Part shown: positions 1-64,000 of the stretch, piece after piece
Position numbering within the stretch: position 1 is the stretch's first letter
Layout: every line of letters starts with the position of its first letter
NCBI GenBank assembly: GCA_017631435.1
Contig: JAGBTG010000031.1
Coordinates: 85,853-149,852, forward strand
Origin: Bacteroidales bacterium
GTDB taxonomy: Bacteria > Bacteroidota > Bacteroidia > Bacteroidales > UBA932
Length of the DNA stretch: 64,000 nt
Direction: 5' to 3'
Position numbers and translations under genes: made by a program
The notes under the pieces: model-generated
Told to the model about the DNA's origin: nothing
Database searches by the model: none
What the model saw: the letters and a program-made list of their open reading frames with translations, nothing else

Positions 1-1
1 T

Positions 2-1321
2 GATTTCAGGTTCAGTGCCGATACAACTTACAAATACCAGAATGCAAATGCTTCAATTAAATGGAAGAGCAATCTTGGCGAGAAGACCTCAATGGAACTT
101 TCTGCCGGATATGACCAGTACGATTATTCCACTGTAGACAAATTCAATCCGGTGAACGCATATGAGATGACATTCAAGATTAGGCAGGGATTCGGCAAGC
201 TCAAGTTCAAGTCTCTGCTTAACCAGAAGCATACCCTTACATATGGAGTGGACGGCATTTCGTATGACCTTGCTCCGGGAAGCTATCTCCCTTATGGAGA
301 TGAATCGCTTGTTAATCCCGACATTATCCCTGCTGAGACAGCTCTGGAAGGGGCCGCGTATTTGAGCGACAGCTGGAACATTTCAGACAGGGTATTCCTT
401 GATTATGGAGTGAGGTATTCCATGTTCAAGTCAGATAAGGTGTATGGCGGAGCAGAGGCAAGGCTGTCGGGAAGAATAATGCTTTCAGACAAGGTGTCAT
501 TCAAGGTTGGTGCAAATACCATGAGACAGTATATCCATATGCTTTCAAACTCAATATCGGTGTCACCTACAGATATATGGAAGCTGAGTGACAAGGATAT
601 AAAGCCGCAGGAGGGATGGCAGGTTGCAGGAGGATTCTATGCAACAATATTCAACAATACAGTTGAGGCTTCTGTGGAGGGATACTACAAGCAGATGAAG
701 AATTACCTCGATTACAAGAGCGGTGCAGTGATTGTCATGAACAAGAACATTGCGCAGGATGTGATAAGCACACAAGGCCAGGCTTATGGTGTTGAGGTGA
801 TGCTTAAGAAGCAGGTGGGCAAATTGAACGGATGGCTTTCGTACACATATTCAAAGACGCAGCTCAAAGAGGTGAGTGACAGCCCTGCAAGTGCGATCAA
901 CGGCGGCAAGTGGTATGATGCATCGTATGACAAGCCGCACGATGCCAAACTGGTTGCAAACTACAAGTTTACCCACAGGGTGAGCATCTCCGTAAATGGG
1001 GATTATGCTACAGGACGACCTATAACCGTACCTATTGCCAGATATGACTATGGAGGAGGTTACAGGCTTTACTACTCCGACAGGAACTCGTACAGGATTC
1101 CTGATTACATGCGTATGGATGCGGCTCTGAATATTGAGCCTACACACAAGACAGGGGCTTTTACCCATTTCTCTTTCTCAATAGGTGTGTATAATGTTAC
1201 AGGAAGGAAGAATGTTTATTCCGTGTACTTTGATGCCGATGAGAACGGTCAGATTCACGGACACCAGCTGTGCATCTTTGGAGCACCTATTCCATACGTA
1301 AACTTCAATTTCAAATTCTAG
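2..1321 (+). CDS. TonB-dependent outer-membrane receptor, C-terminal part
   Basis: The reading frame is open from base 2 and enters the window already inside the gene, so the ATG at 92 is internal. About 440 residues remain. They show the alternating aromatic/polar beta-strands of a 22-strand barrel and end in NFNFKF, a typical outer-membrane C-terminus with terminal Phe. Such receptors import large ligands across the outer membrane using TonB energy. The signal peptide, carboxypeptidase-like domain and plug lie upstream of the window. A DUF4249 lipoprotein gene follows after 13 bp, then an MG2/plug-like gene, a trio I read as one transport operon. The substrate cannot be told from this fragment. 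Confidence 0.88.
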   Translation, partial: DFRFSADTTYKYQNANASIKWKSNLGEKTSMELSAGYDQYDYSTVDKFNPVNAYEMTFKIRQGFGKLKFKSLLNQKHTLTYGVDGISYDLAPGSYLPYGDESLVNPDIIPAETALEGAAYLSDSWNISDRVFLDYGVRYSMFKSDKVYGGAEARLSGRIMLSDKVSFKVGANTMRQYIHMLSNSISVSPTDIWKLSDKDIKPQEGWQVAGGFYATIFNNTVEASVEGYYKQMKNYLDYKSGAVIVMNKNIAQDVISTQGQAYGVEVMLKKQVGKLNGWLSYTYSKTQLKEVSDSPASAINGGKWYDASYDKPHDAKLVANYKFTHRVSISVNGDYATGRPITVPIARYDYGGGYRLYYSDRNSYRIPDYMRMDAALNIEPTHKTGAFTHFSFSIGVYNVTGRKNVYSVYFDADENGQIHGHQLCIFGAPIPYVNFNFKF

Positions 1322-1334
1322 AGCAACAGGAGAG

Positions 1335-2558
1335 ATGATGAGCAAGATGTTTTATAGAGTAATGATATTCTGCCTTGCAGCGGTGTTGCTTGGCAGCTGT
1401 GTATACGATTTTACTCCCAGCGGTAATGAATTGCCGGGAATGGACAAGCCCCTTGTAGTTATAGAGGGAGATATTATAGTGGGCGGCATTACCAAAGTGG
1501 AACTGAAGTCTACCCGTCCTGTCCTTAACGGAGTGGAGCAGGAGGAAATTTCCTTTCAGGGGACAAGCGTATGGGTGGAGAGTGAAAATGGAGGAGTATG
1601 GCAAGGTGCCCCTGCTGCAGATGAGGGGTATGGAAGCAAGTTTGTTGTGGATACACGGAATCTTCCGTTGGACGGAAAGTACAGATTGTGTGTATCTGTA
1701 CCGGACAGGGGAGAGTATGTGTCTGAATTCAAGAGGGTGATGGTCTCTCCGCAGATTGACAGCGTTACCTATACCAGGGCAGAAGACCGGAGCAGCCTGC
1801 AGTTTGAGGTGAGCACACATAACGATTCAAAGGAGAAGCTCTATTGCAGATGGAGCTTTACAGAGGATTGGGAGAGCAATTCAGAGCTGAATGCAGATAT
1901 CAGGGCCGTATATGTGGAGGGAGATGTTGTAATGGAGGAGATGGATGATGCCCAAAAAAAGGTGATGTCAAAATGTTACAGTCATGCAACTTCCAAGGAG
2001 ATTTATATAGGTTCAACCGAGAAACTTTCCCAAAATGTGATAAACAAGGAGAGGCTGCATGTGATATACAACACAGACAGGAGGATATCTTCCCTGTACA
2101 GCATCAATATTTCGCAGACAGCGATGGATAAGGATGCTTATAAATATTGGGAGACAACCAAGGCCAGTGTAAGCGGCACCGGTGGGCTGTTTGCTCCTAT
2201 GCCAAGCGAGATAAGGGGTAATATTTCATCTGTTACATATCCTCAGGAGAAGGTGTTGGGATATGTGAATGTCTCAACGGAAACTTCTGTCAGGTTGTTC
2301 TATTACTCTTCTGAATTCAATATGTATAAAAGGAATTGTGCAGATGCAGTGTATCCCAAAACAGAGAAGGATTCAGAAGGGAATGAGGTGAAAGTGTGGC
2401 TTCAGCTTTACCTTAGCGGTATGAAACCGGTGAGGTATGAGTATAAGGAGAATGGAGACCCTATTAAGACTCAGGCATACTGGACTTCGGAGCCATGTGT
2501 AGACTGCAGGGTATTCTCAAACAGTTCAAGACCGGATTTTTGGCCAAAAGGAAGATAA
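1335..2558 (+). CDS. DUF4249 family outer-membrane lipoprotein
   Basis: This is a 407-residue lipoprotein. The N-terminus has a hydrophobic stretch ending in LLGSC, a good lipobox with the lipidated Cys near residue 22. The start follows of a defined pattern such as PLVVIEGDI and the later beta-rich body match the DUF4249 family, which in Bacteroidota nearly always accompanies TonB-dependent receptors and probably forms an extracellular or periplasmic accessory. AGGAGAG lies immediately before the ATG, and a second in-frame ATG is the next codon. It sits 13 bp after the receptor and 1 bp before the next gene's earliest possible start, so the three are likely co-transcribed. The ligand is unknown. 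Confidence 0.88.
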   Translation: MMSKMFYRVMIFCLAAVLLGSCVYDFTPSGNELPGMDKPLVVIEGDIIVGGITKVELKSTRPVLNGVEQEEISFQGTSVWVESENGGVWQGAPAADEGYGSKFVVDTRNLPLDGKYRLCVSVPDRGEYVSEFKRVMVSPQIDSVTYTRAEDRSSLQFEVSTHNDSKEKLYCRWSFTEDWESNSELNADIRAVYVEGDVVMEEMDDAQKKVMSKCYSHATSKEIYIGSTEKLSQNVINKERLHVIYNTDRRISSLYSINISQTAMDKDAYKYWETTKASVSGTGGLFAPMPSEIRGNISSVTYPQEKVLGYVNVSTETSVRLFYYSSEFNMYKRNCADAVYPKTEKDSEGNEVKVWLQLYLSGMKPVRYEYKENGDPIKTQAYWTSEPCVDCRVFSNSSRPDFWPKGR

Positions 2559-2565
2559 ATTGAAG

Positions 2566-4218
2566 ATGAAGGATATGAAAAAGATATATAAGCATCTGGC
2601 ACTTGTGTTATGTGCCTTGATAGTGGCTTTGGGTTTGCAGGCCCAGGAGAGGGTATATGTTTCTACAGACAAGGAGTGTTATCTGGCGGGGGAGAACATG
2701 TGGCTCTCTGTGTATTGTATGGATGGAACAACCGGCGGGTATTCCCAATTGAGCAAGGTTGCGTATCTTGAGTTCCACAATTTGGAGGGAGTGGCATCAA
2801 CAATAAAAGTGCCTCTTAAAGATGGAAGGGGATGTGGCCGCCTTCAGATTCCACTGGGTTTTGCTACAGGAAATTACTCTATAGTGGCCTATACATCCAA
2901 ATACGGAGGAAACTCCATTGGAGAGTTCAACGGTAAGGTTGTGAGTGTGTTCAATACACTTTCGGGAATTAGGGTGAAGGATGGTGTTGAGGTGGTTGGC
3001 GCAGAAGAGTCCTTGAGGGGTGACGGTAAGGTGAAGGAGCGCAGTAACTGGTTAAGCCTTGATGTGCATACTGGGGATGCCCAGAACGGTACGGTGCCTG
3101 TTGAGGTTAAGAATTTGTCGGGAAAAAGTGCCTCAGTAAGTGTTTCTGTGTATCATTTGGATGATATTGTAGGGATAATTGGGGAGTATGGCTATGACAA
3201 GAGCACTCTTCTTGCAAGAAAGGGAGATTTTGAGGTTACAGACAATGTGGATTATGCCGGCGAGGTGATAAAGGTGCGCATTGCCGGAAAGGATGTGAAG
3301 GAGAAAGGGGTGTATATGTCTGCAGTGGGGAATACCGATGACATTTATATCAATACTACAAATGGCAAGGGCGAGGCAGTGTATTATACTTCAAATATTT
3401 ACGGTACTAGAGATCTTGTGTTTGAGGTTGAGGGGGACACTTCGCATACCTATAATGTGGAGATTCTCCAGCCTGAGGCTGTGCACAGGAGTGTGCCGGT
3501 TCCGGTGTTGAAGATCTCCTCAAGGATGAGGGATGCGCTGGAACAGAGGGGGATGGATATGCAGATTGCAAAGAGGTTTGAAGCGGATACAATCTACACC
3601 CTTATGCCTATGCGTGAGAATTCGTTCATTGGAAATGTACAGCCAAGGCGCTACAGGCTGGATGATTATACCAGGTTCCCGGTAATGGAGGAGGTTATAA
3701 GGGAATATGTGAAGGATCTCAGAGTAAGGAAAGAGGGTAATGAAACCGTGATGAGACTGTTGTGGGGAACAAAGGCAAAGGCTCTGGTTCTGCTTGATGG
3801 TGTGCCGGTTACTGACCACTCTGCAGTTGTTGGAATTGATCCCCATCTTGTTAAGGAGATTGTGCTTTATTCACGCAGATATGTCCTGAACAACAGGATT
3901 TATGATGGAGTTGTAATGTTCAATACCTATAAAGGTGATATGGCAGGAGTGAAACTTGCCGGTAATGTGAGCATTGTGAGCCATAGGGGAGTACAGTATC
4001 CGCTTGCCTTTACAGGCGACAGATTGCCGCAGATGGAGAACTACCCTAATTTCAACAATACAATATACTGGAATCCGGTGGTGGAGTTGTCTCCGGAGGG
4101 TACTTTCTCGTTCAACTGCATAAAACCGCAGTACAAAGGGAAATTCAAGCTTGTAATTGAGGGAATTGACTCCAACGGAGAGGCTGTGTATACCTCTACG
4201 GTATTTTCAATTGATTAG
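2566..4218 (+). CDS. exported MG2/plug-domain-like protein of a TonB-receptor operon
   Basis: This protein has about 550 residues with a signal peptide ending in LGLQAQ. The segment directly after it (ERVYVSTDKECYLAGENMW) resembles the MG2 macroglobulin-like domain found in Bacteroidota proteins that accompany receptors. Around residues 410-465 there is a plug-like stretch with LLDGVPV and YDGVVMFNTYKG, similar to the plug domain of TonB receptors but without any barrel. Possible starts are TTG 2560, ATG 2566 and ATG 2575. I chose an ATG because a TTG is unneeded. Its position behind the receptor and DUF4249 genes suggests periplasmic or surface work with that receptor. The precise role is unknown. 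Confidence 0.82.
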   Translation: MKDMKKIYKHLALVLCALIVALGLQAQERVYVSTDKECYLAGENMWLSVYCMDGTTGGYSQLSKVAYLEFHNLEGVASTIKVPLKDGRGCGRLQIPLGFATGNYSIVAYTSKYGGNSIGEFNGKVVSVFNTLSGIRVKDGVEVVGAEESLRGDGKVKERSNWLSLDVHTGDAQNGTVPVEVKNLSGKSASVSVSVYHLDDIVGIIGEYGYDKSTLLARKGDFEVTDNVDYAGEVIKVRIAGKDVKEKGVYMSAVGNTDDIYINTTNGKGEAVYYTSNIYGTRDLVFEVEGDTSHTYNVEILQPEAVHRSVPVPVLKISSRMRDALEQRGMDMQIAKRFEADTIYTLMPMRENSFIGNVQPRRYRLDDYTRFPVMEEVIREYVKDLRVRKEGNETVMRLLWGTKAKALVLLDGVPVTDHSAVVGIDPHLVKEIVLYSRRYVLNNRIYDGVVMFNTYKGDMAGVKLAGNVSIVSHRGVQYPLAFTGDRLPQMENYPNFNNTIYWNPVVELSPEGTFSFNCIKPQYKGKFKLVIEGIDSNGEAVYTSTVFSID

Positions 4219-4221
4219 AAG

Positions 4222-5205
4222 ATGAAATCCATACTGGGAATAGGGAATCCCCTTGTGGATATGGTATATGCCTGCCCACCCCCTCCTCAAATGGGGGAGG
4301 CGGGCATTCTGTTTGGAATACCCAACCATATTCTTCCCGATAAATTTTCTCTCCTGCAGCGGATGACTCAAGAACTTCCGTGTACTGTGTCTCCAGGTGG
4401 TGGCGCTGCAAATACTGTTGCTGCAGCATCAGTATTGGGGATGAAGAGTGCCTTCATGGGGAAAATAGGAAGAGATGCCAACGGGGAGCTTTTTGCGGCG
4501 GATCTGGCCGGCTATGGGGTAACACCCCATCTTTTCAACGGCAATGCCCCTACAGGCTCTACCATGCTTTTCCAGGAGGCGGATGCCAATACGTTTATAG
4601 TATCAATAGGGGCGGCCGGGGAGTTTTCCGGCAATGAAATTTCTGCGGAAATGTTCCGTGGTTATGATTATGTGCATATGGAGGGATTTCTTCTCAATTG
4701 CCGGGATGTGGCCCTTGTGGCACTCGGTCATGCCCGTTCGGCAGGTTCTCTCATCTCCTTTGACCTTGGGAGCAAGGGGCTCATAGTCCGTTACAGGAGC
4801 CGTGTTGAGCAGATAGTTTCACAATATGCAGACATTGTCTTTGCCAACGAATATGAAGCGCTGGAGTTTACAGGGTTGCAGCCTTCTGGGGCGGCTCTGC
4901 AGATAGCCGGTATCCTTGCACCGCGTGGCGGCATTGCTGTGGTGAAATGTGGTGCTGAGGGCTCTTATGTGGCTTGCGGGGATGAACTCTATAAAATTGA
5001 TGCGGTAAAGGTTGCTGTTGGGGATACGGTAGGGGCTGGAGATGCCTATGCCGCCGGGTTCCTCTATGCCCATTCATTGGGGGGCAGCCTTGAGGAGTGC
5101 GGAAAAAAAGCGGCAGCCACAGCTGCTGCTGCGGTTGCCGTAAAAGGTCCCAGAATCAGTAAGGATCAGTTGCCCAATATCTCGCTGAGGAATTTTCCGG
5201 TGTAG
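4222..5205 (+). CDS. PfkB-family carbohydrate/nucleoside kinase
   Basis: This 327-residue ribokinase-fold enzyme phosphorylates a sugar or nucleoside with ATP. It shows the N-terminal GIGNPLVD start, the substrate-side GGGAANT motif at residues 59-65, IGRD at 82-85, and the PfkB signature GDTVGAGDAYAAGF at 267-280 with the catalytic base Asp274. The overall pattern is closest to adenosine-kinase-like members common in Bacteroidota, but the substrate is not certain. Residues about 17-30 are an unusual Pro/Gly-rich insertion encoded by a G+C-rich inverted repeat. It follows the receptor operon by 3 bp and overlaps the 3' end of the convergent uvrA by 40 bp. Confidence 0.92.
   Translation: MKSILGIGNPLVDMVYACPPPPQMGEAGILFGIPNHILPDKFSLLQRMTQELPCTVSPGGGAANTVAAASVLGMKSAFMGKIGRDANGELFAADLAGYGVTPHLFNGNAPTGSTMLFQEADANTFIVSIGAAGEFSGNEISAEMFRGYDYVHMEGFLLNCRDVALVALGHARSAGSLISFDLGSKGLIVRYRSRVEQIVSQYADIVFANEYEALEFTGLQPSGAALQIAGILAPRGGIAVVKCGAEGSYVACGDELYKIDAVKVAVGDTVGAGDAYAAGFLYAHSLGGSLEECGKKAAATAAAAVAVKGPRISKDQLPNISLRNFPV
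4274..4305. repeat. G+C-rich imperfect inverted repeat inside the PfkB kinase gene
   Basis: The left arm GCCCACCCCC and the right arm GGGGGAGGCGGGC can pair through five C-G pairs and, after an A-A mismatch, further C-G pairs. A short A/T-containing loop lies between the arms. It encodes a Pro-rich segment at the point where homologues have a short loop after the first beta-strand. I see no second copy in this window. Confidence 0.5.
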
Positions 5206-8000
5206 GATGCACTGCAATTTGCAACCTCTTCCGGTGTCCCTTCTGTTATGATGGTGCCGCCACCCTGGCCCCCTTCGGGCCCCATGTCTATCAGCCAGTC
5301 AACACTCTTCAGAACATCCAGGTTGTGCTCAATCACAACTACTGTGTTGCCCTGGTCCACAATCTGCTGGAGAACACCAAGGAGTATCTTTATATCTTCA
5401 AAGTGTAGTCCGGTAGTAGGCTCATCAAGGATATAAATGCTGTTGCCGGTGGCTTTCTTTGAAAGTTCTGTAGCCAGTTTTACCCTCTGGCTTTCACCGC
5501 CGCTGAGGGTGGTTGAAGGTTGTCCCAGTGTAATGTATCCAAGTCCCACATCATTGAGGGCCTTTATCTTCTGGGCAATTGACGGAACCGGCTCAAAGAA
5601 CTCCATTGCCTGGGCTATTGTCATCTCAAGCACGTCGTTTATGCTTTTTCCCTTGTATTTTACAGCCAGTGTGTCCTGGTTGTAGCGTTTGCCGTTGCAC
5701 TCCTTGCAGTGTACGTATACGCTTGGTAGGAAATTCATCTCCACAGTCTCAACACCTGCCCCTTTGCAGGTCTCGCATCTGCCTCCCTTTACATTGAACG
5801 AGAATCTTCCTGCCTTGAATCCCCTCACTTTTGCGTCGGGGGTATTCTCAAACAGTTTCCTGATGTCTCCAAATACATTGGTGTAGGTTGCAGGGTTGCT
5901 GCGCGGTGTGCGTCCAATAGGGCTCTGGTCCACAACAATCAGTTTGTCCAGGTGTTCCATTCCAATTATCTCCTCATATGGGAGAGGGGTGGCAAGGGAG
6001 CGGTAGAAGTGCTTGCTGAGGATTGGCATGAGGGTCTCATTTATCAATGAGGATTTTCCGCTGCCGCTCACACCGCTTATTCCAACAAGGCATCCCAAAG
6101 GGAGTTTGAGGTTTACCCCCTTCAGATTGTTGCCGGTGGCCCCTTTCAGTTCAAGGAACTTGCCGTTGCCGCTCCGTCGGGAAGAAGGTATCTCTATTTT
6201 TCTTATTCCCCTCAGGTAATCTGCAGTATAACTTCTGAGTTTTTTCAGTTGTGCGGGGGACATTTTGTAAATCTCCCCGGGTGCTCCACTGTAAAGGAGT
6301 TCGCCGCCAAGGGCGCCGGCTCCAGGGCCAAGGTCTATAAGGTGGTCGCTCTCGCGGATCATCTCCTCGTCGTGCTCCACTACCATTACCGAGTTGCCTT
6401 CATCCCTGAGTCTCTTGAGCGAGTTGATGAGCTTGCGGTTGTCTCTCTGGTGGAGTCCAATGCTCGGCTCGTCCAGGATGTAGAGCACATTTACCAGTTT
6501 GCTGCCAATCTGGGTTGCAAGCCTTATGCGCTGGCTCTCCCCGCCGCTGAGGCTACGGGTTGCACGGTCAAGCGAGAGGTAGTTGAGTCCCACCTGCTGC
6601 AGGAAGCCTATGCGGTCTGTAAGTTCCTTCAGGATGTCCTGGGCAATAAGGTTCTGCTTCTGGTTGAGCTTGCCCGGTAGGGATGCCACCCAATCGGCAA
6701 GGGTGTCTATATCCATTGCACTCACCTGGGTGATGTCTTTTTCGTCTATCTTAAAGTGATGCACATCCTTGTTGAGCCTTGTCCCCTTGCATTCGGGGCA
6801 GGTCATCTCCTCAATGAAACGCTCCTTCTTCTCGTTTGGCTCGTCTGCATTGCTCTGCTCAAGCTTGGATACCACACCGGCAAACGGCGCAAGTTGGGTG
6901 CCGTCTGCAAGGTTTACCTTAAAGAGTTCATCGGTGCCGTAGATTATCATGTCAACCACATCCTGGGGCAGGTTCTTTACTGGCTCGTTGAGTGAGAATT
7001 CATGGGTCTTGGCCATGCTCTCCAGAATCCTGAACCAGTTGTTGTCCTTGTATGATCCCAACGGTTCAAATGCCCCCTGAAGGATGCTCTTTGAAGGGTT
7101 GGGGATAATCTTTGACATGTCTATCCTTGAAATGTAGCCCAATCCCTTGCATTTTGGACATGCCCCTTGAGGGGAGTTGAACGAGAATGTATGCGGTGCA
7201 GGTTCCGGGAACGACATGCCGCTCTGTGGGCACATCAGGTGCTTGCTGAAGAACCTGAGAGGGATGGAATCAACATCATCATTGCTCTGGAAATCCATTA
7301 TTGCCAGTGTCCCCTTGCCCTGCTCCAGTGCATGCTCAACGGAGTCTGAAATTCTCTTGTAGTCCTCGTGTGATGGAATAAGCTTGTCTATTACAAGCTC
7401 TATGAAGTGGGTCTTGTAGCGGTCGAGCGGCTGCACATCTGCCAGCCAGTGCATCTGTCCGTCTATGCGCACCTGCTGGAACCCCTTCCTTACAAGACTC
7501 TCCATAAGTTCCTTATAATGTCCTTTTCTTCCCACAACCAGCGGTGCCAGCAGAATGCATTTCTTCCCTGCGTATGAATCAAGGATAAGGGACACAATCT
7601 GTTCGTTGGTGTATTTCACCATAGGTAATCCGGTGGCAGGGGAGTATGCGTCTGAAGCCCTTGCGTAGAGCAGACGGAGAAAATCGTATATCTCCGTAAT
7701 GGTTCCTACCGTAGAACGGGGATTCTTGCCTGTGGTCTTCTGCTCAATAGCAATGATTGGGCTCAGGCCTGTAATGGAATCAACTGCAGGTCTCTCAAGT
7801 ATGCCAATGAACTGGCGGGCATAGGCGGAAAGTGTCTCCATATAGCGTCTCTGTCCCTCTGCATAGATTGTGTCAAATGCAAGGGAAGATTTGCCGCTGC
7901 CGCTCAATCCCGTAACCACAACAAGGCTGTTGCGGGGTATGGTAACGTCCACTCCCTTAAGATTGTGTTCCTTAGCTCCTGTAACCTCTATCTTTTCCAT
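5166..8000 (-). CDS. uvrA: UvrABC excinuclease subunit A
   Basis: This is a full-length 944-residue UvrA, the damage-recognising ATPase of nucleotide excision repair, which works as a dimer with UvrB. The first Walker A is GLSGSGKS at residues 31-38 and the second is GVSGSGKSS in the C-terminal half. Both ABC signatures are intact (LSGGESQRIRLA and LSGGESQRVKLA), as are both DEP Walker B segments. Zinc-ligand pairs CPKC, CPEC and CETC...CKEC are present. The start MEKIEVTGAKEHNLKG is the normal family start. The gene ends 40 bp inside the convergent kinase gene and lies 15 bp downstream of the lytic transglycosylase gene. Confidence 0.98.
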   Translation of the reverse strand: MEKIEVTGAKEHNLKGVDVTIPRNSLVVVTGLSGSGKSSLAFDTIYAEGQRRYMETLSAYARQFIGILERPAVDSITGLSPIIAIEQKTTGKNPRSTVGTITEIYDFLRLLYARASDAYSPATGLPMVKYTNEQIVSLILDSYAGKKCILLAPLVVGRKGHYKELMESLVRKGFQQVRIDGQMHWLADVQPLDRYKTHFIELVIDKLIPSHEDYKRISDSVEHALEQGKGTLAIMDFQSNDDVDSIPLRFFSKHLMCPQSGMSFPEPAPHTFSFNSPQGACPKCKGLGYISRIDMSKIIPNPSKSILQGAFEPLGSYKDNNWFRILESMAKTHEFSLNEPVKNLPQDVVDMIIYGTDELFKVNLADGTQLAPFAGVVSKLEQSNADEPNEKKERFIEEMTCPECKGTRLNKDVHHFKIDEKDITQVSAMDIDTLADWVASLPGKLNQKQNLIAQDILKELTDRIGFLQQVGLNYLSLDRATRSLSGGESQRIRLATQIGSKLVNVLYILDEPSIGLHQRDNRKLINSLKRLRDEGNSVMVVEHDEEMIRESDHLIDLGPGAGALGGELLYSGAPGEIYKMSPAQLKKLRSYTADYLRGIRKIEIPSSRRSGNGKFLELKGATGNNLKGVNLKLPLGCLVGISGVSGSGKSSLINETLMPILSKHFYRSLATPLPYEEIIGMEHLDKLIVVDQSPIGRTPRSNPATYTNVFGDIRKLFENTPDAKVRGFKAGRFSFNVKGGRCETCKGAGVETVEMNFLPSVYVHCKECNGKRYNQDTLAVKYKGKSINDVLEMTIAQAMEFFEPVPSIAQKIKALNDVGLGYITLGQPSTTLSGGESQRVKLATELSKKATGNSIYILDEPTTGLHFEDIKILLGVLQQIVDQGNTVVVIEHNLDVLKSVDWLIDMGPEGGQGGGTIITEGTPEEVANCSASYTGKFLSEILGN

Positions 8001-8015
8001 TTTTCAGTATTCTCC

Positions 8016-8933
8016 CTAGTCTCTGCCCACAGGTACAAGTACCTTGTAAGTCTTGTTCAGTTTGTTTGTAAGCTTGTTTGAGCGGATCCACTCGTTGCAC
8101 ATCTTTATCATCTTAAAGCTTGAGTTGTGCTCCCTTGCAAAATCGCTCCAGTTTGCAACAGGCCCCTTCACCTCCACAACCTTGCACTCAATGGGCTTGT
8201 ATTTGTCCTCCTCTGCAATATTGAAGCCATACTCCTGAGGATTGTTCATAATTGTCTTGAATGCCACAGCGCGGTATACATATCTTGCCGTCTCAAGCGG
8301 AAGCTGCATATCGTAGTAGTTTGATATTGACTGGTATCCTATACGGCTGTCGATATTTGCCATTCCCACGTTATATGAAGCTGCCGCAAGGGTCCATGTG
8401 CCATATTTGGCATAACCCTTCTTAAAGTACTTGCATGCTGCGCGGGTTGCCTTCTCCCAGTTGTACCTCTCGTCAACCTCAGAACCCACCTCCAAACCGT
8501 AATCCTTTGCTGTACCGCTGAGGAACTGCCAGTACCCTTTGGCACCCGCAGGGGATGAAGCAGGCTGAAGCGAACTCTCTGCAACGCAGAGGTAGAAGAA
8601 ATCCTCCGGAACACCCTCTTCCCTGAGAATCTGGCGTATCATGGCTTCATATCTTCCCGACAGCTGTATGATGTATGAAAGGCTCCCGTGCCAATAGTTG
8701 ATGATGAGCATCTCCCTCTGGAGGCTCTCCCTTACATCAAAATGTTCCAGCGGAACCCTCTCCCCGGCAAAATCGGCCTCTGCCGGAAGTTTGGGGATGA
8801 CAACGTTCTGTATAGGCTGCGTGCTGCCAGGATTTGAGTCTTCTCCCCAAAGCGATGAGAAAAAGCTGCTTGTCTGGCAATATCCGCATGTTAAAAGGAA
8901 CGTTGCCAGCAATGTGAATGCAAATTTTTTCAT
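8016..8933 (-). CDS. lytic transglycosylase, SLT/MltD-like
   Basis: This is a 305-residue exported peptidoglycan lyase. The N-terminus is a signal peptide, and CGYCQ could also be read as a weak lipobox. The catalytic domain starts near residue 60. The family 1 signature runs VAESSLQPASSPAGAKGYWQF with catalytic Glu119, followed by AAASYNVGMANI. It cleaves the MurNAc-GlcNAc bond to leave 1,6-anhydro ends. No LysM repeats are present, so the protein is shorter than E. coli MltD. It lies 2 bp after the MBL-fold gene and 15 bp before uvrA on the same strand, so transcription is probably shared. Confidence 0.9.
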   Translation of the reverse strand: MKKFAFTLLATFLLTCGYCQTSSFFSSLWGEDSNPGSTQPIQNVVIPKLPAEADFAGERVPLEHFDVRESLQREMLIINYWHGSLSYIIQLSGRYEAMIRQILREEGVPEDFFYLCVAESSLQPASSPAGAKGYWQFLSGTAKDYGLEVGSEVDERYNWEKATRAACKYFKKGYAKYGTWTLAAASYNVGMANIDSRIGYQSISNYYDMQLPLETARYVYRAVAFKTIMNNPQEYGFNIAEEDKYKPIECKVVEVKGPVANWSDFAREHNSSFKMIKMCNEWIRSNKLTNKLNKTYKVLVPVGRD

Positions 8934-8935
8934 CC

Positions 8936-9586
8936 TTACTCGTATCTTAGGAATGGATTGGTGTTCAGTTCGTGTCCTATTGAGGTCTCAGGTCCGTGTC
9001 CCGGGAAAACCCTGCTCATAGGGTCTGCTACCTTGCAAACCTTGTTCAGAAGGCTCTCCTTAAGGGCATCATAATCTCCTCCAGGAAGGTCTGTGCGGCC
9101 TATGCTTCCCTGGAAAAGGGAGTCGCCGGTAATTATGAATTTGTCGGGAGCAGAATAGAAACATACTCCTCCACGGGTGTGCCCTGGGGTGTGCAGTACC
9201 TCAAGTGATGAGTTGCCGAATGTTACATTTTCACCCTCTACAAGTTCTGCAAGGTTCTCCACCGGCGGTTGAGGGATGGTGTATCCGAACATCTGGCAGT
9301 ACTGCTGGGCCCTCTCAAGCTGGCCTATGTCCTCTTTGTGGATGTATGTGGGGGTGCCCCATTTTTTTGAGACAAAAGCATTGCCCATCACGTGGTCGAA
9401 ATGACCGTGGGTGTTGAGGAGCTTTACCGGTTTGAGACCGTTTTCCTCTATGAATTTTACAAGTCTGTTCTCCTCGTTGCTGTTCTGCATTCCCGGATCT
9501 ACAATAACGCACTCCTTGCTCTCATCGTACAGGACGTAGCAGCACTCGCGCAAATCGTTGAAATAAAATGTCTTTATCTGTATCAT
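8936..9586 (-). CDS. MBL-fold hydrolase, glyoxalase II-like
   Basis: This 216-residue cytoplasmic metallo-beta-lactamase-fold enzyme carries the metal-binding motif THGHFDH at residues 59-65, the later HTPGHT histidine motif, and PGHGPET near the C-terminus. The family includes glyoxalase II thioesterases and persulfide dioxygenases, and the sequence alone does not choose between them. The open frame extends upstream to 9715, but that stretch has a non-globular composition and would overlap the divergent kinase gene at 9670. The start is therefore the ATG at 9586 (MIQIKTFYFNDL). TATTTTTG on the minus strand upstream could serve as its -7 box. Confidence 0.88.
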   Translation of the reverse strand: MIQIKTFYFNDLRECCYVLYDESKECVIVDPGMQNSNEENRLVKFIEENGLKPVKLLNTHGHFDHVMGNAFVSKKWGTPTYIHKEDIGQLERAQQYCQMFGYTIPQPPVENLAELVEGENVTFGNSSLEVLHTPGHTRGGVCFYSAPDKFIITGDSLFQGSIGRTDLPGGDYDALKESLLNKVCKVADPMSRVFPGHGPETSIGHELNTNPFLRYE

Positions 9587-9639
9587 GTCTTTAATTTTTG
9601 CCCAATATGCAAAAATACTGATTTGTGAGCAATTTTTTA

Positions 9640-9647
9640 TAATTTTG
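9640..9647 (+). promoter_or_regulatory. candidate -7 box for the deoxynucleoside kinase gene
   Basis: TAATTTTG fits the Bacteroidetes -7 consensus TAnnTTTG and lies 22 bp before the ATG at 9670. No TTTG is found 19 bp further upstream, so only the -7 half is supported. Confidence 0.35.
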
Positions 9648-9669
9648 TTCCATCTAAAAAGAAGATGAA

Positions 9670-10275
9670 ATGCATATAGCGGTTGCGGGAAATATAGGAA
9701 GTGGAAAGACAACACTTACCAGACTCCTTTCAGAATATTACGGGTGGGAGCCAAAGTATGAGGATGTGGATGTAAATCCGTATCTTTCAGATTTTTACAA
9801 TGATATGCAAAGGTGGTCTTTCAATTTGCAGGTATATTTTCTCAACAAGAGGCTGCAGGGTATTGTGGATATCCGCAACTCGCAGCTGGACGTGATTCAG
9901 GACCGTACCATTTATGAGGATGCAAGGATCTTTGCCCCCAATTTGCATGCAATGGGACTTCTCTCCACAAGGGACTTTGAGAACTACAAGTCGCTGTTTG
10001 AACTTATGATTTCCCTTGTGAAGCCGCCAGATCTTCTGATTTATCTCAAAGCCTCAATCCCTACCCTTGTATACCAGATAAACAAGAGGGGCAGGGAGTA
10101 CGAATCCGGTATAAGGGTGGATTATCTTGAGGGACTCAATAGCCGTTATGAGGAGTGGTTTGCCAACTACAAAGACGGAAAAAAGCTCATCATTAATGTA
10201 GATGAGCTTAAATTTGAAGACAATCCGCAGGATATGGAGAAAGTCATTGAACTTATAGAGAAGGAGATCCGCTGA
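9670..10275 (+). CDS. deoxynucleoside kinase (dNK family)
   Basis: This 201-residue salvage kinase transfers phosphate to deoxynucleosides. It shows the P-loop GNIGSGKTT at residues 7-15, the DRTIYED motif corresponding to the D/E-R-S/T motif of the dNK family, and an arginine-rich lid region KRGREYE. Length and architecture match dAdo/dGuo-type kinases. Specificity cannot be read by eye. It is divergent from the MBL gene and ends in a hairpin terminator that uses its last codons, so it is probably a single-gene transcript. Confidence 0.93.
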   Translation: MHIAVAGNIGSGKTTLTRLLSEYYGWEPKYEDVDVNPYLSDFYNDMQRWSFNLQVYFLNKRLQGIVDIRNSQLDVIQDRTIYEDARIFAPNLHAMGLLSTRDFENYKSLFELMISLVKPPDLLIYLKASIPTLVYQINKRGREYESGIRVDYLEGLNSRYEEWFANYKDGKKLIINVDELKFEDNPQDMEKVIELIEKEIR

Positions 10276-10297
10276 TAGGGTCTCCTTCTCCTTTTTT
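10258..10297 (+). terminator. rho-independent terminator of the deoxynucleoside kinase gene
   Basis: GAGAAGGAGA pairs perfectly with TCTCCTTCTC across a 13-nt loop that contains the kinase stop codon. The stem is followed by CTTTTTTC. Confidence 0.85.
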
Positions 10298-10300
10298 CAT

Positions 10301-12010
10301 TCAGTATTTCAGTGAGCTGCCTCCAATAAACTCCCTCATCACGGATGTCGGAGGTACAGCTGCGTGCTCTGCAGGTGTCATCTCCACTATGTATGAGAGG
10401 AACTTGAGCAGTCTGAGACTCTCTGCATATGCAGGAGAGGTGGGCTGTATTCTTCTGAGCAGAGGCTCGGCATAATGCTTGAGCAGCGGTAACTCATAAA
10501 TGAGAGATGAGTTGAACATTGCATCTGCATACTCCTGATAAGGGAAAATGTTCTTGTATTCCCCTCTGTGTACGCTTGCCCATCTGATGATGGTCTGTTC
10601 TGCACTTGTTCCCCTGAAGCTGTTGTCTCTCACCATTCTTCTCAACATCCTGTTGTCTGTAGTGGAAATGGAGTTGTTCTCGTCAATTGAAAGGGACGTA
10701 AGTGCCGATGCGTATACCTTGAACTTACGTTTGTTGTCTATGGCTGCGGTAAGTGTAGGGTTCAGGGCATGGATTCCCTCCATAATAAGGATATCATTGG
10801 GCTTCATGGATGTTTTTTTGCCGGTAAAGTACTTCTTTCCTTCGGCAAAGTTGAATACAGGAATGTCTACCTCCTCACCATCCATCAGCTGGTTGAGCTG
10901 TGTGTTGAGCAGTTCAAGGTCCATAGCCTCAACGCACTCAAAATCATAGTTTCCGTTTTCGTCTTTTGGTGTAAGTTCCCTGTCAACGAAATAGTTGTCC
11001 ATTGCCAATACTACAGGGTTGAGCCCCAGAACTTTAAGATGCAGTGCTATGCGCATTGAAGTGGTGGTTTTTCCGCTGCTGGAAGGTCCTGCAAGCAGCA
11101 CCAGTTTCACCTGGTCCTTGCGCTTGTATATCTGGTCTGCAATCTCAGCATACTTGCGCTCATGCAGTGCCTCTGCAATCTGGATTACCTGGCTGCTGTA
11201 TCCGTGTGTGATGGCGCTGTTTATGGTAGTGATGTCACTTACCCCAATAATCTTGCACCAGTCTGAATTCTCCTTGAACACGTTGAACAGTTTCTCCTGA
11301 TATTTTACAGATGTCAGATCATATGGAGGCATGTTTGCCGGGAACTGTACGCAGAATCCCTTGTTGTATTTGATGAGGTTGAACTTTCTTACCTGGCCGG
11401 TAGTATGGAGCATAGGACCATAGAATGTGTCTGCATAGTCTCCAAGAAAATATACAGACACAAAGAAACAGCCCAATGACTTTATGAGGTCTGCCTTGCA
11501 GAACTGTCTGTTGGCCTGGAACAGTGTAACAGCCTCTTCATTGCTCATCTTCTTCTTTACAATTGGAATATTTGCGTCAATTATCTCCTGCATCCTCTGT
11601 TTTACGGCAGCAACCTCCTCTTCAGTAAGTTCCTGTACTGTTTCCATTCTTATCTTAAGGATGTCCTCACGGTCGAATGATGCCGGTGCGTCGCAAAGTT
11701 CACCGTAGTTTCCGTTAGGCAGGGTGTAGTCCAGTATCAGCTGCTTGTGGGGATACAGCTCGGTGATGGCCTTCTGTAGGATAAAGAAAAGGGTACGCTT
11801 ATAGCATCTGCGGCCGTCTGAACTGGTGTAGTCTATAAACTCAATGGAGTGGGCCATGTAAAGTTCGTAGCTGAGTTCTTTCAGCTGGTTGTCGACATGT
11901 GCAGCCAGGGCCTTTACCCCAATGCTCTCCATAAAGTCAACGAGTCTGGTACCAGGGTCAACTTCGTAGAATTGTTCTGTGTTCTTGCAGTAGATTCTTA
12001 TCTTTTCCAT
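10301..12010 (-). CDS. TGS-domain nucleoside (uridine) kinase-like protein
   Basis: This protein has about 569 residues. The N-terminal 60 residues are TGS-like (MEKIRIYCKN). A ThrRS second-domain-like segment follows, then a phosphoribulokinase/uridine kinase domain with Walker A GPSSSGKTT at about residues 308-316 and the DNYFVDRE motif. This fusion is common in Bacteroidota and Firmicutes and is usually annotated as nucleoside kinase. The substrate is presumed to be uridine or cytidine. The frame opens at 12034. The ATG at 12019 shares its A with the upstream stop codon (TAATG), and the ATG at 12010 gives the family-like start. Either implies translational coupling to the EnvC-like gene. 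Confidence 0.9.
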   Translation of the reverse strand: MEKIRIYCKNTEQFYEVDPGTRLVDFMESIGVKALAAHVDNQLKELSYELYMAHSIEFIDYTSSDGRRCYKRTLFFILQKAITELYPHKQLILDYTLPNGNYGELCDAPASFDREDILKIRMETVQELTEEEVAAVKQRMQEIIDANIPIVKKKMSNEEAVTLFQANRQFCKADLIKSLGCFFVSVYFLGDYADTFYGPMLHTTGQVRKFNLIKYNKGFCVQFPANMPPYDLTSVKYQEKLFNVFKENSDWCKIIGVSDITTINSAITHGYSSQVIQIAEALHERKYAEIADQIYKRKDQVKLVLLAGPSSSGKTTTSMRIALHLKVLGLNPVVLAMDNYFVDRELTPKDENGNYDFECVEAMDLELLNTQLNQLMDGEEVDIPVFNFAEGKKYFTGKKTSMKPNDILIMEGIHALNPTLTAAIDNKRKFKVYASALTSLSIDENNSISTTDNRMLRRMVRDNSFRGTSAEQTIIRWASVHRGEYKNIFPYQEYADAMFNSSLIYELPLLKHYAEPLLRRIQPTSPAYAESLRLLKFLSYIVEMTPAEHAAVPPTSVMREFIGGSSLKY

Positions 12011-12018
12011 ATAGGTCA

Positions 12019-13314
12019 TTATTTTTTCAACCACAGTTCAGGGTTCTGTTTTGTGGTTCCGTTCCATAATTCAAAATGTAGTGTGGCGGTGCTGCCCATA
12101 GGATCGAGCGCTCCCAGAAAGGTTCCGGTTGAAACCTTGTCCCCAACTTTCACCACTACTGTTGTAAGTTTGCAGTAGAAGGTGAAATAGTTGCCGTGCT
12201 GAACCAGGATACACTGGTTGTATCCTGGAATTGCAATCACCTGTTTCACAACTCCGTCAAACACAGCCTTCACATTGCTTCCCGGTTTTGTTGAGATGTT
12301 TATTCCGTTGTTGAACGGAAGTTTCACATTCTTGAGAGTAGGGTGAGGATGCTCACCAAATTTCTCCACAATCACACCAGATGCAACCGGGAAAGGAAGT
12401 TTCCCCTTGTTGAGGGCAAAGCTTCCCGACAGCTGTACAGTTTCTGCAGAGGCGGGTGCTGGAGCCTCCTTAGGATGGGATGCCTGATTCTCAGTGGCGG
12501 TCTGTTGCTGTTGTGCAGCATTTGCCGCTCTCAGCGAGTCTGTCCTTTTCTGTTCCCTGGCCCTCTTCTGTTCCTTCTCTATCTCCTGTGCAATCATCCT
12601 CTCCACCTGTCTGGCCAGCCTGTCGGCCTCCTGCCTTTTCTTGGCAAGTTCTTTCCTGTATTGGCTCTGTTTGCTGTCCAGCGATTTTGCAAAGGCCTGC
12701 GACTGCTTTTCCTCTGCGGTAAGGGACTTGTATTCTTTTGTCCTGGAAGCCTGGGCCGCTATAGCGCTGCTGCGGAGTTTCTTTACTTCCTTTATCTGGG
12801 CATCAAGTTCCTCTTTCAGCCCGCGTATTTTTTCTGCTTGGCCGTTGATTGCCTTGGAGTAGTTCTTCAGGTAGCTCCATCTCCTGTATCCCTGTTCCAT
12901 ATTGTCGCTTGCCAGGATATACATGAACCAGAGCCTTGAATCCCTGTGCTTGTATGCATTGTATACCATGTTGCGGTAATGCATCTCCAGGGTGTCCAGC
13001 CTTTGTTCCAGTACTTTTATCTGCTGTTGTGATGCGGCAATTGCATTATTGTGCCGGATAATCTGCCGGTCAAGTTCAGCAATGAGCGATTTCCTTCCGG
13101 CTATCTTGCTCCTGATGAGGACAAGTTCTTCAAGGGTGCTGGACTGTTGCTTTTTTACAGATGCTATCTGGCTGTCGAGAAAAGAGATGTCTGCTTCCAG
13201 CTTTTCAACCTTCTTTTTTTGTGCCTCAATCTCCTCCGTTTGGGCATAGGCACTGCCTGCCATACCAAAAAAGGCCAGCATCAGGATGCATGATATGAGT
13301 TGGAAGCGGGTCAT
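12019..13314 (-). CDS. EnvC-like murein hydrolase activator, degenerate M23 domain
   Basis: This 431-residue exported protein has a signal peptide ending in GSAYAQ. A long coiled coil covers roughly residues 25-270, rich in Lys, Glu, Gln and Arg, and is followed by a Pro/Ala linker and a LytM/M23 fold at about residues 310-431. The usual zinc ligands are altered: GINIS stands where active enzymes have GIDI, and FYCKL stands where they have a His motif. The domain is therefore probably non-catalytic, as in EnvC or NlpD, and would activate amidases at the septum. It lies between the TPR gene (2-bp gap) and the nucleoside kinase gene (stop/start overlap). Confidence 0.88.
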   Translation of the reverse strand: MTRFQLISCILMLAFFGMAGSAYAQTEEIEAQKKKVEKLEADISFLDSQIASVKKQQSSTLEELVLIRSKIAGRKSLIAELDRQIIRHNNAIAASQQQIKVLEQRLDTLEMHYRNMVYNAYKHRDSRLWFMYILASDNMEQGYRRWSYLKNYSKAINGQAEKIRGLKEELDAQIKEVKKLRSSAIAAQASRTKEYKSLTAEEKQSQAFAKSLDSKQSQYRKELAKKRQEADRLARQVERMIAQEIEKEQKRAREQKRTDSLRAANAAQQQQTATENQASHPKEAPAPASAETVQLSGSFALNKGKLPFPVASGVIVEKFGEHPHPTLKNVKLPFNNGINISTKPGSNVKAVFDGVVKQVIAIPGYNQCILVQHGNYFTFYCKLTTVVVKVGDKVSTGTFLGALDPMGSTATLHFELWNGTTKQNPELWLKK

Positions 13315-13316
13315 CC

Positions 13317-15032
13317 TTATTTCTTCAGTTGTGCTTTTCTCTCCTTGATTTTCTCTTCTATGCCAAGGGTGTTGTCAAGATTTTTTGCCTGGTTCCAGTA
13401 GATGAAAGCCAGGTCGTGCTCGCCAAGTTTGAAGAGCACCTCTGCATAATGGTCCAATATGTCGGCATTTTCAGTACCTCCGTACAGCAGGGCATGCTTG
13501 AACTGCGCCTTGGCCTCCAGCGGCTTGTCCATAAGGAAGAGGATCCATCCAAAAGTATCGAGATATGTCGGATTGTCGGGCTCAGTCTCAATGGTCTTGC
13601 GGCTCATTTGGTAGGCTTTTTTCAGGTTCTTCCCTTCCAAAGCCAGGTAATAGGCATAGTTGTTGAGCGCTCCAATCTCGTTAGGGTTGATCTTGAGCAC
13701 TTTGTTGTAGTATGAGAATGCGGTCTTGCTCTCCTTTTTGTCGTAATGGAGGTCTGCAAGGAGAGTGTATGCAAGAATAAGTGTTGCCGTATCTTTTCCG
13801 GCAAGGGCTATCTTTTCCAGCTCCCTATATGACTCAATGGCCTTTTCTGTCTTGCCGGTCTGGAAACGGGCAATTCCTCTCAGTTGGGTAAAGTCCTTGT
13901 CGCCAGGGAACTGCTCCAATGCCATTGTTGATGCCTCCTCAAGGTTGTCCCACTCCTGCAGCTGGTAAAGGGCAACGATATAGGTTGCCAACAGGCTGTA
14001 GTCGTCGGGATAAAGTTTATGGTTCTTCATGAGGAGTTCCTTGCCCTTCTCCTTGTTTCCCCTTTCAACATAATATGAAGCCAGGAACAGGTTGGCTGTG
14101 GTATCCGCTGGATGGGCAGCTTCAATGCCCAGCATTGCCGAATCCAACTGGTATTTGAACCTGTTGATGAAATTGGGAATCTGGAAAATCTGTTTCAGAT
14201 AGTCAATTTTCATCCCCGGATTTATTGTAGGATTGGCCAGAAACGGGCAGATATCTTCAAAGTATGCCGGAAAATTGCCGTTGGCACGGTGCACCTCTGC
14301 TCTGCCGTACATGGCAGGGGCACACTCCTTGTCTGCTTCCAGAGCTTTGTTGTAGTATATTATTGCCAGTGAATCCTTGTAGCGGTTTGCATACATGTCT
14401 CCAATTACGCATGCGATTCGCGGACTATTGAACTCCTTGTCAAACTCCACAAGATAGTTGAGGGCTTTCTCCCAGTCCTGTTCCATCCTGAAGATGTTGT
14501 AGTAAGTCATGGCAATGGCCTCGCTCTTTCCCTGTACCGCCTCAATCTTTTCCAGCATCTCCTTGGCCTGGGTTGTCTGCTGGGTGCCAAGATAAAGGTT
14601 TACAAGGCTGTAGTATACGGCAGATTTTTTAGGATACATCTCAAGAAGTTCCTCATAAATCTTTATTGCCTCTGCAATCTTGTTGTGTTTGATGTAAAGT
14701 TGCCCCAGTGTCTCCCTGTACCAGAAATTCTCCGGATCCAGTTCAATTCCCTTTTTTAAGTACAATTCTCCCGACGGGGCATCATCACTTTTAATGGCAA
14801 TGTTTGCCAGGTAATAGTACGCAGCGTCATTGTTGGGGCTGATTGCAGCCAGTTTCTGCAGATGTTCCCTGGCCTTGCCGTAATTTCCGCTGTTGTACTC
14901 CTTGAGCCCGTTGAACAGCAGGGCTGTTGCCGTGCTGTCGGTTTTCTTCTGCTGAGCGTAACCTGCAGAGGGGACAAACACTGCAGCTGCAATGAAAAGG
15001 GCAGTGCAGATCAATAGTGTATGCAGTTTCAT
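13317..15032 (-). CDS. exported tetratricopeptide-repeat protein
   Basis: This 571-residue protein has a cleavable signal peptide ending in SAGYAQ and then consecutive TPR units across almost the whole length. Examples are AAYYYLANIAIKSDDAPSGE, NEIGALNNYAYYLALEGKNL and ADILDHYAEVLFKLGEHDLA. It has no catalytic domain, so a periplasmic or outer-membrane-associated scaffold is likely. The 2-bp gap to the EnvC-like gene downstream suggests a joint role in envelope assembly or cell division, which is an inference from position. A TACATTTG -7-like box lies about 27 bp upstream of the ATG. Confidence 0.88.
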   Translation of the reverse strand: MKLHTLLICTALFIAAAVFVPSAGYAQQKKTDSTATALLFNGLKEYNSGNYGKAREHLQKLAAISPNNDAAYYYLANIAIKSDDAPSGELYLKKGIELDPENFWYRETLGQLYIKHNKIAEAIKIYEELLEMYPKKSAVYYSLVNLYLGTQQTTQAKEMLEKIEAVQGKSEAIAMTYYNIFRMEQDWEKALNYLVEFDKEFNSPRIACVIGDMYANRYKDSLAIIYYNKALEADKECAPAMYGRAEVHRANGNFPAYFEDICPFLANPTINPGMKIDYLKQIFQIPNFINRFKYQLDSAMLGIEAAHPADTTANLFLASYYVERGNKEKGKELLMKNHKLYPDDYSLLATYIVALYQLQEWDNLEEASTMALEQFPGDKDFTQLRGIARFQTGKTEKAIESYRELEKIALAGKDTATLILAYTLLADLHYDKKESKTAFSYYNKVLKINPNEIGALNNYAYYLALEGKNLKKAYQMSRKTIETEPDNPTYLDTFGWILFLMDKPLEAKAQFKHALLYGGTENADILDHYAEVLFKLGEHDLAFIYWNQAKNLDNTLGIEEKIKERKAQLKK

Positions 15033-15058
15033 ATATAATTGTCTTTTGTTCTGTTATA

Positions 15059-15066
15059 CAAATGTA
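15059..15066 (-). promoter_or_regulatory. candidate -7 box upstream of the TPR-EnvC-kinase operon
   Basis: On the minus strand this reads TACATTTG, matching TAnnTTTG, and lies 26 bp before the ATG at 15032. I do not see a good TTTG at the -33 position. Confidence 0.35.
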
Positions 15067-15171
15067 ACAAATTCTGTGCTACCTTCTGTTTGTGCCACTA
15101 ATAAAGGTTGATTTTATTTCCGATTTGCAACTTTTATTGTCAAATTTGCATCTATTAATATAGGCTGACAA

Positions 15172-15732
15172 ATGGTTGTATCCTGGACTGTAGAGGGCAA
15201 TGAGGCTGAACTTATAGCCCAGTGCCTCAAGAATGATGCTTTGGCCCAGAAGCATATGTATGAGTGGCTTGCGCCGCGCATGCATGCTTTGTGCTTGAGG
15301 TATATTGCAGACAGGGAGGCGGCCAGGGATGTCCTTCACGACGGATTCATAACCCTTTTCTCCAAGCTCGACACCTATAAGGGTGAGGGCTCTTTTGAAG
15401 GTTGGGCCAGGAGGATATTCATAACGGCATCGCTGATGTATCTGAGAAAGAATGATATCTTAAAGCACGCAGACCAGCTGGAGGAGGCCGGTGAGCAGGT
15501 GCCGTATGATTCCGGCATTGTGGAACAGATGGATGCCAGGATGCTTATGGATCTTGTACAGGAGATGCCTGCCGGATTCAGGACAGTTTTCAACATGTAT
15601 GCGGTGGAGGGATATTCACATCAGGAGATTGCACAGGAACTTGGAATTACAGAAGGCGGTTCAAGATCCCAGTTGAGCAGGGCAAAAATTTGGCTGAAAG
15701 AGAAACTGAAGGAGTACAATATAGATGGCTAA
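15172..15732 (+). CDS. ECF-type RNA polymerase sigma factor
   Basis: This 186-residue sigma-70 family protein has region 2 at about residues 38-85 (LRYIADREAARDVLHDGF, then FEGWARRIF) and region 4 at about residues 125-180 (MPAGFRTVFNMYAVEGYSHQ plus the helix-turn-helix EIAQELGITEGGSRSQLSRA). Regions 1 and 3 are missing, which defines the extracytoplasmic-function group. The first ATG of the frame is used. It overlaps the next gene by 8 bp, and that gene starts with a cytoplasmic basic/acidic tail and one membrane helix, so its product is the likely partner or anti-sigma. Confidence 0.94.
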   Translation: MVVSWTVEGNEAELIAQCLKNDALAQKHMYEWLAPRMHALCLRYIADREAARDVLHDGFITLFSKLDTYKGEGSFEGWARRIFITASLMYLRKNDILKHADQLEEAGEQVPYDSGIVEQMDARMLMDLVQEMPAGFRTVFNMYAVEGYSHQEIAQELGITEGGSRSQLSRAKIWLKEKLKEYNIDG

Positions 15733-16930
15733 AAGGGAATTTGACGAAATAAAGGAGAAGCTGTATGACCACGAGGTGCCTGTAGATGCGGAACTGTGGC
15801 CGGATATACAGGATAGCCTGCGCAGAAGAAGGATACGCAAGTTGTTTTGTCGTGTTCTTTCCTCAGCTGCGGTGATTGCAGCCATATTCCTGGCCATTAC
15901 ATCTGTAGACATGCGAAAGGTGAGGGACCTTGAATACTTTGCGCAGATGATTTCTTCAATGCCTGTTCAGACTGCAGTTGTGGAGAGCAATGTGCAGAGA
16001 GAAATTATCCCTTTGGGGCAGGACCATCCCCAAGAAATGACAGATACATGTGAGGATATTCCGCTGCCATCCCGCACGGCAGGCCTACCGATGCAGGAGC
16101 CTTATGAAACATCGGTGAAGGTTTTGGATGGACGCAGTGATGCAGAGGAGATGCCGGTTGCGGCTGTTGCTAAAACTGATGCTGTTGCTGAAGCTGTTTC
16201 TGTTGCTGATGAAGAAGATGATGCCTTGTCTCAGCAAGTGAATGCAACCGTGGGCGAGGAGTATTATGATGATTGGACAGAACTGTTGCCGGATGAAAAG
16301 GGGAAAGGAAAAAGATATGCCATGGCATTCAATGGCGGACTTATGCCCGGCAGTTCGGCAAGCGTTGACGGCTCAAGAATTATGGCTGCGAGTGCGGCAA
16401 ACGGTGTCCATCACGGGTATATGGTTGAACAGGTTTCAGATACTGAATATTCGCTTCCGCTGAATCTTGGAGTGCAGCTTCAGTTTCCAATAGGAGAAAA
16501 ATTGTCTTTGGGGGCAGGTGTGAGCTATACTATGCTCAGGAGCAAGTTCGACTGTCTGGTAAACAAGGTGAGGTACAACGGCCAGCAGACACTGCATTAT
16601 ATTGGAATTCCTGTAAATGTATACGGGATGGTTGCCCAGAGAGAAAATTTCATCTTCTATATCAATGGCGGTGCAATGATAGAGAAAGGACTGAGGGCAA
16701 AATACAAGTTCAGCAGCTACAAGGATTCACACTGCCACTCAACAGAGATTGACGGGCTCCAGTTCTCCATAAATGCCGGCTTGGGTGTAGAGTATAAATT
16801 TGCAGACTATATGGGACTCTATTTTGAGCCCAACATAATCTATTTCACAAATTCAGATGTGCAGTACAGCATAAGGACAGACCAACCGTTGCAGATAAAG
16901 GCTGAACTGGGATGCAGGTTCCACTTCTAG
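15725..16930 (+). CDS. sigma-linked membrane protein with C-terminal outer-membrane beta-barrel
   Basis: This protein has 401 residues. Residues 1-39 are charged and begin EFDEIKEKLYDHEVPVDAELW, like the cytoplasmic tail of small anti-sigma partners in Bacteroidota. Residues 40-61 form one membrane helix. Residues about 65-200 are an acidic, low-complexity periplasmic linker. Residues about 200-401 form an OMP beta-barrel-like domain ending in a terminal HF. One chain could thus reach from cytoplasm to outer membrane. It overlaps the sigma gene by 8 bp, implying coupled synthesis, and its stop overlaps convergent tsaE by 4 bp. An anti-sigma role is inferred from gene order and topology, not from a recognised domain. 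Confidence 0.8.
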   Translation: MAKREFDEIKEKLYDHEVPVDAELWPDIQDSLRRRRIRKLFCRVLSSAAVIAAIFLAITSVDMRKVRDLEYFAQMISSMPVQTAVVESNVQREIIPLGQDHPQEMTDTCEDIPLPSRTAGLPMQEPYETSVKVLDGRSDAEEMPVAAVAKTDAVAEAVSVADEEDDALSQQVNATVGEEYYDDWTELLPDEKGKGKRYAMAFNGGLMPGSSASVDGSRIMAASAANGVHHGYMVEQVSDTEYSLPLNLGVQLQFPIGEKLSLGAGVSYTMLRSKFDCLVNKVRYNGQQTLHYIGIPVNVYGMVAQRENFIFYINGGAMIEKGLRAKYKFSSYKDSHCHSTEIDGLQFSINAGLGVEYKFADYMGLYFEPNIIYFTNSDVQYSIRTDQPLQIKAELGCRFHF

Positions 16931-17361
16931 TCCTCAATCTCCACTGTCCTGTTCCCTTCGGCATCTGCATATACAAACACCTTGAAACAGTCGTCGGGAA
17001 GAATTTCACGGATCTTCTCAGGCCACTCTATAAGGCAGATTCCATCCCCTCCAAAATATTCGTCGGTTCCAATGTCGTAGGCTTCCGAGATATTGTTTAT
17101 CCTGTAGAAATCAAAATGATACACCGGGAATCCCTTTGCGCTGCGGTACTCGTTCACAATGGTGAAGGTAGGGCTGTTCACATCATCCTCAACCCCCAAT
17201 GCCCTGCAGATGGCTTTTATGAATGTGGTTTTGCCGGCACCCATCTGTCCAAAGAATGCAAAGATGTTGCTCTGCAACGGTGATGCGGATGCGTAAGCTA
17301 TGAACTCGCGGGCAGCCTGGTCGATCTCTGCCAGACTCTTTATCTGTATTGTTGTTGCCAT
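16927..17361 (-). CDS. tsaE: TsaE, tRNA t6A biosynthesis ATPase
   Basis: This 144-residue ATPase is needed with TsaB, TsaC and TsaD to make threonylcarbamoyladenosine at position 37 of ANN-decoding tRNAs. It has the Walker A FGQMGAGKTTF at about residues 35-45, the NSPTF motif, and the HFDFYRI and IEWPE motifs typical of TsaE. It lies 2 bp downstream of the YifB gene on the same strand. Another t6A-pathway protein (Sua5/TsaC type) is encoded at 30.1 kb. Confidence 0.95.
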   Translation of the reverse strand: MATTIQIKSLAEIDQAAREFIAYASASPLQSNIFAFFGQMGAGKTTFIKAICRALGVEDDVNSPTFTIVNEYRSAKGFPVYHFDFYRINNISEAYDIGTDEYFGGDGICLIEWPEKIREILPDDCFKVFVYADAEGNRTVEIED

Positions 17362-17363
17362 CT

Positions 17364-18884
17364 CTAAAACTCGTTTATGTTCAGCCGCAGCTGGATTGCT
17401 TTTGAAATATGCTCCAAAGATATAAAATCCTTCCCATCCAAATCCGCTATGGTGCGCGATATTTTCAAAATTCTGCTGTACCCCCGGGCGGAGATCCCCT
17501 GCTTGGAGATATATGATTTGAGGAATGCCTGCTCCTTTGTACCAATCCTGCAGTATTCTGCAAGTTTTCCTGCAGGGATTCTGGCATTGGTATAGAAGTT
17601 CTCTCCCTTGAATCTGGCCAGTTGTATCTCCCTGGCACTCTTTACTCTTGCGGCAATTGCGCTGCTGGGCTCCTCCTCTTTTGCGGAAATTCCCACAATG
17701 TCGCTGGGAGGGACATTTTTAAGATTCAGCTGTATATCAATCCTGTCCATTAATGGTCCCGACAGCTTTCCGGCATATTTCATTATGGCACTGGTTGAGC
17801 AGGTGCAGTTCTTCTTTGGGTCGTTGAGGTATCCGCAGGGGCAGGGGTTCATGGCGGCAATGAGCATGAATGAGGCGGGATAGCATACCCTGGTGCTGGC
17901 ACGGCATACCTGGATACAGCAATCTTCCAGCGGTTGCCGGAGAATCTCAAGTGAAGCCCGTCCGAATTCTGCAATTTCATCTGCAAAGAGCACTCCGTTG
18001 TGGGCAAGCGACACCTCCCCGGGCATCCCCAAGCTACCTGCCAGGGCCTGTATGGTAGAGGTGTGGTGAGGGCTCCTGAACGGACGTTCCCGGATCAGCC
18101 CTCCACTATTTTTTAGCAGACCGGCTACAGAATATACGGTACTTGTTTCCAGGGCTTCGCTTTTGCTAAGAGGAGGGAGAATGGACGGCAAACATTTGGC
18201 CATCAGGGTCTTGCCGCAGCCAGGACTCCCTACGAGAATTGCATTGTGCCCGCCGGCAGCCGCTATCTCAAGCCCCTTTTTTGCAAGATGCTGACCTCTT
18301 ACGTGGGCAAAATCATATTCCCACTCCTTTTTGGGCACATACTGCCGTTTTAGAGGTATGTATGAAGAGGCAGTTTCTGGAGAGGAAAGGATGTTCATAA
18401 CATCACCCAGATGCCTTGCAGCAAAGACGGTAATCCCGTCTATATCGGCACACTCTGCTGCCGACTCCATTGGTAGGATACACCCCTTGAATCCTTGTGC
18501 AGCGGCATGCAGAGCCATAGGGAGTGCCCCTTCAGTGCCTCTAAGCGAGCCGTCGAGAGCCAACTCTCCAATTATCATAAACTCCTCCAGACAGAAGAAA
18601 GAGTTTTGCCCCGATGCGGCTACGATTCCCACAGCTATGGCCGTATCAAAGGCGGAACCCACCTTCTTGAGATTGGCAGGAGCAAGGTTGATGATTATCT
18701 TTTTGCCGGGAATCCTGTAGCCGAATTTGGCCAGTGCGCTTGAAATCCTCTGCTGGCTCTCCTTAATGGCGTTGTCTGCCAGTCCTACAAGATAAAAGCA
18801 TATTCCATCCGAAACTTCCACTTCTACCGTAACGGTTGTAACCTCCAAACCCCTACAGTTTGCACAATAGATTTTGCTGAGCAT
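17364..18884 (-). CDS. YifB/ComM-family Mg-chelatase-like AAA+ ATPase
   Basis: This 506-residue protein has an N-terminal Lon-S5-like domain (residues 1-170), a Mg-chelatase AAA+ domain with Walker A GSPGCGKTLMAK near residue 218, Walker B GVLFADEIAEF, and a C-terminal domain with YSRILKISRTIADL. A Cys cluster CPCGYLNDPKKNCTC lies mid-domain. ComM of this family is a helicase for branch migration during natural transformation. The family is wide-spread and a competence role here is not shown. It is followed by tsaE after 2 bp. Confidence 0.92.
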   Translation of the reverse strand: MLSKIYCANCRGLEVTTVTVEVEVSDGICFYLVGLADNAIKESQQRISSALAKFGYRIPGKKIIINLAPANLKKVGSAFDTAIAVGIVAASGQNSFFCLEEFMIIGELALDGSLRGTEGALPMALHAAAQGFKGCILPMESAAECADIDGITVFAARHLGDVMNILSSPETASSYIPLKRQYVPKKEWEYDFAHVRGQHLAKKGLEIAAAGGHNAILVGSPGCGKTLMAKCLPSILPPLSKSEALETSTVYSVAGLLKNSGGLIRERPFRSPHHTSTIQALAGSLGMPGEVSLAHNGVLFADEIAEFGRASLEILRQPLEDCCIQVCRASTRVCYPASFMLIAAMNPCPCGYLNDPKKNCTCSTSAIMKYAGKLSGPLMDRIDIQLNLKNVPPSDIVGISAKEEEPSSAIAARVKSAREIQLARFKGENFYTNARIPAGKLAEYCRIGTKEQAFLKSYISKQGISARGYSRILKISRTIADLDGKDFISLEHISKAIQLRLNINEF

Positions 18885-18924
18885 TTTTATGGCAAAGTAA
18901 GGCTGCCCCGGCCTGAAAGGGTGC

Positions 18925-18957
18925 CAAAAAAAGAAAAAGGCACCTTACAGGGGTGCC
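18925..18957 (-). terminator. rho-independent terminator after the Kdo transferase gene
   Basis: Read on the minus strand, GGCACC and GGTGCC form a 6-bp stem with a 7-nt loop, followed by a tract of T with a single C. It lies 28 bp after the stop of the leftward gene ending at 18985. The remaining bases of the 100-bp spacer show nothing else. Confidence 0.75.
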
Positions 18958-18984
18958 GAATTTCTTTTTTTAAAAAGAGCAATT

Positions 18985-20271
18985 TTAGGATTTGGAAAAA
19001 ACTGCCCCTTCAATGATGCTGATTATCTTCTCGGTGGCTCCAAGGTTTTTCTTTACATAATCAAGACAAACCTTGCCTCTTTCCTCGCGTACCGGTTTGT
19101 TTTTCACCAGTTTGTCCAGCAATGCATAGAACTCCTGCTGGTTGCGTACAGATGTTGCCCCCTGCAATTCCACAAGATCCCTCGCCTCCTTGAACTTCTG
19201 GTATTTTGGGCCGAAAGCAACAGGAATGCCATAAGTGGCAGCCTCAAGGATATTGTGTATTCCTACACCAAAACCTCCTCCAATGTAAGCAAAATCTCCG
19301 TAGCGGTAGATTGAAGAGAGGATTCCCATACAATCTATAAGAAGTACGTTCGCTGTGTCGAGCCTTGGATCTGATTCGTCCTTTATATCGGAGAATTTTA
19401 CCAGTTTGTATCCTTTGAATGTCTCAAGAATCTTTGCAATATGCTCTTTATGGATCTCATGAGGTGCAATCACCAGTTTCACTTTTGAGAAGTTCTTTAC
19501 GGTTGCGGCAAGAATCTCCTCACACGGAGGCCATGTGCTGCCTGCCAGAACTGTAAACGAATCCTTGCTGAACCTGCTGATTGCCGGAAACTCCTTGCTC
19601 TGGGCAGTAATCTGGTTCACCCTGTCAAACCTGGTATCTCCGCAGATTGTCACATTCTCCTTAATGCCAATTGATTCCAGCAGTCTTCCCGACAGTTCAT
19701 CCTGCACAAACAGTGCAGTGAACGAAGAGAGCATTTCCCTGAACAGTCCTCCCCATGGTTTGAAGAAAACCTGGTCCTCCCTGAAAATTGCAGAAACAAT
19801 ATAGGTTTTGACTCCCCTCTTTCTCAGTTGGTTGAGGTAGTTGTACCAGAACTCGTATTTTATGAATATAGCCTTCTGGGGCTGTACGGCATCCAGGAAC
19901 TTGCGGGCATTTGAAGCCGTATCAACTGGAAGGTAATATATCCAGTCTGCAAGGGGATAGTTCTTCCTCATCTCGTAACCGCTTGGAGAGAAGAAGGTGA
20001 GGAGTATTTTGTACTCTTTTGAATTTTCCTTGTACCATTCAATGAGTGGCCTTGCCTGCTCAAACTCACCTACGGAAGAGCAGTGGAACCATACAATTGG
20101 GGCAGAGTGGTCAACTTCTGCCGCAATCTTTTCAAGAAGCCCTTTCCTCCCTTTGGAGAAAAGCTTGGCCTTGTTGTTGAACAGTCCGGCAAGCCCAATG
20201 AGGGCTCCGTAACACCATATTGCTATATTGTATAAAACGCTCAAGTCAGATAAAATTATAATATCCAACAA
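18985..20271 (-). CDS. waaA: 3-deoxy-D-manno-octulosonic acid (Kdo) transferase
   Basis: This 428-residue inner-membrane-anchored glycosyltransferase adds Kdo to lipid A precursor. It has an N-terminal hydrophobic anchor (residues about 12-30), the acceptor-side motif WFHCSSVGEFEQARPLIE, LTFFSPSGYE, KYEFWYNYL, and in the donor domain AGSTWPPCEE and GGGFGVGIHNILEAATYGIP. These are hallmarks of the KdtA/WaaA family and imply a lipopolysaccharide-type outer membrane. The first ATG gives MLDIIILSD. A TTG start nearer the anchor is also possible. It is an isolated leftward gene with its own terminator. Confidence 0.95.
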   Translation of the reverse strand: MLDIIILSDLSVLYNIAIWCYGALIGLAGLFNNKAKLFSKGRKGLLEKIAAEVDHSAPIVWFHCSSVGEFEQARPLIEWYKENSKEYKILLTFFSPSGYEMRKNYPLADWIYYLPVDTASNARKFLDAVQPQKAIFIKYEFWYNYLNQLRKRGVKTYIVSAIFREDQVFFKPWGGLFREMLSSFTALFVQDELSGRLLESIGIKENVTICGDTRFDRVNQITAQSKEFPAISRFSKDSFTVLAGSTWPPCEEILAATVKNFSKVKLVIAPHEIHKEHIAKILETFKGYKLVKFSDIKDESDPRLDTANVLLIDCMGILSSIYRYGDFAYIGGGFGVGIHNILEAATYGIPVAFGPKYQKFKEARDLVELQGATSVRNQQEFYALLDKLVKNKPVREERGKVCLDYVKKNLGATEKIISIIEGAVFSKS

Positions 20272-20351
20272 ATTTAATAATTTATTTTTATTTGGGGCAC
20301 AATTATGGCAAGGGCAAAAAAATGTGTACCTTGCGTAAAATTTGGAAATTG

Positions 20352-21092
20352 ATGAAAAAGATATTGCAAACCACAGGTGAATACTGGACGCTCATGCTCA
20401 AAGTATTCCAAAAGCCGGAAAAATGGAGAATCTTCTTCAGACAATGTGCTGTAGAAGGACAGAAGCTTACACTGGATTCGGTTCCACTCATCAGCATCAT
20501 ATCCATCTTTATTGGAGCAGTGGCGGTAATCCAGACCATCAACAACCTGGAAAGCCCTTTCATCCCCAAAATGTATGTAGGATACATGGCCAGGGAGATA
20601 CTTGTGCTTGAGTTCTGCTCAACCATGGTCGCCCTTATACTTGCCGGCAAGATAGGTTCCAATATAGCCTCTGAGATTGGCAGTATGCGCATCACCGAAC
20701 AGATAGATGCAATGGACATCATGGGTGTGAATTCAGCCAACTATCTTATCCTTCCAAAGATTGTAAGTTCCGTAGTGTTGAGCCCGTTTGTAATGCTTTC
20801 AAGTTTTGTCATAGGCCTTTTTGGCGGAGCGGCCATCATTGCCGCAACAGGAGCCATAACCATGGCGCAGTATGTGGAGGGCCTTCAGTTTGCGTTCAAG
20901 ATACACTACATCTACTACAGTATATCAAAAATGGCGGTCTTCACATTTATCATTACCTCGCTGGCATCCTATTACGGATACTACGCCAAAGGTGGTTCAC
21001 TGGGAGTGGGACGCTCCAGCACAAAGGCCATTGTTGCCATAAGCGTGCTTATACTTGTGTTTGACCTTGCCCTTACCAAATTGTTGTTGTAA
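20352..21092 (+). CDS. mlaE: MlaE-type ABC transporter permease (lipid asymmetry)
   Basis: This protein of about 246 residues has five or so membrane helices and matches the MlaE/YrbE permease family, with EFCSTMVALILAGKIGSNIA and the EIGSMRITEQIDAMDIMG loop that contacts the ATPase. It moves phospholipid between the membranes with MlaF, and a MlaD-type MCE protein would normally complete the complex but is not next to it here. The open frame begins at 20292, but the conserved N-terminus MKKILQTTGEYW starts at 20352. The ATPase gene follows after one base. Confidence 0.93.
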   Translation: MKKILQTTGEYWTLMLKVFQKPEKWRIFFRQCAVEGQKLTLDSVPLISIISIFIGAVAVIQTINNLESPFIPKMYVGYMAREILVLEFCSTMVALILAGKIGSNIASEIGSMRITEQIDAMDIMGVNSANYLILPKIVSSVVLSPFVMLSSFVIGLFGGAAIIAATGAITMAQYVEGLQFAFKIHYIYYSISKMAVFTFIITSLASYYGYYAKGGSLGVGRSSTKAIVAISVLILVFDLALTKLLL

Positions 21093-21093
21093 T

Positions 21094-21849
21094 ATGATAC
21101 GAGTAGAAAATCTTCATAAGGAATTTGACGGAAAAGAGGTTCTAAAAGGAATCTCAATAGAATATAAGGCAGGGGAGTGCTCCCTTATAATTGGAGCCAG
21201 CGGAAGTGGCAAAACCGTGCTGCTGAAGAATCTTGTAGGATTGCACACCCCTACAAGCGGCGAAATATGGTACGACGACAAAGCCTTCACCACACTGAAG
21301 GAAAAGCAGAGGAAAGAATTGCGCAAGGAGATGGGAATGCTTTTCCAGGGAAGTGCGCTGTTTGATTTTGCTACAGTAGAGGAGAACATCATGTTCCCGA
21401 TGGATTTCTTCACCGACTGGAGCAAGGAGGAAAAATTAGACAGGGCAAACTTCTGCCTCAAGAGGGTGCATCTTGAGAATGCCAACAAGAAATACCCCAA
21501 CGAACTGAGCGGTGGAATGCAAAAACGTGTGGGAATTGCAAGGGCAATAGCCCTCAATCCAAAATATCTCTTCTGCGACGAGCCCAACTCCGGACTTGAT
21601 CCAACTACTTCAATTGTAATAGACCGCCTCATCCAGGAGATTACTCAGGAGTACAATATAACTACGGTAATCAATACCCACGACATGAACTCCGTAATGG
21701 AAATTGGAGACAAGATAGGCTTCATCTACCAGGGACAGAAGCTATGGGAGGGAAGCAACAGGGAGATCCTCAAGTCTGATTGCAAGGAACTCAATGACTT
21801 TGTATTTGCCTCCAATATGGCAAAACAGCTGAGGGCTCTGATGAAGTGA
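21094..21849 (+). CDS. mlaF: MlaF-type ABC transporter ATP-binding protein
   Basis: This 251-residue ABC ATPase has Walker A GASGSGKTVLLKNL at about residues 36-49, a Q-loop FQGS, signature ELSGGMQKRVGIARA, Walker B YLFCDEPNSGLDP and the switch His in INTHDMNSVMEIGD. The SGGMQKR form and the PNSGLDP wording are those of the MlaF group. The frame is open from 21055, but the start is ATG 21094, one base after the permease stop, implying translational coupling. Confidence 0.94.
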   Translation: MIRVENLHKEFDGKEVLKGISIEYKAGECSLIIGASGSGKTVLLKNLVGLHTPTSGEIWYDDKAFTTLKEKQRKELRKEMGMLFQGSALFDFATVEENIMFPMDFFTDWSKEEKLDRANFCLKRVHLENANKKYPNELSGGMQKRVGIARAIALNPKYLFCDEPNSGLDPTTSIVIDRLIQEITQEYNITTVINTHDMNSVMEIGDKIGFIYQGQKLWEGSNREILKSDCKELNDFVFASNMAKQLRALMK

Positions 21850-21894
21850 TTCTTCCCGACAAGAAATGGAAGAGGAGCCTGACCAGATAAAGTA

Positions 21895-21924
21895 AACCCC
21901 CGTTAGAGTATTCTAGTGGGGGTT
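21895..21924. terminator. hairpin between the convergent mlaF and DUF1343 genes
   Basis: AACCCCC and GGGGGTT form a perfect 7-bp stem around a 16-nt loop. T-rich sequence follows on both strands but no long T-run, so it may serve as a weak bidirectional terminator. Confidence 0.6.
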
Positions 21925-21941
21925 GTTGTTCAAAAAAGGAT

Positions 21942-23231
21942 TTAGTTCTCAGGGTAAAGAAGGAACGGTTTTCTCTGCTCCTTGAATTTCTCTACATCCT
22001 CAACCCACATTGCCTCAATCTCTTTGGCTGATTTACCCTCTTTGATCATCTTTCTTACGTATGACTGGCCAATCTCAAGCTCAAACATTTTGCGGAAGAA
22101 GTGGTCCTCAAGGTTAAGGTTGGTGTATGCATCAACAATATACTCAAGGTTGATACCGTCCTGGTTGATCTGCTCAATTGAAGGGTTTACAGTAAGGTCT
22201 ACGCCCCAGCACTCTTTATCCAATAGAGGAGGATTCTTTGCTCCAGGGATACTTCTTGGGGTGAAGCTGTATTTGTAGCCCAACATGTTAGGGTGACCGT
22301 ACATCTGGAATGCCTTTGCAGTACCGCGGCCCAAGCTTACAGGGGTTCCCTCAAAGTAGCATGTAGAAGGGTAAAGGTAGATAGCCCTCATGTCGCCCAA
22401 GTTTGGAGACGGTTTGATAGGGAGCCTGTAAAGTTTTGCATGGGTGTAGTTTGCACATTTTACAACTTTAAGGTCAACTTTTTTGCCTACAGCATCTTTG
22501 TGGCCGTGCTGCAACCAGTCGCTCTCGTTTGCCATGTATGCAATCTCTCCAAGTGTCATTCCGTGTACAACAGGGATTGGAAGGCTACCAACGCCAGATT
22601 TGTACTGCATGTCAAGGATAGGGCCGTCTACATAGAATCCGATTGGGTTAGGACGGTCCAGAACGATGAACTCCTTGCCCTCCATTGCGCAGGCAGCCAT
22701 CATTTTTACCATTGTCACATAGTAAGTGTAGAAACGTACTCCTACATCCTGAAGGTCAAATACAAGTACGTCAAACTCATCCATTACCTCTTTTGCAGGT
22801 TTGCCTGATTTGCCCTCGTAAAGTGAGCGGATTGGAATGCCGGTTTTAGGGTCAGTTGAACTTGAAACGTGCTCACCTGCGTCTGCGTCGCCTCTGAAAC
22901 CGTGCTCAGGAGACATGATGCAGGTTACTTTTACATTGTGTGCAAGAAGGGTGTCCAATACGTGTGCGGTGGCAGATGCCATGCCGGACTGGTTTGAAAG
23001 GATACATACTCTCTTGCCCTCTACAAGTGGAAGGTACTCCTCAAGTTGCTGTGCACCGGTAAGGATGTCTGTAGCGTAGTTCATGTTCTCCTCACCAGGG
23101 AATGTTCCAATAAGGTTGCTGTGGGCAGCAGGCTCCTGAGTCTGGGGCTCTGCCTGTCCCTGTGCCTGGGAGCATGCGCAAACGGTCAGTGCAAGTGCTG
23201 CCGCTGCCAAAGTGGTAAATAGTTTCTTCAT
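21942..23231 (-). CDS. DUF1343 (NamZ-like) lipoprotein, putative exo-muramidase
   Basis: This 429-residue protein has a lipoprotein-type signal (ALTVCACS) followed by a Gln/Pro-rich linker. The body shows the DUF1343 motifs CILSNQSGM, SPEHGFRGDADAGEHV, SLYEGKSGKP, DLQDVGVRFYTYY, VLDRPNP and GTPVSLGRGTAKAFQMYGHP. The founding member NamZ of Bacillus subtilis is an exo-beta-N-acetylmuramidase that removes terminal MurNAc, so peptidoglycan recycling is the likely role. Lipidation would place it at the periplasmic face or the surface. A promoter with the exact TTTG-19-TAnnTTTG pattern lies about 50 bp upstream. Confidence 0.88.
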   Translation of the reverse strand: MKKLFTTLAAAALALTVCACSQAQGQAEPQTQEPAAHSNLIGTFPGEENMNYATDILTGAQQLEEYLPLVEGKRVCILSNQSGMASATAHVLDTLLAHNVKVTCIMSPEHGFRGDADAGEHVSSSTDPKTGIPIRSLYEGKSGKPAKEVMDEFDVLVFDLQDVGVRFYTYYVTMVKMMAACAMEGKEFIVLDRPNPIGFYVDGPILDMQYKSGVGSLPIPVVHGMTLGEIAYMANESDWLQHGHKDAVGKKVDLKVVKCANYTHAKLYRLPIKPSPNLGDMRAIYLYPSTCYFEGTPVSLGRGTAKAFQMYGHPNMLGYKYSFTPRSIPGAKNPPLLDKECWGVDLTVNPSIEQINQDGINLEYIVDAYTNLNLEDHFFRKMFELEIGQSYVRKMIKEGKSAKEIEAMWVEDVEKFKEQRKPFLLYPEN

Positions 23232-23277
23232 ATAGCTTTGTTTGATTTGTCGGGATTAAGGCAATTGTTGCCGAATG

Positions 23278-23308
23278 CAAAGATATTCAAAAAGATGCTT
23301 TGCGCAAA
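23278..23308 (-). promoter_or_regulatory. promoter of the DUF1343 lipoprotein gene
   Basis: On the minus strand TTTG, exactly 19 bp, then TATCTTTG. This matches the Bacteroidetes primary sigma consensus. The leader to the ATG at 23231 would be about 40 nt. Confidence 0.65.
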
Positions 23309-23320
23309 GGGATGGCCATA

Positions 23321-23364
23321 AAAAGGGAAAGCCCGCATTGGAGTTTTATCCGTTGCAGGCTTTC
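23321..23364 (-). terminator. terminator region beyond the FadL-type gene
   Basis: On the minus strand GAAAGCCTGCA and TGCGGGCTTTC form an 11-bp stem with one mismatch around a 16-nt loop, followed by CCCTTTTT. It lies 34 bp past the stop at 23398 and ends just before the -33 box of the next leftward promoter. Confidence 0.7.
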
Positions 23365-23397
23365 GGTATGTAGTAAGGTTATTTCCTGTAAAAATTC

Positions 23398-24837
23398 CTA
23401 GAAGTTGAATCTTACACCAATACCAGGCATGATTGCGCTCTTGGTGTAGTCGCCGTTGAATGTGCCGTTCTGGAATTTGCCGGAAGTTTTGTCTCCCTGC
23501 AAGTAACCGATTGAAAGGTCAACAGCCATGAATTTTGTAGGGTACAATGTTGCACCTGCTGTTATACCAACGCAGTCAGCACTTGGTGTCTCAGGGTTGT
23601 AGTTGTCCATCTGTACTGGAGGAGTGTCACTGTAAAGACCTGCTCTGAATGCTACAACATCAGGTATATTGTATTCCAAACCTAATCTTACTGCTACAGT
23701 ATTCTCATAGTTCTTCACTGAAGACTGTAGAACCTCACCTGCAACGGTCTGGAATGCGATGTCCATTTTATCATATGCCTCCCATCCTGTAACCTGAATC
23801 TCACCGGTGAATGTCAGGTTCTCGTTGAACTTGTATGCAGCACCAATGCTGAAAATGCTAGGGATTGGCATTGAAGCATTGAATTTTGAGTTGTCAAGAA
23901 CGCCCATTGTAGCAAGCTGTGTCTGTGTGCCTTTCAATGTTGCAACAGTACCTGCCGGAATCATGCCTGCAGCCTCAAGACCCTGAAGAGGAGTGGTGTC
24001 AAATGACTTGATTGCGTTGATTACATTCTTTGCATTGTCGTTTGCATACTCCAACTCTGCCTCGCCGCCGTCTACAGACAATTTTACTTTTGAACGGTAG
24101 CTTACACCAAGGGTAAGTTTGTCGGTAATATCGATAAGGGCACCGATGTTGAAGCCGTAAGCAACTTTAGAAGAACCCTCAAGCTCAATTCCTACAGGAA
24201 CCTGACCGCTGAATGACTGGATCATTCCTGGAAGTGGTGCAAGTGAAGGCATTGCTGCAGAAAGACCGCCTGCAAGAGCGCCAAGACCATCAAAAGCACC
24301 TGGAGCCACAAGACCTTTTCTCTGCTCAAATGAACCGAAGTCAATCATAAGACCTGCGCCAACGCTGATTCTGTCGCTGATTCTGTAAGAAACTGTAGGC
24401 TGTACGTTGAATGCTTTTAGAGAAACATCCTGGATGTGGGTTGCACCTGCCCAGTTGTCACCCCATACAAGAGAGTTACCTGCAGGGTTGGTGATGTTTA
24501 CACCAACTGCAAGCTTGTCGTTGATCTTGTAACCGAAGTGTCCGAAGATAGGGGTGCTTAGCGGGTTGTCTGTCTCGTGTTTGTAAGCGCCCTGCTCAAA
24601 CTCTACCTTAGACTGGATAAGTATTGTTCCTAGAGAAACGTCAAATTTTGAGTTCATGAAAGACATACCTGCAGGGTTGAAAGTCATGCTCTCAGCACCA
24701 AGTTTTAGGGCTGTACCTGTATGGGCCATACCCCATTGTCTTGCACTCTGTGAATTGATCTGGTATCCCTCTGCGTTGGCGCTAAGTACTGAAAGTACAG
24801 CAGCTGCAGTAAGGACCGCTTTTCTGAATAGTTTCAT
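23398..24837 (-). CDS. OmpP1/FadL-family outer-membrane channel
   Basis: This 479-residue outer-membrane protein has a signal peptide ending in LSANA. The mature start EGYQINSQSARQWGMAHTGT matches the FadL hatch-domain N-terminus (the S/NPA-type AMTFNPAGMSF follows). Fourteen-strand barrel-like segments run to the terminal GVRFNF. Family members carry long-chain fatty acids or other hydrophobic compounds across the outer membrane. The ligand is not known here. It is a single-gene unit with a strong promoter at 24872-24902 and a terminator. Confidence 0.92.
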   Translation of the reverse strand: MKLFRKAVLTAAAVLSVLSANAEGYQINSQSARQWGMAHTGTALKLGAESMTFNPAGMSFMNSKFDVSLGTILIQSKVEFEQGAYKHETDNPLSTPIFGHFGYKINDKLAVGVNITNPAGNSLVWGDNWAGATHIQDVSLKAFNVQPTVSYRISDRISVGAGLMIDFGSFEQRKGLVAPGAFDGLGALAGGLSAAMPSLAPLPGMIQSFSGQVPVGIELEGSSKVAYGFNIGALIDITDKLTLGVSYRSKVKLSVDGGEAELEYANDNAKNVINAIKSFDTTPLQGLEAAGMIPAGTVATLKGTQTQLATMGVLDNSKFNASMPIPSIFSIGAAYKFNENLTFTGEIQVTGWEAYDKMDIAFQTVAGEVLQSSVKNYENTVAVRLGLEYNIPDVVAFRAGLYSDTPPVQMDNYNPETPSADCVGITAGATLYPTKFMAVDLSIGYLQGDKTSGKFQNGTFNGDYTKSAIMPGIGVRFNF

Positions 24838-24871
24838 AACTGTAATTTTTTGGTTTGATTAAAAACGGCGG

Positions 24872-24902
24872 CAAAGGTAATTAAAATATTTTATATACCA
24901 AA
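24872..24902 (-). promoter_or_regulatory. promoter of the FadL-type gene
   Basis: On the minus strand TTTG, exactly 19 bp of A/T-rich sequence, then TACCTTTG, a perfect Bacteroidetes-type promoter. The leader to the ATG at 24837 is about 28 nt. Confidence 0.75.
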
Positions 24903-24976
24903 TTTGGGTAATTTATGCAATGTGCAGATAATGAGAATGATAAAAATATACTTAAGTGTTAAGTGTGTGAAATAAT

Positions 24977-25007
24977 AAAAGAGGATACTATCTTAATATC
25001 CTCTTTT
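24977..25007 (-). terminator. terminator of the DPP-IV-like peptidase gene
   Basis: AAAAGAGGATA and TATCCTCTTTT form a perfect 11-bp stem with a 9-nt loop. On the minus strand TTTTATTATTTC follows. It lies 42 bp beyond the stop at 25049. Confidence 0.85.
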
Positions 25008-25048
25008 ACAGCAAGTTGTATTTTTGCTTAAATTTATACTTTTGCAGA

Positions 25049-27526
25049 TCAGTTGTTGTTCATCTGTTTGATGTCAATTTCCTCTTTCTGTGAATCTCCA
25101 ATAAGGTGCTCGCAGAAGTGGTCTGCCATTCTCCAGAAGAAATACTCGGTCATGTTGCCAAAGCTGTGTCTTTGTCCTGGAAGTATGAGCATTTCAAAGC
25201 GTTTGTTTGCCTTTATAAGGGCATCAACCACTCTCATTGTATTGCCCGGATGTACGTTGTTGTCAACGTCACCGTGGATGAGAAGCAGGTTGCCTTTAAG
25301 GTTCCTTGCAAGCTGCTGGTTGGTGTTTATACTGTATTTGAATGTGGTGTCACCTTTTGCTGTAACCTCCTCAAGCACTCCGTGATGCTGCTCGCTCCAC
25401 CAGCGGTTGTAGATGCTGTTGTCGTGGTTGCCGGCGCATGAAACTGCCGCCTGGAAGAAATCAGGGTATTTGAGGATAGCTGCTGTAGACATGAATCCTC
25501 CACCCGAGTGGCCGTGGATACCCACTTTCTTGCCGTTGATGAAAGGGTGTCTTGCAGCAAGCTGCTCTACTGTAACTTTCTTGTCCTCCAATCCGTAGTC
25601 TCTAAGATTGCCGTAACCGAAGTTATGGTACCATTTTGAGCGGTTAGGGTGTCCGCCCCTGTTTCCTACGGTAACAACAATGAATCCCAACTGTGCAAGG
25701 CGGTCAACCCTGTCCATACCTTTTGTCCAAGAAGAGTTGTTTGCCTCGGTCTGCGGTCCTGGGTATACATACTCAATGATAGGATAAAGTTTGGTTGAGT
25801 CAAAGTCAAAAGGTTTGTACATTACACCATAAAGGTCTGTAATGCCGTCGCCTGCCTTAACGGTGAAGATCTCAGGGAATTTGTAGCCTCTTGCAAAAAG
25901 CTGGCTCAAGTCTGCCTCCTCAAGATCCATAATTTTGCGTCCAGTATTATCGTACAGTGCAGATTTAGGGGTACAGTCAACTCTTGAGTAATTGCTTACA
26001 AAATATTTGTTGTCGTCACTCATGTTGGCTTTGTTGTCGTAGTCACCCTTGTTGAGCAGCTTGATGTTGCTGCCGTCTAGGTTAGCGCTGTATACAAACA
26101 AATAGTATGGGTTGATTCCCTTCTCTCTGCCGCAAGCGGTAAAGTATACCACTCTCTTTGCAGGGTCTACTCCAAGAATCTCCTCAACGTGGAACTCGCC
26201 TGAGGTAATCTGGTTCTTCAATGTGCCGTCGGCTCCATACAGATATAGGTGTGCCCAACCGTCTCTCTCAGACCAGTGGATCAGCTCACTTCCGTTGTTG
26301 AAGAACTCCCACTCCCTTGTCTCTACGTAAGTGTTCAGCTCCTCGTGTACAATAACCTTAACCTCGCCGGTTGCCACGTCTACGGTACAAAGGTCAACCC
26401 TCTTCTGGTCCCTGCTCTGGCGGGTAAAGTAGAATTTGCTGTTGTCGCCAAGCCACTCCATAGGGAAAGTTTTCATGTAGCTTCTCTGTGTAAAGCTTAC
26501 AGGTTTTCTCTTTATGCTTACAGACTGGTCCTTGAACGCGGCAATGTCAATGGTCTTTGAACTCTTGTCCTCAAAGTTGAACAGATAAAGGTATGCTTTA
26601 GGGCCAGGTTCGCCCGGCATCTGGTATTTGTAACCCTCAAGTTTAGGACGAGGATTTGCCAATACATCAATAACCCAAAGCTCCTTGACGTTGCTCATGT
26701 CGTTTCTGGTAATTGCAAAGTGCTTTGAATCCGGTGACCATACAGCCGAAGCGCCTGTGCGTCTGGTGGTGTCCTCTACATGGTTTCCGCCATACATTCC
26801 CCTTCCTGCGTAAGGGAACTCCTTGGTACCGTCCTTTGTAAGCTGGTGCTCAACAACGGTGGTGTCCTTTGCGTCCTCCATAACTTTCTTCAGGTTCTCA
26901 ATGTCCATATACCACAAGTTGTAGTTCTTGCCGTAAAGAACCCATTTGCCGTCGGGAGAAATATTTGCCCAAGATGGGTAATCCTTCTCCTTTTCCTCCT
27001 CAATCTCAGACAGTTTGCCTGATGCAATATCCCATTTGAAGCGGAAGGTCTTCTTCTCCATTGCAGGTTTTTTAGGTTTGGCGTCCTTTCCTGCCTTCTC
27101 ATCTTTCTTTGCACCCGGTTTCTCCTTTTTAGGAACCATCATGTTGCTCTTTATCTCAAACTCAAAAGCCTTGTCGTCATCAACAAGTTTCAGATTCCCG
27201 ATAGGGAGATGCTGTGCATCAAACGGATCTCTTGTAATTGTTGAGATCTGGGCTGCAAGTTTGCCCATATCCCAGATTTTCTTTTTGGTACCCGCAACAG
27301 GGTCTACAATGTAATACTCAGTTCCCTGGGTTGTCTTGTAAGTGTACCAGAATTTGTCTGAATTCTTGAACCAGTTTGGCCTTACCTCAGTAGAGAAAAC
27401 CATCTGGCTCACTTTTTTTGCCGAGAAGCGCTCTGCCAAATCGTAGTTGGCCTTGGTGACAGGTGTCTGCTGGGCATAAGCCGCGCAGCATGCCAGAAGC
27501 GCTATTGCTAGAAATACTCTTTTCAT
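25049..27526 (-). CDS. exported S9 prolyl oligopeptidase-family peptidase (DPP-IV-like)
   Basis: This 825-residue protein has a signal peptide ending in CCAAYAQ, an eight-bladed propeller region (residues about 70-560) and an alpha/beta-hydrolase domain. The nucleophile is Ser674 in GHSGGG. Asp lies in HGDVDNNVHPGNT and His in GQRHSFGN. Peptidases of this type remove dipeptides from peptide N-termini in the periplasm. The DPP-IV subgroup prefers Pro at position 2, but this member has GHSGGG rather than GWSYGG, so specificity may differ. The frame is open from 27592. The start is ATG 27526 because the signal peptide begins there. A Lys/Ala/Pro-rich insertion lies at about residues 135-165. Confidence 0.92.
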   Translation of the reverse strand: MKRVFLAIALLACCAAYAQQTPVTKANYDLAERFSAKKVSQMVFSTEVRPNWFKNSDKFWYTYKTTQGTEYYIVDPVAGTKKKIWDMGKLAAQISTITRDPFDAQHLPIGNLKLVDDDKAFEFEIKSNMMVPKKEKPGAKKDEKAGKDAKPKKPAMEKKTFRFKWDIASGKLSEIEEEKEKDYPSWANISPDGKWVLYGKNYNLWYMDIENLKKVMEDAKDTTVVEHQLTKDGTKEFPYAGRGMYGGNHVEDTTRRTGASAVWSPDSKHFAITRNDMSNVKELWVIDVLANPRPKLEGYKYQMPGEPGPKAYLYLFNFEDKSSKTIDIAAFKDQSVSIKRKPVSFTQRSYMKTFPMEWLGDNSKFYFTRQSRDQKRVDLCTVDVATGEVKVIVHEELNTYVETREWEFFNNGSELIHWSERDGWAHLYLYGADGTLKNQITSGEFHVEEILGVDPAKRVVYFTACGREKGINPYYLFVYSANLDGSNIKLLNKGDYDNKANMSDDNKYFVSNYSRVDCTPKSALYDNTGRKIMDLEEADLSQLFARGYKFPEIFTVKAGDGITDLYGVMYKPFDFDSTKLYPIIEYVYPGPQTEANNSSWTKGMDRVDRLAQLGFIVVTVGNRGGHPNRSKWYHNFGYGNLRDYGLEDKKVTVEQLAARHPFINGKKVGIHGHSGGGFMSTAAILKYPDFFQAAVSCAGNHDNSIYNRWWSEQHHGVLEEVTAKGDTTFKYSINTNQQLARNLKGNLLLIHGDVDNNVHPGNTMRVVDALIKANKRFEMLILPGQRHSFGNMTEYFFWRMADHFCEHLIGDSQKEEIDIKQMNNN

Positions 27527-27536
27527 ATATGTAGGT

Positions 27537-28034
27537 TTAAAGTTTTCTGTCCCATTCTCCCACCTCCATGTCGGTGATGTTGCCGTTCTCAATCCTGAAC
27601 CTCAGTGCGGTGCGCACAGTGTGGAATCCCTGTATGCCGGCTGCTCCCGGGTTGATGGTGAGCATGTTGTAGCGGGAGTCGTTCATTACTTTCAATATGT
27701 GTGAATGGCCGCAGATGAATATGTCGGGAAGATGTGCATTAATAAGCTGGAAGGCCTTGAAATCGTACCTTCCAGGGTATCCTCCAATGTGCATCATAAG
27801 TATTCTTTTTCCCTCAAATTCAAAGAACTGTACATACGGGTGGGCCAGCCTCACGCTGTAGTCATCACAATTGCCGTACACTCCCCTCAGGGGTTTGAAT
27901 GCAGCAATGGCATCTGCTGTTTCCAGATTGCCGAAATCTCCGGCATGCCATATCTCGTCCACAGGCTCCAGAAACTTTTTCAGCTTGTCGTCAAAGACAC
28001 CGTGAGTGTCTGATATCAACCCTATGTATGCCAT
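27537..28034 (-). CDS. YfcE/MJ0936-type phosphodiesterase
   Basis: This 165-residue cytoplasmic calcineurin-fold enzyme shows the full metal-binding set: ISDTHG, HAGDFGN, GNCD, MMHIGGYPG and CGHSH. Relatives hydrolyse phosphodiester bonds in vitro with Mn, and the physiological substrate is unclear. It lies 10 bp before the peptidase gene and 6 bp after the DUF5009 gene on the same strand, so the three form a likely transcription unit. Confidence 0.92.
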   Translation of the reverse strand: MAYIGLISDTHGVFDDKLKKFLEPVDEIWHAGDFGNLETADAIAAFKPLRGVYGNCDDYSVRLAHPYVQFFEFEGKRILMMHIGGYPGRYDFKAFQLINAHLPDIFICGHSHILKVMNDSRYNMLTINPGAAGIQGFHTVRTALRFRIENGNITDMEVGEWDRKL

Positions 28035-28040
28035 GCGGAT

Positions 28041-29261
28041 TTACAGTTTTATTACAATTTTTTTCTTGTACAAAAACATTGCCATTGCGGTGAACACTGC
28101 AACATATACAAGTGCGTAGATTAGCGATGAAATCTCATTGCTCTCACCCACAATTGCCACGCATACATTGTTGTAGAACCAGCTCAATACGCTCCAGGTC
28201 TTCTCCTTAACGGCGCCGTCTGCCAATACAACGGTGTATTTCCATTTGATGATCTGGCCAAGAATTTTTGCAAAAAGGGCTGCCATTACAAAAGCAAACA
28301 GCGGGTTCATGCCCAACGCCTTGAATGGGGTGAAAGCTTTCTCTTTTCCTTTCACGTCAATCAGATAGATGAAGAATGCAAGCATCACAATGCTCCAGCC
28401 TCCTGCATACAATACATATGAACCGGTCCAAAGGGCCTTGATGATAGGGTAGCAGATGCTCCATACAAGACCTGCTCCAATGCAGCAAAGTCCAATGGTA
28501 TAAAGTTGGGCCACAACATCAATCTTCTCAGGTGTATTCTGTATCTTCTTCCCGATAAGGTATCCCAGCAACAATGTGCAAGAACCTGAAAGGGCACCAA
28601 GAAGTCCTTCAGGATCAAACGGAATGCCGAATCCTTTATAAATGTGCTTCTCTCCAAAAATTGCAAGGTCAATCTTGTCTGCATTCTGGCCTGCAAGTGA
28701 GAATGCTCCGGCTGCACCGTTTACAAGCTCTGCAGAAGAATCACCTATAAGCCATAGGATAAGCCAGTGGGCACCCATAAGCACAGCCATTGCAATGATG
28801 ATCTTCTTGCTCTTCTGTAACCATAGGGCTACAAGTCCGCCAAGTACATAGCACATTGCAATTCTTTGAAGTACTCCAATTATCCTTACGCTTCCAAGAC
28901 GGTTGATGAAGTTCTCCCAGAATGATATGTCGGGATTAGGGGATGTAGGATAGAATGGAAACCAGTTGAGTCCGAATCCTACAAGGAAAATGAGGATTCC
29001 CCTCTTGATAAGTTTCTTTACACTGGTGCTGTTGAGCCCCTCATCGTATTTTGCAAACGAGAAGGCCATTGCCGCTCCCACTACAAAGAGGAAGAACGGA
29101 AATACAAGGTCTGTTGGGGTACAGCCAGCCCAGGCTGCATGCCTTAGCGGTGGAAAAATTTTGCTCCATGTGCCGGGATTGTTCACCAGAATCATGCCGG
29201 CAACTGTCATGCCCCTAAGGACGTCCAGTGCTACGTAACGTTGCGATTTGAGTTGTGCCAT
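28041..29261 (-). CDS. DUF5009/HGSNAT-like membrane acyltransferase
   Basis: This 406-residue integral membrane protein has about ten hydrophobic helices. It begins with RYVALDVLRGMTVAGMILVNNPG and FPPLRHAAWAGCTPTDLVFP, signatures of the family related to heparan-alpha-glucosaminide N-acetyltransferase. The conserved His in LRHAAW is the expected acetyl acceptor. Members probably acetylate a cell-surface or periplasmic amino sugar using cytoplasmic acetyl-CoA. The acceptor is unknown here. It is the first gene of the leftward unit with the phosphodiesterase and peptidase. Confidence 0.87.
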   Translation of the reverse strand: MAQLKSQRYVALDVLRGMTVAGMILVNNPGTWSKIFPPLRHAAWAGCTPTDLVFPFFLFVVGAAMAFSFAKYDEGLNSTSVKKLIKRGILIFLVGFGLNWFPFYPTSPNPDISFWENFINRLGSVRIIGVLQRIAMCYVLGGLVALWLQKSKKIIIAMAVLMGAHWLILWLIGDSSAELVNGAAGAFSLAGQNADKIDLAIFGEKHIYKGFGIPFDPEGLLGALSGSCTLLLGYLIGKKIQNTPEKIDVVAQLYTIGLCCIGAGLVWSICYPIIKALWTGSYVLYAGGWSIVMLAFFIYLIDVKGKEKAFTPFKALGMNPLFAFVMAALFAKILGQIIKWKYTVVLADGAVKEKTWSVLSWFYNNVCVAIVGESNEISSLIYALVYVAVFTAMAMFLYKKKIVIKL

Positions 29262-29274
29262 ATCTTAAATCAAT

Positions 29275-29282
29275 TATATTTG
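29275..29282 (+). promoter_or_regulatory. candidate -7 box for rsmE in a divergent promoter region
   Basis: TATATTTG fits TAnnTTTG, with GTTG exactly 19 bp upstream as a one-base-off -33 box. A second TATATTTG faces left at 29298-29305 and could serve the DUF5009 gene. Confidence 0.45.
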
Positions 29283-29330
29283 CATAAAAAATAAGGACAA
29301 ATATAACCATATAATTTTAAAGTGAGCTGT

Positions 29331-30065
29331 ATGGAACTTTTTTATTCAACCCAAATGGAGAACGGACTTTGTACACTAACAGAGGAGGAGAGCAGGCATT
29401 GTGCAAAAGTGCTCAGACACAACGTTGGAGATACTATAAATGTCATTGATGGCTGCGGTTCACTCCTTGAGTGCAGGATTATTGAATGCGGCAAGAAAGT
29501 GGTGTGCAGCGTGGAGAGTGTTAAGGAGAATTTCGGTACCCACAACTATCATCTCACAATGGCAGTTTGTCCTACAAAAAACATAGACCGTTACGAGTGG
29601 TTCCTGGAAAAGGCTACCGAGATGGGTATAGATGAGGTGGTTCCCGTAATTGGAGAGCATTCGGAACGTCGCATCATCAAGCCGGAGCGCCTGGAAAAAA
29701 TTCTTGTTTCTGCAGCCAAACAGTCGCTCAAAGGTGCCATTCCTATTTTGCGGGATGCGGTTTCAGTAAAGCAATTTATAAAGGAGTGCACTGCAGCTGA
29801 AGGGGCGAAACTCATTGCATATTGTGGCGAGCAGGAGAAGGTAACGCTGGCTCAGGCTGTACAGAAAGCCGTTGCTGCCAATCCGGGGGCTCCCCGCATT
29901 ACAATACTTATTGGGCCAGAAGGAGATTTCTCTCCTGCGGAAGTTGAGGCTGCCATTGGGGCAGGCTTCTTGCCGCTTACCTTGGGAGACTCGCGTCTGC
30001 GAACAGAAACAGCTGCCGTAGCAGCTGTTGCAGGGGTTTATTTTATGGTTCCTTCTATCCTCTGA
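29331..30065 (+). CDS. rsmE: 16S rRNA (uracil-1498-N3)-methyltransferase
   Basis: This SPOUT-class methyltransferase of about 244 residues methylates U1498 of 16S rRNA. It has the N-terminal PUA-like segment HCAKVLRHNVGDTINVIDG, followed by FLEKATEMGIDEVVPV, SERRIIKPERLEKI, AAKQS, and the knot motif LIGPEGDFSPAEVEAA with LRTETAAVAAV. The open frame starts with GTG at 29322, but ATG 29331 (MELFYSTQ) is the family start. Its 3' end overlaps the convergent Sua5 gene by 11 bp. Confidence 0.95.
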   Translation: MELFYSTQMENGLCTLTEEESRHCAKVLRHNVGDTINVIDGCGSLLECRIIECGKKVVCSVESVKENFGTHNYHLTMAVCPTKNIDRYEWFLEKATEMGIDEVVPVIGEHSERRIIKPERLEKILVSAAKQSLKGAIPILRDAVSVKQFIKECTAAEGAKLIAYCGEQEKVTLAQAVQKAVAANPGAPRITILIGPEGDFSPAEVEAAIGAGFLPLTLGDSRLRTETAAVAAVAGVYFMVPSIL

Positions 30066-30618
30066 TAATCTCAATCTCGCTCCCTAATCCCACTTTTATG
30101 ATCTGTGATGCCGAGTGGGTGCAGTCGCCCTCAAACTCGGGTGATACAATGTAGTCAACGGCATCTTTTATCTCTTGGGGTATCTCATCAAATGATGCAG
30201 GAGCCGGGTTGCCTGAAATGTTTGCCGATGTAGAGACAATTGCCTTGTGGAATTTGCTTATCAGCTTGTTGCAGAATTCATTGCAAGGGATGCGGATGCC
30301 TGCCGAGCCGTCCTCTGCAATTACATTTTTTGCAAGGCCCATTGCACCTGGGTAGATGATTGTCATGGGTTTGTCATTCACTTCCACCAGCTGTATGGCA
30401 ATTTCCGGAATCTCTTTTACGTAGCGGCCCACCATGTCCAGGTCAGCCACAAGGGTAATCAGGCTCTTGCTGTCTGAACGCTGCTTGATCTTGAAAATTT
30501 TCTCCACCGCCTCGGGGTTTGTGGCATCACAACCAAGGCCCCAAATGGTATCTGTAGGGTAAAGGATCACTCCTCCCTCTTTAAGCACTTTTATTGCTGC
30601 GTCAATCTGCTGTTTCAT
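30055..30618 (-). CDS. tsaC: Sua5/YciO/YrdC-family threonylcarbamoyl-AMP synthase
   Basis: This 187-residue protein makes threonylcarbamoyl-AMP from threonine, bicarbonate and ATP for t6A synthesis. It shows GGVILYPTDTIWGLGCDATN, KIKQRSDSKSLITL, YPGAMGLAKNV, GIRIPCNEFCNKLI and STSANISGNPAP. The length matches the short TsaC/YrdC type without the Sua5 extension. The frame is open to 30708, but residues before MKQQIDAAI are not family-like. It lies 61 bp after the upstream endonuclease-family gene. Confidence 0.92.
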   Translation of the reverse strand: MKQQIDAAIKVLKEGGVILYPTDTIWGLGCDATNPEAVEKIFKIKQRSDSKSLITLVADLDMVGRYVKEIPEIAIQLVEVNDKPMTIIYPGAMGLAKNVIAEDGSAGIRIPCNEFCNKLISKFHKAIVSTSANISGNPAPASFDEIPQEIKDAVDYIVSPEFEGDCTHSASQIIKVGLGSEIEIIRG

Positions 30619-30679
30619 CTGAGTAGTATTTTTTACAAAAATAGTAAAATTTTTGCCAAGAGGGGCTGGCGCGCTTAAC

Positions 30680-31813
30680 CTATTGTTCCGGTACAACAAT
30701 CTCTGCAATGGTAGGATAATGGTCTGAAAGTTCCAGTTTATGGATGGTGTGACTCAGACAGGTGGCATCCTGCGGAACCAGGATGTAGTCTATGCGCAAC
30801 AGGGGCCAGATTGGGCGGAAGGTGCCGCCGAAGCCGGAGCCTGCCTCTTCAAAGGTGTCCTGTCTCTTCTTTGCCAGGGTGTGGTAGGTGTACGACATTG
30901 GGGTGTCATTGAAGTCGCCGCAAATTATGGTCTGGTGGGGTGTCTTCTTTATGTTGCCCAGAATCTGGTCAACCTGCTCGGAGCGTTTGATGAATGTCCC
31001 TTTCATCTTTTCGTGGGTATCTACAATATCCCTTTTCAGCTCGTCGCTGGAGATTGCCTTGCCGGAGCCGAACTTGTGCACCAGAGCCATGAAGGATACA
31101 TTGTATGACTCAAGATGATTGTTGTATATGCGCAGGGTCTGGCCGGCATGGTCAATGTCTGCGTAAATGGAGAGATTTGTGCTGTTTGGAAAACTCAGGC
31201 GCCCCTTTTCACCTATCGGGAATTTGCTCAATATGATATTTCCAAAAAGTTTGCCGTTGCGGGCCTTGAAAAGGTGGTAATGGCGGTGGGGGTACTGCCC
31301 AAAGATGGTGTCGGCCTGCCTGTAGTCTTCTGCAAAGAACTCCTGCAGGCACACTATGTGCGGGTTGTGTTCTTTCAGGTGGTGGGCCATTTCAGTGCGG
31401 CATTCCTGCCTTGTCAGTTTTTTGTCTGAAGAAGAGAACATTCCAATATTGTAGCTCTCAATTGTGAGGGCTGCCCCTTGGGCTACAGTTGCGGGTTCGG
31501 GTTTTCCAATCTTTACAAACTGCTCTGAGTACAGCAGTGACGGCAGCAGGGCAACTGTTGTAATCCATGCACTTGGACTCCTGCGCAGGAGTGCAGCAAG
31601 AAGCAGGAAAAGGTTGATTGCAAACAGCGGAATGAAATACAGCCCAAAGAAAAGCGGCAAAGAAAACTTTGACGGGTTTACATATACGGCAATGTAGGAA
31701 AGGAACATTGCGGCGGCTGCCACAATCAGGATGGCCCTGAATGTGATGCCGAACAGAAGGGGTGACCTTCTGCGGCCTGCGTTCTTTACATTGCTTTTCT
31801 TTTTGCTGCCCAT
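30680..31813 (-). CDS. membrane-anchored endonuclease/exonuclease/phosphatase-family protein
   Basis: This 377-residue protein has a basic N-terminus (KKKSN), three hydrophobic helices at about residues 24-115, and an EEP domain with SYNIGMF, CLQEFFAED, NNHLESY, CGDFNDTPMSYTYHTL, IDYILV and the terminal SDHYP. These cover the metal and catalytic residues of the DNase I/sphingomyelinase fold. The domain probably faces the periplasm. Substrate (nucleic acid or phospholipid/phosphodiester) cannot be decided. It lies 24 bp after the rhomboid gene. Confidence 0.87.
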   Translation of the reverse strand: MGSKKKSNVKNAGRRRSPLLFGITFRAILIVAAAAMFLSYIAVYVNPSKFSLPLFFGLYFIPLFAINLFLLLAALLRRSPSAWITTVALLPSLLYSEQFVKIGKPEPATVAQGAALTIESYNIGMFSSSDKKLTRQECRTEMAHHLKEHNPHIVCLQEFFAEDYRQADTIFGQYPHRHYHLFKARNGKLFGNIILSKFPIGEKGRLSFPNSTNLSIYADIDHAGQTLRIYNNHLESYNVSFMALVHKFGSGKAISSDELKRDIVDTHEKMKGTFIKRSEQVDQILGNIKKTPHQTIICGDFNDTPMSYTYHTLAKKRQDTFEEAGSGFGGTFRPIWPLLRIDYILVPQDATCLSHTIHKLELSDHYPTIAEIVVPEQ

Positions 31814-31837
31814 AGCATCAGGCCCGGGGAGGGCACT

Positions 31838-32512
31838 TTAGTAGTACATCCTGTTGTTTTTCTTCCAGTAGAGGATAAGGAAGATGCCAAAAATCATACC
31901 TCCAAGATGGGCAAAGTGCGCAATGTTGCCTCCTTTTCCCGACAGTCCCAACCAAAGTTCGATAACTCCGTAGATAAGCACAAACCATTTTGCCTTGAGT
32001 GCTATAGGAGGGAAAATGAGTTGTATTATATTGTTTGGGAAAAGCATTCCGTAGGCAAGCAGCAATCCGTAAATGGCTCCTGAAGCACCAACTGTAGGGG
32101 TGGTGAGGATATCCTGGATTCCGGCCTGTGCAAACATGTTGCCGGCATTGTATTCCGCCATATAGCCATTTAGCTGCAGTGCCATTACTCCCATATGCAG
32201 CAATGCGGCTCCTATGCCTGTTACAAAGTAGTAGAACAGGAATTTCTGGCTTCCCCAAACCCTCTCAAGTACGCTTCCAAAGATGAAAAGGGCATACATG
32301 TTGAAAAAGATGTGGGCAAAATCGCCGTGCATGAACATGTGTGTTACCAGCTGGAACGGTTTGAAGAACGGAGACTTGAAATAGAACAGTGCAAAGTGCT
32401 CATACATGAAGTTTCCGGTAATCATTGTAATGAGGTATATGATTACATTGGTTATAATCAGGTTCTTCACTACGGGAGGCATGCTCCCCAATATGGAATT
32501 TCTGCTAAACAT
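31838..32512 (-). CDS. rhomboid-family intramembrane serine protease
   Basis: This 224-residue protein has six membrane helices. The catalytic Ser lies in GASGAIYG and the His in FAHLGGMIFG, and the HMFMHGDFAHIFFNM loop carries the family His/Asn positions. Rhomboids cleave single-pass membrane proteins within the bilayer. The substrate is unknown. It follows mutL by 6 bp in the same direction, so it probably shares its transcript. Confidence 0.93.
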   Translation of the reverse strand: MFSRNSILGSMPPVVKNLIITNVIIYLITMITGNFMYEHFALFYFKSPFFKPFQLVTHMFMHGDFAHIFFNMYALFIFGSVLERVWGSQKFLFYYFVTGIGAALLHMGVMALQLNGYMAEYNAGNMFAQAGIQDILTTPTVGASGAIYGLLLAYGMLFPNNIIQLIFPPIALKAKWFVLIYGVIELWLGLSGKGGNIAHFAHLGGMIFGIFLILYWKKNNRMYY

Positions 32513-32518
32513 ATTTTC

Positions 32519-34360
32519 TTAAAGTTTTCCCTGCAGTTCATCCATGGTAATGATTGCCATTACCGGATTTCCCTGCGGTGTGCGGTTTGGTTCGCTGCAT
32601 GCGAAAAGTGAGTCAATAAGTTCCTGGGCCTGGGCATTCCCTATGGCTGCAGGGCGGGAAACGGTTGATTTTTTAACCATCTCCATTGCAATCTTCTCCT
32701 TGAGCTCCTTTTCAAAATCTTTGCCAACTTCTTCAAGTGAGGCAATGATTGTGTCTATACTCTCCTTTATGTTGAGGTTGTATTCTGCAAAAGTTGCCGG
32801 AGTACCGTAAACCACAATGCAGTTCTCTCCAAACGGACGGATGTCAAATCCCAGTGTCTCTGTCAATTCAGCATTCTCCATCAGCAGGTGGTATGAATTG
32901 TGGTCGAGGTCTATTGTTTCAGGGAACATCTGTTCCTGTACAGGCTGTTTGGCTGAGGTTATCATGCCAAGATACCTCTCATAGTATATCCTTTCCCTTG
33001 CTCTTCCAATGTCTATGAGCATGAGTCCGGATTTTACGGTTGTAAGTATATATTTCCCTTTTACCACAAGAAGTGGATTGGCGCATGCTGTCTCCTCTGA
33101 GAAGAAGCCGTCGTAACCTTCTGTGGATGAGTTTTCTGCCACAGGGTATATGGGGTTCCCTTCAAATGCAGGGGTTGATGAAAAATCTTCCCTTGTGTTG
33201 TTCCATTCGCTGGCAGAGTTCCACTTGGCGCCATTTTTCTTCTCTTCGTCAAACGGGTTGAAGAGAGGATCATAGTTGATTTTTGGAGCAGTGAATGTAC
33301 GTGTTCCTCCAAAGCCTGTCTTGAGGACAGGAATCTCAGGTGCCCCTTCGGTATCAAAATCAATTGACGGTATGAAAGAGCCTTCTCCAATGGCCTCCTT
33401 TACACATGCAGAGATTATCTCAAATATAACACCCTCATCCTCAAATTTTATCTCTGTCTTGCTTGGATGGATATTCACATCCATGCTTCCCGGTTCAATC
33501 TCCATGAAGAGGAAATATGACGGGGAGGTGCTGTCGGGAATAAGGTTGCCGTAGGCCTTGAGGATGGCACGGTGCAGAAGGGGGCTCTTGAAGTATCTTC
33601 CGTTTACAAAAAGATACTGGTTGGGCTGGCTCTTCTTTGCAAACTCCGGGCGTCCTATGAAGCCGTTCACCTTTATTATGTTGGTAGAGGTCTGTGCGGT
33701 GACGAGGTCCTTTACTATATCCTTGCCGCACAACTGGGTAATTCTCTGCTTTACGCTTGAGGCAGGGGTTGCGTGGAATATGTCCTTTGAGTTGTGCACA
33801 AGCCTGAATTCCAGGTCTGTGCGGGTAAGGGCAACCCTTATGAATTCGCTGGCAATCTGACGGTATTCAACATTGTCCGATTTTAGGAATTTTCTCCTTG
33901 CCGGCACATTGTAGAAGATATTCCTTACTGCAATGTTGGTTCCCACAGGGCATGATGTCTCTGTTTGTGAGATTATTGCGTTTTCTGCAATATGTACCTC
34001 TGTGCCGCATTCGGCCTCCTCTCTGCGAGTCTTCAGGGTTACATCTGCACAAGCTGCAATGGAAGCCAGGGCCTCGCCCCTGAATCCGAAAGTGCGGATG
34101 GAGTAGAGGTCGTCTGCCTTGGCAATCTTGGAGGTGGCGTGACGTTCAAAGCATAGCGCAGCCTCTTGCGGTGTCATTCCGCAACCGTTGTCAATAACCT
34201 GTATGAGGGTGCGGCCGCTGTCGTTTATTACAACAACAACAGAAGTGGCGCCGGCATCTACGGCATTCTCCATAAGCTCCTTTACCACATTGGCCGGACG
34301 CTGGATAACCTCACCTGCTGCAATAAGGTTGGATATGTGGCTTGGCAGTACCTGTAGCAT
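32519..34360 (-). CDS. mutL: DNA mismatch repair protein MutL
   Basis: This 613-residue GHKL ATPase links mismatch recognition to strand removal. The ATP-binding motifs are complete: KELMENAVDAGA, DNGCGM at residues 57-62, TSKI and FGFRGEALASI. The middle domain and the C-terminal dimerisation domain are present. The endonuclease motif that many MutL proteins carry as DQHA(x2)E(x4)E reads D450-I-G-R-A-R-E-R here, so the metal site appears degraded. A 93-residue membrane protein gene precedes it by 4 bp and the rhomboid gene follows by 6 bp. Confidence 0.97.
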   Translation of the reverse strand: MLQVLPSHISNLIAAGEVIQRPANVVKELMENAVDAGATSVVVVINDSGRTLIQVIDNGCGMTPQEAALCFERHATSKIAKADDLYSIRTFGFRGEALASIAACADVTLKTRREEAECGTEVHIAENAIISQTETSCPVGTNIAVRNIFYNVPARRKFLKSDNVEYRQIASEFIRVALTRTDLEFRLVHNSKDIFHATPASSVKQRITQLCGKDIVKDLVTAQTSTNIIKVNGFIGRPEFAKKSQPNQYLFVNGRYFKSPLLHRAILKAYGNLIPDSTSPSYFLFMEIEPGSMDVNIHPSKTEIKFEDEGVIFEIISACVKEAIGEGSFIPSIDFDTEGAPEIPVLKTGFGGTRTFTAPKINYDPLFNPFDEEKKNGAKWNSASEWNNTREDFSSTPAFEGNPIYPVAENSSTEGYDGFFSEETACANPLLVVKGKYILTTVKSGLMLIDIGRARERIYYERYLGMITSAKQPVQEQMFPETIDLDHNSYHLLMENAELTETLGFDIRPFGENCIVVYGTPATFAEYNLNIKESIDTIIASLEEVGKDFEKELKEKIAMEMVKKSTVSRPAAIGNAQAQELIDSLFACSEPNRTPQGNPVMAIITMDELQGKL

Positions 34361-34364
34361 GTTT

Positions 34365-34646
34365 CTAGAACAATAAACCCATCATCTGTGCAAGATATAC
34401 AACGGCAATCAGGGCTGCGGCTATACCCAGGATTGAGATATATCTTATCAGTGGTGAATATTTTATGTCTTTTCTGGCAACTTCCATTCTCTTGAAAGAT
34501 CCCCTGATGCTTGCGCCGGGAACATATTCCCTGTTTTTCTCACGCTCTGCTGCATCTATCTTGTTCTGCAATGCCTCTTTCCTTTCATCATAGAAAACAG
34601 GCTGGTAATTGAATTTCCTAATTTTTGGCGGTTGAAAAAATCCCAT
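34365..34646 (-). CDS. small single-pass membrane protein of unknown function
   Basis: This 93-residue protein has a cytoplasmic, charged N-terminal 65 residues (FFQPPKIRKFNYQPVFYDER, then a short helix rich in Lys and Glu) and one C-terminal membrane helix ending LAQMMGLLF. Similar short proteins starting MGFF..PKIR lie beside mutL in other Bacteroidales as I recall, but no function is known to me. It is 4 bp upstream of mutL, suggesting co-transcription. Confidence 0.78.
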   Translation of the reverse strand: MGFFQPPKIRKFNYQPVFYDERKEALQNKIDAAEREKNREYVPGASIRGSFKRMEVARKDIKYSPLIRYISILGIAAALIAVVYLAQMMGLLF

Positions 34647-34691
34647 ATCAAATCTCCTTTTAATGAACTAACAAAGATAAAATATTTATGT

Positions 34692-34699
34692 TAAATTTG
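34692..34699 (+). promoter_or_regulatory. candidate -7 box for ispF
   Basis: TAAATTTG matches TAnnTTTG and lies 15 bp before the ATG at 34715, which would give a leader of under ten bases. No clear TTTG lies 19 bp upstream. Confidence 0.4.
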
Positions 34700-34714
34700 C
34701 CTAAAATAATTGTT

Positions 34715-35194
34715 ATGGACTTACGTATAGGAAACGGATATGATGTGCACCTTCTGGCTCCCGGACTGGAGTTCTGGTTGGGTGGAATAAAGATAGAGCA
34801 TACCAAGGGGTGTGTGGCCCATTCAGACGGCGACACCCTTATCCATGCATTGTGTGATGCAATGCTGGGAGCCCTTGCATTGGGGGATATAGGGAAACAT
34901 TTTCCCGACAATTCTTCTGAGTTCAAGGGGATTGACAGCAAAATACTCCTTTCAAGAGTTAATGCACTCATTGCAGGGAAAGGGTACTCGCTTGTAAATG
35001 CAGACTGCACCATATTGTTGCAGAAACCCAAGGTTGCACCATACATCATTCCAATGAGGGAATGCCTTGCCGGTGTGCTGGGTGTAGAGGTTGACAGGAT
35101 CTCAGTAAAGGCCACAACAACCGAAGGGGCCGGATTTGTAGGCAGGGAGGAGGCTATAGCGGTGTATGCTACAGTATTGCTTGAGAAGAAATGA
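34715..35194 (+). CDS. ispF: 2-C-methyl-D-erythritol 2,4-cyclodiphosphate synthase
   Basis: This trimeric zinc enzyme of about 159 residues belongs to the non-mevalonate isoprenoid pathway and forms MEcPP with release of CMP. It shows GNGYDVHLLAPG (metal Asp and His), GGIKIEHTKGCVAHSDGD, HALCDAMLGALALGDIGKHFPD and the C-terminal KATTTEGAGFVGREEAIAVYA. The frame is open from 34688, but the family start is MDLRIGNGYDVH at 34715. Gene order places it alone, divergent from the 93-residue protein and mutL. Confidence 0.96.
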   Translation: MDLRIGNGYDVHLLAPGLEFWLGGIKIEHTKGCVAHSDGDTLIHALCDAMLGALALGDIGKHFPDNSSEFKGIDSKILLSRVNALIAGKGYSLVNADCTILLQKPKVAPYIIPMRECLAGVLGVEVDRISVKATTTEGAGFVGREEAIAVYATVLLEKK

Positions 35195-35234
35195 TATTCA
35201 TAAAACCATTATTAACTTAAAAACCTATTTTAAA

Positions 35235-35966
35235 ATGCAGATTTTACGTAAAGTTTCAGTGTTCTGGAAAAGTGTTTTCCTGTTGATGATGATTGCCTTG
35301 CCTTCTGCGCTTGCTGCGCAAGAGAGTGGTAAAGGTGAGTTCTACGGCTCAGTTGATTTGAGCTCCAAACATTTGTGGAGAGGTATCCCTGCCGGCGAGT
35401 CCCCTATGGTTAAGCCTACGGTTGGATTCAATATGGGAAATTTTGATGTTTATCTCTGGGGTGCATGGGATTTTGAGGATACATACAGGGAGGTTAATAT
35501 TGGCCTTAGCTATACTGTTGAAAACCTTACACTTGAGCTGATGGATTATTTCTATCCGTGGTCTAAGGATGATATTTTCAAGTTGGGCAACAATGCTACA
35601 ACCCATCAGGTGGAGCTGATTGCAACATATGAGTTTGAAAAGATTCCGGTGCATATAACCGGAGGTACATTCATTTATGGCGACGACAAGAACTGGAAAG
35701 GCAAACAGGCTTTCTCCACATATTTTGAGGGAGGATATACCCATGAATTTGATGAAAGGAATTCATTGTCGGCAGTGGCAGGATTTTCGGTAGGTAAAGG
35801 CATGTATACAGATTATACGAAGGCTTTTGGGATTGTGAACCTTACTGCCGAGTATACCAGACTGTTCACTTTGTTCAATTTTGATTTGCCGGCTACGGTT
35901 TCCTATACATATAATCCCTATCTGGAGAAATCATGGGCTTATATAACCTTGAGTTTTGGATTCTAG
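35235..35966 (+). CDS. outer-membrane beta-barrel protein of unknown ligand
   Basis: This protein of about 243 residues has a signal peptide ending in ALAAQ, then GEFYGSVDLSSKHLWRGIPA, which resembles the start of small Bacteroidota porin-like proteins (the SKYLWRG type). The remainder is alternating beta-strands with a terminal GF, consistent with an outer-membrane barrel of 12 or so strands. The frame is open from 35166, but the ATG at 35235 starts the signal peptide. The next gene follows after 6 bp. The transported compound cannot be predicted. Confidence 0.82.
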   Translation: MQILRKVSVFWKSVFLLMMIALPSALAAQESGKGEFYGSVDLSSKHLWRGIPAGESPMVKPTVGFNMGNFDVYLWGAWDFEDTYREVNIGLSYTVENLTLELMDYFYPWSKDDIFKLGNNATTHQVELIATYEFEKIPVHITGGTFIYGDDKNWKGKQAFSTYFEGGYTHEFDERNSLSAVAGFSVGKGMYTDYTKAFGIVNLTAEYTRLFTLFNFDLPATVSYTYNPYLEKSWAYITLSFGF

Positions 35967-35972
35967 CGGCTT

Positions 35973-36614
35973 ATGGGAAAAATGGACAATGAATGGCTGA
36001 ATGAACTTGCCGGCATGGTGCGCCAGGTGGGGGCCGATATTGTAGAAATGGCCGGAAGCGGACAGTATCCGGTTGTGGTGCTGCTCAGAGGTTATGATCT
36101 TCTTGAGTGTCTGAGCGACGTTGAGAAGGTGAAGTATCATATGCAGCAGGATAAGGAGGCTGCAGAAGCCCTTAAGGGGGCTATGATGGAGTATGGACAA
36201 GCGTACCTTTCTTATGGGGAGCAAATGAATGGGGTAATTGATATGGAGCAGGTTAAGATGAAGGCTGCTGCATATATGGGTCCGTGGAAAAAGCGCCATA
36301 ATGATGCCTTGGAAGAGGTGGCAAGGCTGGAAAAGCTCCTGGAGGCGGCAAAGGCTGCCCATAAGGCTCAGGAAGAGGGGGGCTTTTTGGAAAAATGGAG
36401 GACTCTCAGGGCTGTAAGGGAAATGGCAGGTTTCCGTCTGGAGAGGAAAAGGACAGGAAATTTTGTTGCCCGTTGTGAGGAAGACCTTCATATGGCGCGC
36501 ACAGAGGCCCGCAAGGCGGAACTGAATGTTTATGCCCACAGTGTGGAGCACAAGTGTTCGCCGGAAACATATTTGAGGATATTTGAACTGATAAATGATA
36601 AATATTTGGTTTGA
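35973..36614 (+). CDS. helical, coiled-coil protein of unknown function
   Basis: This 213-residue soluble protein has no signal peptide or membrane helix. It is strongly helical and charged. Residues about 45-60 contain YPVVVLLRGYDLLECLSDVE, and residues 100-175 look like a coiled coil rich in Lys, Glu, Arg and Ala. I do not recognise a family. Its stop overlaps the start region of the rhodanese lipoprotein gene (TGATG), and it lies 6 bp after the barrel gene, suggesting a small operon. Confidence 0.75.
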   Translation: MGKMDNEWLNELAGMVRQVGADIVEMAGSGQYPVVVLLRGYDLLECLSDVEKVKYHMQQDKEAAEALKGAMMEYGQAYLSYGEQMNGVIDMEQVKMKAAAYMGPWKKRHNDALEEVARLEKLLEAAKAAHKAQEEGGFLEKWRTLRAVREMAGFRLERKRTGNFVARCEEDLHMARTEARKAELNVYAHSVEHKCSPETYLRIFELINDKYLV

Positions 36615-37024
36615 TGATGAAAAGACTTGGCTTGGCTGTTGTGTTGGGCGTGTTACTGATTTCTTGCGCAAACAATGCACAGCAGAATAATGTGGAGCAG
36701 CAGATGAGCGCAGCTCCAGTGATTGGGAACTTGAATGTGGAGCAGTTTGGTGAGCTTATAAAGGATACCACAGTGGTATTGCTGGATGTAAGGACACCCC
36801 AGGAATTTGCCCAAGGGTGCATTGAAGGTGCTTTGAACATTGACGTTAAGGACTCTCTTTTTATCAAAAATGTGCAGGCTGCAATTCCTGCAGGGGCAAA
36901 AGTTGCCGTTTATTGCCGCAGCGGACGCCGAAGCATGATGGCCGCGGAGCAGATGCTTGAAAAAGGTTATGTTCCTGTAAACCTCGATGGCGGAATTCTT
37001 GCATGGCAGGAGGCTGCAAAGTAA
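36614..37024 (+). CDS. rhodanese-domain lipoprotein
   Basis: This protein has about 136 residues. The N-terminus MKRLGLAVVLGVLLISCAN has a lipobox (LISC). The rest is a single rhodanese domain with LLDVRTPQEFAQGCIEGALN and the active-site loop CRSGRRSMMAAEQM, whose Cys would carry a persulfide. It ends GGILAWQEA, typical of the fold. An outer- or inner-membrane periplasmic sulfurtransferase is likely, with unknown acceptor. The ATG shares bases with the stop of the upstream gene. A second in-frame ATG follows at 36617. Confidence 0.88.
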   Translation: MMKRLGLAVVLGVLLISCANNAQQNNVEQQMSAAPVIGNLNVEQFGELIKDTTVVLLDVRTPQEFAQGCIEGALNIDVKDSLFIKNVQAAIPAGAKVAVYCRSGRRSMMAAEQMLEKGYVPVNLDGGILAWQEAAK

Positions 37025-37047
37025 TTTGATTTCAACTGGATATTGAT

Positions 37048-38922
37048 ATGATAAGGAGCTTTTTCAAACACTACATACTTTTCTTCCTTTTCTGCGTTGT
37101 GCAGAAGGTGGTATTTATACTCTATTATTATAAGGAGTTCTACAGTGAGTGCAAGTTTGGCGATTTTGTAGATGTAATTGTGCACGGCCTTCCGCTGGAT
37201 GCTGCAATAGCGGGTTACCTTACAGCCATTCCGGCACTGCTGCTCATTGCAAATGTGTGGTGGCAGGGAAAAGCCATGAAGTATATCTTTAAAGGGTATT
37301 ACATATTTTGTGCAGTGTTGCTTGCCCTTATTTTTGAGGGGGATCTTGCATTGTACGAGTATTGGGGATTCAGGCTTGATACAACGCCGTTGTTCTACCT
37401 CAAATCAAGCCCTAAGGATGCTTTTGCAAGTGCAACCTTTGGAATGCTGGTTGCAGGGGCTGTTTCGCTGGCAGTGTATATATGGGCGTTCTTGTGGCTC
37501 GCAAACAGGTTTCTTGTGCAGAAGGGGAAGATGAAGCCGGTATTCAACAGAGGGTGGAAAACTGCTGCCCTTGTGTTGCTGGCTGCCCTGCTGTTCATTC
37601 CTATCCGCGGCGGCTTTACAGTTGCAACGCTCAATACCGGAAAGGTGTATTTCAGCCAGAACATGAGACTCAACCATGCTGCAATCAACCCTTGCTTCAG
37701 CCTTCTTGAGTCGCTTTCCAAGAATGCTTCTTTTGCCACCCAATACAGGTTTCATGAGCCGGAGAAGGCAGATGAGCTTTTTGCCCAAATGCAGGATGTG
37801 TCGTTGAGGGGAGGTGAGGATACTGTAGGAAATCTGTCGGGAAGAGAAAATCTTCTTAAACCGGGTAAGCCCAATGTGGTGATTGTGATTCTGGAGAGTT
37901 TCCTTTCCAAGGCTATGGGTACCTTGGGGGGCATTGAGGGGGTTGCGGTGAATTTGGATTCCCTTGGTGCGCAGGGTGTGCTCTTTACAAATTTCTATGC
38001 AAACAGTTTCCGTACAGACAGGGGTATTGTTTCCATTTTGAGCGGTTATCCTGCACAGCCAACCAACAGTATTATGAAATATCCACGCAAGAGCCAGTCA
38101 TTGCCTTCAATATCAGGAACTTTGCTTAAGAATGGATATGATTTGCAGTATGTGTACGGAGGAGATGCAAACTTTACCAATATGCGCTCTTACCTTACAG
38201 CCATGGGTTTTGAGAACATTATATGTGACGCGGATTTTCCCCTTTCGCAAAAATTGAGCAAATGGGGTGCGCATGATGATGTGATGTTTGACAAGATTGC
38301 ATCGCAACTTGAGGCGGGGCAGGAGAAGGAACCGTTCCTTAAGGTAATCCAGACCTCCAGCAGTCACGAGCCGTTTGAGGTGCCGGGCTTCAACAAACTT
38401 GAGGATATACGCCTGAATTCAGTGGCATATACAGACAGTTGCCTGCAGGCATTTGTAAACAGATACAAGAATACCCCTTACTGGAGCAATACTCTGTTCG
38501 TTTTTGTTCCCGACCATGCAATGCAGTATCCTGTAGATATTGATGTATTCTCTGTGGAGAGATATAAAATTCCTTTGGTGCTGTATGGCCCTGCTCTGGC
38601 GCAGACAGGTGTTAAGGTGGATGTTGTAGGATCGCAGATAGACCTGGCGGCAACCCTTCTTGCACAGTTGGGACTGTCTCATTCAGATTTTGTCTTCAGC
38701 AAGGATATGCTCAATCCGGCAAATCCCCACTTTGCATTCTTTACTGTTCCCGATGCTTTTGGTGTGGTTTCAGACTCCGGAAGCACAGTTTTTGATAATG
38801 TCTCAGAAAAAATTTATACAAATTCTCATCCCGATAATGCCCTTTTGGAGCGCGGAAAAGCGTTTTTGCAGAAAATTTATGACGATTTGGATAAAAGAGG
38901 CACAAAAAAATTTGGAGAATAA
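37048..38922 (+). CDS. LtaS/phosphoglycerol transferase-like sulfatase-family membrane enzyme
   Basis: This 624-residue protein has five N-terminal membrane helices (to about residue 190) and a periplasmic alkaline phosphatase-superfamily domain. NVVIVILESF holds the first metal residue, NSFRTDRGIVSILSGYPAQP the nucleophile Thr, SSSHEPFE and VPDHAMQYP the remaining metal ligands. This is the layout of lipoteichoic acid synthase and related phosphoglycerol transferases. In a Gram-negative Bacteroidota the product is probably a decorated surface glycan or lipid, but the acceptor is unknown. The last bases overlap the tRNA promoter's -33 box. Confidence 0.87.
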   Translation: MIRSFFKHYILFFLFCVVQKVVFILYYYKEFYSECKFGDFVDVIVHGLPLDAAIAGYLTAIPALLLIANVWWQGKAMKYIFKGYYIFCAVLLALIFEGDLALYEYWGFRLDTTPLFYLKSSPKDAFASATFGMLVAGAVSLAVYIWAFLWLANRFLVQKGKMKPVFNRGWKTAALVLLAALLFIPIRGGFTVATLNTGKVYFSQNMRLNHAAINPCFSLLESLSKNASFATQYRFHEPEKADELFAQMQDVSLRGGEDTVGNLSGRENLLKPGKPNVVIVILESFLSKAMGTLGGIEGVAVNLDSLGAQGVLFTNFYANSFRTDRGIVSILSGYPAQPTNSIMKYPRKSQSLPSISGTLLKNGYDLQYVYGGDANFTNMRSYLTAMGFENIICDADFPLSQKLSKWGAHDDVMFDKIASQLEAGQEKEPFLKVIQTSSSHEPFEVPGFNKLEDIRLNSVAYTDSCLQAFVNRYKNTPYWSNTLFVFVPDHAMQYPVDIDVFSVERYKIPLVLYGPALAQTGVKVDVVGSQIDLAATLLAQLGLSHSDFVFSKDMLNPANPHFAFFTVPDAFGVVSDSGSTVFDNVSEKIYTNSHPDNALLERGKAFLQKIYDDLDKRGTKKFGE

Positions 38923-38941
38923 AAAAAAATGCCTACCTTTG
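38911..38941 (+). promoter_or_regulatory. promoter of the tRNA-Gln/tRNA-Met operon
   Basis: TTTG, exactly 19 bp rich in A, then TACCTTTG, the exact Bacteroidetes-type promoter. Its -33 element lies in the last codons of the upstream gene. Start of transcription would fall near 38948. Confidence 0.8.
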
Positions 38942-38967
38942 CAACCCGTTCGGATAAGAACGGTTGC
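38941..38967 (+). other. hairpin in the leader between promoter and tRNA-Gln
   Basis: GCAACC...GTTC pairs with GAAC GGTTGC through a 10-bp stem with one bulged C and a 6-nt loop. It overlaps the start of transcription and ends 5 bases before the mature tRNA, so it could influence processing or be incidental. Confidence 0.5.
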
Positions 38968-38971
38968 TCAT

Positions 38972-39042
38972 TGAGATATGGTGTAATGGTAGCACAAGAG
39001 ATTCTGGCTCTCTTGGTTTGGGTTCGAGTCCTAATATCTCAA
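38972..39042 (+). tRNA. tRNA-Gln (anticodon CTG)
   Basis: The acceptor stem TGAGATA pairs perfectly with TATCTCA. The D-loop segment is GGTGTAATGGTAGCA. The anticodon stem AGAGA/TCTCT encloses the loop TTCTGGC with anticodon CTG, reading CAG. The T-arm has GGTTCGAGTCC. The U1 start is typical of bacterial tRNA-Gln. The CCA end is not encoded. Confidence 0.92.
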
Positions 39043-39051
39043 CAACATGTT

Positions 39052-39125
39052 GGCGCGATAGCTCAGCTGGTTAGAGCGCATGATTCATAATCATGAGGTC
39101 CCCAGTTCAATCCTGGGTCGCGCTA
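39052..39125 (+). tRNA. tRNA-Met (anticodon CAT)
   Basis: GGCGCGA pairs with TCGCGCT (the outermost pair is G-U). The D-arm is AGCTCAGCTGGTTAGAGC. The anticodon stem ATGAT/ATCAT encloses the loop TCATAAT region with anticodon CAT. The T-arm TTCAATC is canonical. The base-paired 1-72 position and the lack of a GGG/CCC anticodon stem rule out the initiator. Elongator Met is most likely, and an Ile (lysidine) tRNA with CAT cannot be wholly excluded. The CCA end is not encoded. Confidence 0.88.
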
Positions 39126-39137
39126 CAAAAAAGTTAA

Positions 39138-39169
39138 GGCACTTGCAGTTTTGCAGGTGTCTTTTTTTT
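39138..39169 (+). terminator. terminator of the tRNA operon
   Basis: GGCACTTGCA pairs with TGCAGGTGTC (two G-U pairs) over a 4-nt loop and is followed by eight T. It lies 12 bp after tRNA-Met. Confidence 0.85.
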
Positions 39170-39207
39170 GTGCATGTGTGTTCCTGGTAACTATTTTGAA
39201 ATAAGTG

Positions 39208-39238
39208 TTGATTTTTAAAAATATTTGGTATAAGTTTG
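39208..39238 (+). promoter_or_regulatory. promoter upstream of the 48-residue peptide and fimbrillin-like genes
   Basis: TTGA, exactly 19 bp, then TAAGTTTG. The -7 box is a full TAnnTTTG match and the -33 box differs from TTTG by two bases. An untranslated leader of about 75 nt would follow. The bases between 39240 and 39319 show no further element I can name. Confidence 0.55.
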
Positions 39239-39319
39239 AAATCCAATGCCTCATGTCAGCAAACCCTGTGCTTTTGTGAGGTTGGGTAACGGTAGTAAAA
39301 GGTGTAATTTTCAATAGTG

Positions 39320-39466
39320 ATGATAAAAAGGATGTTTGATATTGCTCCGGTGGATTATGTATCTCCCGAAGTTGAGATTATGGAAATTTTGGTAGAAAAA
39401 GGATTTGCGTCATCTCCCGGCAATGAAGGGGTTGGTGAAGAGGAAGGCAATGGGAACTTCAGTTAG
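39320..39466 (+). CDS. short acidic peptide of 48 residues, upstream of a fimbrillin-like lipoprotein
   Basis: The ATG-to-TAG frame encodes 48 residues with no signal peptide. It begins MIKRMFDIAPVDYVSPEVEI and ends in a Gly/Glu/Asn-rich tail (GEEEGNGNFS). A hydrophobic helix EIMEILVEKGFASS precedes the tail. Short peptides with a conserved helix, FASS and an acidic Gly-rich tail occur ahead of surface lipoprotein genes in Bacteroidota, as I recall. The frame sits behind a promoter and 26 bp before the lipoprotein gene, with third-position usage like its neighbours. Function is unknown. It is too short for certainty. Confidence 0.6.
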   Translation: MIKRMFDIAPVDYVSPEVEIMEILVEKGFASSPGNEGVGEEEGNGNFS

Positions 39467-39492
39467 TTGTTAATGCGTAAAACAGGAAAGTA

Positions 39493-41373
39493 GTGAAAAA
39501 GGAGCTTTTTTATGTTCTGGCAAGTATTTTATTTTTTTCTTGTCAGGATAAAGGATTGGATAGAGTTGTGGCAGACAATGATCTGTATGCAACTGTTGAG
39601 TCTGTTGATGCAACCAGGACATCAATGGACCAGAACAATAATGTGTTGTGGATGGAGGGTGACCAGCTGGTGGCATTTATGGGGACTACGCTCGGGGTAA
39701 GATATGAGATAAAAGAGGAATATGTAGGAATGAATACCGGTGCTTTCAGGAAAGTTGAGGAGCCAGGTGGGGGAGATGATCTGGAGAGTGGACAGGAATT
39801 GGATCATAATGTTGTATATTATCCATATTCGTCGGGAGTACGATGCATGAAAAATGACGGCAATGTTCCTGTAAACTCGTACAGGCTGAATGTTGTGCTG
39901 CCTCAAATTCAGCAATATGCCAAGAATTCTTTTGCAGACGGGGCATTCCCGATGGCGGCCGTTTCGTCAGATAATGAACTTGTTTTCAGAAATGTTTGTG
40001 GTGGCCTGAAATTGCAGATTACAGGAGGTTGCAAGATAAAATCCATAAAATTGGAAGGCCTTGGAGAAGAACTGATAAGTGGGGAGTGCAATGTCGTGGT
40101 ATATGCGGATGGAAGCGCTCCAACTGCGGTCATGGATTCTGAAAATGCTGCTGCAAGCATAACTTTGGATTGCGGGGATGGCGTTCAGCTGGATCTGGAT
40201 TCCCCTACCGCTTTCATCCTGTCTGTGCCGCCTGTTGAGTTCAAATCCGGAATGCAGATTACAATAACTGATACTGACGGTGAAAGCATGGTGCTGACAA
40301 ATCCTTCAGCCAATACAATAAAGAGGTCTACGTTGCTTACATTCTCTGTTGCAATTGAAGATGCTTCCCAGGGTGAAGGGGGTGATACGGACCTTTCCCA
40401 ATATTCAGACCTTTCTGCTGCCGGCACAGCCAACTGCTATCTGGTAAAGGGGGCAGGTGACTATAAATTTCAGGCTGTTAAGGGAAACAGTCCAACAGCA
40501 ATTGGGGATGATATAGATGAGGTGGAAGTTTTGTGGGAGTCATTTGGAACAAATGAGATTCCACAGGAGGGGGCTATTATTGCTTCGGCCGGCTATTTGG
40601 ACGGTTATATTGTATTCTCCACTCCTGAAACATTCAGAAATGGAAATGCGGTAGTTGCTGCAAAGGATACTGATGGCAAGATCCTTTGGTCTTGGCATAT
40701 ATGGTGCTCGGAGGAGGGGTGGTCAGATCAGGTTTATCCAAATGGTGCGGGTACTATGATGGACAGGAATCTGGGAGCCATATCGGCTGTGCCGGGAAAT
40801 GTTGGAGCATTGGGACTTTTTTACCAATGGGGCAGAAAAGATCCGTTTTTGGGAAGCAGTTCCATAACAGAAAAAACATTGGCAGCCTCTACCGGCAACT
40901 GGGAAGCGGCAAGCGGTAAAAAAGGTGTTGATTATGCCGTGGAGAATCCTATGGTATTCATAACCGGGTCGCAGGATTGGTGTTCGTCCCAAACTGCAGA
41001 GTTGCGTTGGATGGATTCTCAAAAGACAGCGTATGATCCTTGCCCGGCAGGATATAGGGTCCCTAAGGGTGGTACAGATGGATTCTGGGCTGTAGCCAAG
41101 GTTGAAAGCACATACGACAGTACAAATAAAGGCCGTAATTGCAAGTTGTCGGGAGATGTATATGCCTGGTATCCGGCTGCAGGCAACCGGAACAGTGGTG
41201 GTACATTGGCCAGTGTAGGTTCAAACGGCTATTATTGGTCTGCTACTCCTATGCCGAACAGTATCACCAATTCGTACAACCTCCTCTTCAGTTCCGGTGG
41301 CTTTCTGGGGTCTATGACCACCCTTCGTGGAAACGGAATCCCGGTGCGCTGCATTAAAGAACAGGTGCTATAG
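39493..41373 (+). CDS. fimbrillin-like lipoprotein with C-terminal FISUMP/DUF1566-like domain
   Basis: This 626-residue surface lipoprotein has the lipobox FFSC near residue 16. The N-terminal half resembles fimbrillin-family proteins: VDATRTSMDQNNNVLWMEGD opens the mature part, and a beta-sandwich with FPMAAVSSDNELVFRNVCGG follows. The C-terminal half (residues about 420-626) shows WGRKDPF, YDPCPAGYRVP, GYYWSATP and GIPVRCIKE, the pattern of the Fibrobacter-type major paralogous domain related to DUF1566. Such proteins form surface fibres or lectin-like adhesins. The role here is unknown. GTG at 39493 is the first codon of the frame and carries a Lys-Lys signal start. It overlaps the convergent next gene by 6 bp. 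Confidence 0.86.
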   Translation: MKKELFYVLASILFFSCQDKGLDRVVADNDLYATVESVDATRTSMDQNNNVLWMEGDQLVAFMGTTLGVRYEIKEEYVGMNTGAFRKVEEPGGGDDLESGQELDHNVVYYPYSSGVRCMKNDGNVPVNSYRLNVVLPQIQQYAKNSFADGAFPMAAVSSDNELVFRNVCGGLKLQITGGCKIKSIKLEGLGEELISGECNVVVYADGSAPTAVMDSENAAASITLDCGDGVQLDLDSPTAFILSVPPVEFKSGMQITITDTDGESMVLTNPSANTIKRSTLLTFSVAIEDASQGEGGDTDLSQYSDLSAAGTANCYLVKGAGDYKFQAVKGNSPTAIGDDIDEVEVLWESFGTNEIPQEGAIIASAGYLDGYIVFSTPETFRNGNAVVAAKDTDGKILWSWHIWCSEEGWSDQVYPNGAGTMMDRNLGAISAVPGNVGALGLFYQWGRKDPFLGSSSITEKTLAASTGNWEAASGKKGVDYAVENPMVFITGSQDWCSSQTAELRWMDSQKTAYDPCPAGYRVPKGGTDGFWAVAKVESTYDSTNKGRNCKLSGDVYAWYPAAGNRNSGGTLASVGSNGYYWSATPMPNSITNSYNLLFSSGGFLGSMTTLRGNGIPVRCIKEQVL

Positions 41374-41823
41374 CGGCACATATTCATAAGGAATATACCT
41401 TTGTATCTGGTGCTGCATGTAACTTCCGCTGTGGGTTGTGTAAATAATGACCCTAAGTGTGAGGGCTCCGGTTTGCGGCATTGCGTGCAGCCTCTCCAGA
41501 CAGCTGAGCGGGTGCTGTACGTTAAGGCATTTCTTTACCTGTTCAACATTGGCATAGTCGAAAAAGAATTCCTTACGGATGACCTGTTCGCCGGTTTCCT
41601 TAAGGATAAAGTGTTTTCTTGGCCATATAATCCCCTTCAGCCCCCATATTGCAATTGCAGTGGAGAAGAGCATCATGGAAAATCCTAAATTTTCATTTTG
41701 GGGAATGGTGGTTGACAGGTGCGCACATACGGCTGATGCTACCAGGATAAAAATGCTTGCATAAGGCTTTTCCTTTATTGTGGCAATTCGCGGGTCGTGT
41801 CTGATGATTTCTTCAAGGTCCAT
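41368..41823 (-). CDS. two-helix membrane protein of unknown function
   Basis: This protein has 151 residues. MDLEEIIRHDPRIATIKEKP leads into two membrane helices at about residues 21-60 (SIFILVASAVCAHL and FSMMLFSTAIAIWGLKGIIW). A cytoplasmic C-terminal domain of about 85 residues follows, ending YIPYEYVPL. I do not know a named domain. Similar proteins appear in Bacteroides as I recall. The frame is open to 41895, but residues before the ATG at 41823 are not conserved-looking. It lies between the terminator of cysS and the fimbrillin-like gene, so it is probably expressed alone. Confidence 0.78.
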   Translation of the reverse strand: MDLEEIIRHDPRIATIKEKPYASIFILVASAVCAHLSTTIPQNENLGFSMMLFSTAIAIWGLKGIIWPRKHFILKETGEQVIRKEFFFDYANVEQVKKCLNVQHPLSCLERLHAMPQTGALTLRVIIYTTHSGSYMQHQIQRYIPYEYVPL

Positions 41824-41879
41824 AATATGTTGTTTTAGATTGCTGTAATAACAAATAAAGGCAGTTCCCGGTTCAACAC

Positions 41880-41910
41880 TAAAAAAGGCCGGCACTTTGA
41901 TGCGCCGGCC
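41880..41910 (-). terminator. rho-independent terminator of cysS
   Basis: On the minus strand GGCCGGC and GCCGGCC form a perfect 7-bp stem with a 10-nt loop, followed by six or seven T. It begins 30 bp past the cysS stop. Confidence 0.88.
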
Positions 41911-41940
41911 CTGTATAAATTGCCTGTTAAAATCTTATGT

Positions 41941-43437
41941 CTACTCCAAAGACCACTCAATTCCGTCCTTGGTATCCTTAATGAGGATTCCTATGGCTTT
42001 AAGGTCATCTCTGATCTTGTCTGATTTTGCCCAGTCCTTGTTTGCCTTGGCAATTTTTCTCTCCTCAAGTACCATGTTCACAAGTGCATCCATTACTTTG
42101 GTTACACCCTCGTTGCCGGCAGCCTCTTCCTGCTCTGGGGCAATACCCATAACATCCATGGCAATAGTGGAAAGAAGGAACTCAAGAGTCTCTTTCTCCT
42201 GCGGGCCAATTGCAAGTTTGCCGTCCTTCACCTGGTTCACATATTTTACTGCATCAAACAGGTGTGAAAGTGCAATTGGAGTATTGAGGTCGTCGCAAAG
42301 GGCCTCGTAAACTTTCTCCTTGAGCTCAGCCACCTCTTTGGCTACCTCTGCAGATGCGGCAGAAACTTTAAGTCCTTTCACATCCTTTGCAGCCTGAAGG
42401 ATTCTCTTCAACCCTTTCTCTGCAGCCTGTAGCGCCTCGTTGCTGAAATCGAGGGTGCTCCTGTAATGGGCCTGAAGAATGAAGAACCTGATTGTCATAG
42501 GAGAGTATGCCTGCTCAAGAACAGCATTGTTTCCTGTGAACAGCTCGTCCAATGTGATGAAGTTGCCTAATGATTTGCCCATCTTCTGTCCGTTGATGGT
42601 AATCATATTGTTGTGCATCCAGTATCTTACACCACCCTTGCCTCTTGAAGCTGTGTTCTGTGCAAGCTCGCACTCGTGGTGAGGGAACATGAGGTCCATA
42701 CCGCCACCGTGGATATCAAACTCTTCGCCAAGGTATTTTGCACTCATTGCAGAACACTCAAGGTGCCATCCCGGGAAACCGTCGCTCCAAGGTGAAGGCC
42801 ACCTCATGATGTGCTCAGGGGCAGCTTTCTTCCACAAAGCGAAGTCTGCAGGGGAATGCTTGTCATCCTGGCCGTCAAGTGCCCTGGTGTTTGAAAGCAT
42901 CTCATCAAGGTTTCTTCCCGACAACACACCGTAGTTGTGTCTCTTGTTGTACTCCTTCACATCAAAGTACACAGAGCCGTTGCTCTCGTATGCATAGCCG
43001 TTCTTGAGAATCTCCTGAACAATGGCAATCTGCTCAATGATATGTCCGGAAGCTCTTGGCTCAATGCTTGGAGGGCAGTTGCCCAACTTTTTCATTGCAT
43101 CATGGAACCTTAGGGTATAGTACTGCACCACCTCCATAGGCTCAAGCTGCTCAAGGCGTGCCTTCTTTGCAATCTTGTCCTCTCCTGCATCCGAATCGCT
43201 CTCAAGGTGTCCCACGTCTGTAATGTTCCTTACATATCTTACCTTATATCCAAGATGTCTGAAAAGACGTACAAGTACATCGTATGTAACACCCGGTCTT
43301 GCGTGTCCAAGGTGGGCATCTCCGTAAACGGTAGGGCCGCAAACGTAAAGTCCCACCATGCCTGGAGTAACGGGCTTGAAAAGCTCTTTTCTCCTGCTCA
43401 AAGTATTGTAAATCTGAATGTCTCTAATATTTTCCAT
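41941..43437 (-). CDS. cysS: cysteinyl-tRNA synthetase
   Basis: This is a class I aminoacyl-tRNA synthetase of 498 residues, the usual length. It carries the zinc ligand in [18 protein letters not shown] (HIGH-type motif), the catalytic loop KMGKSLGNF corresponding to KMSKS, the zinc-binding [21 protein letters not shown], and the Cys-binding WHLECSA. Start [18 protein letters not shown] is typical. A minus-strand TACCTTTG at 43460-43467 is a likely -7 box, and a strong terminator follows, so it is a single-gene unit. Confidence 0.97.
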
Positions 43438-43459
43438 CCTTATACGATATTAAATCATA

Positions 43460-43467
43460 CAAAGGTA
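43460..43467 (-). promoter_or_regulatory. candidate -7 box for cysS
   Basis: On the minus strand TACCTTTG matches TAnnTTTG and lies 22 bp before the ATG at 43437. CTTG lies 15 bp upstream rather than TTTG at 19 bp, so only the -7 half is clear. Confidence 0.5.
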
Positions 43468-43498
43468 ATAAAAAATATGGAACAAGGTGATTTTACAC

Positions 43499-43834
43499 TC
43501 ATTCTGCAAGAGGTATCACAATTTTTTGTGCCACAATCTCTGTCATATACCTGTCCTCACCAGTAGATGTGGTGTATTTTACATAGCGGATTTTCCCTTC
43601 AACGGCCAGGAATACCCCCTTGCGGATATTCTCAAAATCGGGCATTCCCTTGCGGTTCCATGCTACAATGTTGTGCCATGTGGTCTCCTCCCTCAGGTTC
43701 TCGTCCCTCCCTCTGATGATCTCATTGGTTGCCAGTGTAAATCTTGCCGCCATAACTCCGTTCTCTGTCTTGATAATTTTGGCATCCTGCCCAACTCTGC
43801 CTCGCAGCTCCACTTTGTTCAATGACTTGTCCAT
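43499..43834 (-). CDS. short single-stranded DNA-binding protein
   Basis: This 111-residue OB-fold protein has NKVELRGRVGQDAKI, ARFTLATNE, ETTWHNIVAW, IRKGVFLAVEGKIRYVKYTT and DRYMTEIVAQKIVIP, clear SSB motifs. The C-terminus ends in VIPLAE and lacks the acidic tail ending in Pro-Phe through which standard SSBs bind partners. It may be a second, specialised SSB. The frame is open to 44284, but that part overlaps the divergent zinc-ribbon gene and looks non-protein-like. ATG 43834 is preceded by AAAAGGAG, a fair ribosome-binding site. Confidence 0.9.
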   Translation of the reverse strand: MDKSLNKVELRGRVGQDAKIIKTENGVMAARFTLATNEIIRGRDENLREETTWHNIVAWNRKGMPDFENIRKGVFLAVEGKIRYVKYTTSTGEDRYMTEIVAQKIVIPLAE

Positions 43835-44042
43835 AAAAACTCCTTTTGTTAAATGTTGAAATCTTTCGCAAAATAGGGGTTTGCAAATGGACTTATCCAG
43901 CCAGTAAGCGCTTATAAACGGATAATTCGGATAATCCTGGCTTTTGCTTTTTTTAAAAAGAGCAAAAAATGGTGGAATTTGCTTTTTCAGGCATGGAATG
44001 CTGCCGTGTTTGGATACCTTTATGCCCAATAGAGGAGAAGTT

Positions 44043-44324
44043 ATGGAAACTGATGGAGGCAAGATGTGTCCCGTGTGCGGGAGCAGGATAGTAGGGCGTA
44101 CAGACAAGAAGTACTGCAGCGATGAATGCAGGGCATTTGTCAATAACCGCAAATGGAAGGAAAGGAGGAATATGATTGGGGCAGACGCCAATTTGGCCGG
44201 GATTGAAAGGGATCTGGAGGAACTGTGCAGGGGAGGGGGAAGAAGATACCTCAAATTCATAGCTGCAATCACCTCAGTTTGCAAAATAATATATAAATTT
44301 GGCCATCAAAAAGAACAGATATGA
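44043..44324 (+). CDS. small zinc-ribbon protein (DUF2116-like)
   Basis: This 93-residue protein has the zinc-binding pattern CPVCGSRIVGRTDKKYCSDE followed by CRAFVNNRKW (C-x2-C and C-x3-C). The remainder is basic and helical. Proteins of this build are widespread and short in Bacteroidota, with no known function to me. The start at METDGGKMCPVCG is preceded by GAGGAGAAG. An upstream open frame to 43944 exists but is not used. The 3' end overlaps the next gene by 4 bp (ATGA), indicating coupling. It is divergent from ssb. Confidence 0.78.
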   Translation: METDGGKMCPVCGSRIVGRTDKKYCSDECRAFVNNRKWKERRNMIGADANLAGIERDLEELCRGGGRRYLKFIAAITSVCKIIYKFGHQKEQI

Positions 44325-45208
44325 GAAGCGTAATTTTAATTGTAATGGCAGCATTGTTCTCATTGAATTTGAGTTCATGCGTGGAGAATTCAAGCAAGTA
44401 CAAGGCGCTTGAAGCCAAATTGGATTCGTTGCAGGTAAGCCACAGGATGCAGGGTGCAGAACTGGATGAACTTTTTGCAACAATCAACAGCATTGAGCAG
44501 GGATTGAGCTCAATAAGGGAGACTGAAAATATCCTTACCATCCAGAATGAGGAGGGAATGGAGATGCAGCAGGGTTCAAAAGAGCAGCTTATGCAGAACG
44601 TTGAGGCAATCCAGAATGCAATAAAAGGGTATCAGGCAGAGATAGAGAAACTTAAAAAGGACAAGAATCTCCAGTCTGCGCAGTTCAAGAAGAGGCTTAA
44701 TGCAATGCAGAAGGAGCTTAAGGAGAAATCTGCAATAATTGAGAGCCTTTCAAACCAGATTGCAGAGAAGGATGCCCATATCCAAAAGCAGGAGAAGCAG
44801 ATTGCATCTTTGGATGATATAGTGTCAAACCTTAAAAATGAGGTTTCATCCCTCAATACAGAAAAAGATGAACTTATAGAGAAAGTTTCAGACCAGGAGA
44901 AGGAGATTTACTCTGTATACTATGTTGTAGGATCCAAGGCTGAACTGATTGATGCCGGCGTAATGACCAAGGGAGGCCTGTTTAAAGCTGCAAAGGTTTC
45001 TTATCAGGCAGAAACTGAAACATTTGTAAAAATTGATTCTAGGGCAATCACCGAAATCAATACCAATGCCAAGAAGGCAAAAGTGATGTCTGTACACCCT
45101 GAGGGAACATATGAGTTTGTAGAGAATGACGGAGAGATGGTGCTCAATATCACCAATCCCGACAAATTCTGGCAGCAGACAAAATATCTTGTAATTCAAG
45201 TAATGTAA
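44321..45208 (+). CDS. coiled-coil lipoprotein
   Basis: This 295-residue lipoprotein has the lipobox NLSSC near residue 20. Residues about 25-215 form a long coiled coil with heptads rich in Leu, Lys, Glu and Gln. The last 80 residues form a beta-rich domain beginning YSVYYVVGSKAELIDAGVMT and ending FWQQTKYLVIQVM. Proteins of this type are common in Bacteroidales without assigned function. They look like periplasmic rods or spacers. A -7-like TAAATTTG lies 20 bp upstream, inside the zinc-ribbon gene, so it may have its own promoter. The M3 peptidase gene follows after 11 bp. Confidence 0.84.
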   Translation: MRSVILIVMAALFSLNLSSCVENSSKYKALEAKLDSLQVSHRMQGAELDELFATINSIEQGLSSIRETENILTIQNEEGMEMQQGSKEQLMQNVEAIQNAIKGYQAEIEKLKKDKNLQSAQFKKRLNAMQKELKEKSAIIESLSNQIAEKDAHIQKQEKQIASLDDIVSNLKNEVSSLNTEKDELIEKVSDQEKEIYSVYYVVGSKAELIDAGVMTKGGLFKAAKVSYQAETETFVKIDSRAITEINTNAKKAKVMSVHPEGTYEFVENDGEMVLNITNPDKFWQQTKYLVIQVM

Positions 45209-45219
45209 CAATCAAAACA

Positions 45220-47322
45220 ATGATGAAAAAAATAATGACCGTAATGGCTGCATGTGCTGCCATCGCTCTAATATCGTGCAAATCAGATATGAATCCACTA
45301 CTTACAGAATCTTCTTACAGATATGAGGCTCCGGTTTTTGACAAGATAACCGAAGACCACTATCTTCCTGCCTTTGAGGCTGCCATTGCTGAGGGCAAGA
45401 AAGAGATAGATGCAATTGTAAACAATCCTGATGCCCCTACATTTGAGAATACCATTCTTGAACTTGAGTATGCAGGCAGTACACTCAACAGGGTTGCAGG
45501 AATTTTCTATAACCTCAACGAGGCAAACACCAGCGACAGGATGCAGGAGATTGCTGAACAGATCTCGCCAATGATGACTGAGTACTCTTTGTCAATCATG
45601 CTCAACGGAAAACTTTTTGAGAGGGTAAAGGCCGTTTATGAGCAGAGGGAGTCTTTGAACCTTGGTCAGGAGGAGGCAAAGCTTCTTGAGAAGACCTACA
45701 AAGGATTTGCAGACAATGGTGCAAACCTTTCTGCAGAGGATAAGGAGAAATACAGCAAGATTCAGGAGGAGCTTTCCCTTGCTACCCTTAAGTTTGGCAA
45801 GAACTCTCTTGCTGCTACAAATGCATTCATTATGCACCTTACAGATGAGGCTGACCTTGCAGGTCTTCCTGAGTTTGTAAGGGAGGCTGCAGCATTTGAG
45901 GCAAAGAACAGGGGGCTTGAGGGCTGGGTAATCACCCTTCAGTACCCAAGCATGAGCCCGTTCATGCAGTACAGCGAGAAAAGGGAACTAAGAGAAAAAC
46001 TATGGAAGGCATCAAACTCAAAATGTATTGGTGGCGAGAACAGCAACCTTGAGATAATCAAACAGATTGTAGATTTGAGAATCCAGGCTGCAAATCTTCT
46101 TGGCTACAACACTTATGCAGATATGGCCCTTAAGGACCGTATGGCAAAAGATGCGGAAACAGTAAACGCTTTCTTGGCTAACCTGCTTGAAAAATCACTC
46201 CCTTTTGCAAAGAAAGATGTGAAGGCAGTTGCAGATTATGCAAAGGCAAACGGATTCAAGGGTGAGCTTATGCCTTGGGACTTCTCATTCTATTCAGAGA
46301 AACTCAAAAAGGAGAAATACTCCCTCAATGATGAGGTTCTTAAACCTTACTTCAAACTTGAGAATGTGAAAGAGGCGGTATTTGCATTGGCGGATTCCCT
46401 ATATGGCTTGAAATTTACCCCTGCAACAGATATCCCTGTTTATCATCCGGATGTAACGGTATATGATGTTACCGATGCAAACGGCAGACACATGGCATTG
46501 TTCTATGCAGATTTCTTCCCACGTGCAAGCAAGGGTGGCGGAGCATGGATGACCTCTTTCCGTGAGCAGAGCTTTACAAAGGACGGCAGCACAGAGAAAC
46601 GTCCGCACGTTTCAATTGTGTGCAACTTTACAAAACCTACAGAGAACGAGCCGTCGCTACTTACTTTCTACGAGGTTACCACATTCCTTCATGAGTTCGG
46701 ACATGCTTTGCACGGTATCCTTGCAGAGGGAAAATATGCATCCCTTACCGGTACCAGCGTGGCAAGGGACTTTGTTGAGCTCCCTTCGCAGATTATGGAA
46801 AACTGGGCTACAGAGAAAGAGTACCTTGCATCATTTGCAAAACATTACCAGACAGGAGAGGTGATTCCTCAGGAACTTGTAGACAAGATCATTGAGAGCA
46901 AGAACTACAACAGCGGTTATGCAAGCGTAAGACAGTTGCAGTTTGGTATTGGCGATATGGCATGGCATTCAGTTACACAGGTGCCTGCAGAGGATGTTGT
47001 GGCTTTTGAGAAAGAGGCTGTAAAGGCTTGTGCACTTATGCCTGATGTGGAAGGCACTGCATTTGCACCATCATTCGGCCACATTTTCAGCGGCGGATAC
47101 GCAGCAGGCTACTACTCATACAAGTGGGCAGAGGTGCTTGAGGCTGATGCTTTCCAGGTGTTCAAGGAGACCGGAATCTTCAACAAGGAGACAGCAGAGA
47201 AGTTCCGCAAGGAGATCCTTTCAAGGGGAAGCATTGAGGATGCAGATGTTATCTACAGAAACTTCCGTGGCAGGGATCCTGAGCCTGAAGCATTGCTAAA
47301 GAAATTTGGAATGGTAAAATAA
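45220..47322 (+). CDS. M3-family metallopeptidase (Dcp/oligopeptidase-like) lipoprotein
   Basis: This 700-residue zinc peptidase has HEFGHALHG at residues 491-499 and the downstream Glu in the ENWATE segment. It begins with MMKKIMTVMAACAAIALISC, a lipobox. The full-length M3 architecture, with ENTILELEYAGSTLNRV and DFFPRASKGGGAWMTSF, resembles peptidyl-dipeptidase Dcp, which removes dipeptides from C-termini. It would work in the periplasm. It lies 11 bp after the coiled-coil lipoprotein gene and 1 bp before the phosphoesterase gene, so co-transcription is likely. ATG at 45220 or 45223 are equivalent starts. Confidence 0.93.
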   Translation: MMKKIMTVMAACAAIALISCKSDMNPLLTESSYRYEAPVFDKITEDHYLPAFEAAIAEGKKEIDAIVNNPDAPTFENTILELEYAGSTLNRVAGIFYNLNEANTSDRMQEIAEQISPMMTEYSLSIMLNGKLFERVKAVYEQRESLNLGQEEAKLLEKTYKGFADNGANLSAEDKEKYSKIQEELSLATLKFGKNSLAATNAFIMHLTDEADLAGLPEFVREAAAFEAKNRGLEGWVITLQYPSMSPFMQYSEKRELREKLWKASNSKCIGGENSNLEIIKQIVDLRIQAANLLGYNTYADMALKDRMAKDAETVNAFLANLLEKSLPFAKKDVKAVADYAKANGFKGELMPWDFSFYSEKLKKEKYSLNDEVLKPYFKLENVKEAVFALADSLYGLKFTPATDIPVYHPDVTVYDVTDANGRHMALFYADFFPRASKGGGAWMTSFREQSFTKDGSTEKRPHVSIVCNFTKPTENEPSLLTFYEVTTFLHEFGHALHGILAEGKYASLTGTSVARDFVELPSQIMENWATEKEYLASFAKHYQTGEVIPQELVDKIIESKNYNSGYASVRQLQFGIGDMAWHSVTQVPAEDVVAFEKEAVKACALMPDVEGTAFAPSFGHIFSGGYAAGYYSYKWAEVLEADAFQVFKETGIFNKETAEKFRKEILSRGSIEDADVIYRNFRGRDPEPEALLKKFGMVK

Positions 47323-47323
47323 T

Positions 47324-48598
47324 ATGAAACGTATATTTTCAATATGCATAATGGTGGCGCTTGCGGGCGCCACTTTTGCACAGGATAAAGTGTTCAGCGT
47401 AACAACATCTCCAGCTGAGAATACAAAGAGGGGGATGAACATAAGCTGGGCAACAGACAAGGCAATAACAACAGCAACCTTGGAGATTGCCAGAACAAAT
47501 GACTCCAATTGGGAAAATTCCAGAAAAGAGGTATTCCACGGGGAGTACTGCACAACATTCGATAACCAGTACTCAAAGCATCCAAACGGCAAAAACTTCT
47601 ACGAAGATGTGAAAATAAACAAGTACAATGCCTTTGTGGGCAAACTGAGAAAGAATACTGTCTACAAGTACAGGATAATTGCCGGTGGAGATACCAGTGA
47701 TGTGCATTATTTCAAATCGTCGGGAAGAAAAAATTGGGAGGCCTGCATCATCTCTGATTTTCATGCTTATGCTCCTCTTTATGGCAGGACAGAGTCTGCC
47801 ATGAAAATGATTTCCACTGTAGAGCAGTACGGCAAACCTTTTGACTGGGTGCTTCATTTGGGAGACATTACCGCCTGGGGAGGATGCTACTCTTTCTGGC
47901 AGCAATTGTATGAGGAGGAACCTTTCAAAAATTATATGTGGGCTGGAGTAAACGGCAACCACGATAATATGACCCGTACCAACAAGGGTAATACCAACAA
48001 GTTCTTCAGGGATGCGGCTGCTTACCCGCTTAACGGTTATGAGGGTGAGCTGGGAGTATGCTACTTCTTTAAATACGGAGATGTGCTGTTCATTATGCTC
48101 AATAATGAGAATATGCGCACCGAGGAGGGGCTTCAGGCAGCCCAGAAGTGGGTAAGGGAGGTTGTGAAGAATAATCCTGCCCGCTATAAGGTGGTCTGCG
48201 AGCACTACCAGTGGTTCTTTGGAGCAAGCGGCAAAGATTCGCAGTACTCCAGATGGAGTGATTTTTTTGATGAGCTTGGAATCTCCCTTGCATTGGCCGG
48301 CAACAACCATATCTATGTGAGCACCCATCCATTGTACAACGGCCAGGTGGTGGATCCCGGCAAGGGAACTGTCTATATCCAGACAACCTCTTCAGACAAC
48401 GAGAGGGGATCTGAATGCGACCTTGAGAAACCTCTTGAGTATAATCCCCGCAAAATAAAGTTCCGTTGGACCGAGGGAGGCCGCACAGTAAGTGCAATGC
48501 ACATGAAGGTTACCCGCAAGAAGATGACCCTCACTTTGCTTGACCGCAACGGCAAGGTATTGGATGTGACTGAGGTTTATCCGGTGAAGAGGAAATAA
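47324..48598 (+). CDS. exported purple acid phosphatase-like metallophosphoesterase
   Basis: This 424-residue protein has a signal peptide ending in GATFAQ, an Fn3-like N-terminal domain (residues about 22-125, ISWATDKAITTATLE), and a calcineurin-type domain with ISDFHAYAPLY, LGDITAWGG, GVNGNHDN, CEHYQWF and GNNHIYV. These are the metal-site motifs of purple acid phosphatase-like enzymes. The substrate is unknown. It is the last gene of the operon started at 44043, 1 bp after the M3 gene, and is followed by a terminator. Confidence 0.9.
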   Translation: MKRIFSICIMVALAGATFAQDKVFSVTTSPAENTKRGMNISWATDKAITTATLEIARTNDSNWENSRKEVFHGEYCTTFDNQYSKHPNGKNFYEDVKINKYNAFVGKLRKNTVYKYRIIAGGDTSDVHYFKSSGRKNWEACIISDFHAYAPLYGRTESAMKMISTVEQYGKPFDWVLHLGDITAWGGCYSFWQQLYEEEPFKNYMWAGVNGNHDNMTRTNKGNTNKFFRDAAAYPLNGYEGELGVCYFFKYGDVLFIMLNNENMRTEEGLQAAQKWVREVVKNNPARYKVVCEHYQWFFGASGKDSQYSRWSDFFDELGISLALAGNNHIYVSTHPLYNGQVVDPGKGTVYIQTTSSDNERGSECDLEKPLEYNPRKIKFRWTEGGRTVSAMHMKVTRKKMTLTLLDRNGKVLDVTEVYPVKRK

Positions 48599-48614
48599 TT
48601 TTTTTGGAAAAAAG

Positions 48615-48647
48615 TGCCCATTGGGACAACGTCCCAGTGGGCATTTT
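48615..48647 (+). terminator. terminator of the M3 peptidase-phosphoesterase operon
   Basis: TGCCCATTGGGAC pairs with GTCCCAGTGGGCA (one G-U pair) over a 3-nt loop, followed by TTTTAC. The stem is long and could act on both strands. Confidence 0.8.
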
Positions 48648-48650
48648 ACT

Positions 48651-48688
48651 AAAAAAAAGAGGGTGCTCCGTCAATTTGGAGCACCCTC
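48651..48688 (-). terminator. terminator of the FKBP gene
   Basis: On the minus strand GAGGGTGCTCC and GGAGCACCCTC form a perfect 11-bp stem with an 8-nt loop, followed by eight T. The two terminators are back to back between convergent genes. Confidence 0.88.
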
Positions 48689-48712
48689 TTATGCATTTTT
48701 ACAGGGATGAAA

Positions 48713-49297
48713 TTATTTCACCTTAATCAACTCAACATCAAAAATCAATGTTGCAAATGGAGGGATCTGTGCGCCTGCGCCTCTCTCGCCGTATGCAAGG
48801 TTGTAAGGGATGAACAGCTGCCATTTGTCACCCTCTTTCATAAGCTGAAGAGCCTCAACCCAACCTGCAATTACCTGGGTAACGCCAAAGGTTGCAGTCT
48901 CGCCTCTCTGGTAAGAGCTGTCAAATACGGTACCGCTGATAAGACGTCCCTCGTAGTGACACTCCACGCTGTCTGATGCTTTAGGGGTAGCACCGTTTCC
49001 TGATTTTAGCACTTTGTACTGCAAACCGCTAGGAAGGGTTACAACGCCCTCGTTCTTTGCGTTCTGTGCAAGGAAAGCCTCTCCCTCAGCCTTAAGGGCT
49101 GCAGTCTGCTCCTCCTGAAGTTTTGTGAAATAGTCGTTAAGGACCTGCTGAGCCTCAGCTGGGGTCATTGCAGGCTCCTCGCCAGCCATATAAGTAGTGA
49201 TGGCTTTTACAAACTCCTCTACGTTCAATCCGTTTACACCGCTTGCCATAATGTTGTTGGCAATGCTCATTCCCAATGCGTAACTTACTTTATCCAT
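48713..49297 (-). CDS. FKBP-type peptidyl-prolyl cis-trans isomerase
   Basis: This protein has about 194 residues. The N-terminal dimerisation helices (residues 1-85) begin MDKVSYALGMSIANNIMASG. The FKBP domain contains YKVLKSGNGATPKASDSVEC, VFDSSYQRGE, GVTQVIAGWVEALQLMKEG and IPYNLAYGERGAGAQIPPFA, all residues of the active pocket. It lacks a signal peptide, unlike FkpA, and may be cytoplasmic. The longest frame starts at 49315, but MDKVSYALG at 49297 is the usual start. A -7-like box (49349-49356) and a hairpin lie upstream. Confidence 0.93.
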   Translation of the reverse strand: MDKVSYALGMSIANNIMASGVNGLNVEEFVKAITTYMAGEEPAMTPAEAQQVLNDYFTKLQEEQTAALKAEGEAFLAQNAKNEGVVTLPSGLQYKVLKSGNGATPKASDSVECHYEGRLISGTVFDSSYQRGETATFGVTQVIAGWVEALQLMKEGDKWQLFIPYNLAYGERGAGAQIPPFATLIFDVELIKVK

Positions 49298-49310
49298 AAT
49301 AATCTGTTGT

Positions 49311-49327
49311 GGCACCCTTCCGGTGCC
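49311..49327 (-). other. hairpin in the leader of the FKBP gene
   Basis: GGCACC and GGTGCC form a perfect 6-bp stem with a 5-nt loop 14 bases before the ATG. It lies between the -7 box and the start, and could tune translation. Confidence 0.4.
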
Positions 49328-49348
49328 GGGTTATACTTTTTGAGTCAG

Positions 49349-49356
49349 CAAAGATA
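49349..49356 (-). promoter_or_regulatory. candidate -7 box for the FKBP gene
   Basis: On the minus strand TATCTTTG matches TAnnTTTG. ATTG lies 18 bp upstream as an approximate -33 box. The box sits just before the convergent-side end of umuC. Confidence 0.5.
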
Positions 49357-49360
49357 ACAA

Positions 49361-50701
49361 TTACGCCTTAATATCAATGATGTCATTGAGGTCTGTGGTG
49401 TAATTGCCGCTCAAACTGTTGCGTTTCATTGTCCATTTGTCTTCTGCTTGGGTTCCAAACCCTCCCTGTACCGCTATCTTCAGGGCATTGCGGCCGTAGC
49501 GGGCATTCACACTGTCCAGAACAGCATTGATGCACCTCATCTTTTCTGTATCAGTCTGTTCAAAAAGGTTCTGCTGCACTCCGGTGTTGGGAACTATATC
49601 TTCCACCAGAACCCCGGCCTTTTTGTAAAGGTATCCTTTGCGGTATATCTGCTTGAGCCCCGTCAGGGCATGGTTTACCATCTCAAGAGTGCTGCAGGTA
49701 GCCTCCGGAAACTGCAGGGTTATGCTGTTGTAGTATTTGGGAAGGTCTTCCCTGAAGAAGTTTGTGAGTATATATACCGTAATGCATCCTGCTGCAGATC
49801 CTTGCTGACGCAGTTTTGCCGCACACGATGAGGCAAAGTTTGAGACTGCGCTCTCCAGTTCCTCAAGTGTTGATACCATCTCTCCAAAACTTCTGCTGGT
49901 GGTGATGGATTTCTTTTCTTCCCTCACATCCAGCTGTGCTACAGGCTCCCCATTAAGTTCCATCTGGGTACGCAACCCCACAACTCCCATGTTCTTCTTT
50001 ACCCACCAGGCGCTCTTGCAGGTAAAGGCATAGGCTGTATTTACCCCCTCGCCTTTGAGAAACTTGGCGTAGCGGCGTCCGATACCCCACACATCCCCAA
50101 TCTCCATCTGCTGAAGGGCCTTGACCCTCTTTTCTTCTGTATCTATCATGCACCACCCGTGGTATCCCTTGTATTTCTTGGCGTAGCGGTTGGCCACCTT
50201 GGCCAGGGTTTTGGTATGTGCTATCCCCACACAAACCGGGATGCCGGTATATTTCCTTATCTTGTAAACTATTTCCTGCGCTTTGGCTGCAATCTGCCCT
50301 GCAGACATCCCCTTAAACGACACAAAACACTCGTCAATGGAGTAGATCTCCATACAGGGAACCATCTCCTGCAGCAGTGTCATCACCCTGCGGCTCATGT
50401 CGCCGTAGAGTCTGTAGTTGCTGGAGAAGGCCACAACCTCCCCCTTGAAGCCTCCCAGCGAAACACTCTTCCCTTTACGCTCCTTTATCTCCTCTGCCGA
50501 TACCACCCTCAGGCACATCTGTTCGGTAAGCTGGTATGCCGGAACCCCCATCTTTATCCCCATATCCTTGGCCTCCTGGCTCCTGGAGACCACACAGCCG
50601 TCATTGTTGGACAGCACCACAACAGCCCTCCCCTCCAGTGCCGGATTGAAGGCCTTCTCGCAAGAGACAAAGAAATTATTGCAGTCAACTACTCCTAACA
50701 T
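49361..50701 (-). CDS. umuC: Y-family DNA polymerase V catalytic subunit
   Basis: This 446-residue translesion polymerase shows VDCNNFFVSCEKAFNP (catalytic Asp), AVVVLSNNDGCVVSRS, the active-site YSIDECF, IAHTKTLAKVANRYAKK, and IGRRYAKFLKGEGV of the thumb. The length matches UmuC rather than DinB. It lies 90 bp downstream of umuD on the same strand. The 90-bp spacer has one TTCCCGAC and no clear hairpin. Together with UmuD' it would copy past DNA lesions during stress. Confidence 0.95.
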   Translation of the reverse strand: MLGVVDCNNFFVSCEKAFNPALEGRAVVVLSNNDGCVVSRSQEAKDMGIKMGVPAYQLTEQMCLRVVSAEEIKERKGKSVSLGGFKGEVVAFSSNYRLYGDMSRRVMTLLQEMVPCMEIYSIDECFVSFKGMSAGQIAAKAQEIVYKIRKYTGIPVCVGIAHTKTLAKVANRYAKKYKGYHGWCMIDTEEKRVKALQQMEIGDVWGIGRRYAKFLKGEGVNTAYAFTCKSAWWVKKNMGVVGLRTQMELNGEPVAQLDVREEKKSITTSRSFGEMVSTLEELESAVSNFASSCAAKLRQQGSAAGCITVYILTNFFREDLPKYYNSITLQFPEATCSTLEMVNHALTGLKQIYRKGYLYKKAGVLVEDIVPNTGVQQNLFEQTDTEKMRCINAVLDSVNARYGRNALKIAVQGGFGTQAEDKWTMKRNSLSGNYTTDLNDIIDIKA

Positions 50702-50791
50702 GCTGTGTTGCAGAAATATGATTTTCTTCCCGACAGATAGATGGAAACCTGTAGGGAAGACTTTTATAACTTATTTTGTGGGGGAGCCCCT

Positions 50792-51211
50792 TCAGAAACT
50801 CCTTACCGAATGCACCACAATTCCCCAGATGATGAACTGGTTGTCTTGGGTGACCTTTATTGGGGTGAACTGTTCATTCTCCGGCTGCAGCCAGATGGAG
50901 GTAACCTGCCCCTCATGTTTCTCAAAATGTATCCTCTTGAGGGTGAACTCGCCGTCTATGAAGCACACGGCAATGGCTCCCTCGCGGGGCTCAAGGGACT
51001 TGTCTATGATCAGAAGGTCGCCGTCAAAGATGCCAGCCCCCTCCATGGAGGTACCCCTTGCCCTTCCAAAGAAAGTGCTGGAGGGGTTCTTTACAAGTTC
51101 CCTGTTGAGGTCTATCCCGTTTTCTACATAATCCTGGGCAGGAGAGGGAAAGCCGGCCTTTATCTCCGGCAGTTCCACACTTATTCCAATATGTCCGCTA
51201 GTACTCATCAA
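50792..51211 (-). CDS. umuD: UmuD-like autoproteolytic subunit of polymerase V
   Basis: This is a 139-residue LexA/UmuD-type S24 peptidase. The cleavage site reads KAGFPSPAQDYVE, with Ala-Gly where E. coli has Cys-Gly. The catalytic Ser lies in ARGTSMEGAGIFDGD and the catalytic Lys in FTLKRIHF. RecA-stimulated self-cleavage would release the active UmuD' form. There is no DNA-binding domain. It overlaps the 3' end of the upstream aminotransferase gene by 14 bp and precedes umuC. Confidence 0.94.
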   Translation of the reverse strand: MMSTSGHIGISVELPEIKAGFPSPAQDYVENGIDLNRELVKNPSSTFFGRARGTSMEGAGIFDGDLLIIDKSLEPREGAIAVCFIDGEFTLKRIHFEKHEGQVTSIWLQPENEQFTPIKVTQDNQFIIWGIVVHSVRSF

Positions 51212-52379
51212 CGGCCTTTTTCAAATTGTTCATAGCCTCCTGCAGCACCTCAAGTCCGCATCCTACGTTCAGTCTCATGTAGCCTTCGCCTCCAGGGCCA
51301 AAGGCCTCCCCGTTGTTGAGGGCAAGCCCCGCCTTATGTATGAAGAGTTCTACAAGCTGCTGCTGGTTCACGCATCCGAACAGTTTGCGTGAGAGTTCCC
51401 TGCAATCCAGCCATACAAGGAATGAGCTCAGCGGCCTTACCGGCTTGATAAGTCCGCCCAAATCGGTTTTGCAGAAGTTCTCTACAAATACAACATTTCC
51501 CTCAATGTAATCCAACATTTTCATTCTCCAGTCATTGCCTTTTGTGTACGCTGCAATTGCTCCAAGTGTGGCAAAAATTGTTGGACTGCCCAATTCGTTT
51601 ACGCTTAGCCATTTATAGAATGGAACCCTTATATCTTCGTTTGGAACAACTGCGAACGAACTTACTATACCCGCCATATTGAAGGTCTTTGAAGGGGCTC
51701 CAAAGGTTATGCTTATCTGGGCAGCCTCCTTACTAACACTTGCAAACGGAATATGTTCATTTCCAAACAGCGGCATATCTGCATGAATCTCATCCGAGAT
51801 AACAAGAATATTGTATTCATGGCATATTGCAGCCAGTTCCTTGAGCGTTTCCCTGTCCCAAGCAATTCCTCCAGGGTTGTGGGGGTTGCTGAGGATGAGC
51901 AGTCTGCATTTGCCGGTGCTGCAGATCTCCCTGAGGTTCTGGAAATCCATCCTGTACCCGTCTGCAGTCCTTATGAGCGGATTGAATACAAGTTTTCTTC
52001 CGTTCCCTTTTGGTACATTCATGAACGGAGGGTAGATAGGGGGCTGTACAATTACCCCGTCACCCTCTTTGGTAAAATAATTCACCACATAGCCTATTCC
52101 CTTAACAATGCCGGGGATAAAGGTGAGCCATTTCTGCTCCACATCCCATCTCTGCACCTGTTTGAGCCATTGGACCACGGTTGGGTAATAATTGTCGGGA
52201 ATGACATTATAACCATAAACACCTCCATCCACCACCTGCTGGAGGGCTTCCTTTACGCACTGGGGTGTCTCAAAGTCCATATCGGCTACCCAAAGTGGAA
52301 TGAGATCCTCCTTCCCAAAATATTTTTCAAGGGCATCCACTTTTACTGAATGACTCCCTTTTCTGTTTATATGTTTCAT
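51198..52379 (-). CDS. PatB/MalY-family aminotransferase (cystathionine beta-lyase-like)
   Basis: This 393-residue fold type I PLP enzyme has the cofactor Lys in ITFGAPSKTFNMAG, LSNPHNPGGIAWDRE and VISDEIHADM typical of the MalY/PatB group, and a C-terminal RLNVGC with the carboxylate-binding Arg. Members cleave C-S bonds in cystathionine or cysteine, or have regulatory roles. It is the first gene of a leftward unit with umuD and umuC, overlapping umuD by 14 bp. This combination is unexpected. Confidence 0.92.
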   Translation of the reverse strand: MKHINRKGSHSVKVDALEKYFGKEDLIPLWVADMDFETPQCVKEALQQVVDGGVYGYNVIPDNYYPTVVQWLKQVQRWDVEQKWLTFIPGIVKGIGYVVNYFTKEGDGVIVQPPIYPPFMNVPKGNGRKLVFNPLIRTADGYRMDFQNLREICSTGKCRLLILSNPHNPGGIAWDRETLKELAAICHEYNILVISDEIHADMPLFGNEHIPFASVSKEAAQISITFGAPSKTFNMAGIVSSFAVVPNEDIRVPFYKWLSVNELGSPTIFATLGAIAAYTKGNDWRMKMLDYIEGNVVFVENFCKTDLGGLIKPVRPLSSFLVWLDCRELSRKLFGCVNQQQLVELFIHKAGLALNNGEAFGPGGEGYMRLNVGCGLEVLQEAMNNLKKAVDEY

Positions 52380-52434
52380 TTTTTAATAATCTTTGCTCCA
52401 ACGCAAATTTAATCAAACTTTAAAAAATACAATT

Positions 52435-52620
52435 ATGGGTTTTATTATTTGGTTGATAGGAACAATTTTGGCTATCAAGGCTGTTCTTGATGTATGTAAA
52501 ATGAACATCAGTACAGCATGGAAACTTATCTGGTCTATCCTTTTGCTTGTAACAGGATGGATTGGTCTTGCTGTTTATTATTTCTTTGCTAAAGATAAAA
52601 TTGAGGGCTGGAGCAAATAA
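52435..52620 (+). CDS. small PLD-nuclease-N-terminal-like membrane protein
   Basis: This 61-residue protein has two membrane helices: MGFIIWLIGTILAIKAVLDV and IWSILLLVTGWIGLAVYYFF, with a short basic loop and a C-terminal DKIEGWSK. The pattern W(x)nGxAxYYFFxK resembles the PLDc_N domain. No catalytic part is present. The open frame starts at 52393, but ATG 52435 starts the first helix. It is followed by its own terminator. The function is unknown. Confidence 0.82.
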   Translation: MGFIIWLIGTILAIKAVLDVCKMNISTAWKLIWSILLLVTGWIGLAVYYFFAKDKIEGWSK

Positions 52621-52640
52621 TTCCTTAAAAAACTGAAAAA

Positions 52641-52676
52641 ATCGTGTTTCAAGGTGATTTGAGACACGATTTTTTA
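52641..52676 (+). terminator. terminator of the small membrane protein gene
   Basis: ATCGTGTTTCAA pairs with TTGAGACACGAT (one G-U pair) over a 6-nt loop and is followed by TTTTTATTT. Confidence 0.85.
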
Positions 52677-52753
52677 TTTATAAGCAATTTGTGGCATGCG
52701 GTTTGCAAATGAATAATACGAATAGTTTTTTCAAAAGGTTAAGTTTTAGGTTA

Positions 52754-52805
52754 AATAATACGCCCGGATCAAAAGTGAATGAGGTTTGATCCGGGCGTGT
52801 TATTT
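52754..52805 (-). terminator. terminator of folC
   Basis: ACGCCCGGATCAAA pairs perfectly with TTTGATCCGGGCGT over an 11-nt loop, 36 bp past the folC stop. A/T-rich flanks extend the pairing on both sides. It may act in both directions. The remaining 80 bp up to the previous terminator hold nothing I can name. Confidence 0.82.
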
Positions 52806-52833
52806 TTATGAGTATCTTCTGGCTTGGTTCTTC

Positions 52834-54177
52834 CTATATCAGGGCTTCCGCTACAACAAAAGTACTTCCCCCAATGAATACAAAGTCTTCTTTAGCCGGG
52901 GCGAATCCTTTGAGGAAGGTTGCAATGTCTGAGGTTACAGCCTCCCCTTCAAATCCAAACTCTTTCATTCGTGCACAAAGCTTGTCACTCGGAAGAGCCC
53001 TGGTGCCCTTGGCGTTCACAAACCAGTAATATGCATCCTTAGGCAAGTATTCCACAATTGAATCCAGATCCTTGTCGGCCACCACTCCAAACACCATATG
53101 CAGCCTGCTTTGCGGGTAAAGTTCCCTCCTCTTTGCTGCAGTTGCGCTTATCTGGGCCCCCAAGACCTTGAATCCGTGTGAATTGTGTCCGGTATCGCAG
53201 ATTGTAAGCGGCTCCTGCTTCAGAGTCTCCCATCTCCCCCTGAGGCCGGTGATTTCGGCGGCCTTGCGGATGTTTACGGTTGCCCCTTCAGCACTGAAGG
53301 ACTTTGCGTGAGAGCACTCTCTACCTGAGGACTTGGCGGGTGAACACTCTCCACCGGCGCAGAATTTCTCCTCCAGGATGTTGAGCGCTGTGCACACACC
53401 TTTAAGGTTCTTCTCCTGGCATGCACCTTTGAGGTCGAGGTCTCCCTCCATGAGGCTTCTGTACATCTTCCCTGCAGCCTCCGATGTTTCTACAACTTCC
53501 TCTGCAAAGAAAATTGGCGCACCAACCTCAGTTGCCTTCTCCCTGAATACATTCTCCACCTCTGCAGAACCCTTCTCGCTCACCACAACCGGAATGCCCT
53601 GTTTGATGATGCCGGCCTTCTCAGCCGCAACTTCCGCAAGTGTGTAGCCCAAGTGCTCGCAATGGTCAAGGCCAATGTTTGTGATTACACAAAGCTCCGG
53701 GGTAATGATGTTGGTAGAATCCAGCCGGCCACCCAAACCGCACTCAATCACAGCAATATCCACCTGCTCATGGGCAAAATAAGCAAACGCCAAAGCTGTG
53801 GTAATCTCAAAGAAACTTGCTCCAAGCTCCGTGAACTTCTCTTTGTACTGCTGCAGGAAACTGTAAACAAACTCCTGCGGAACCATCTCTCCATTCACCT
53901 TCATCCTCTCCCTGAAATCAACCAGGTGAGGGGAGGTGTACAGCCCTACCTTATAGTTCTTCTGCAGTGCCGCAGCCAGCATGTGGCTGGTAGAGCCCTT
54001 GCCGTTGGTCCCCGCCACATGAATTGTCCTGAAACTCCTGTGCGGATGCCCAAGCAGCTCATCCAGCGCCTGCATGGTCTCTATTCCCGGCTTGTAGGCA
54101 ACCTTCCCCACCTTCTGGTAAGACGGGAAACGGTTGAAAATGAAATCTATCTCCTGTTGGTATTCTTGTTGTGTCAT
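52834..54177 (-). CDS. folC: folylpolyglutamate/dihydrofolate synthase
   Basis: This 447-residue Mur-ligase-like enzyme adds glutamate to dihydropteroate or folate. It has the P-loop GTNGKGSTSHMLA, PHLVDFRERMKVNG, IECGLGGRLDSTNI, ITNIGLDHCEHLG, AAEKAGIIKQGIP, GRWE and DTGHNSHG. An insertion of about 20 residues lies at the linker before GLRGRWE. It contains ECSPAKS and ECSHAKS, the products of a 30-bp tandem duplication, where relatives have a plain linker. A long terminator follows. Confidence 0.93.
   Translation of the reverse strand: MTQQEYQQEIDFIFNRFPSYQKVGKVAYKPGIETMQALDELLGHPHRSFRTIHVAGTNGKGSTSHMLAAALQKNYKVGLYTSPHLVDFRERMKVNGEMVPQEFVYSFLQQYKEKFTELGASFFEITTALAFAYFAHEQVDIAVIECGLGGRLDSTNIITPELCVITNIGLDHCEHLGYTLAEVAAEKAGIIKQGIPVVVSEKGSAEVENVFREKATEVGAPIFFAEEVVETSEAAGKMYRSLMEGDLDLKGACQEKNLKGVCTALNILEEKFCAGGECSPAKSSGRECSHAKSFSAEGATVNIRKAAEITGLRGRWETLKQEPLTICDTGHNSHGFKVLGAQISATAAKRRELYPQSRLHMVFGVVADKDLDSIVEYLPKDAYYWFVNAKGTRALPSDKLCARMKEFGFEGEAVTSDIATFLKGFAPAKEDFVFIGGSTFVVAEALI
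53296..53355. repeat. 30-bp tandem duplication in folC
   Basis: The two units are GGACTTTGCGTGAGAGCACTC... (from 53299) and GGACTTGGCGGGTGAACACTC... (from 53329). By hand count 22 of 27 core bases match, and the spacing is exactly 30 bp, so the frame is kept. It encodes ECSHAKS and ECSPAKS. Confidence 0.7.
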
Positions 54178-54213
54178 TGTATTTTCTGCTGCAATGTTGA
54201 TATATGCAAAATA

Positions 54214-55002
54214 TTACCCTAAAAATTTCTGAATAAGTCCCAGTACTGCCATAGTGCAAAAATGCACTGCTATGGAACAAACTCCCCATGCCGTCTTTAT
54301 TTGCCGAAATGTCTTTTCTGGCCTCATTCTATTATAAATAATGGCAAAAACAGTTCCAGACAATACACTGGATGCAAACACCGTGTAATACTCCTTCATG
54401 CTCAGATCCGGTTTTGGAATAAAATCTATCCATAAATAACCCAATAAGATCAAGGCTGACACCTTTAGCAGTGTAAAGAGACCTGAATATCTTTTTTTGA
54501 GATTAGACGTACCCGACATTACATATCCATTCAGGAAAGTTCCCTCATAGTCTGGCGGATATACATAATGGCACAATCCTTCTGCCCTGTCATAATTATA
54601 AATATGCTTCTTCTTAAGGTTGCGTGTTTCACAATAATTCCCACCCCACTCATCACACACCACACACATCCAGAACTTATTTACATACCTAAACTGGAAC
54701 ATGGCATAATCTGCATCCACTCCATCCAACTCCTCTGTACTGCTGTATCCGCATACCTGTGCTCCGTCCAAATTCAGGCATAAGGTATCAAGTAACCAGT
54801 AAAAATCCTCAAACTTGAACCCTCCTTCCATCAGCAACTTCACCTTGCCTACTCCCAGACTGTAAAGCTTAACCTCATATTTATAGAAATTGCCATCCAT
54901 TTCATTCCCCTCCCTATACTCCTCAACAATTCCCTTCACTTTCTTCACTCCTCCGCCATGCAGCCCGTCAACTATGATATATGTTGCTCTTTTAGCCCCC
55001 AT
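54214..55002 (-). CDS. hypothetical membrane protein of the accessory pocket
   Basis: This 262-residue protein has a soluble first 170 residues, rich in Tyr, Asp and Gly, with several Cys, including WMCVVCDEWGGNYCE. Three hydrophobic helices follow at about residues 175-260 (FTLLKVSALILLGYLWI, VFASSVLSGTVFAIIY and CSIAVHFCTMAVLGLI). It has no signal peptide. I do not recognise a family. It lies 12 bp downstream of the 194-residue lipoprotein gene and 36 bp upstream of folC on the same strand. Confidence 0.72.
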   Translation of the reverse strand: MGAKRATYIIVDGLHGGGVKKVKGIVEEYREGNEMDGNFYKYEVKLYSLGVGKVKLLMEGGFKFEDFYWLLDTLCLNLDGAQVCGYSSTEELDGVDADYAMFQFRYVNKFWMCVVCDEWGGNYCETRNLKKKHIYNYDRAEGLCHYVYPPDYEGTFLNGYVMSGTSNLKKRYSGLFTLLKVSALILLGYLWIDFIPKPDLSMKEYYTVFASSVLSGTVFAIIYNRMRPEKTFRQIKTAWGVCSIAVHFCTMAVLGLIQKFLG

Positions 55003-55014
55003 TAATGTTATTTG

Positions 55015-55599
55015 TTAAATTTCAAGTAAAGATAGCATATGATTCCCAATAATTCTCTCCTGTATTGTTGTTGTGTCTGCAATCGTCATAGTCTCAGGGA
55101 CTGTCGGGATGCTGTTTACCAATGTGTCGGATTGGATTACATATGGGTAGTATCCCTTTATTATGGTCTTGTGCAATATGTCTTCCTTTAGGGTGGAGTA
55201 CATCTGCTCAAAATCCGCTCCATCACCATAGCTCCTTGCCGTGTGATGGAAGCTGTATTTTCCGGAATCTGAATCTTGGCATACCAGCACCACATCATAA
55301 GTGTCATCATTGTTCATTCTTAAAATCAGTTCACCATGCTTCTCCTGTGCAATATGCCAATACCCGTACCAGTTGCCGTATCCCTCCTTATTAAAATCAT
55401 TGAACAGAGCTGCCATACCGTTGAATAGCACAGTATCCTTAACCAGATTTTCTTCCGTAATGATATCCGGGATGCGGTATTTCCCATTCACGCTATAGTC
55501 GTCAATGAAAAACACCGGCTCCTGCAGAGTGCAGGAGACTGCTATAATGGTCAAGATTACAGTTGTAAATGACCGATTAAACCAATATGATTGTCTCAT
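55015..55599 (-). CDS. hypothetical lipoprotein of the accessory pocket
   Basis: This 194-residue protein has an N-terminal hydrophobic stretch ending IIAVSC, a fair lipobox near residue 23. The body is beta-rich with a repeated Asp/Asn/Tyr pattern. I do not recognise a domain. It follows the first repeat pair and precedes the three-helix protein gene by 12 bp. A minus-strand TATATTTG at 55622-55629 could be the -7 box. Confidence 0.72.
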   Translation of the reverse strand: MRQSYWFNRSFTTVILTIIAVSCTLQEPVFFIDDYSVNGKYRIPDIITEENLVKDTVLFNGMAALFNDFNKEGYGNWYGYWHIAQEKHGELILRMNNDDTYDVVLVCQDSDSGKYSFHHTARSYGDGADFEQMYSTLKEDILHKTIIKGYYPYVIQSDTLVNSIPTVPETMTIADTTTIQERIIGNHMLSLLEI

Positions 55600-55621
55600 G
55601 GCGGTGTATCAATGTCATTTA

Positions 55622-55629
55622 CAAATATA
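55622..55629 (-). promoter_or_regulatory. candidate -7 box for the 194-residue lipoprotein gene
   Basis: On the minus strand TATATTTG matches TAnnTTTG and lies 22 bp before the ATG. The -33 position is not clear. Confidence 0.4.
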
Positions 55630-55705
55630 ATACAAATTTCATTAAAGGATTACCGGAGGAAAACCATCCGCACAAGGAGAATGACTATTCTTCCAGACGG
55701 GTCTT

Positions 55706-55855
55706 TCCTGCAATTCACCGTGGGCAATTACCGCCGTTGTGGGGGCCTGTAGGGGATGGCTGTGCCCACGATAGAACAAATTTGTTGCATCGTGGGTGCG
55801 GATACCCCGTGCAGACATTCCTACGCGGTGGTGCTGCCCACGGTGAATTGCAGGA
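55706..55855. repeat. Repeat A, copy 1: 150-bp structured element with perfect 20-bp inverted ends
   Basis: The left end TCCTGCAATTCACCGTGGGC is the exact reverse complement of the right end at 55836-55855. Internally, GCCCACG (55764-55770) and CGTGGGT (55791-55797) enclose the perfect palindrome AACAAATTTGTT (55775-55786). Four copies of the CGTGGGC word in alternating orientation let the two halves fold into separate arms. It is intergenic, has stops in all frames and no encoded protein I can support. A second copy at 57449-57598 has the same length and about 72 percent identity by hand count, with differences concentrated in the arms' loops. Confidence 0.92.
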
Positions 55856-55884
55856 GCAGCGGGACCTGCCAGTGACACCCTCCC

Positions 55885-56026
55885 CCAAGACAATGGCACG
55901 CCCAATCCCCTCCAAACCCATCTCCAGAGCATATTCCCTGCTCCACCAGTAAAGAGTAGTCATGGATGGCACACAAAACAGCCTCTGCAGGGCCTGTGGA
56001 GCAGCTTTGGTGTGCCATCGTCTTGG
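55885..56026. repeat. Repeat B, copy 1: 142-bp element with 18-bp inverted ends
   Basis: The left end CCAAGACAATGGCACGCC matches the reverse complement of the right end GGTGTGCCATCGTCTTGG at 16 of 18 positions. A third copy of the word GGATGGCACAC sits mid-element and can pair with the right end over a Gly-rich loop containing CTCTGCAGG/CCTGTGGAG. It begins 29 bp after repeat A. Copy 2 at 57680-57821 is the same length and about 87 percent identical by hand count, without gaps. Confidence 0.9.
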
Positions 56027-56033
56027 AAGGGCA

Positions 56034-56068
56034 CAAAAAATCCCTGCAACCTCAAAAGTTACAGGGAT
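56034..56068 (-). terminator. terminator of the 413-residue hypothetical gene
   Basis: On the minus strand ATCCCTGTAAC and GTTGCAGGGAT form an 11-bp stem with one mismatch over a 7-nt loop, followed by TTTTTTG. It lies 71 bp past the stop at 56139, directly beside repeat B. Confidence 0.78.
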
Positions 56069-56138
56069 ATGTATGTTTTTCCCGACAATTTATGCGCCAG
56101 CAAAGAAGGACGTTGAATTTTACTTGCTTCAATTAAAA

Positions 56139-57380
56139 TTACTCCTCCCAAGAGGCAAGTATTCTCTTCTCTTCATTCATTTCATATGGGAAGAACACGA
56201 CTTCTCCAGTACACCATGATGTCCTCATATCTGCAATATACCCGTCATCATGTAAATAAATTGCGAATATCCAGGGCATAGTACAAAAGTGCCACCCTTC
56301 CCAATGCCCCTCAACCACTGGAATATAATGCCGGAGCTCTGCTACTCTGCCATCATTAATCTCTGACCACTTGCTCCAATCCGTAGAGTTGCTGCCATCC
56401 CTCCGGCAATTTACTTCCAAATATTGTGAAAGCAAATCCTGAATCTCCCGAGTTATATACACAACCGCCTTGTCTGTATCAATATTTGGGGTATATGCAT
56501 ACCTTTGAGAGGCCTTCATCATATACTCCCATTCACGATCATCAACCAGGTAAACGTCTTCATATTTATACTCATCATATGCACCTGAATAATCCCTCAC
56601 CTCAATACTGCCAGGTAACACAAAAAGAGCACAACTGTCATCTTTATTGGTATCCAGGTATTCTGCGTAGATTCTACGAATTGCTTCATTAACCAATGAA
56701 TCTGCAGAATATTCCTGTAACTGGCTGGACCAGCCTTTCCATTCCTTAATGAACGGATGTATATTCTTCCCGGTAAGAGAATCATAACATTCCACAAATG
56801 ATGGCGCCATTGCCGGTTTCAATTCCAGCGTATCCGGGTGTTCCAACAACCATTGCTCATATTCTTCCCTTAATTGCTCACCAGATGTTTCCTCCCATGT
56901 AGATACCACCCATTCCCCATCAATAAATTTATAATAGTATGAATTGGAATTGAACTTCTGTCCCCGCAATGCGTCCTCCAACAGGAAGGAGGCTCCAATA
57001 CGCTCCAGATTAATGCGAACCACCTTCTTCCCGGTCTTTTCAAATGCCGCTGCAGCACCCTCCAGCTCATTATCAACAATTATCAGCTCACCACCTTCCA
57101 CTTCAAGTAATCCTACAATTTTCCCAGGAAGATCCCTACTGTTATATGACCCTGCAATAATTGAGTTTCTTGTAGTATAAATATCCATAACTACTTTATT
57201 GTTGCGATACGGATTAGCCTTTTCTTTTTCCACTATTTCTTCCAGCCACTTCCTCACGCTACTGTCTGCTACAGTGAACTCATCCACAACAATTATACGC
57301 ACACGACGGCTGCCAATGGCTATTAATGCCATTGCAATAACCGCCAGTGCCAGCAGCCAGTATCTCTTTTTACTCATCAT
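56139..57380 (-). CDS. hypothetical membrane-anchored protein bracketed by repeats A and B
   Basis: This protein has about 413 residues. After MMSKKRYW comes one hydrophobic helix (LLALAVIAMALIAIGS), which is a signal anchor without a lipobox. The long extracytoplasmic part is acidic and contains no motif I know, apart from Trp-rich stretches such as WVVSTWEE and EGHWEGWHFCTMPW. The longest frame starts with TTG at 57398, but a TATATTTG -7 box (57396-57403) overlaps that codon, so an ATG at 57380 or 57377 is more likely. The gene has its own terminator. It lies between two direct copies of the A-B repeat pair. Confidence 0.74.
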   Translation of the reverse strand: MMSKKRYWLLALAVIAMALIAIGSRRVRIIVVDEFTVADSSVRKWLEEIVEKEKANPYRNNKVVMDIYTTRNSIIAGSYNSRDLPGKIVGLLEVEGGELIIVDNELEGAAAAFEKTGKKVVRINLERIGASFLLEDALRGQKFNSNSYYYKFIDGEWVVSTWEETSGEQLREEYEQWLLEHPDTLELKPAMAPSFVECYDSLTGKNIHPFIKEWKGWSSQLQEYSADSLVNEAIRRIYAEYLDTNKDDSCALFVLPGSIEVRDYSGAYDEYKYEDVYLVDDREWEYMMKASQRYAYTPNIDTDKAVVYITREIQDLLSQYLEVNCRRDGSNSTDWSKWSEINDGRVAELRHYIPVVEGHWEGWHFCTMPWIFAIYLHDDGYIADMRTSWCTGEVVFFPYEMNEEKRILASWEE

Positions 57381-57395
57381 GGTGAACGGTTTTTT

Positions 57396-57403
57396 CAAAT
57401 ATA
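57396..57403 (-). promoter_or_regulatory. candidate -7 box for the bracketed hypothetical gene
   Basis: On the minus strand TATATTTG matches TAnnTTTG, 15 bp before ATG 57380. It overlaps the TTG at 57398, which argues against that start. No -33 TTTG is present 19 bp upstream. Confidence 0.45.
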
Positions 57404-57448
57404 CGAAAAAATCCCCATCGGGATATCAGGCAGCAGGTGAGAACTGTC

Positions 57449-57598
57449 TCCTGCAATTCACCGTGGGCAATAACCCCTTCTACAATGCCCTGTAGGGAAG
57501 GGTTGCGCCCACGTCAGAACAAATCTGTTGCATCGTGGGCAGTATCCCCTTCTGAAAGCGTCTGTGAGCAGAGGTGTCGCCCACGGTGAATTGCAGGA
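57449..57598. repeat. Repeat A, copy 2: 150-bp structured element with perfect 20-bp inverted ends
   Basis: The ends at 57449-57468 and 57579-57598 are identical to those of copy 1 and perfectly complementary. The interior keeps CCTGTAGGG, GCCCACG, AGAACAAAT, TGTTGCATCGTGGG and the CGTGGGC words at the same offsets. The left half folds cleanly: AACCCCTTC faces GGGAAGGGTT with TACA/TGTA closing the loop. Same orientation as copy 1, 1743 bp away. Confidence 0.92.
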
Positions 57599-57615
57599 AC
57601 AGCCAGAGTTGCTAC

Positions 57616-57648
57616 GGCCACACTCACGGCCACTCACGGCCACTCTCA
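57616..57648. repeat. short tandem repeat, unit GGCCACTCAC, about three copies
   Basis: GGCCACACTCAC, GGCCACTCAC and GGCCACTCTC follow one another in the spacer between repeats A and B of copy 2. This spacer is 81 bp against 29 bp in copy 1, and the tandem repeat explains much of the extra length. Confidence 0.7.
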
Positions 57649-57679
57649 GGTCACTCAATCCACGAATCCTCCCTTCCCG

Positions 57680-57821
57680 ACAAGACAATGGCACACCCAA
57701 CCCTCTCCAAACGCATCTCCGGGGCACATTCCCTGCTCCACCCTCAAAGAAATGTCTTGGATGGCACACAAAACCGCCTCTGCAGGGCCTGTGGAGCAAC
57801 TCCGGTGTGCCATCGTCTTGG
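57680..57821. repeat. Repeat B, copy 2: 142-bp element with inverted ends
   Basis: CAAGACAATGGCACACC at 57681 is complementary, but for one base, to GGTGTGCCATCGTCTTG ending at 57820. The central GGATGGCACAC and the CTCTGCAGGGCCTGTGGAG hairpin are unchanged from copy 1. Most differences lie in the two interior stretches. Same orientation as copy 1. Confidence 0.9.
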
Positions 57822-57849
57822 GGAACCGGGAACCCCCTCCAAACAGGAA

Positions 57850-57879
57850 CCCCCCGCGAGAGAGTCCTCCAGCGGGGGG
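57850..57879 (-). terminator. G+C-rich hairpin beyond the 734-residue peptidase gene
   Basis: CCCCCCGC and GCGGGGGG form a perfect 8-bp stem over a 14-nt loop, 39 bp past the stop at 57918. No clean T-run follows (TTCCTGTTTG), so it may be a terminator or an RNA-stabilising hairpin. Confidence 0.55.
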
Positions 57880-57917
57880 TGCCATCTGTCTATTGGGATT
57901 ACTTTTGAGTCTCCCTC

Positions 57918-60122
57918 TTATTTACAATACTTGTCCAACCAACCGAAGAACTCCCTGTTCCAGTGGATTGAGTTCTGTGGTTTGAGGATCCAGTGGTTCT
58001 CCTCTGGGAACAGGAGAAGCTTGCTCTCTACGCCCATCATTCTTGCGGCGTTGAATGCTGCCATACCCTGGTCTACTGGAACGCGGTAGTCCATCTCGCC
58101 GTGGGTGATAAGGATAGGGGTGTTCCAGTTCTTTATGAGTTTGTGTGCAGAGTTGCCGTAGTGGCGTTTTGCAGTTGGGTTCTCGTCCCATGGTGCGCCG
58201 CCGTTGTCCCAGGTTGGGAACCACATCTCCTCGGTCATCATGTACATGTGCTCCTGGTTGAAGATGCCGGCATGGGCAATAAGGGCAGAGAATCTGTTCT
58301 GGTGGATACCTGCAAGGTAATATACAGAGTAGCCGCCGTAGCTTGCGCCTGTAGCTGCAACTTTGCCTACGTAAGGCTCTTTCTTCATGTTGTCAACAGC
58401 AGTAAGGTAATCCTGCATGTTAAGTCCAATGTAGTCTCCGGAAATCTGCTCGCACCAAGGCTGGCCGAAAGCGGTTGTACCCCTTCTGTTAGGAAGGATT
58501 ACAATGTATCCCTGTGATGCCATAAGCCTGTAGTTCCATCTTGTAGAGAAACCCTGGCTGATTGTGCCCTGAGGGCCGCCAAGACACATCAGGATTGCAG
58601 GATATTTCTTGGTTTTGTCGAAATGAGGAGGATAAAGGATCCAAGTGTGCATCTTTTTGCCGTCAACTGTGGTCATCCATCTCTGCTCAACAAGCGGCTC
58701 GTCAAGTTTCTCCAAGGTTGCCTTGTTCTCTGCAGTAAGTTCTGCAAACTCGCCGGTCATAGGGTTTACAGTTACAATCTCAGCCGGACGCATCATGCAG
58801 GTGCTGGTAGTGATAAGCTGTTTTATCTCACCAATCTCGTCTGCTACAATTGAAACACCTCCAAAATCAAACAATGCCTCAGAAGAGGTGATTCTCCTTA
58901 TGCCGTTTCCGTAAGAAACAGGAAGTGAACCTGTAACCTCGTTCCCTTCAATTGGAAGTCCAATAACCTTGTTTACATCCACAACGAACAATGCTGTAAG
59001 GGCATTCACACAAGAGTTGAAATAGATCTTGTCTGATTTAGGTGCCCAGGTGATAGCCTCAACATTGTATTTGTAGTCTGTAGTAAGCTCTTTCATGAAC
59101 GGACGGAAATCCTTGCTGCCAAGGTTTGCAAGCACTTTGTCCATATCGGCTACAAAAAGCCTTCTCTTGTCGGCCTCATAGCCGTTGCGCTCCATGCTTA
59201 TGAATGCAAGCTGTTTGCCGTCTGGAGAGAAAAGGGGCTCGGTATCGTAACCCATCATACCTGCAGTAAGGTTCTGGGTAGCGCCGGTCTCTACATTGTA
59301 AAGGTAAATGTCTGTATTTGTTGAGAATGCATAGTCTCTTCCTGCAAGTTTCCTGCATGAATATGCAATGTATTTTCCGTCTGGGCTCCATGAAAGCTGC
59401 TCCAAACCGCCGAACGGAAGGGTAGGGAGTTCAAATTTTGCTGTCTCACTCTCAGGGTTTGCAGTGTCGCCTGCAAGGATGTCTGTAGCCTCGCCAACCT
59501 TGTTTGCAGCAAAATCAGCAATGTAGGTATGGGGAACCTCCTCAACAAAGTGGTCCCAATGGCGGTACATCAAATCTGTATATGTTCTTCCCGACGATTT
59601 GTCCAGATCAGGGTATACATCGGTAGGTTTAACGGCAGCCTTCACACTCTTTACGAACATGATCCTGTTGCCTGCAGGGTAAAGCTCAAAGCCCTCAAAA
59701 CCCTCACCTCCGGCAACCTCCGTCTCGGCAGCAAGTTTGCCACCCTCAAGGGTTGCGGTGTAAAGTTTGCCCCCTCTCATGTAAACAATCTGGCTGTCGC
59801 TTATCCAGCGGGCGTTTGACTCGCTCTTATGGGTGCTGGTAAGTTTAATGTTGTTTGAGCCGTCGAGGTTCATAAGGTAAAGCTCCCTGTTTCCCTTGTT
59901 CTGCTCAATGCTGGTGTAGCTTACTCCGTAAAGGATCTTTGAACCGTCGGGAGAAAGCTGTGGATCACTTACTTTGCCCAACTGGTGCATTATCTCAGGG
60001 GTGAAGTGGCCGTCAACCACTTTAATCTCCTGTTTGGTAATTATTGGCTCGCTGGCATCTGAACCGCCGCAGCCACATAGGGCAGCCGCCATAATCATAA
60101 CTGGTATAAAATGTTTTTTCAT
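57918..60122 (-). CDS. S9-family peptidase lipoprotein (acylaminoacyl-/dipeptidyl-peptidase-like)
   Basis: This 734-residue protein has the lipobox AALCGC near residue 18. Residues about 40-450 form a propeller with Tol-like repeats (LSPDGSKILYG, WSPDGKYIAYS and FSPDGKQLAFI). The hydrolase domain carries Ser in GASYGGYS, Asp in HGEMDYRVP and His in EENHWI. It would remove short peptides or acylated residues from peptide ends in the periplasm. It lies 10 bp downstream of the 957-residue S9 gene, so both come from one transcript. Confidence 0.93.
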   Translation of the reverse strand: MKKHFIPVMIMAAALCGCGGSDASEPIITKQEIKVVDGHFTPEIMHQLGKVSDPQLSPDGSKILYGVSYTSIEQNKGNRELYLMNLDGSNNIKLTSTHKSESNARWISDSQIVYMRGGKLYTATLEGGKLAAETEVAGGEGFEGFELYPAGNRIMFVKSVKAAVKPTDVYPDLDKSSGRTYTDLMYRHWDHFVEEVPHTYIADFAANKVGEATDILAGDTANPESETAKFELPTLPFGGLEQLSWSPDGKYIAYSCRKLAGRDYAFSTNTDIYLYNVETGATQNLTAGMMGYDTEPLFSPDGKQLAFISMERNGYEADKRRLFVADMDKVLANLGSKDFRPFMKELTTDYKYNVEAITWAPKSDKIYFNSCVNALTALFVVDVNKVIGLPIEGNEVTGSLPVSYGNGIRRITSSEALFDFGGVSIVADEIGEIKQLITTSTCMMRPAEIVTVNPMTGEFAELTAENKATLEKLDEPLVEQRWMTTVDGKKMHTWILYPPHFDKTKKYPAILMCLGGPQGTISQGFSTRWNYRLMASQGYIVILPNRRGTTAFGQPWCEQISGDYIGLNMQDYLTAVDNMKKEPYVGKVAATGASYGGYSVYYLAGIHQNRFSALIAHAGIFNQEHMYMMTEEMWFPTWDNGGAPWDENPTAKRHYGNSAHKLIKNWNTPILITHGEMDYRVPVDQGMAAFNAARMMGVESKLLLFPEENHWILKPQNSIHWNREFFGWLDKYCK

Positions 60123-60132
60123 ATAGGTTCCG

Positions 60133-63006
60133 TTATTTTACAAGATCATATCCAAGGTCAATTCCTTTCTCTGTTGCAGGGCGGCCGTATTTCATCCATT
60201 TAGGCATAGGGGCTCCCTTAAGGTAGTGGTCAAAGAACTGGGAAAGTCTGATGCTCAAGTCTTTTGCATTTCTTCTCTCGCCTAGGTTGTGCTCCTCGTT
60301 GTTGTACTGGAGCAACCATGCAACCTTGCCGCAACGGCGAAGGGCTGTGAAGTACTCAATTCCCTGGTACCATGGAACGGCACCGTCCTTGTCATTGTGC
60401 ATGATAAGTATAGGGGTAGTCACGTTTGGAACAAAGAACAGTGGAGAGTTCTCATAGTAAAGGTCGTAGCCGCTCCAAAGGTCTTTTCCAATACGGCTCT
60501 GGCCCTGCTCATACTGTACCTGACGGGTGATACCGCTGCCCCAGCGGATTCCTCCGTATGCACTGGTCATGTTTGATACAGGAGCACCTGCGCCTGCTGC
60601 CTTGAATTTGCCGGTCTGGGTTACCATGTATGCAACCTGGTAGCCTCCCCAGCTCTGGCCCTGGATAGCCATGTTTTCGCCGTCAATCCATGGGTATGTC
60701 TTCTCAAGCATCTCAACGCCAGGCATGATTGAACGCATTGCGCTCTGGCCTGGGTGACCGTCTTTGTAATAGATGTCCGGTACAAACACTACATAGCCGT
60801 TACTTACAAAGTAAGGGATGTTGATTACCGAACGGCTTGGTGCAGGGGTGCGTGAGTTGTATAGGGTCTCTGAGTTCTTCTCATAGAAATAGATCATTAC
60901 AGGGTATTTCTTTGTAGAGTCAAAATCCTCAGGTTTGAAAAGGAGACCCTCGCAGAAGATGTCGTCTGCAGTCTGCCAGTTTACAAGCTCTACAGTACCC
61001 CAGTTGAACTCTCTCTGTCTAGGCTCAACATCTGTAATCTGTTTTTGGGTCTTGAAGTTGTCGGCAGTGATGAAGCCGTTGTTGCCCTCCTCAAAGTTGC
61101 CTCTTGCAAATACATACATGGCCTTCTTGCCTTTGCCTGGTTTAGAGTATGCAAGGTTCTTGTAGGTGTAAGGGCCCTCAACAAGTTTGGTTACAGAGTT
61201 TTTCTTCTTCTTGATGTCCTTTACAACATAACCGGTCTCTTTGGTTGTGAAGTTGAAAGTTGAGAAATATACAGGGTCTGAGCCGTTTATCTCCCTTACG
61301 CCGCCGATTGGGGATACGGTAATGTCGGGATCCTCAATAATGGCCTCAATTGTAAGTCTTGTATTGTTGTTGCGGCCGTAGCTCTCTGTAAACATCTTTG
61401 GAGCTGCAACCCCTTTAGGGTCAAACTGCCAGTAATCAAAACGGTCGTTGATAAGGAATGAGCTGTTGTCCTTCATCCATACAACCTGGCCATAAGGGCC
61501 TGCAAGGCTTGGAACATCGTGGTCCTCATCGTGGAAAGCAACGCCCAAAGCGGTGGTAAGGTCCTTTATCTCACCTGTTGCCATAGTGTACTGGAACCAT
61601 TGCTTTGCAATCTTGTCGTAGAATACAACCCACTCGCCGTTTGGAGATGTAGACATTGCACCAAAGCAAGCCTTCTCCTTAACGAGTTTTCTCTCACCTG
61701 TCTTTACATTCAAAAGATATACATCTGTAAAGCGGCTGTAGTCCCACTGGCTCTGTACCCTGTAGGCTTTGTCATTGCCAATAAGAGCCCAGTCTGCCAT
61801 CCTTTTGTTAGGGATATTCATTACAGGGACATCAAGGTCTCCCAGCTGTACAAATTTATCAGTTAGAGATGTGTTGATGTATGCGGTGTATGCCTGTCTT
61901 AGGTCTCTTGCCTTTCTCAACAGCTGCACTGGCTGAAGGTAATCCTCATGCCATGACCAGATGTCAAGCTGTGGCTGTTCAAACTCTACAAGTGAAGTGT
62001 CTTTCTCCCTTGGCCTTGGTGCTGTGCCAAAGAAAAGTCTGTTGCCGTCCTCGCTGAATGCAAGGGCGCCGTTCTCGCTCACAATCCAACCCTCCTGCAA
62101 ACCTTCCATCTTGTTGTTTGCTGCAACTTTCAACTCTCCCTGCGGGATATCATAAAGGTATACCTCAATGTCTTTCTTGGCAGCCTTGGTGGTATCTGTG
62201 TTTGCGTAGAAAGCCAAAGTGTTGGTTTTGCTGAACAAAGGAAGCTTGATCTTTGAACCTTTAGGGCCGCTGATAACCTCCTTGCTCTCTCCTGTAGCCA
62301 CGGTGTAAAGCATAAGGGCAGGTTTGGTAACGGTGTCCTTTTTCTCTGGCTCAACGATGTATGCCAAAAGGTCTCCATCCTCATTGAACTTGTACTGCGC
62401 AACATTCTTGAGGGTGTCAATCTTCATGGTGTTGATCTCCATTACATAAAGTTCCTTTACAGGAGTTTTCTTTGGTGCAGGTTTGCCTTCGGCTTTTCCC
62501 TCAGGCTTGCCCTGTGGCTTCTCACCCTTTGCAGCAGGCTTCTCCTTAGCTGGGGTAAGCTCAAATGCTATGTGGGAGTGGAGTTTGTCGGGAGTACCAT
62601 GAGACTTGTAGTTTGCAAACTTCTCAATTGCTCCGGTCTTTACATCAATGATTGCCAGGGTGTCTTTTGGCATGTCATCTTTCTTTGCCTTCTTTATTTT
62701 GGCCTGTCTGGTCTGGCTGAACAAAGGCTTGATCTGTGCAATTACCTTGCTGCCGTCCTGGCTCAAGGTTGCGCGGGTACCTCTTGGCACCTCAATGTGC
62801 TGTCCTGTGCGGATGTTCTCAATTACAAGAAGTCCGTCACCCTCACCTGGAGTTACCATATACAGCAGGATATCTCCGTTCTGAGGAAGCGAATAGCCTC
62901 TCAGGGTTCTCCATGAATCATACACGGAATGGTCCAGTGCGGGCTTCTGTGCAGAAACTGACAATGCGGTGAAAAGCAATGCCAGCGCTAGTGTTAATCT
63001 CTTCAT
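60133..63006 (-). CDS. exported S9-family peptidase, large form
   Basis: This 957-residue protein has a signal peptide ending in LSVSAQ, a large propeller region, and a C-terminal hydrolase domain with Ser in GQSWGGYQVAYM, Asp in HNDKDGAVPW and His in NNEEHNL. A Lys/Pro/Glu/Gly-rich low-complexity insertion lies at about residues 155-180 (EKPAAKGEKPQGKPEGKAEG). The length and the GQSWGGY motif distinguish it from the other two S9 enzymes here. It heads a two-gene leftward unit and is divergent from the NifU-like gene. Confidence 0.92.
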   Translation of the reverse strand: MKRLTLALALLFTALSVSAQKPALDHSVYDSWRTLRGYSLPQNGDILLYMVTPGEGDGLLVIENIRTGQHIEVPRGTRATLSQDGSKVIAQIKPLFSQTRQAKIKKAKKDDMPKDTLAIIDVKTGAIEKFANYKSHGTPDKLHSHIAFELTPAKEKPAAKGEKPQGKPEGKAEGKPAPKKTPVKELYVMEINTMKIDTLKNVAQYKFNEDGDLLAYIVEPEKKDTVTKPALMLYTVATGESKEVISGPKGSKIKLPLFSKTNTLAFYANTDTTKAAKKDIEVYLYDIPQGELKVAANNKMEGLQEGWIVSENGALAFSEDGNRLFFGTAPRPREKDTSLVEFEQPQLDIWSWHEDYLQPVQLLRKARDLRQAYTAYINTSLTDKFVQLGDLDVPVMNIPNKRMADWALIGNDKAYRVQSQWDYSRFTDVYLLNVKTGERKLVKEKACFGAMSTSPNGEWVVFYDKIAKQWFQYTMATGEIKDLTTALGVAFHDEDHDVPSLAGPYGQVVWMKDNSSFLINDRFDYWQFDPKGVAAPKMFTESYGRNNNTRLTIEAIIEDPDITVSPIGGVREINGSDPVYFSTFNFTTKETGYVVKDIKKKKNSVTKLVEGPYTYKNLAYSKPGKGKKAMYVFARGNFEEGNNGFITADNFKTQKQITDVEPRQREFNWGTVELVNWQTADDIFCEGLLFKPEDFDSTKKYPVMIYFYEKNSETLYNSRTPAPSRSVINIPYFVSNGYVVFVPDIYYKDGHPGQSAMRSIMPGVEMLEKTYPWIDGENMAIQGQSWGGYQVAYMVTQTGKFKAAGAGAPVSNMTSAYGGIRWGSGITRQVQYEQGQSRIGKDLWSGYDLYYENSPLFFVPNVTTPILIMHNDKDGAVPWYQGIEYFTALRRCGKVAWLLQYNNEEHNLGERRNAKDLSIRLSQFFDHYLKGAPMPKWMKYGRPATEKGIDLGYDLVK

Positions 63007-63064
63007 ATTTGTGCAATTAAATTAATTTTTCAACTAAGTTTAATATTGGTTGGTAAAAATACAC

Positions 63065-63072
63065 TATATTTG
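63065..63072 (+). promoter_or_regulatory. -7 box of the NifU-like gene
   Basis: TATATTTG matches TAnnTTTG and lies 50 bp before the ATG at 63123. No TTTG lies 19 bp upstream. TTGG is present at 15-16 bp. Confidence 0.5.
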
Positions 63073-63084
63073 CGAGTTCGCAAA
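63069..63084. promoter_or_regulatory. perfect inverted repeat overlapping the -7 box, candidate operator
   Basis: TTTGCGA and TCGCAAA are exact complements around a 2-bp centre. The left arm shares its TTTG with the -7 box, so a protein bound here would cover the promoter. No other copy is seen in the window. Confidence 0.5.
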
Positions 63085-63122
63085 GAAAAAGAATTGTTAA
63101 CTAAAAACACATATTTAAAGGT

Positions 63123-63824
63123 ATGACTTATACTCACGAGGTTCAACACATGTGTGTTGTAAAAAAAGGTCCTAACCACGGACCAGCACCTATTCCTGAG
63201 GAGGGAAAATGGGTAAGAAGCAAAGAGATTAAAGACATTTCAGGTCTTACTCACGGTATTGGCTGGTGTGCTCCACAGCAGGGTGCATGCAAACTTACCC
63301 TTAACGTAAAAGAGGGTATTATCCAGGAGGCTTTGATTGAGACTATCGGTTGTTCAGGTATGACTCACTCGGCTGCTATGGCTGCTGAGATTCTTGCAGG
63401 CAAGACTCTTCTTGAGGCTTTGAACACAGACCTTGTTTGTGACGCTATCAATACTGCAATGAGAGAGCTTTTCCTACAGATCGTTTACGGACGTACACAG
63501 TCTGCATTCTCAGAGGGTGGCCTTCAGATTGGTGCAGGTCTTGAGGATTTGGGTAAAGGTCTAAGAAGCCAGGTAGGTACAATGTTCTCAACCAACGCTA
63601 AAGGTGTAAGATACCTTGAGATGGCTGAGGGTTACTGTACAAGAATGGCTCTTGACAAAGATGACCAGGTAATTGGCTACGAGTTTGTTCATATGGGCAA
63701 ATTCATGGAGGAGATTAAGAAAGGTACAGACGCTAATGAGGCTTTGAAGAAAGTAACCGGTACTTATGGCCGCTTTACTGCTGAGCAAGGTGCTGTAAAA
63801 CACATTGACCCACGTAACGAATAA
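63123..63824 (+). CDS. NifU/IscU-like iron-sulfur scaffold-family protein
   Basis: This 233-residue protein starts MTYTHEVQHMCVVKKGPNHG. Conserved Cys residues lie in GIGWCAPQQGACKLTLNV and ETIGCSGMTHSAAMAAEIL, and CDAIN follows. Family knowledge places these in the NifU N-terminal-like group, usually annotated as iron-sulfur cluster assembly scaffold, adjacent to GGGtGRT genes in anaerobes. It is longer than IscU (about 130 residues) and the C-terminal 100 residues have no recognised motif. The start is set by the conserved N-terminus. A candidate operator lies upstream and the GGGtGRT gene follows after 13 bp. Confidence 0.85.
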   Translation: MTYTHEVQHMCVVKKGPNHGPAPIPEEGKWVRSKEIKDISGLTHGIGWCAPQQGACKLTLNVKEGIIQEALIETIGCSGMTHSAAMAAEILAGKTLLEALNTDLVCDAINTAMRELFLQIVYGRTQSAFSEGGLQIGAGLEDLGKGLRSQVGTMFSTNAKGVRYLEMAEGYCTRMALDKDDQVIGYEFVHMGKFMEEIKKGTDANEALKKVTGTYGRFTAEQGAVKHIDPRNE

Positions 63825-63830
63825 GGAGGA
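63824..63830 (+). promoter_or_regulatory. strong Shine-Dalgarno for the GGGtGRT gene
   Basis: AAGGAGG lies 7 bases before ATG 63838. Most genes in this window lack such a clear site, so this start is probably translated at high rate. Confidence 0.7.
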
Positions 63831-63837
63831 AAGTAAA

Positions 63838-64000
63838 ATGGCTATAAGAGAAGTAAAATTTGAGAGTCAGGACCGTAGAATGCCGCAGATTCTTGCTGCA
63901 TTGAACGCAAACGGTATTAAGAGCATAGAGGAGGCTAACGAGATCTGCGAGCAGTATGGCCTTGATCCATACAAAACTTGCGAGGAGACTCAGCCAATCT
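63838..64000 (+). CDS. GGGtGRT-family protein, N-terminal part
   Basis: The frame starts MAIREVKFESQDRRMPQILA and continues LNANGIKSIEEANEICEQYG, LDPYKTCEETQPI to the end of the window. This is the usual opening of GGGtGRT proteins, a conserved but uncharacterised family of about 330 residues, named after a Gly-rich motif further downstream that is not visible here. It follows the NifU-like gene by 13 bp, and the pair is kept together in many anaerobes, as I recall. Confidence 0.78.
   Translation, partial: MAIREVKFESQDRRMPQILAALNANGIKSIEEANEICEQYGLDPYKTCEETQPI

Follow-up and report, generated by a model that had tools for sequence, protein, structure and literature searches.

A dispersed 150-bp repeat of Bacteroidales with four copies of a short word, probably mobilised by a RAYT-type Y1 transposase

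Results

Repeat elements A and B in the window

The window, a stretch of 64,000 nucleotides from the genome of a Bacteroidales bacterium (assembly GCA_017631435.1, here G000), carries two copies of a 150-bp repeat, element A, at positions 55706..55855 (copy 1) and 57449..57598 (copy 2), both of minus polarity as judged by their asymmetric centre. The first and last 20 bases are identical in both copies and form perfect inverted repeats, extended to 21 bp in copy 1, while the 42 of 150 positions at which the copies differ all fall inside the 110-bp interior. Coordinates and direct comparison thus confirm what the sequence-only reading had claimed, namely two 150-bp copies with perfect inverted ends.

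Each copy contains four words in alternating orientation, starting at element positions 14, 59, 86 and 131. In copy 1 these are CGTGGGC (55719..55725, plus strand), GCCCACG (55764..55770, minus), CGTGGGT, which is one base off (55791..55797, plus), and GCCCACG (55836..55842, minus). All four words are exact in copy 2: CGTGGGC (57462..57468, plus), GCCCACG (57507..57513, minus), CGTGGGC (57534..57540, plus) and GCCCACG (57579..57585, minus). The alternating layout described earlier therefore stands, with one correction, CGTGGGT as the third word in copy 1. The cruciform-like arrangement proposed from it was borne out and recurs in related elements. The foot of the element is a constant AATTCACC and the outer stem comprises 22 pairs. 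The AT-rich centre (AACAAATTTGTT) is conserved and asymmetric (GGTGCAACAAATTTGTTCTGCC), so that each copy has a polarity. Predicted folding energies of the two copies lie far below those of shuffled sequences (z of -12.1 and -8.9, respectively), and none of 200 shuffles was as stable.

A second repeat family of similar design, element B, is also present twice, here given without strand: at 55885..56026 (about 142 bp, ends CCAAGACAATGGCAC / GTGCCATCGTCTTGG), 29 bp after the first A copy, and at 57681..57821 (about 141 bp), 82 bp after the second. In three genomes there are four places at which B lies 29-82 bp from A, or from an A-type subfamily, i.e. window positions 55855-55885 and 57598-57681, G007:C26:51853-52199 and G024:C55:31667-31880. 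The pairs in G007 and G024 have a common spacer and probably go back to a single ancestral site, and a duplication may have given rise to the two window pairs; A and B may have a common target preference or move together. At the site common to G007 and G024, an A-type element with the word CGTCCACG occupies G007:C26:51853-52007, its spacer to B being the same as in G024:C55, where an A element bearing CGTGGGC is represented by its end from 31863 onwards. Apparently this is one site at which the element has been replaced.

In the region 49361-60122 of the window the folC-to-DinB block (54177 down to 49361) is inverted with respect to the DPP-like genes in G006 and G007, and the A/B-rich stretch 55600-57900 sits at the window-side junction of this block. 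The interval between the DPP-like genes and folC was considered as an empty site and dropped, the block being inverted in relatives.

Copies of A in the genus and their location

The 19-nt end of A was searched, with up to 2 mismatches, in 39 genomes of the genus including the window's own, and was matched in four of them. These hold 19 complete copies: four each in G000, G006 and G007, and seven in G024. The search of other genomes suggested by the sequence-only reading thus returned 17 complete copies beyond the window pair, which rules out chance. Truncated pieces or lone ends occur at G000:C42, G000:C21 and G024:C55, a profile search detected relatives of A in 10 of the 39 genomes, and G037, outside the genus, has a single match to the end with 2 mismatches. 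The end pattern read backwards gave no match in searches of 41 and 39 genomes.

Length is the same in 18 of the 19 copies, the remaining one being a single base shorter. Relative to the arbitrary contig strand, 12 copies are of plus and 7 of minus polarity. In a scan for ORFs of at least 110 aa, 12 copies overlapped none, and 7 were overlapped by ORFs of 111-234 aa. Four of these seven ORFs (both window ones, the 208-aa and the 234-aa) were scanned against Pfam and matched no family. The overlapping ORFs are taken for chance frames, and A copies thus appear to be situated between genes.

Site polymorphism

The genes on either side of the G000:C22 site are separated by ~57 bp in G006, 141 bp in G022 and ~1036 bp in G000, where the gap contains A and more; by profile search no A is present on the corresponding G022 contig. 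At the G007:C52 site the gap between the flanks is ~25 bp in G015, without A, versus 417 bp in G007, and G006 carries an element of another subfamily in the matching gap. Sequence comparison of these sites shows insertion or loss of A since the species split, and from this site polymorphism we infer that A is mobile. Orthologous loci devoid of A differ by more than the element, and a precise excision footprint was absent from them. The check for empty sites in relatives accordingly gave absence of A at orthologous positions and no clean footprint, and the check for target-site duplications found no consistent duplication among the 19 copies.

Other repeats were noticed beside A. A ~120-bp stretch adjoining it at G000:C22 (about 3282-3400) recurs at G000:C30, C5, C27 and C3, and at G007:C52:4950-5060 an A copy is adjoined by a further palindromic repeat of ~100 bp with the word GTCCACAC, part of which has many matches in G007 and G024.

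Transposase genes adjoining the elements

The Y1_Tnp family (PF01797) is present in 30 of the 41 genomes searched, so its presence means little and it is the position of the gene that matters. Two A copies of like polarity enclose a 323-aa frame in G024:C22 that matches Y1 weakly. In G006:C117 its homologue, with 79% identity, is accompanied by an A copy on the one side that the contig covers. The encoded protein is a divergent one of RAYT type, about 320 aa long. Fold comparison gave IS608 and the E. coli TnpA-REP as the best matches; a sequence search of PDB with the transposase returned no match, so it is the fold comparison that places the protein. Family-model scores were below the curated cut-offs, including those of REP_Tyr_transpos and Y1_Tnp, and the catalytic Y1/HUH residues are kept in all ten proteins aligned. 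The seven proteins of the A clade carry the motifs THVH/THLH/THIH and YVx[KR]N[AP]P, and two of the three others aligned have NHVH but Y[LI]DRNP. C-terminal helices are predicted at 263-278, 288-301 and 306-313, and none of five proteins scanned had a Pfam helix-turn-helix match. Neither G007 nor G000, whose assembly is 88% complete, yielded an A-clade gene scoring at least 300 bits.

Homologues at 52-63% identity in the genus adjoin other elements of about the size of A, which flank the gene on both sides at G006:C107, G015:C18 and G017:C27 and on one side at G008:C113; weak palindromes alone surround it at G042:C7 and G024:C27. The proposal that A is a non-autonomous mobile element is thus supported by its dispersed copies, by presence and absence at orthologous sites and by its association with a Y1 transposase gene.

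Element B adjoins a more distantly related Y1-like gene in G000 (C5:85675-86547), with a complete copy on one side and a partial one on the other, and also a Y1-like gene at G024:C3. For the B-type protein of G000:C5 there was no Pfam match, and its match to REP_Tyr_transpos was weak (E 0.0048); in the protein alignment its HUH and Y residues are kept. Another group of Y1 genes was seen at G000:C36 (L057), G007:C62 (L060) and G006:C153 (L059). Palindromes of ~125 bp with ends TTACGTYGTCTTTTTGTACAA flank the first two and a related one of 134 bp the third, so that this group is apparently a third enzyme-element family of the genus.

Four sites, at G024:C22, G006:C117, G007:C50 and G017:C12, are located upstream of an oadA-like gene near a tRNA-like sequence. 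They hold A together with the transposase in G024 and G006, a single A in G007, and an element with its own word in G017. The site may be favoured; alternatively, the state in G007 may reflect a deletion between direct A copies.

Related loci in Bacteroidales

Named genome contigs, scanned with the protein alignment, yielded 261 relatives, and the best 80 of the 261 loci, among them six already known in the genus, were analysed. Their titles all name Bacteroidales or Bacteroidia, bar one Candidatus Cryptobacteroides, and many name ruminant gut compartments. Flanks were examined for an inverted-repeat element of 120-200 bp no more than 520 bp from the gene, and 156 of 160 were long enough for this test. 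An element was present in 65 of the 156, as compared with 4 of 139 distant control stretches 1.2-1.7 kb away, which are probably more often coding than the flanks, and with 0-1 of 156 flanks per round in 10 rounds of dinucleotide shuffling. The span of these elements has a median of 152 bp (quartiles 146-155). At least one was found at 48 of the 80 loci and two at 17, and in 15 of these 17 the ends of the two have a common run of at least 8 bases. By the inverted-repeat test, 91 of the 156 flanks and 32 of the 80 loci had no element.

In 44 of the 65 elements the outer word recurs at both inner sites with no more than 2 mismatches in 16, against 0.05 expected from shuffled interiors; leaving out the six known loci, 38 of 58 elements pass. 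Among the 51 elements with no more than 3 mismatches, the word starts are 46-52, 20-26 and 46-52 nt apart in 45 elements for each distance, in a search confined to near mirror symmetry and to a first distance of 38-59. AATTC occurs in the arms of 36 of the 65 elements versus one of 65 interior stretches, which points to a rather constant foot beside a variable word. GT[AG]G within the outer 24 nt was seen in 5 of the 65 flanking elements, and the GGGGWSAS motif in one.

Turnover of the word and divergence of the enzyme

Subfamilies of the genus differ in their words, e.g. CGTGGGC, GGCCAC, GTCCAC and ATCCATG, and the word is changed at all four sites (15 aligned elements). In a Mantel test on those 39 of the 80 loci that have an element passing the word test, with shared descent uncorrected, transposase identity correlated with word similarity (outer word r 0.38, inner word r 0.33), and none of 5000 permutations reached the observed r. 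Outer words agreed at 12.0 of 14 positions above 80% transposase identity, at 10.6 of 14 between 70 and 80%, and at about 6 of 14 below; under about 70% identity, words are as alike as those of any two loci. For transposase pairs below 75% identity r was 0.12, so the correlation stems from the close pairs. One of the eight inner branches of the transposase tree is well supported, and with the tree mostly unresolved the case for co-divergence is carried by the Mantel test. Among close relatives the word turns over in step with the enzyme.

Pairing between the words

Pairing hardly varies within A, where 96.3% of positions are paired against 96.4% after shuffling, and covariation is at chance. 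The subfamily alignment (A4) comprised 2 A copies and 13 of 20 other elements, seven being dropped as of different length, masked, shortened or a near twin. Here all 18 word pairs have changed on both sides, and the compensatory changes for which the sequence-only reading proposed a test were thus found between subfamilies and not inside A. With nested pairing of words 1-4 and 2-3, 85.7% of cells are paired (56.5% shuffled, 36-47% slid), with a covariation score of 0.738 vs 0.239. With side-by-side pairing of words 1-2 and 3-4 the figures are 82.0% and 0.686 vs 0.235. Most of the 13 subfamily elements came from a profile that models the nested pairing and not 1-2/3-4, so the set leans towards the former. 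Both pairings are well kept, and covariation therefore favours neither the long hairpin nor the clover. Predicted energies favour the nested form in all 19 A copies. In the G008 element words 1 and 2 carry one common variant base and words 3 and 4 another, and in the right-hand element of G015:C18 variants are common to words 1 and 4 and to words 2 and 3.

The arms form weak hairpins at most (mean z -0.26 left, -1.02 right). When pairing within the arms was compared register by register, no clear signal emerged from 18 of the 19 copies, the deletion copy being omitted (best z 3.2, 0.34 vs 0.31 paired). Left and right arms of the same copy form no better duplexes (-21.8) than arms taken from different copies (-23.45; shuffled -17.4).

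Discussion

Elements of the IS200/IS605 family, such as IS608, have hairpins at their ends and produce no target duplication. A has both features in common with them, and the A-linked protein has the catalytic fold of IS608 by fold comparison. A differs in being a symmetric doublet, and the gene in G024 has a whole A copy on each side, not one end.

Closer parallels come from REPINs, doublets of REP sequences moved in trans by a REP-associated tyrosine transposase, RAYT (PMC3116915, PMC8266576), for which a figure legend proposes hairpin and clover folds (PMC3116915). As described there, such elements consist, like A, of two inverted units with a variable spacer that may fold in either way, copies flank the cognate Y1 gene and are dispersed, and each transposase has its own repeat family. 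A copies flank a RAYT-type Y1 gene and occur elsewhere in G024 and G006; in the window's genome only B does so. A is, however, 150 bp long, compared with 71 bp between the starts of the two 16-mers of the published GI doublet, its 7-8-nt word occurs four times at nearly constant spacing, there are few copies per genome, and its transposase of ~320 aa scores below the REP_Tyr_transpos and Y1_Tnp cut-offs. Its foot is AATTC[AG]C in place of the REP foot GT[AG]G; the canonical GT[AG]G is absent from the foot of the A stem. GTGG does occur inside the A word, and none of the 13 other subfamily elements has it in word 1.

TIRtrons, described in PMC3733652 and PMC6006769, contain TIRYT genes of the Y1 type flanked by terminal inverted repeats, some of which are repeat families. 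As in A, the Y1 gene lies between inverted repeats that have no relation to GTAG REPs; among the published TIRs some are self-complementary or paired, and there are small repeat families. In contrast, GGGGWSAS, described for many but not all TIRtrons, is found in none of the 19 A copies, and the published description, in the text available to us (PMC3733652, PMC6006769), contains no four-word rule. TIRYT subclass 2.1 is characterised by a C-terminal helix-turn-helix; here C-terminal helices are predicted, and five proteins scanned gave no Pfam HTH match. For RAYT subclass 2.6 (group 5) of Bacteroidetes, 'atypical secondary structures' are reported to flank the genes and to have copies elsewhere in the genome (PMC6006769). 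The phylum, the flanking structures lacking GT[AG]G and the genomic copies agree with A, whereas the signatures NH[LIV]H and YIH[QN]NP do not fit the A clade. A-type elements may extend or overlap these atypical structures, a comparison made at the level of the text description. Since A lacks both the canonical GT[AG]G foot and the subclass 2.6 signature, we do not place it in a named subclass; in the best reading its mode of action is that of a REPIN, with a likeness to the TIRtrons described in PMC3733652. In the open-licence PMC literature on RAYT/REPIN/TIRYT and Bacteroidetes, supplements aside, we recognised no description of a four-word element, and 'palindrom' and 'REPIN' are absent from the available text of the Chryseobacterium RayT paper (PMC11194056).

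We consider A, with a probability of roughly 0.8, to be a palindromic element of the REPIN/TIRtron-like type that is non-autonomous and is moved in trans by a cognate Y1 (HUH) transposase of RAYT type. This reading draws together the observed copies, their architecture, the link to the transposase gene, the turnover of the word among close relatives and the site polymorphism. In this reading each half of A is one REP-like unit, with the constant foot AATTCACC beside a stem of the word and its reverse complement, enclosing a variable arm of ~38 nt, and two such units are joined head to head around the centre AACAAATTTGTT. When single-stranded, e.g. on the lagging-strand template, the element would adopt a long-hairpin or clover fold. 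The words might then be recognised by a transposase dimer that cuts near the feet, and A would be excised and reinserted with no target duplication. The word would serve as a private address of each transposase lineage.

Much of the evidence on pairing would also be expected if A were a double-stranded four-site protein-binding array of two inverted pairs, such as an autoregulatory operator or a chromosome-organising site, to which the Y1 protein binds as a domesticated DNA-binding protein that no longer moves A. Across subfamilies the word pairs 1-4, 2-3, 1-2 and 3-4 pair about equally (116/135, 112/131, 113/135 and 105/131), as is expected from copies of one bound word, folded or not, and four copies of one bound double-stranded word would give the same compensatory pattern. 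A copies flank the transposase gene itself and complete copies are few per genome (4-7), which also suits such an array. It accords poorly with the site polymorphism between species, with the catalytic residues kept in every aligned protein, with the near-fixed length, constant ends and outer stem, and with interior arms that vary freely like REPIN spacers. We regard it as the principal competitor, albeit an improbable one.

The two remaining explanations are far less probable still. If A acted mainly as a structured RNA or as a bidirectional terminator that owed its spread to an effect on regulation, the very stable predicted folds and the copies outside clear genes would be explained. Yet both polarities are found, the element is tied to a transposase gene, covariation inside the family is at chance and the arms are little constrained. 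In Rfam the match of lowest E-value was BTnc005 at 56037-56142, with 27.2 of 174.8 bits, and nothing came near a cut-off. The structured RNA suggested by the sequence-only reading thus gained no support of its own, and we think it very unlikely. Slightly less credible even than this is that A belongs to a DDE (cut-and-paste) transposon as a conventional MITE: small size and perfect 20-bp terminal inverted repeats would suit this, but no consistent target duplication accompanies the 19 copies, the gene enclosed by two A copies codes for a Y1 HUH protein, and the word recurs inside the element.

Mobilisation of A by its cognate transposase, the reading we prefer, accounts for an otherwise unrecognised 150-bp repeat and extends the REPIN/RAYT-like kind into rumen and gut Bacteroidales. 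Beyond A itself, the odds lean slightly towards a widespread, undescribed Bacteroidales class of Y1-transposase-linked elements with a four-site address code. In such a class a 7-9-nt word, at a spacing of about 48-22-48, would be replaced at all sites in concert with divergence of the enzyme, the AATTC foot tending to stay. Private words would shield coexisting families, such as A and B, which are sometimes side by side, from each other's enzyme. Among transposases that bacteria have tamed, RAYT/REPIN pairs are a well-known example, and the joint change of enzyme and target is an open question. Dozens of enzyme-element pairs differ here in one clearly marked word, four per element, so their specificity is testable by swapping words or enzymes, and the choice between long hairpin and clover is open to direct test on the same pairs.
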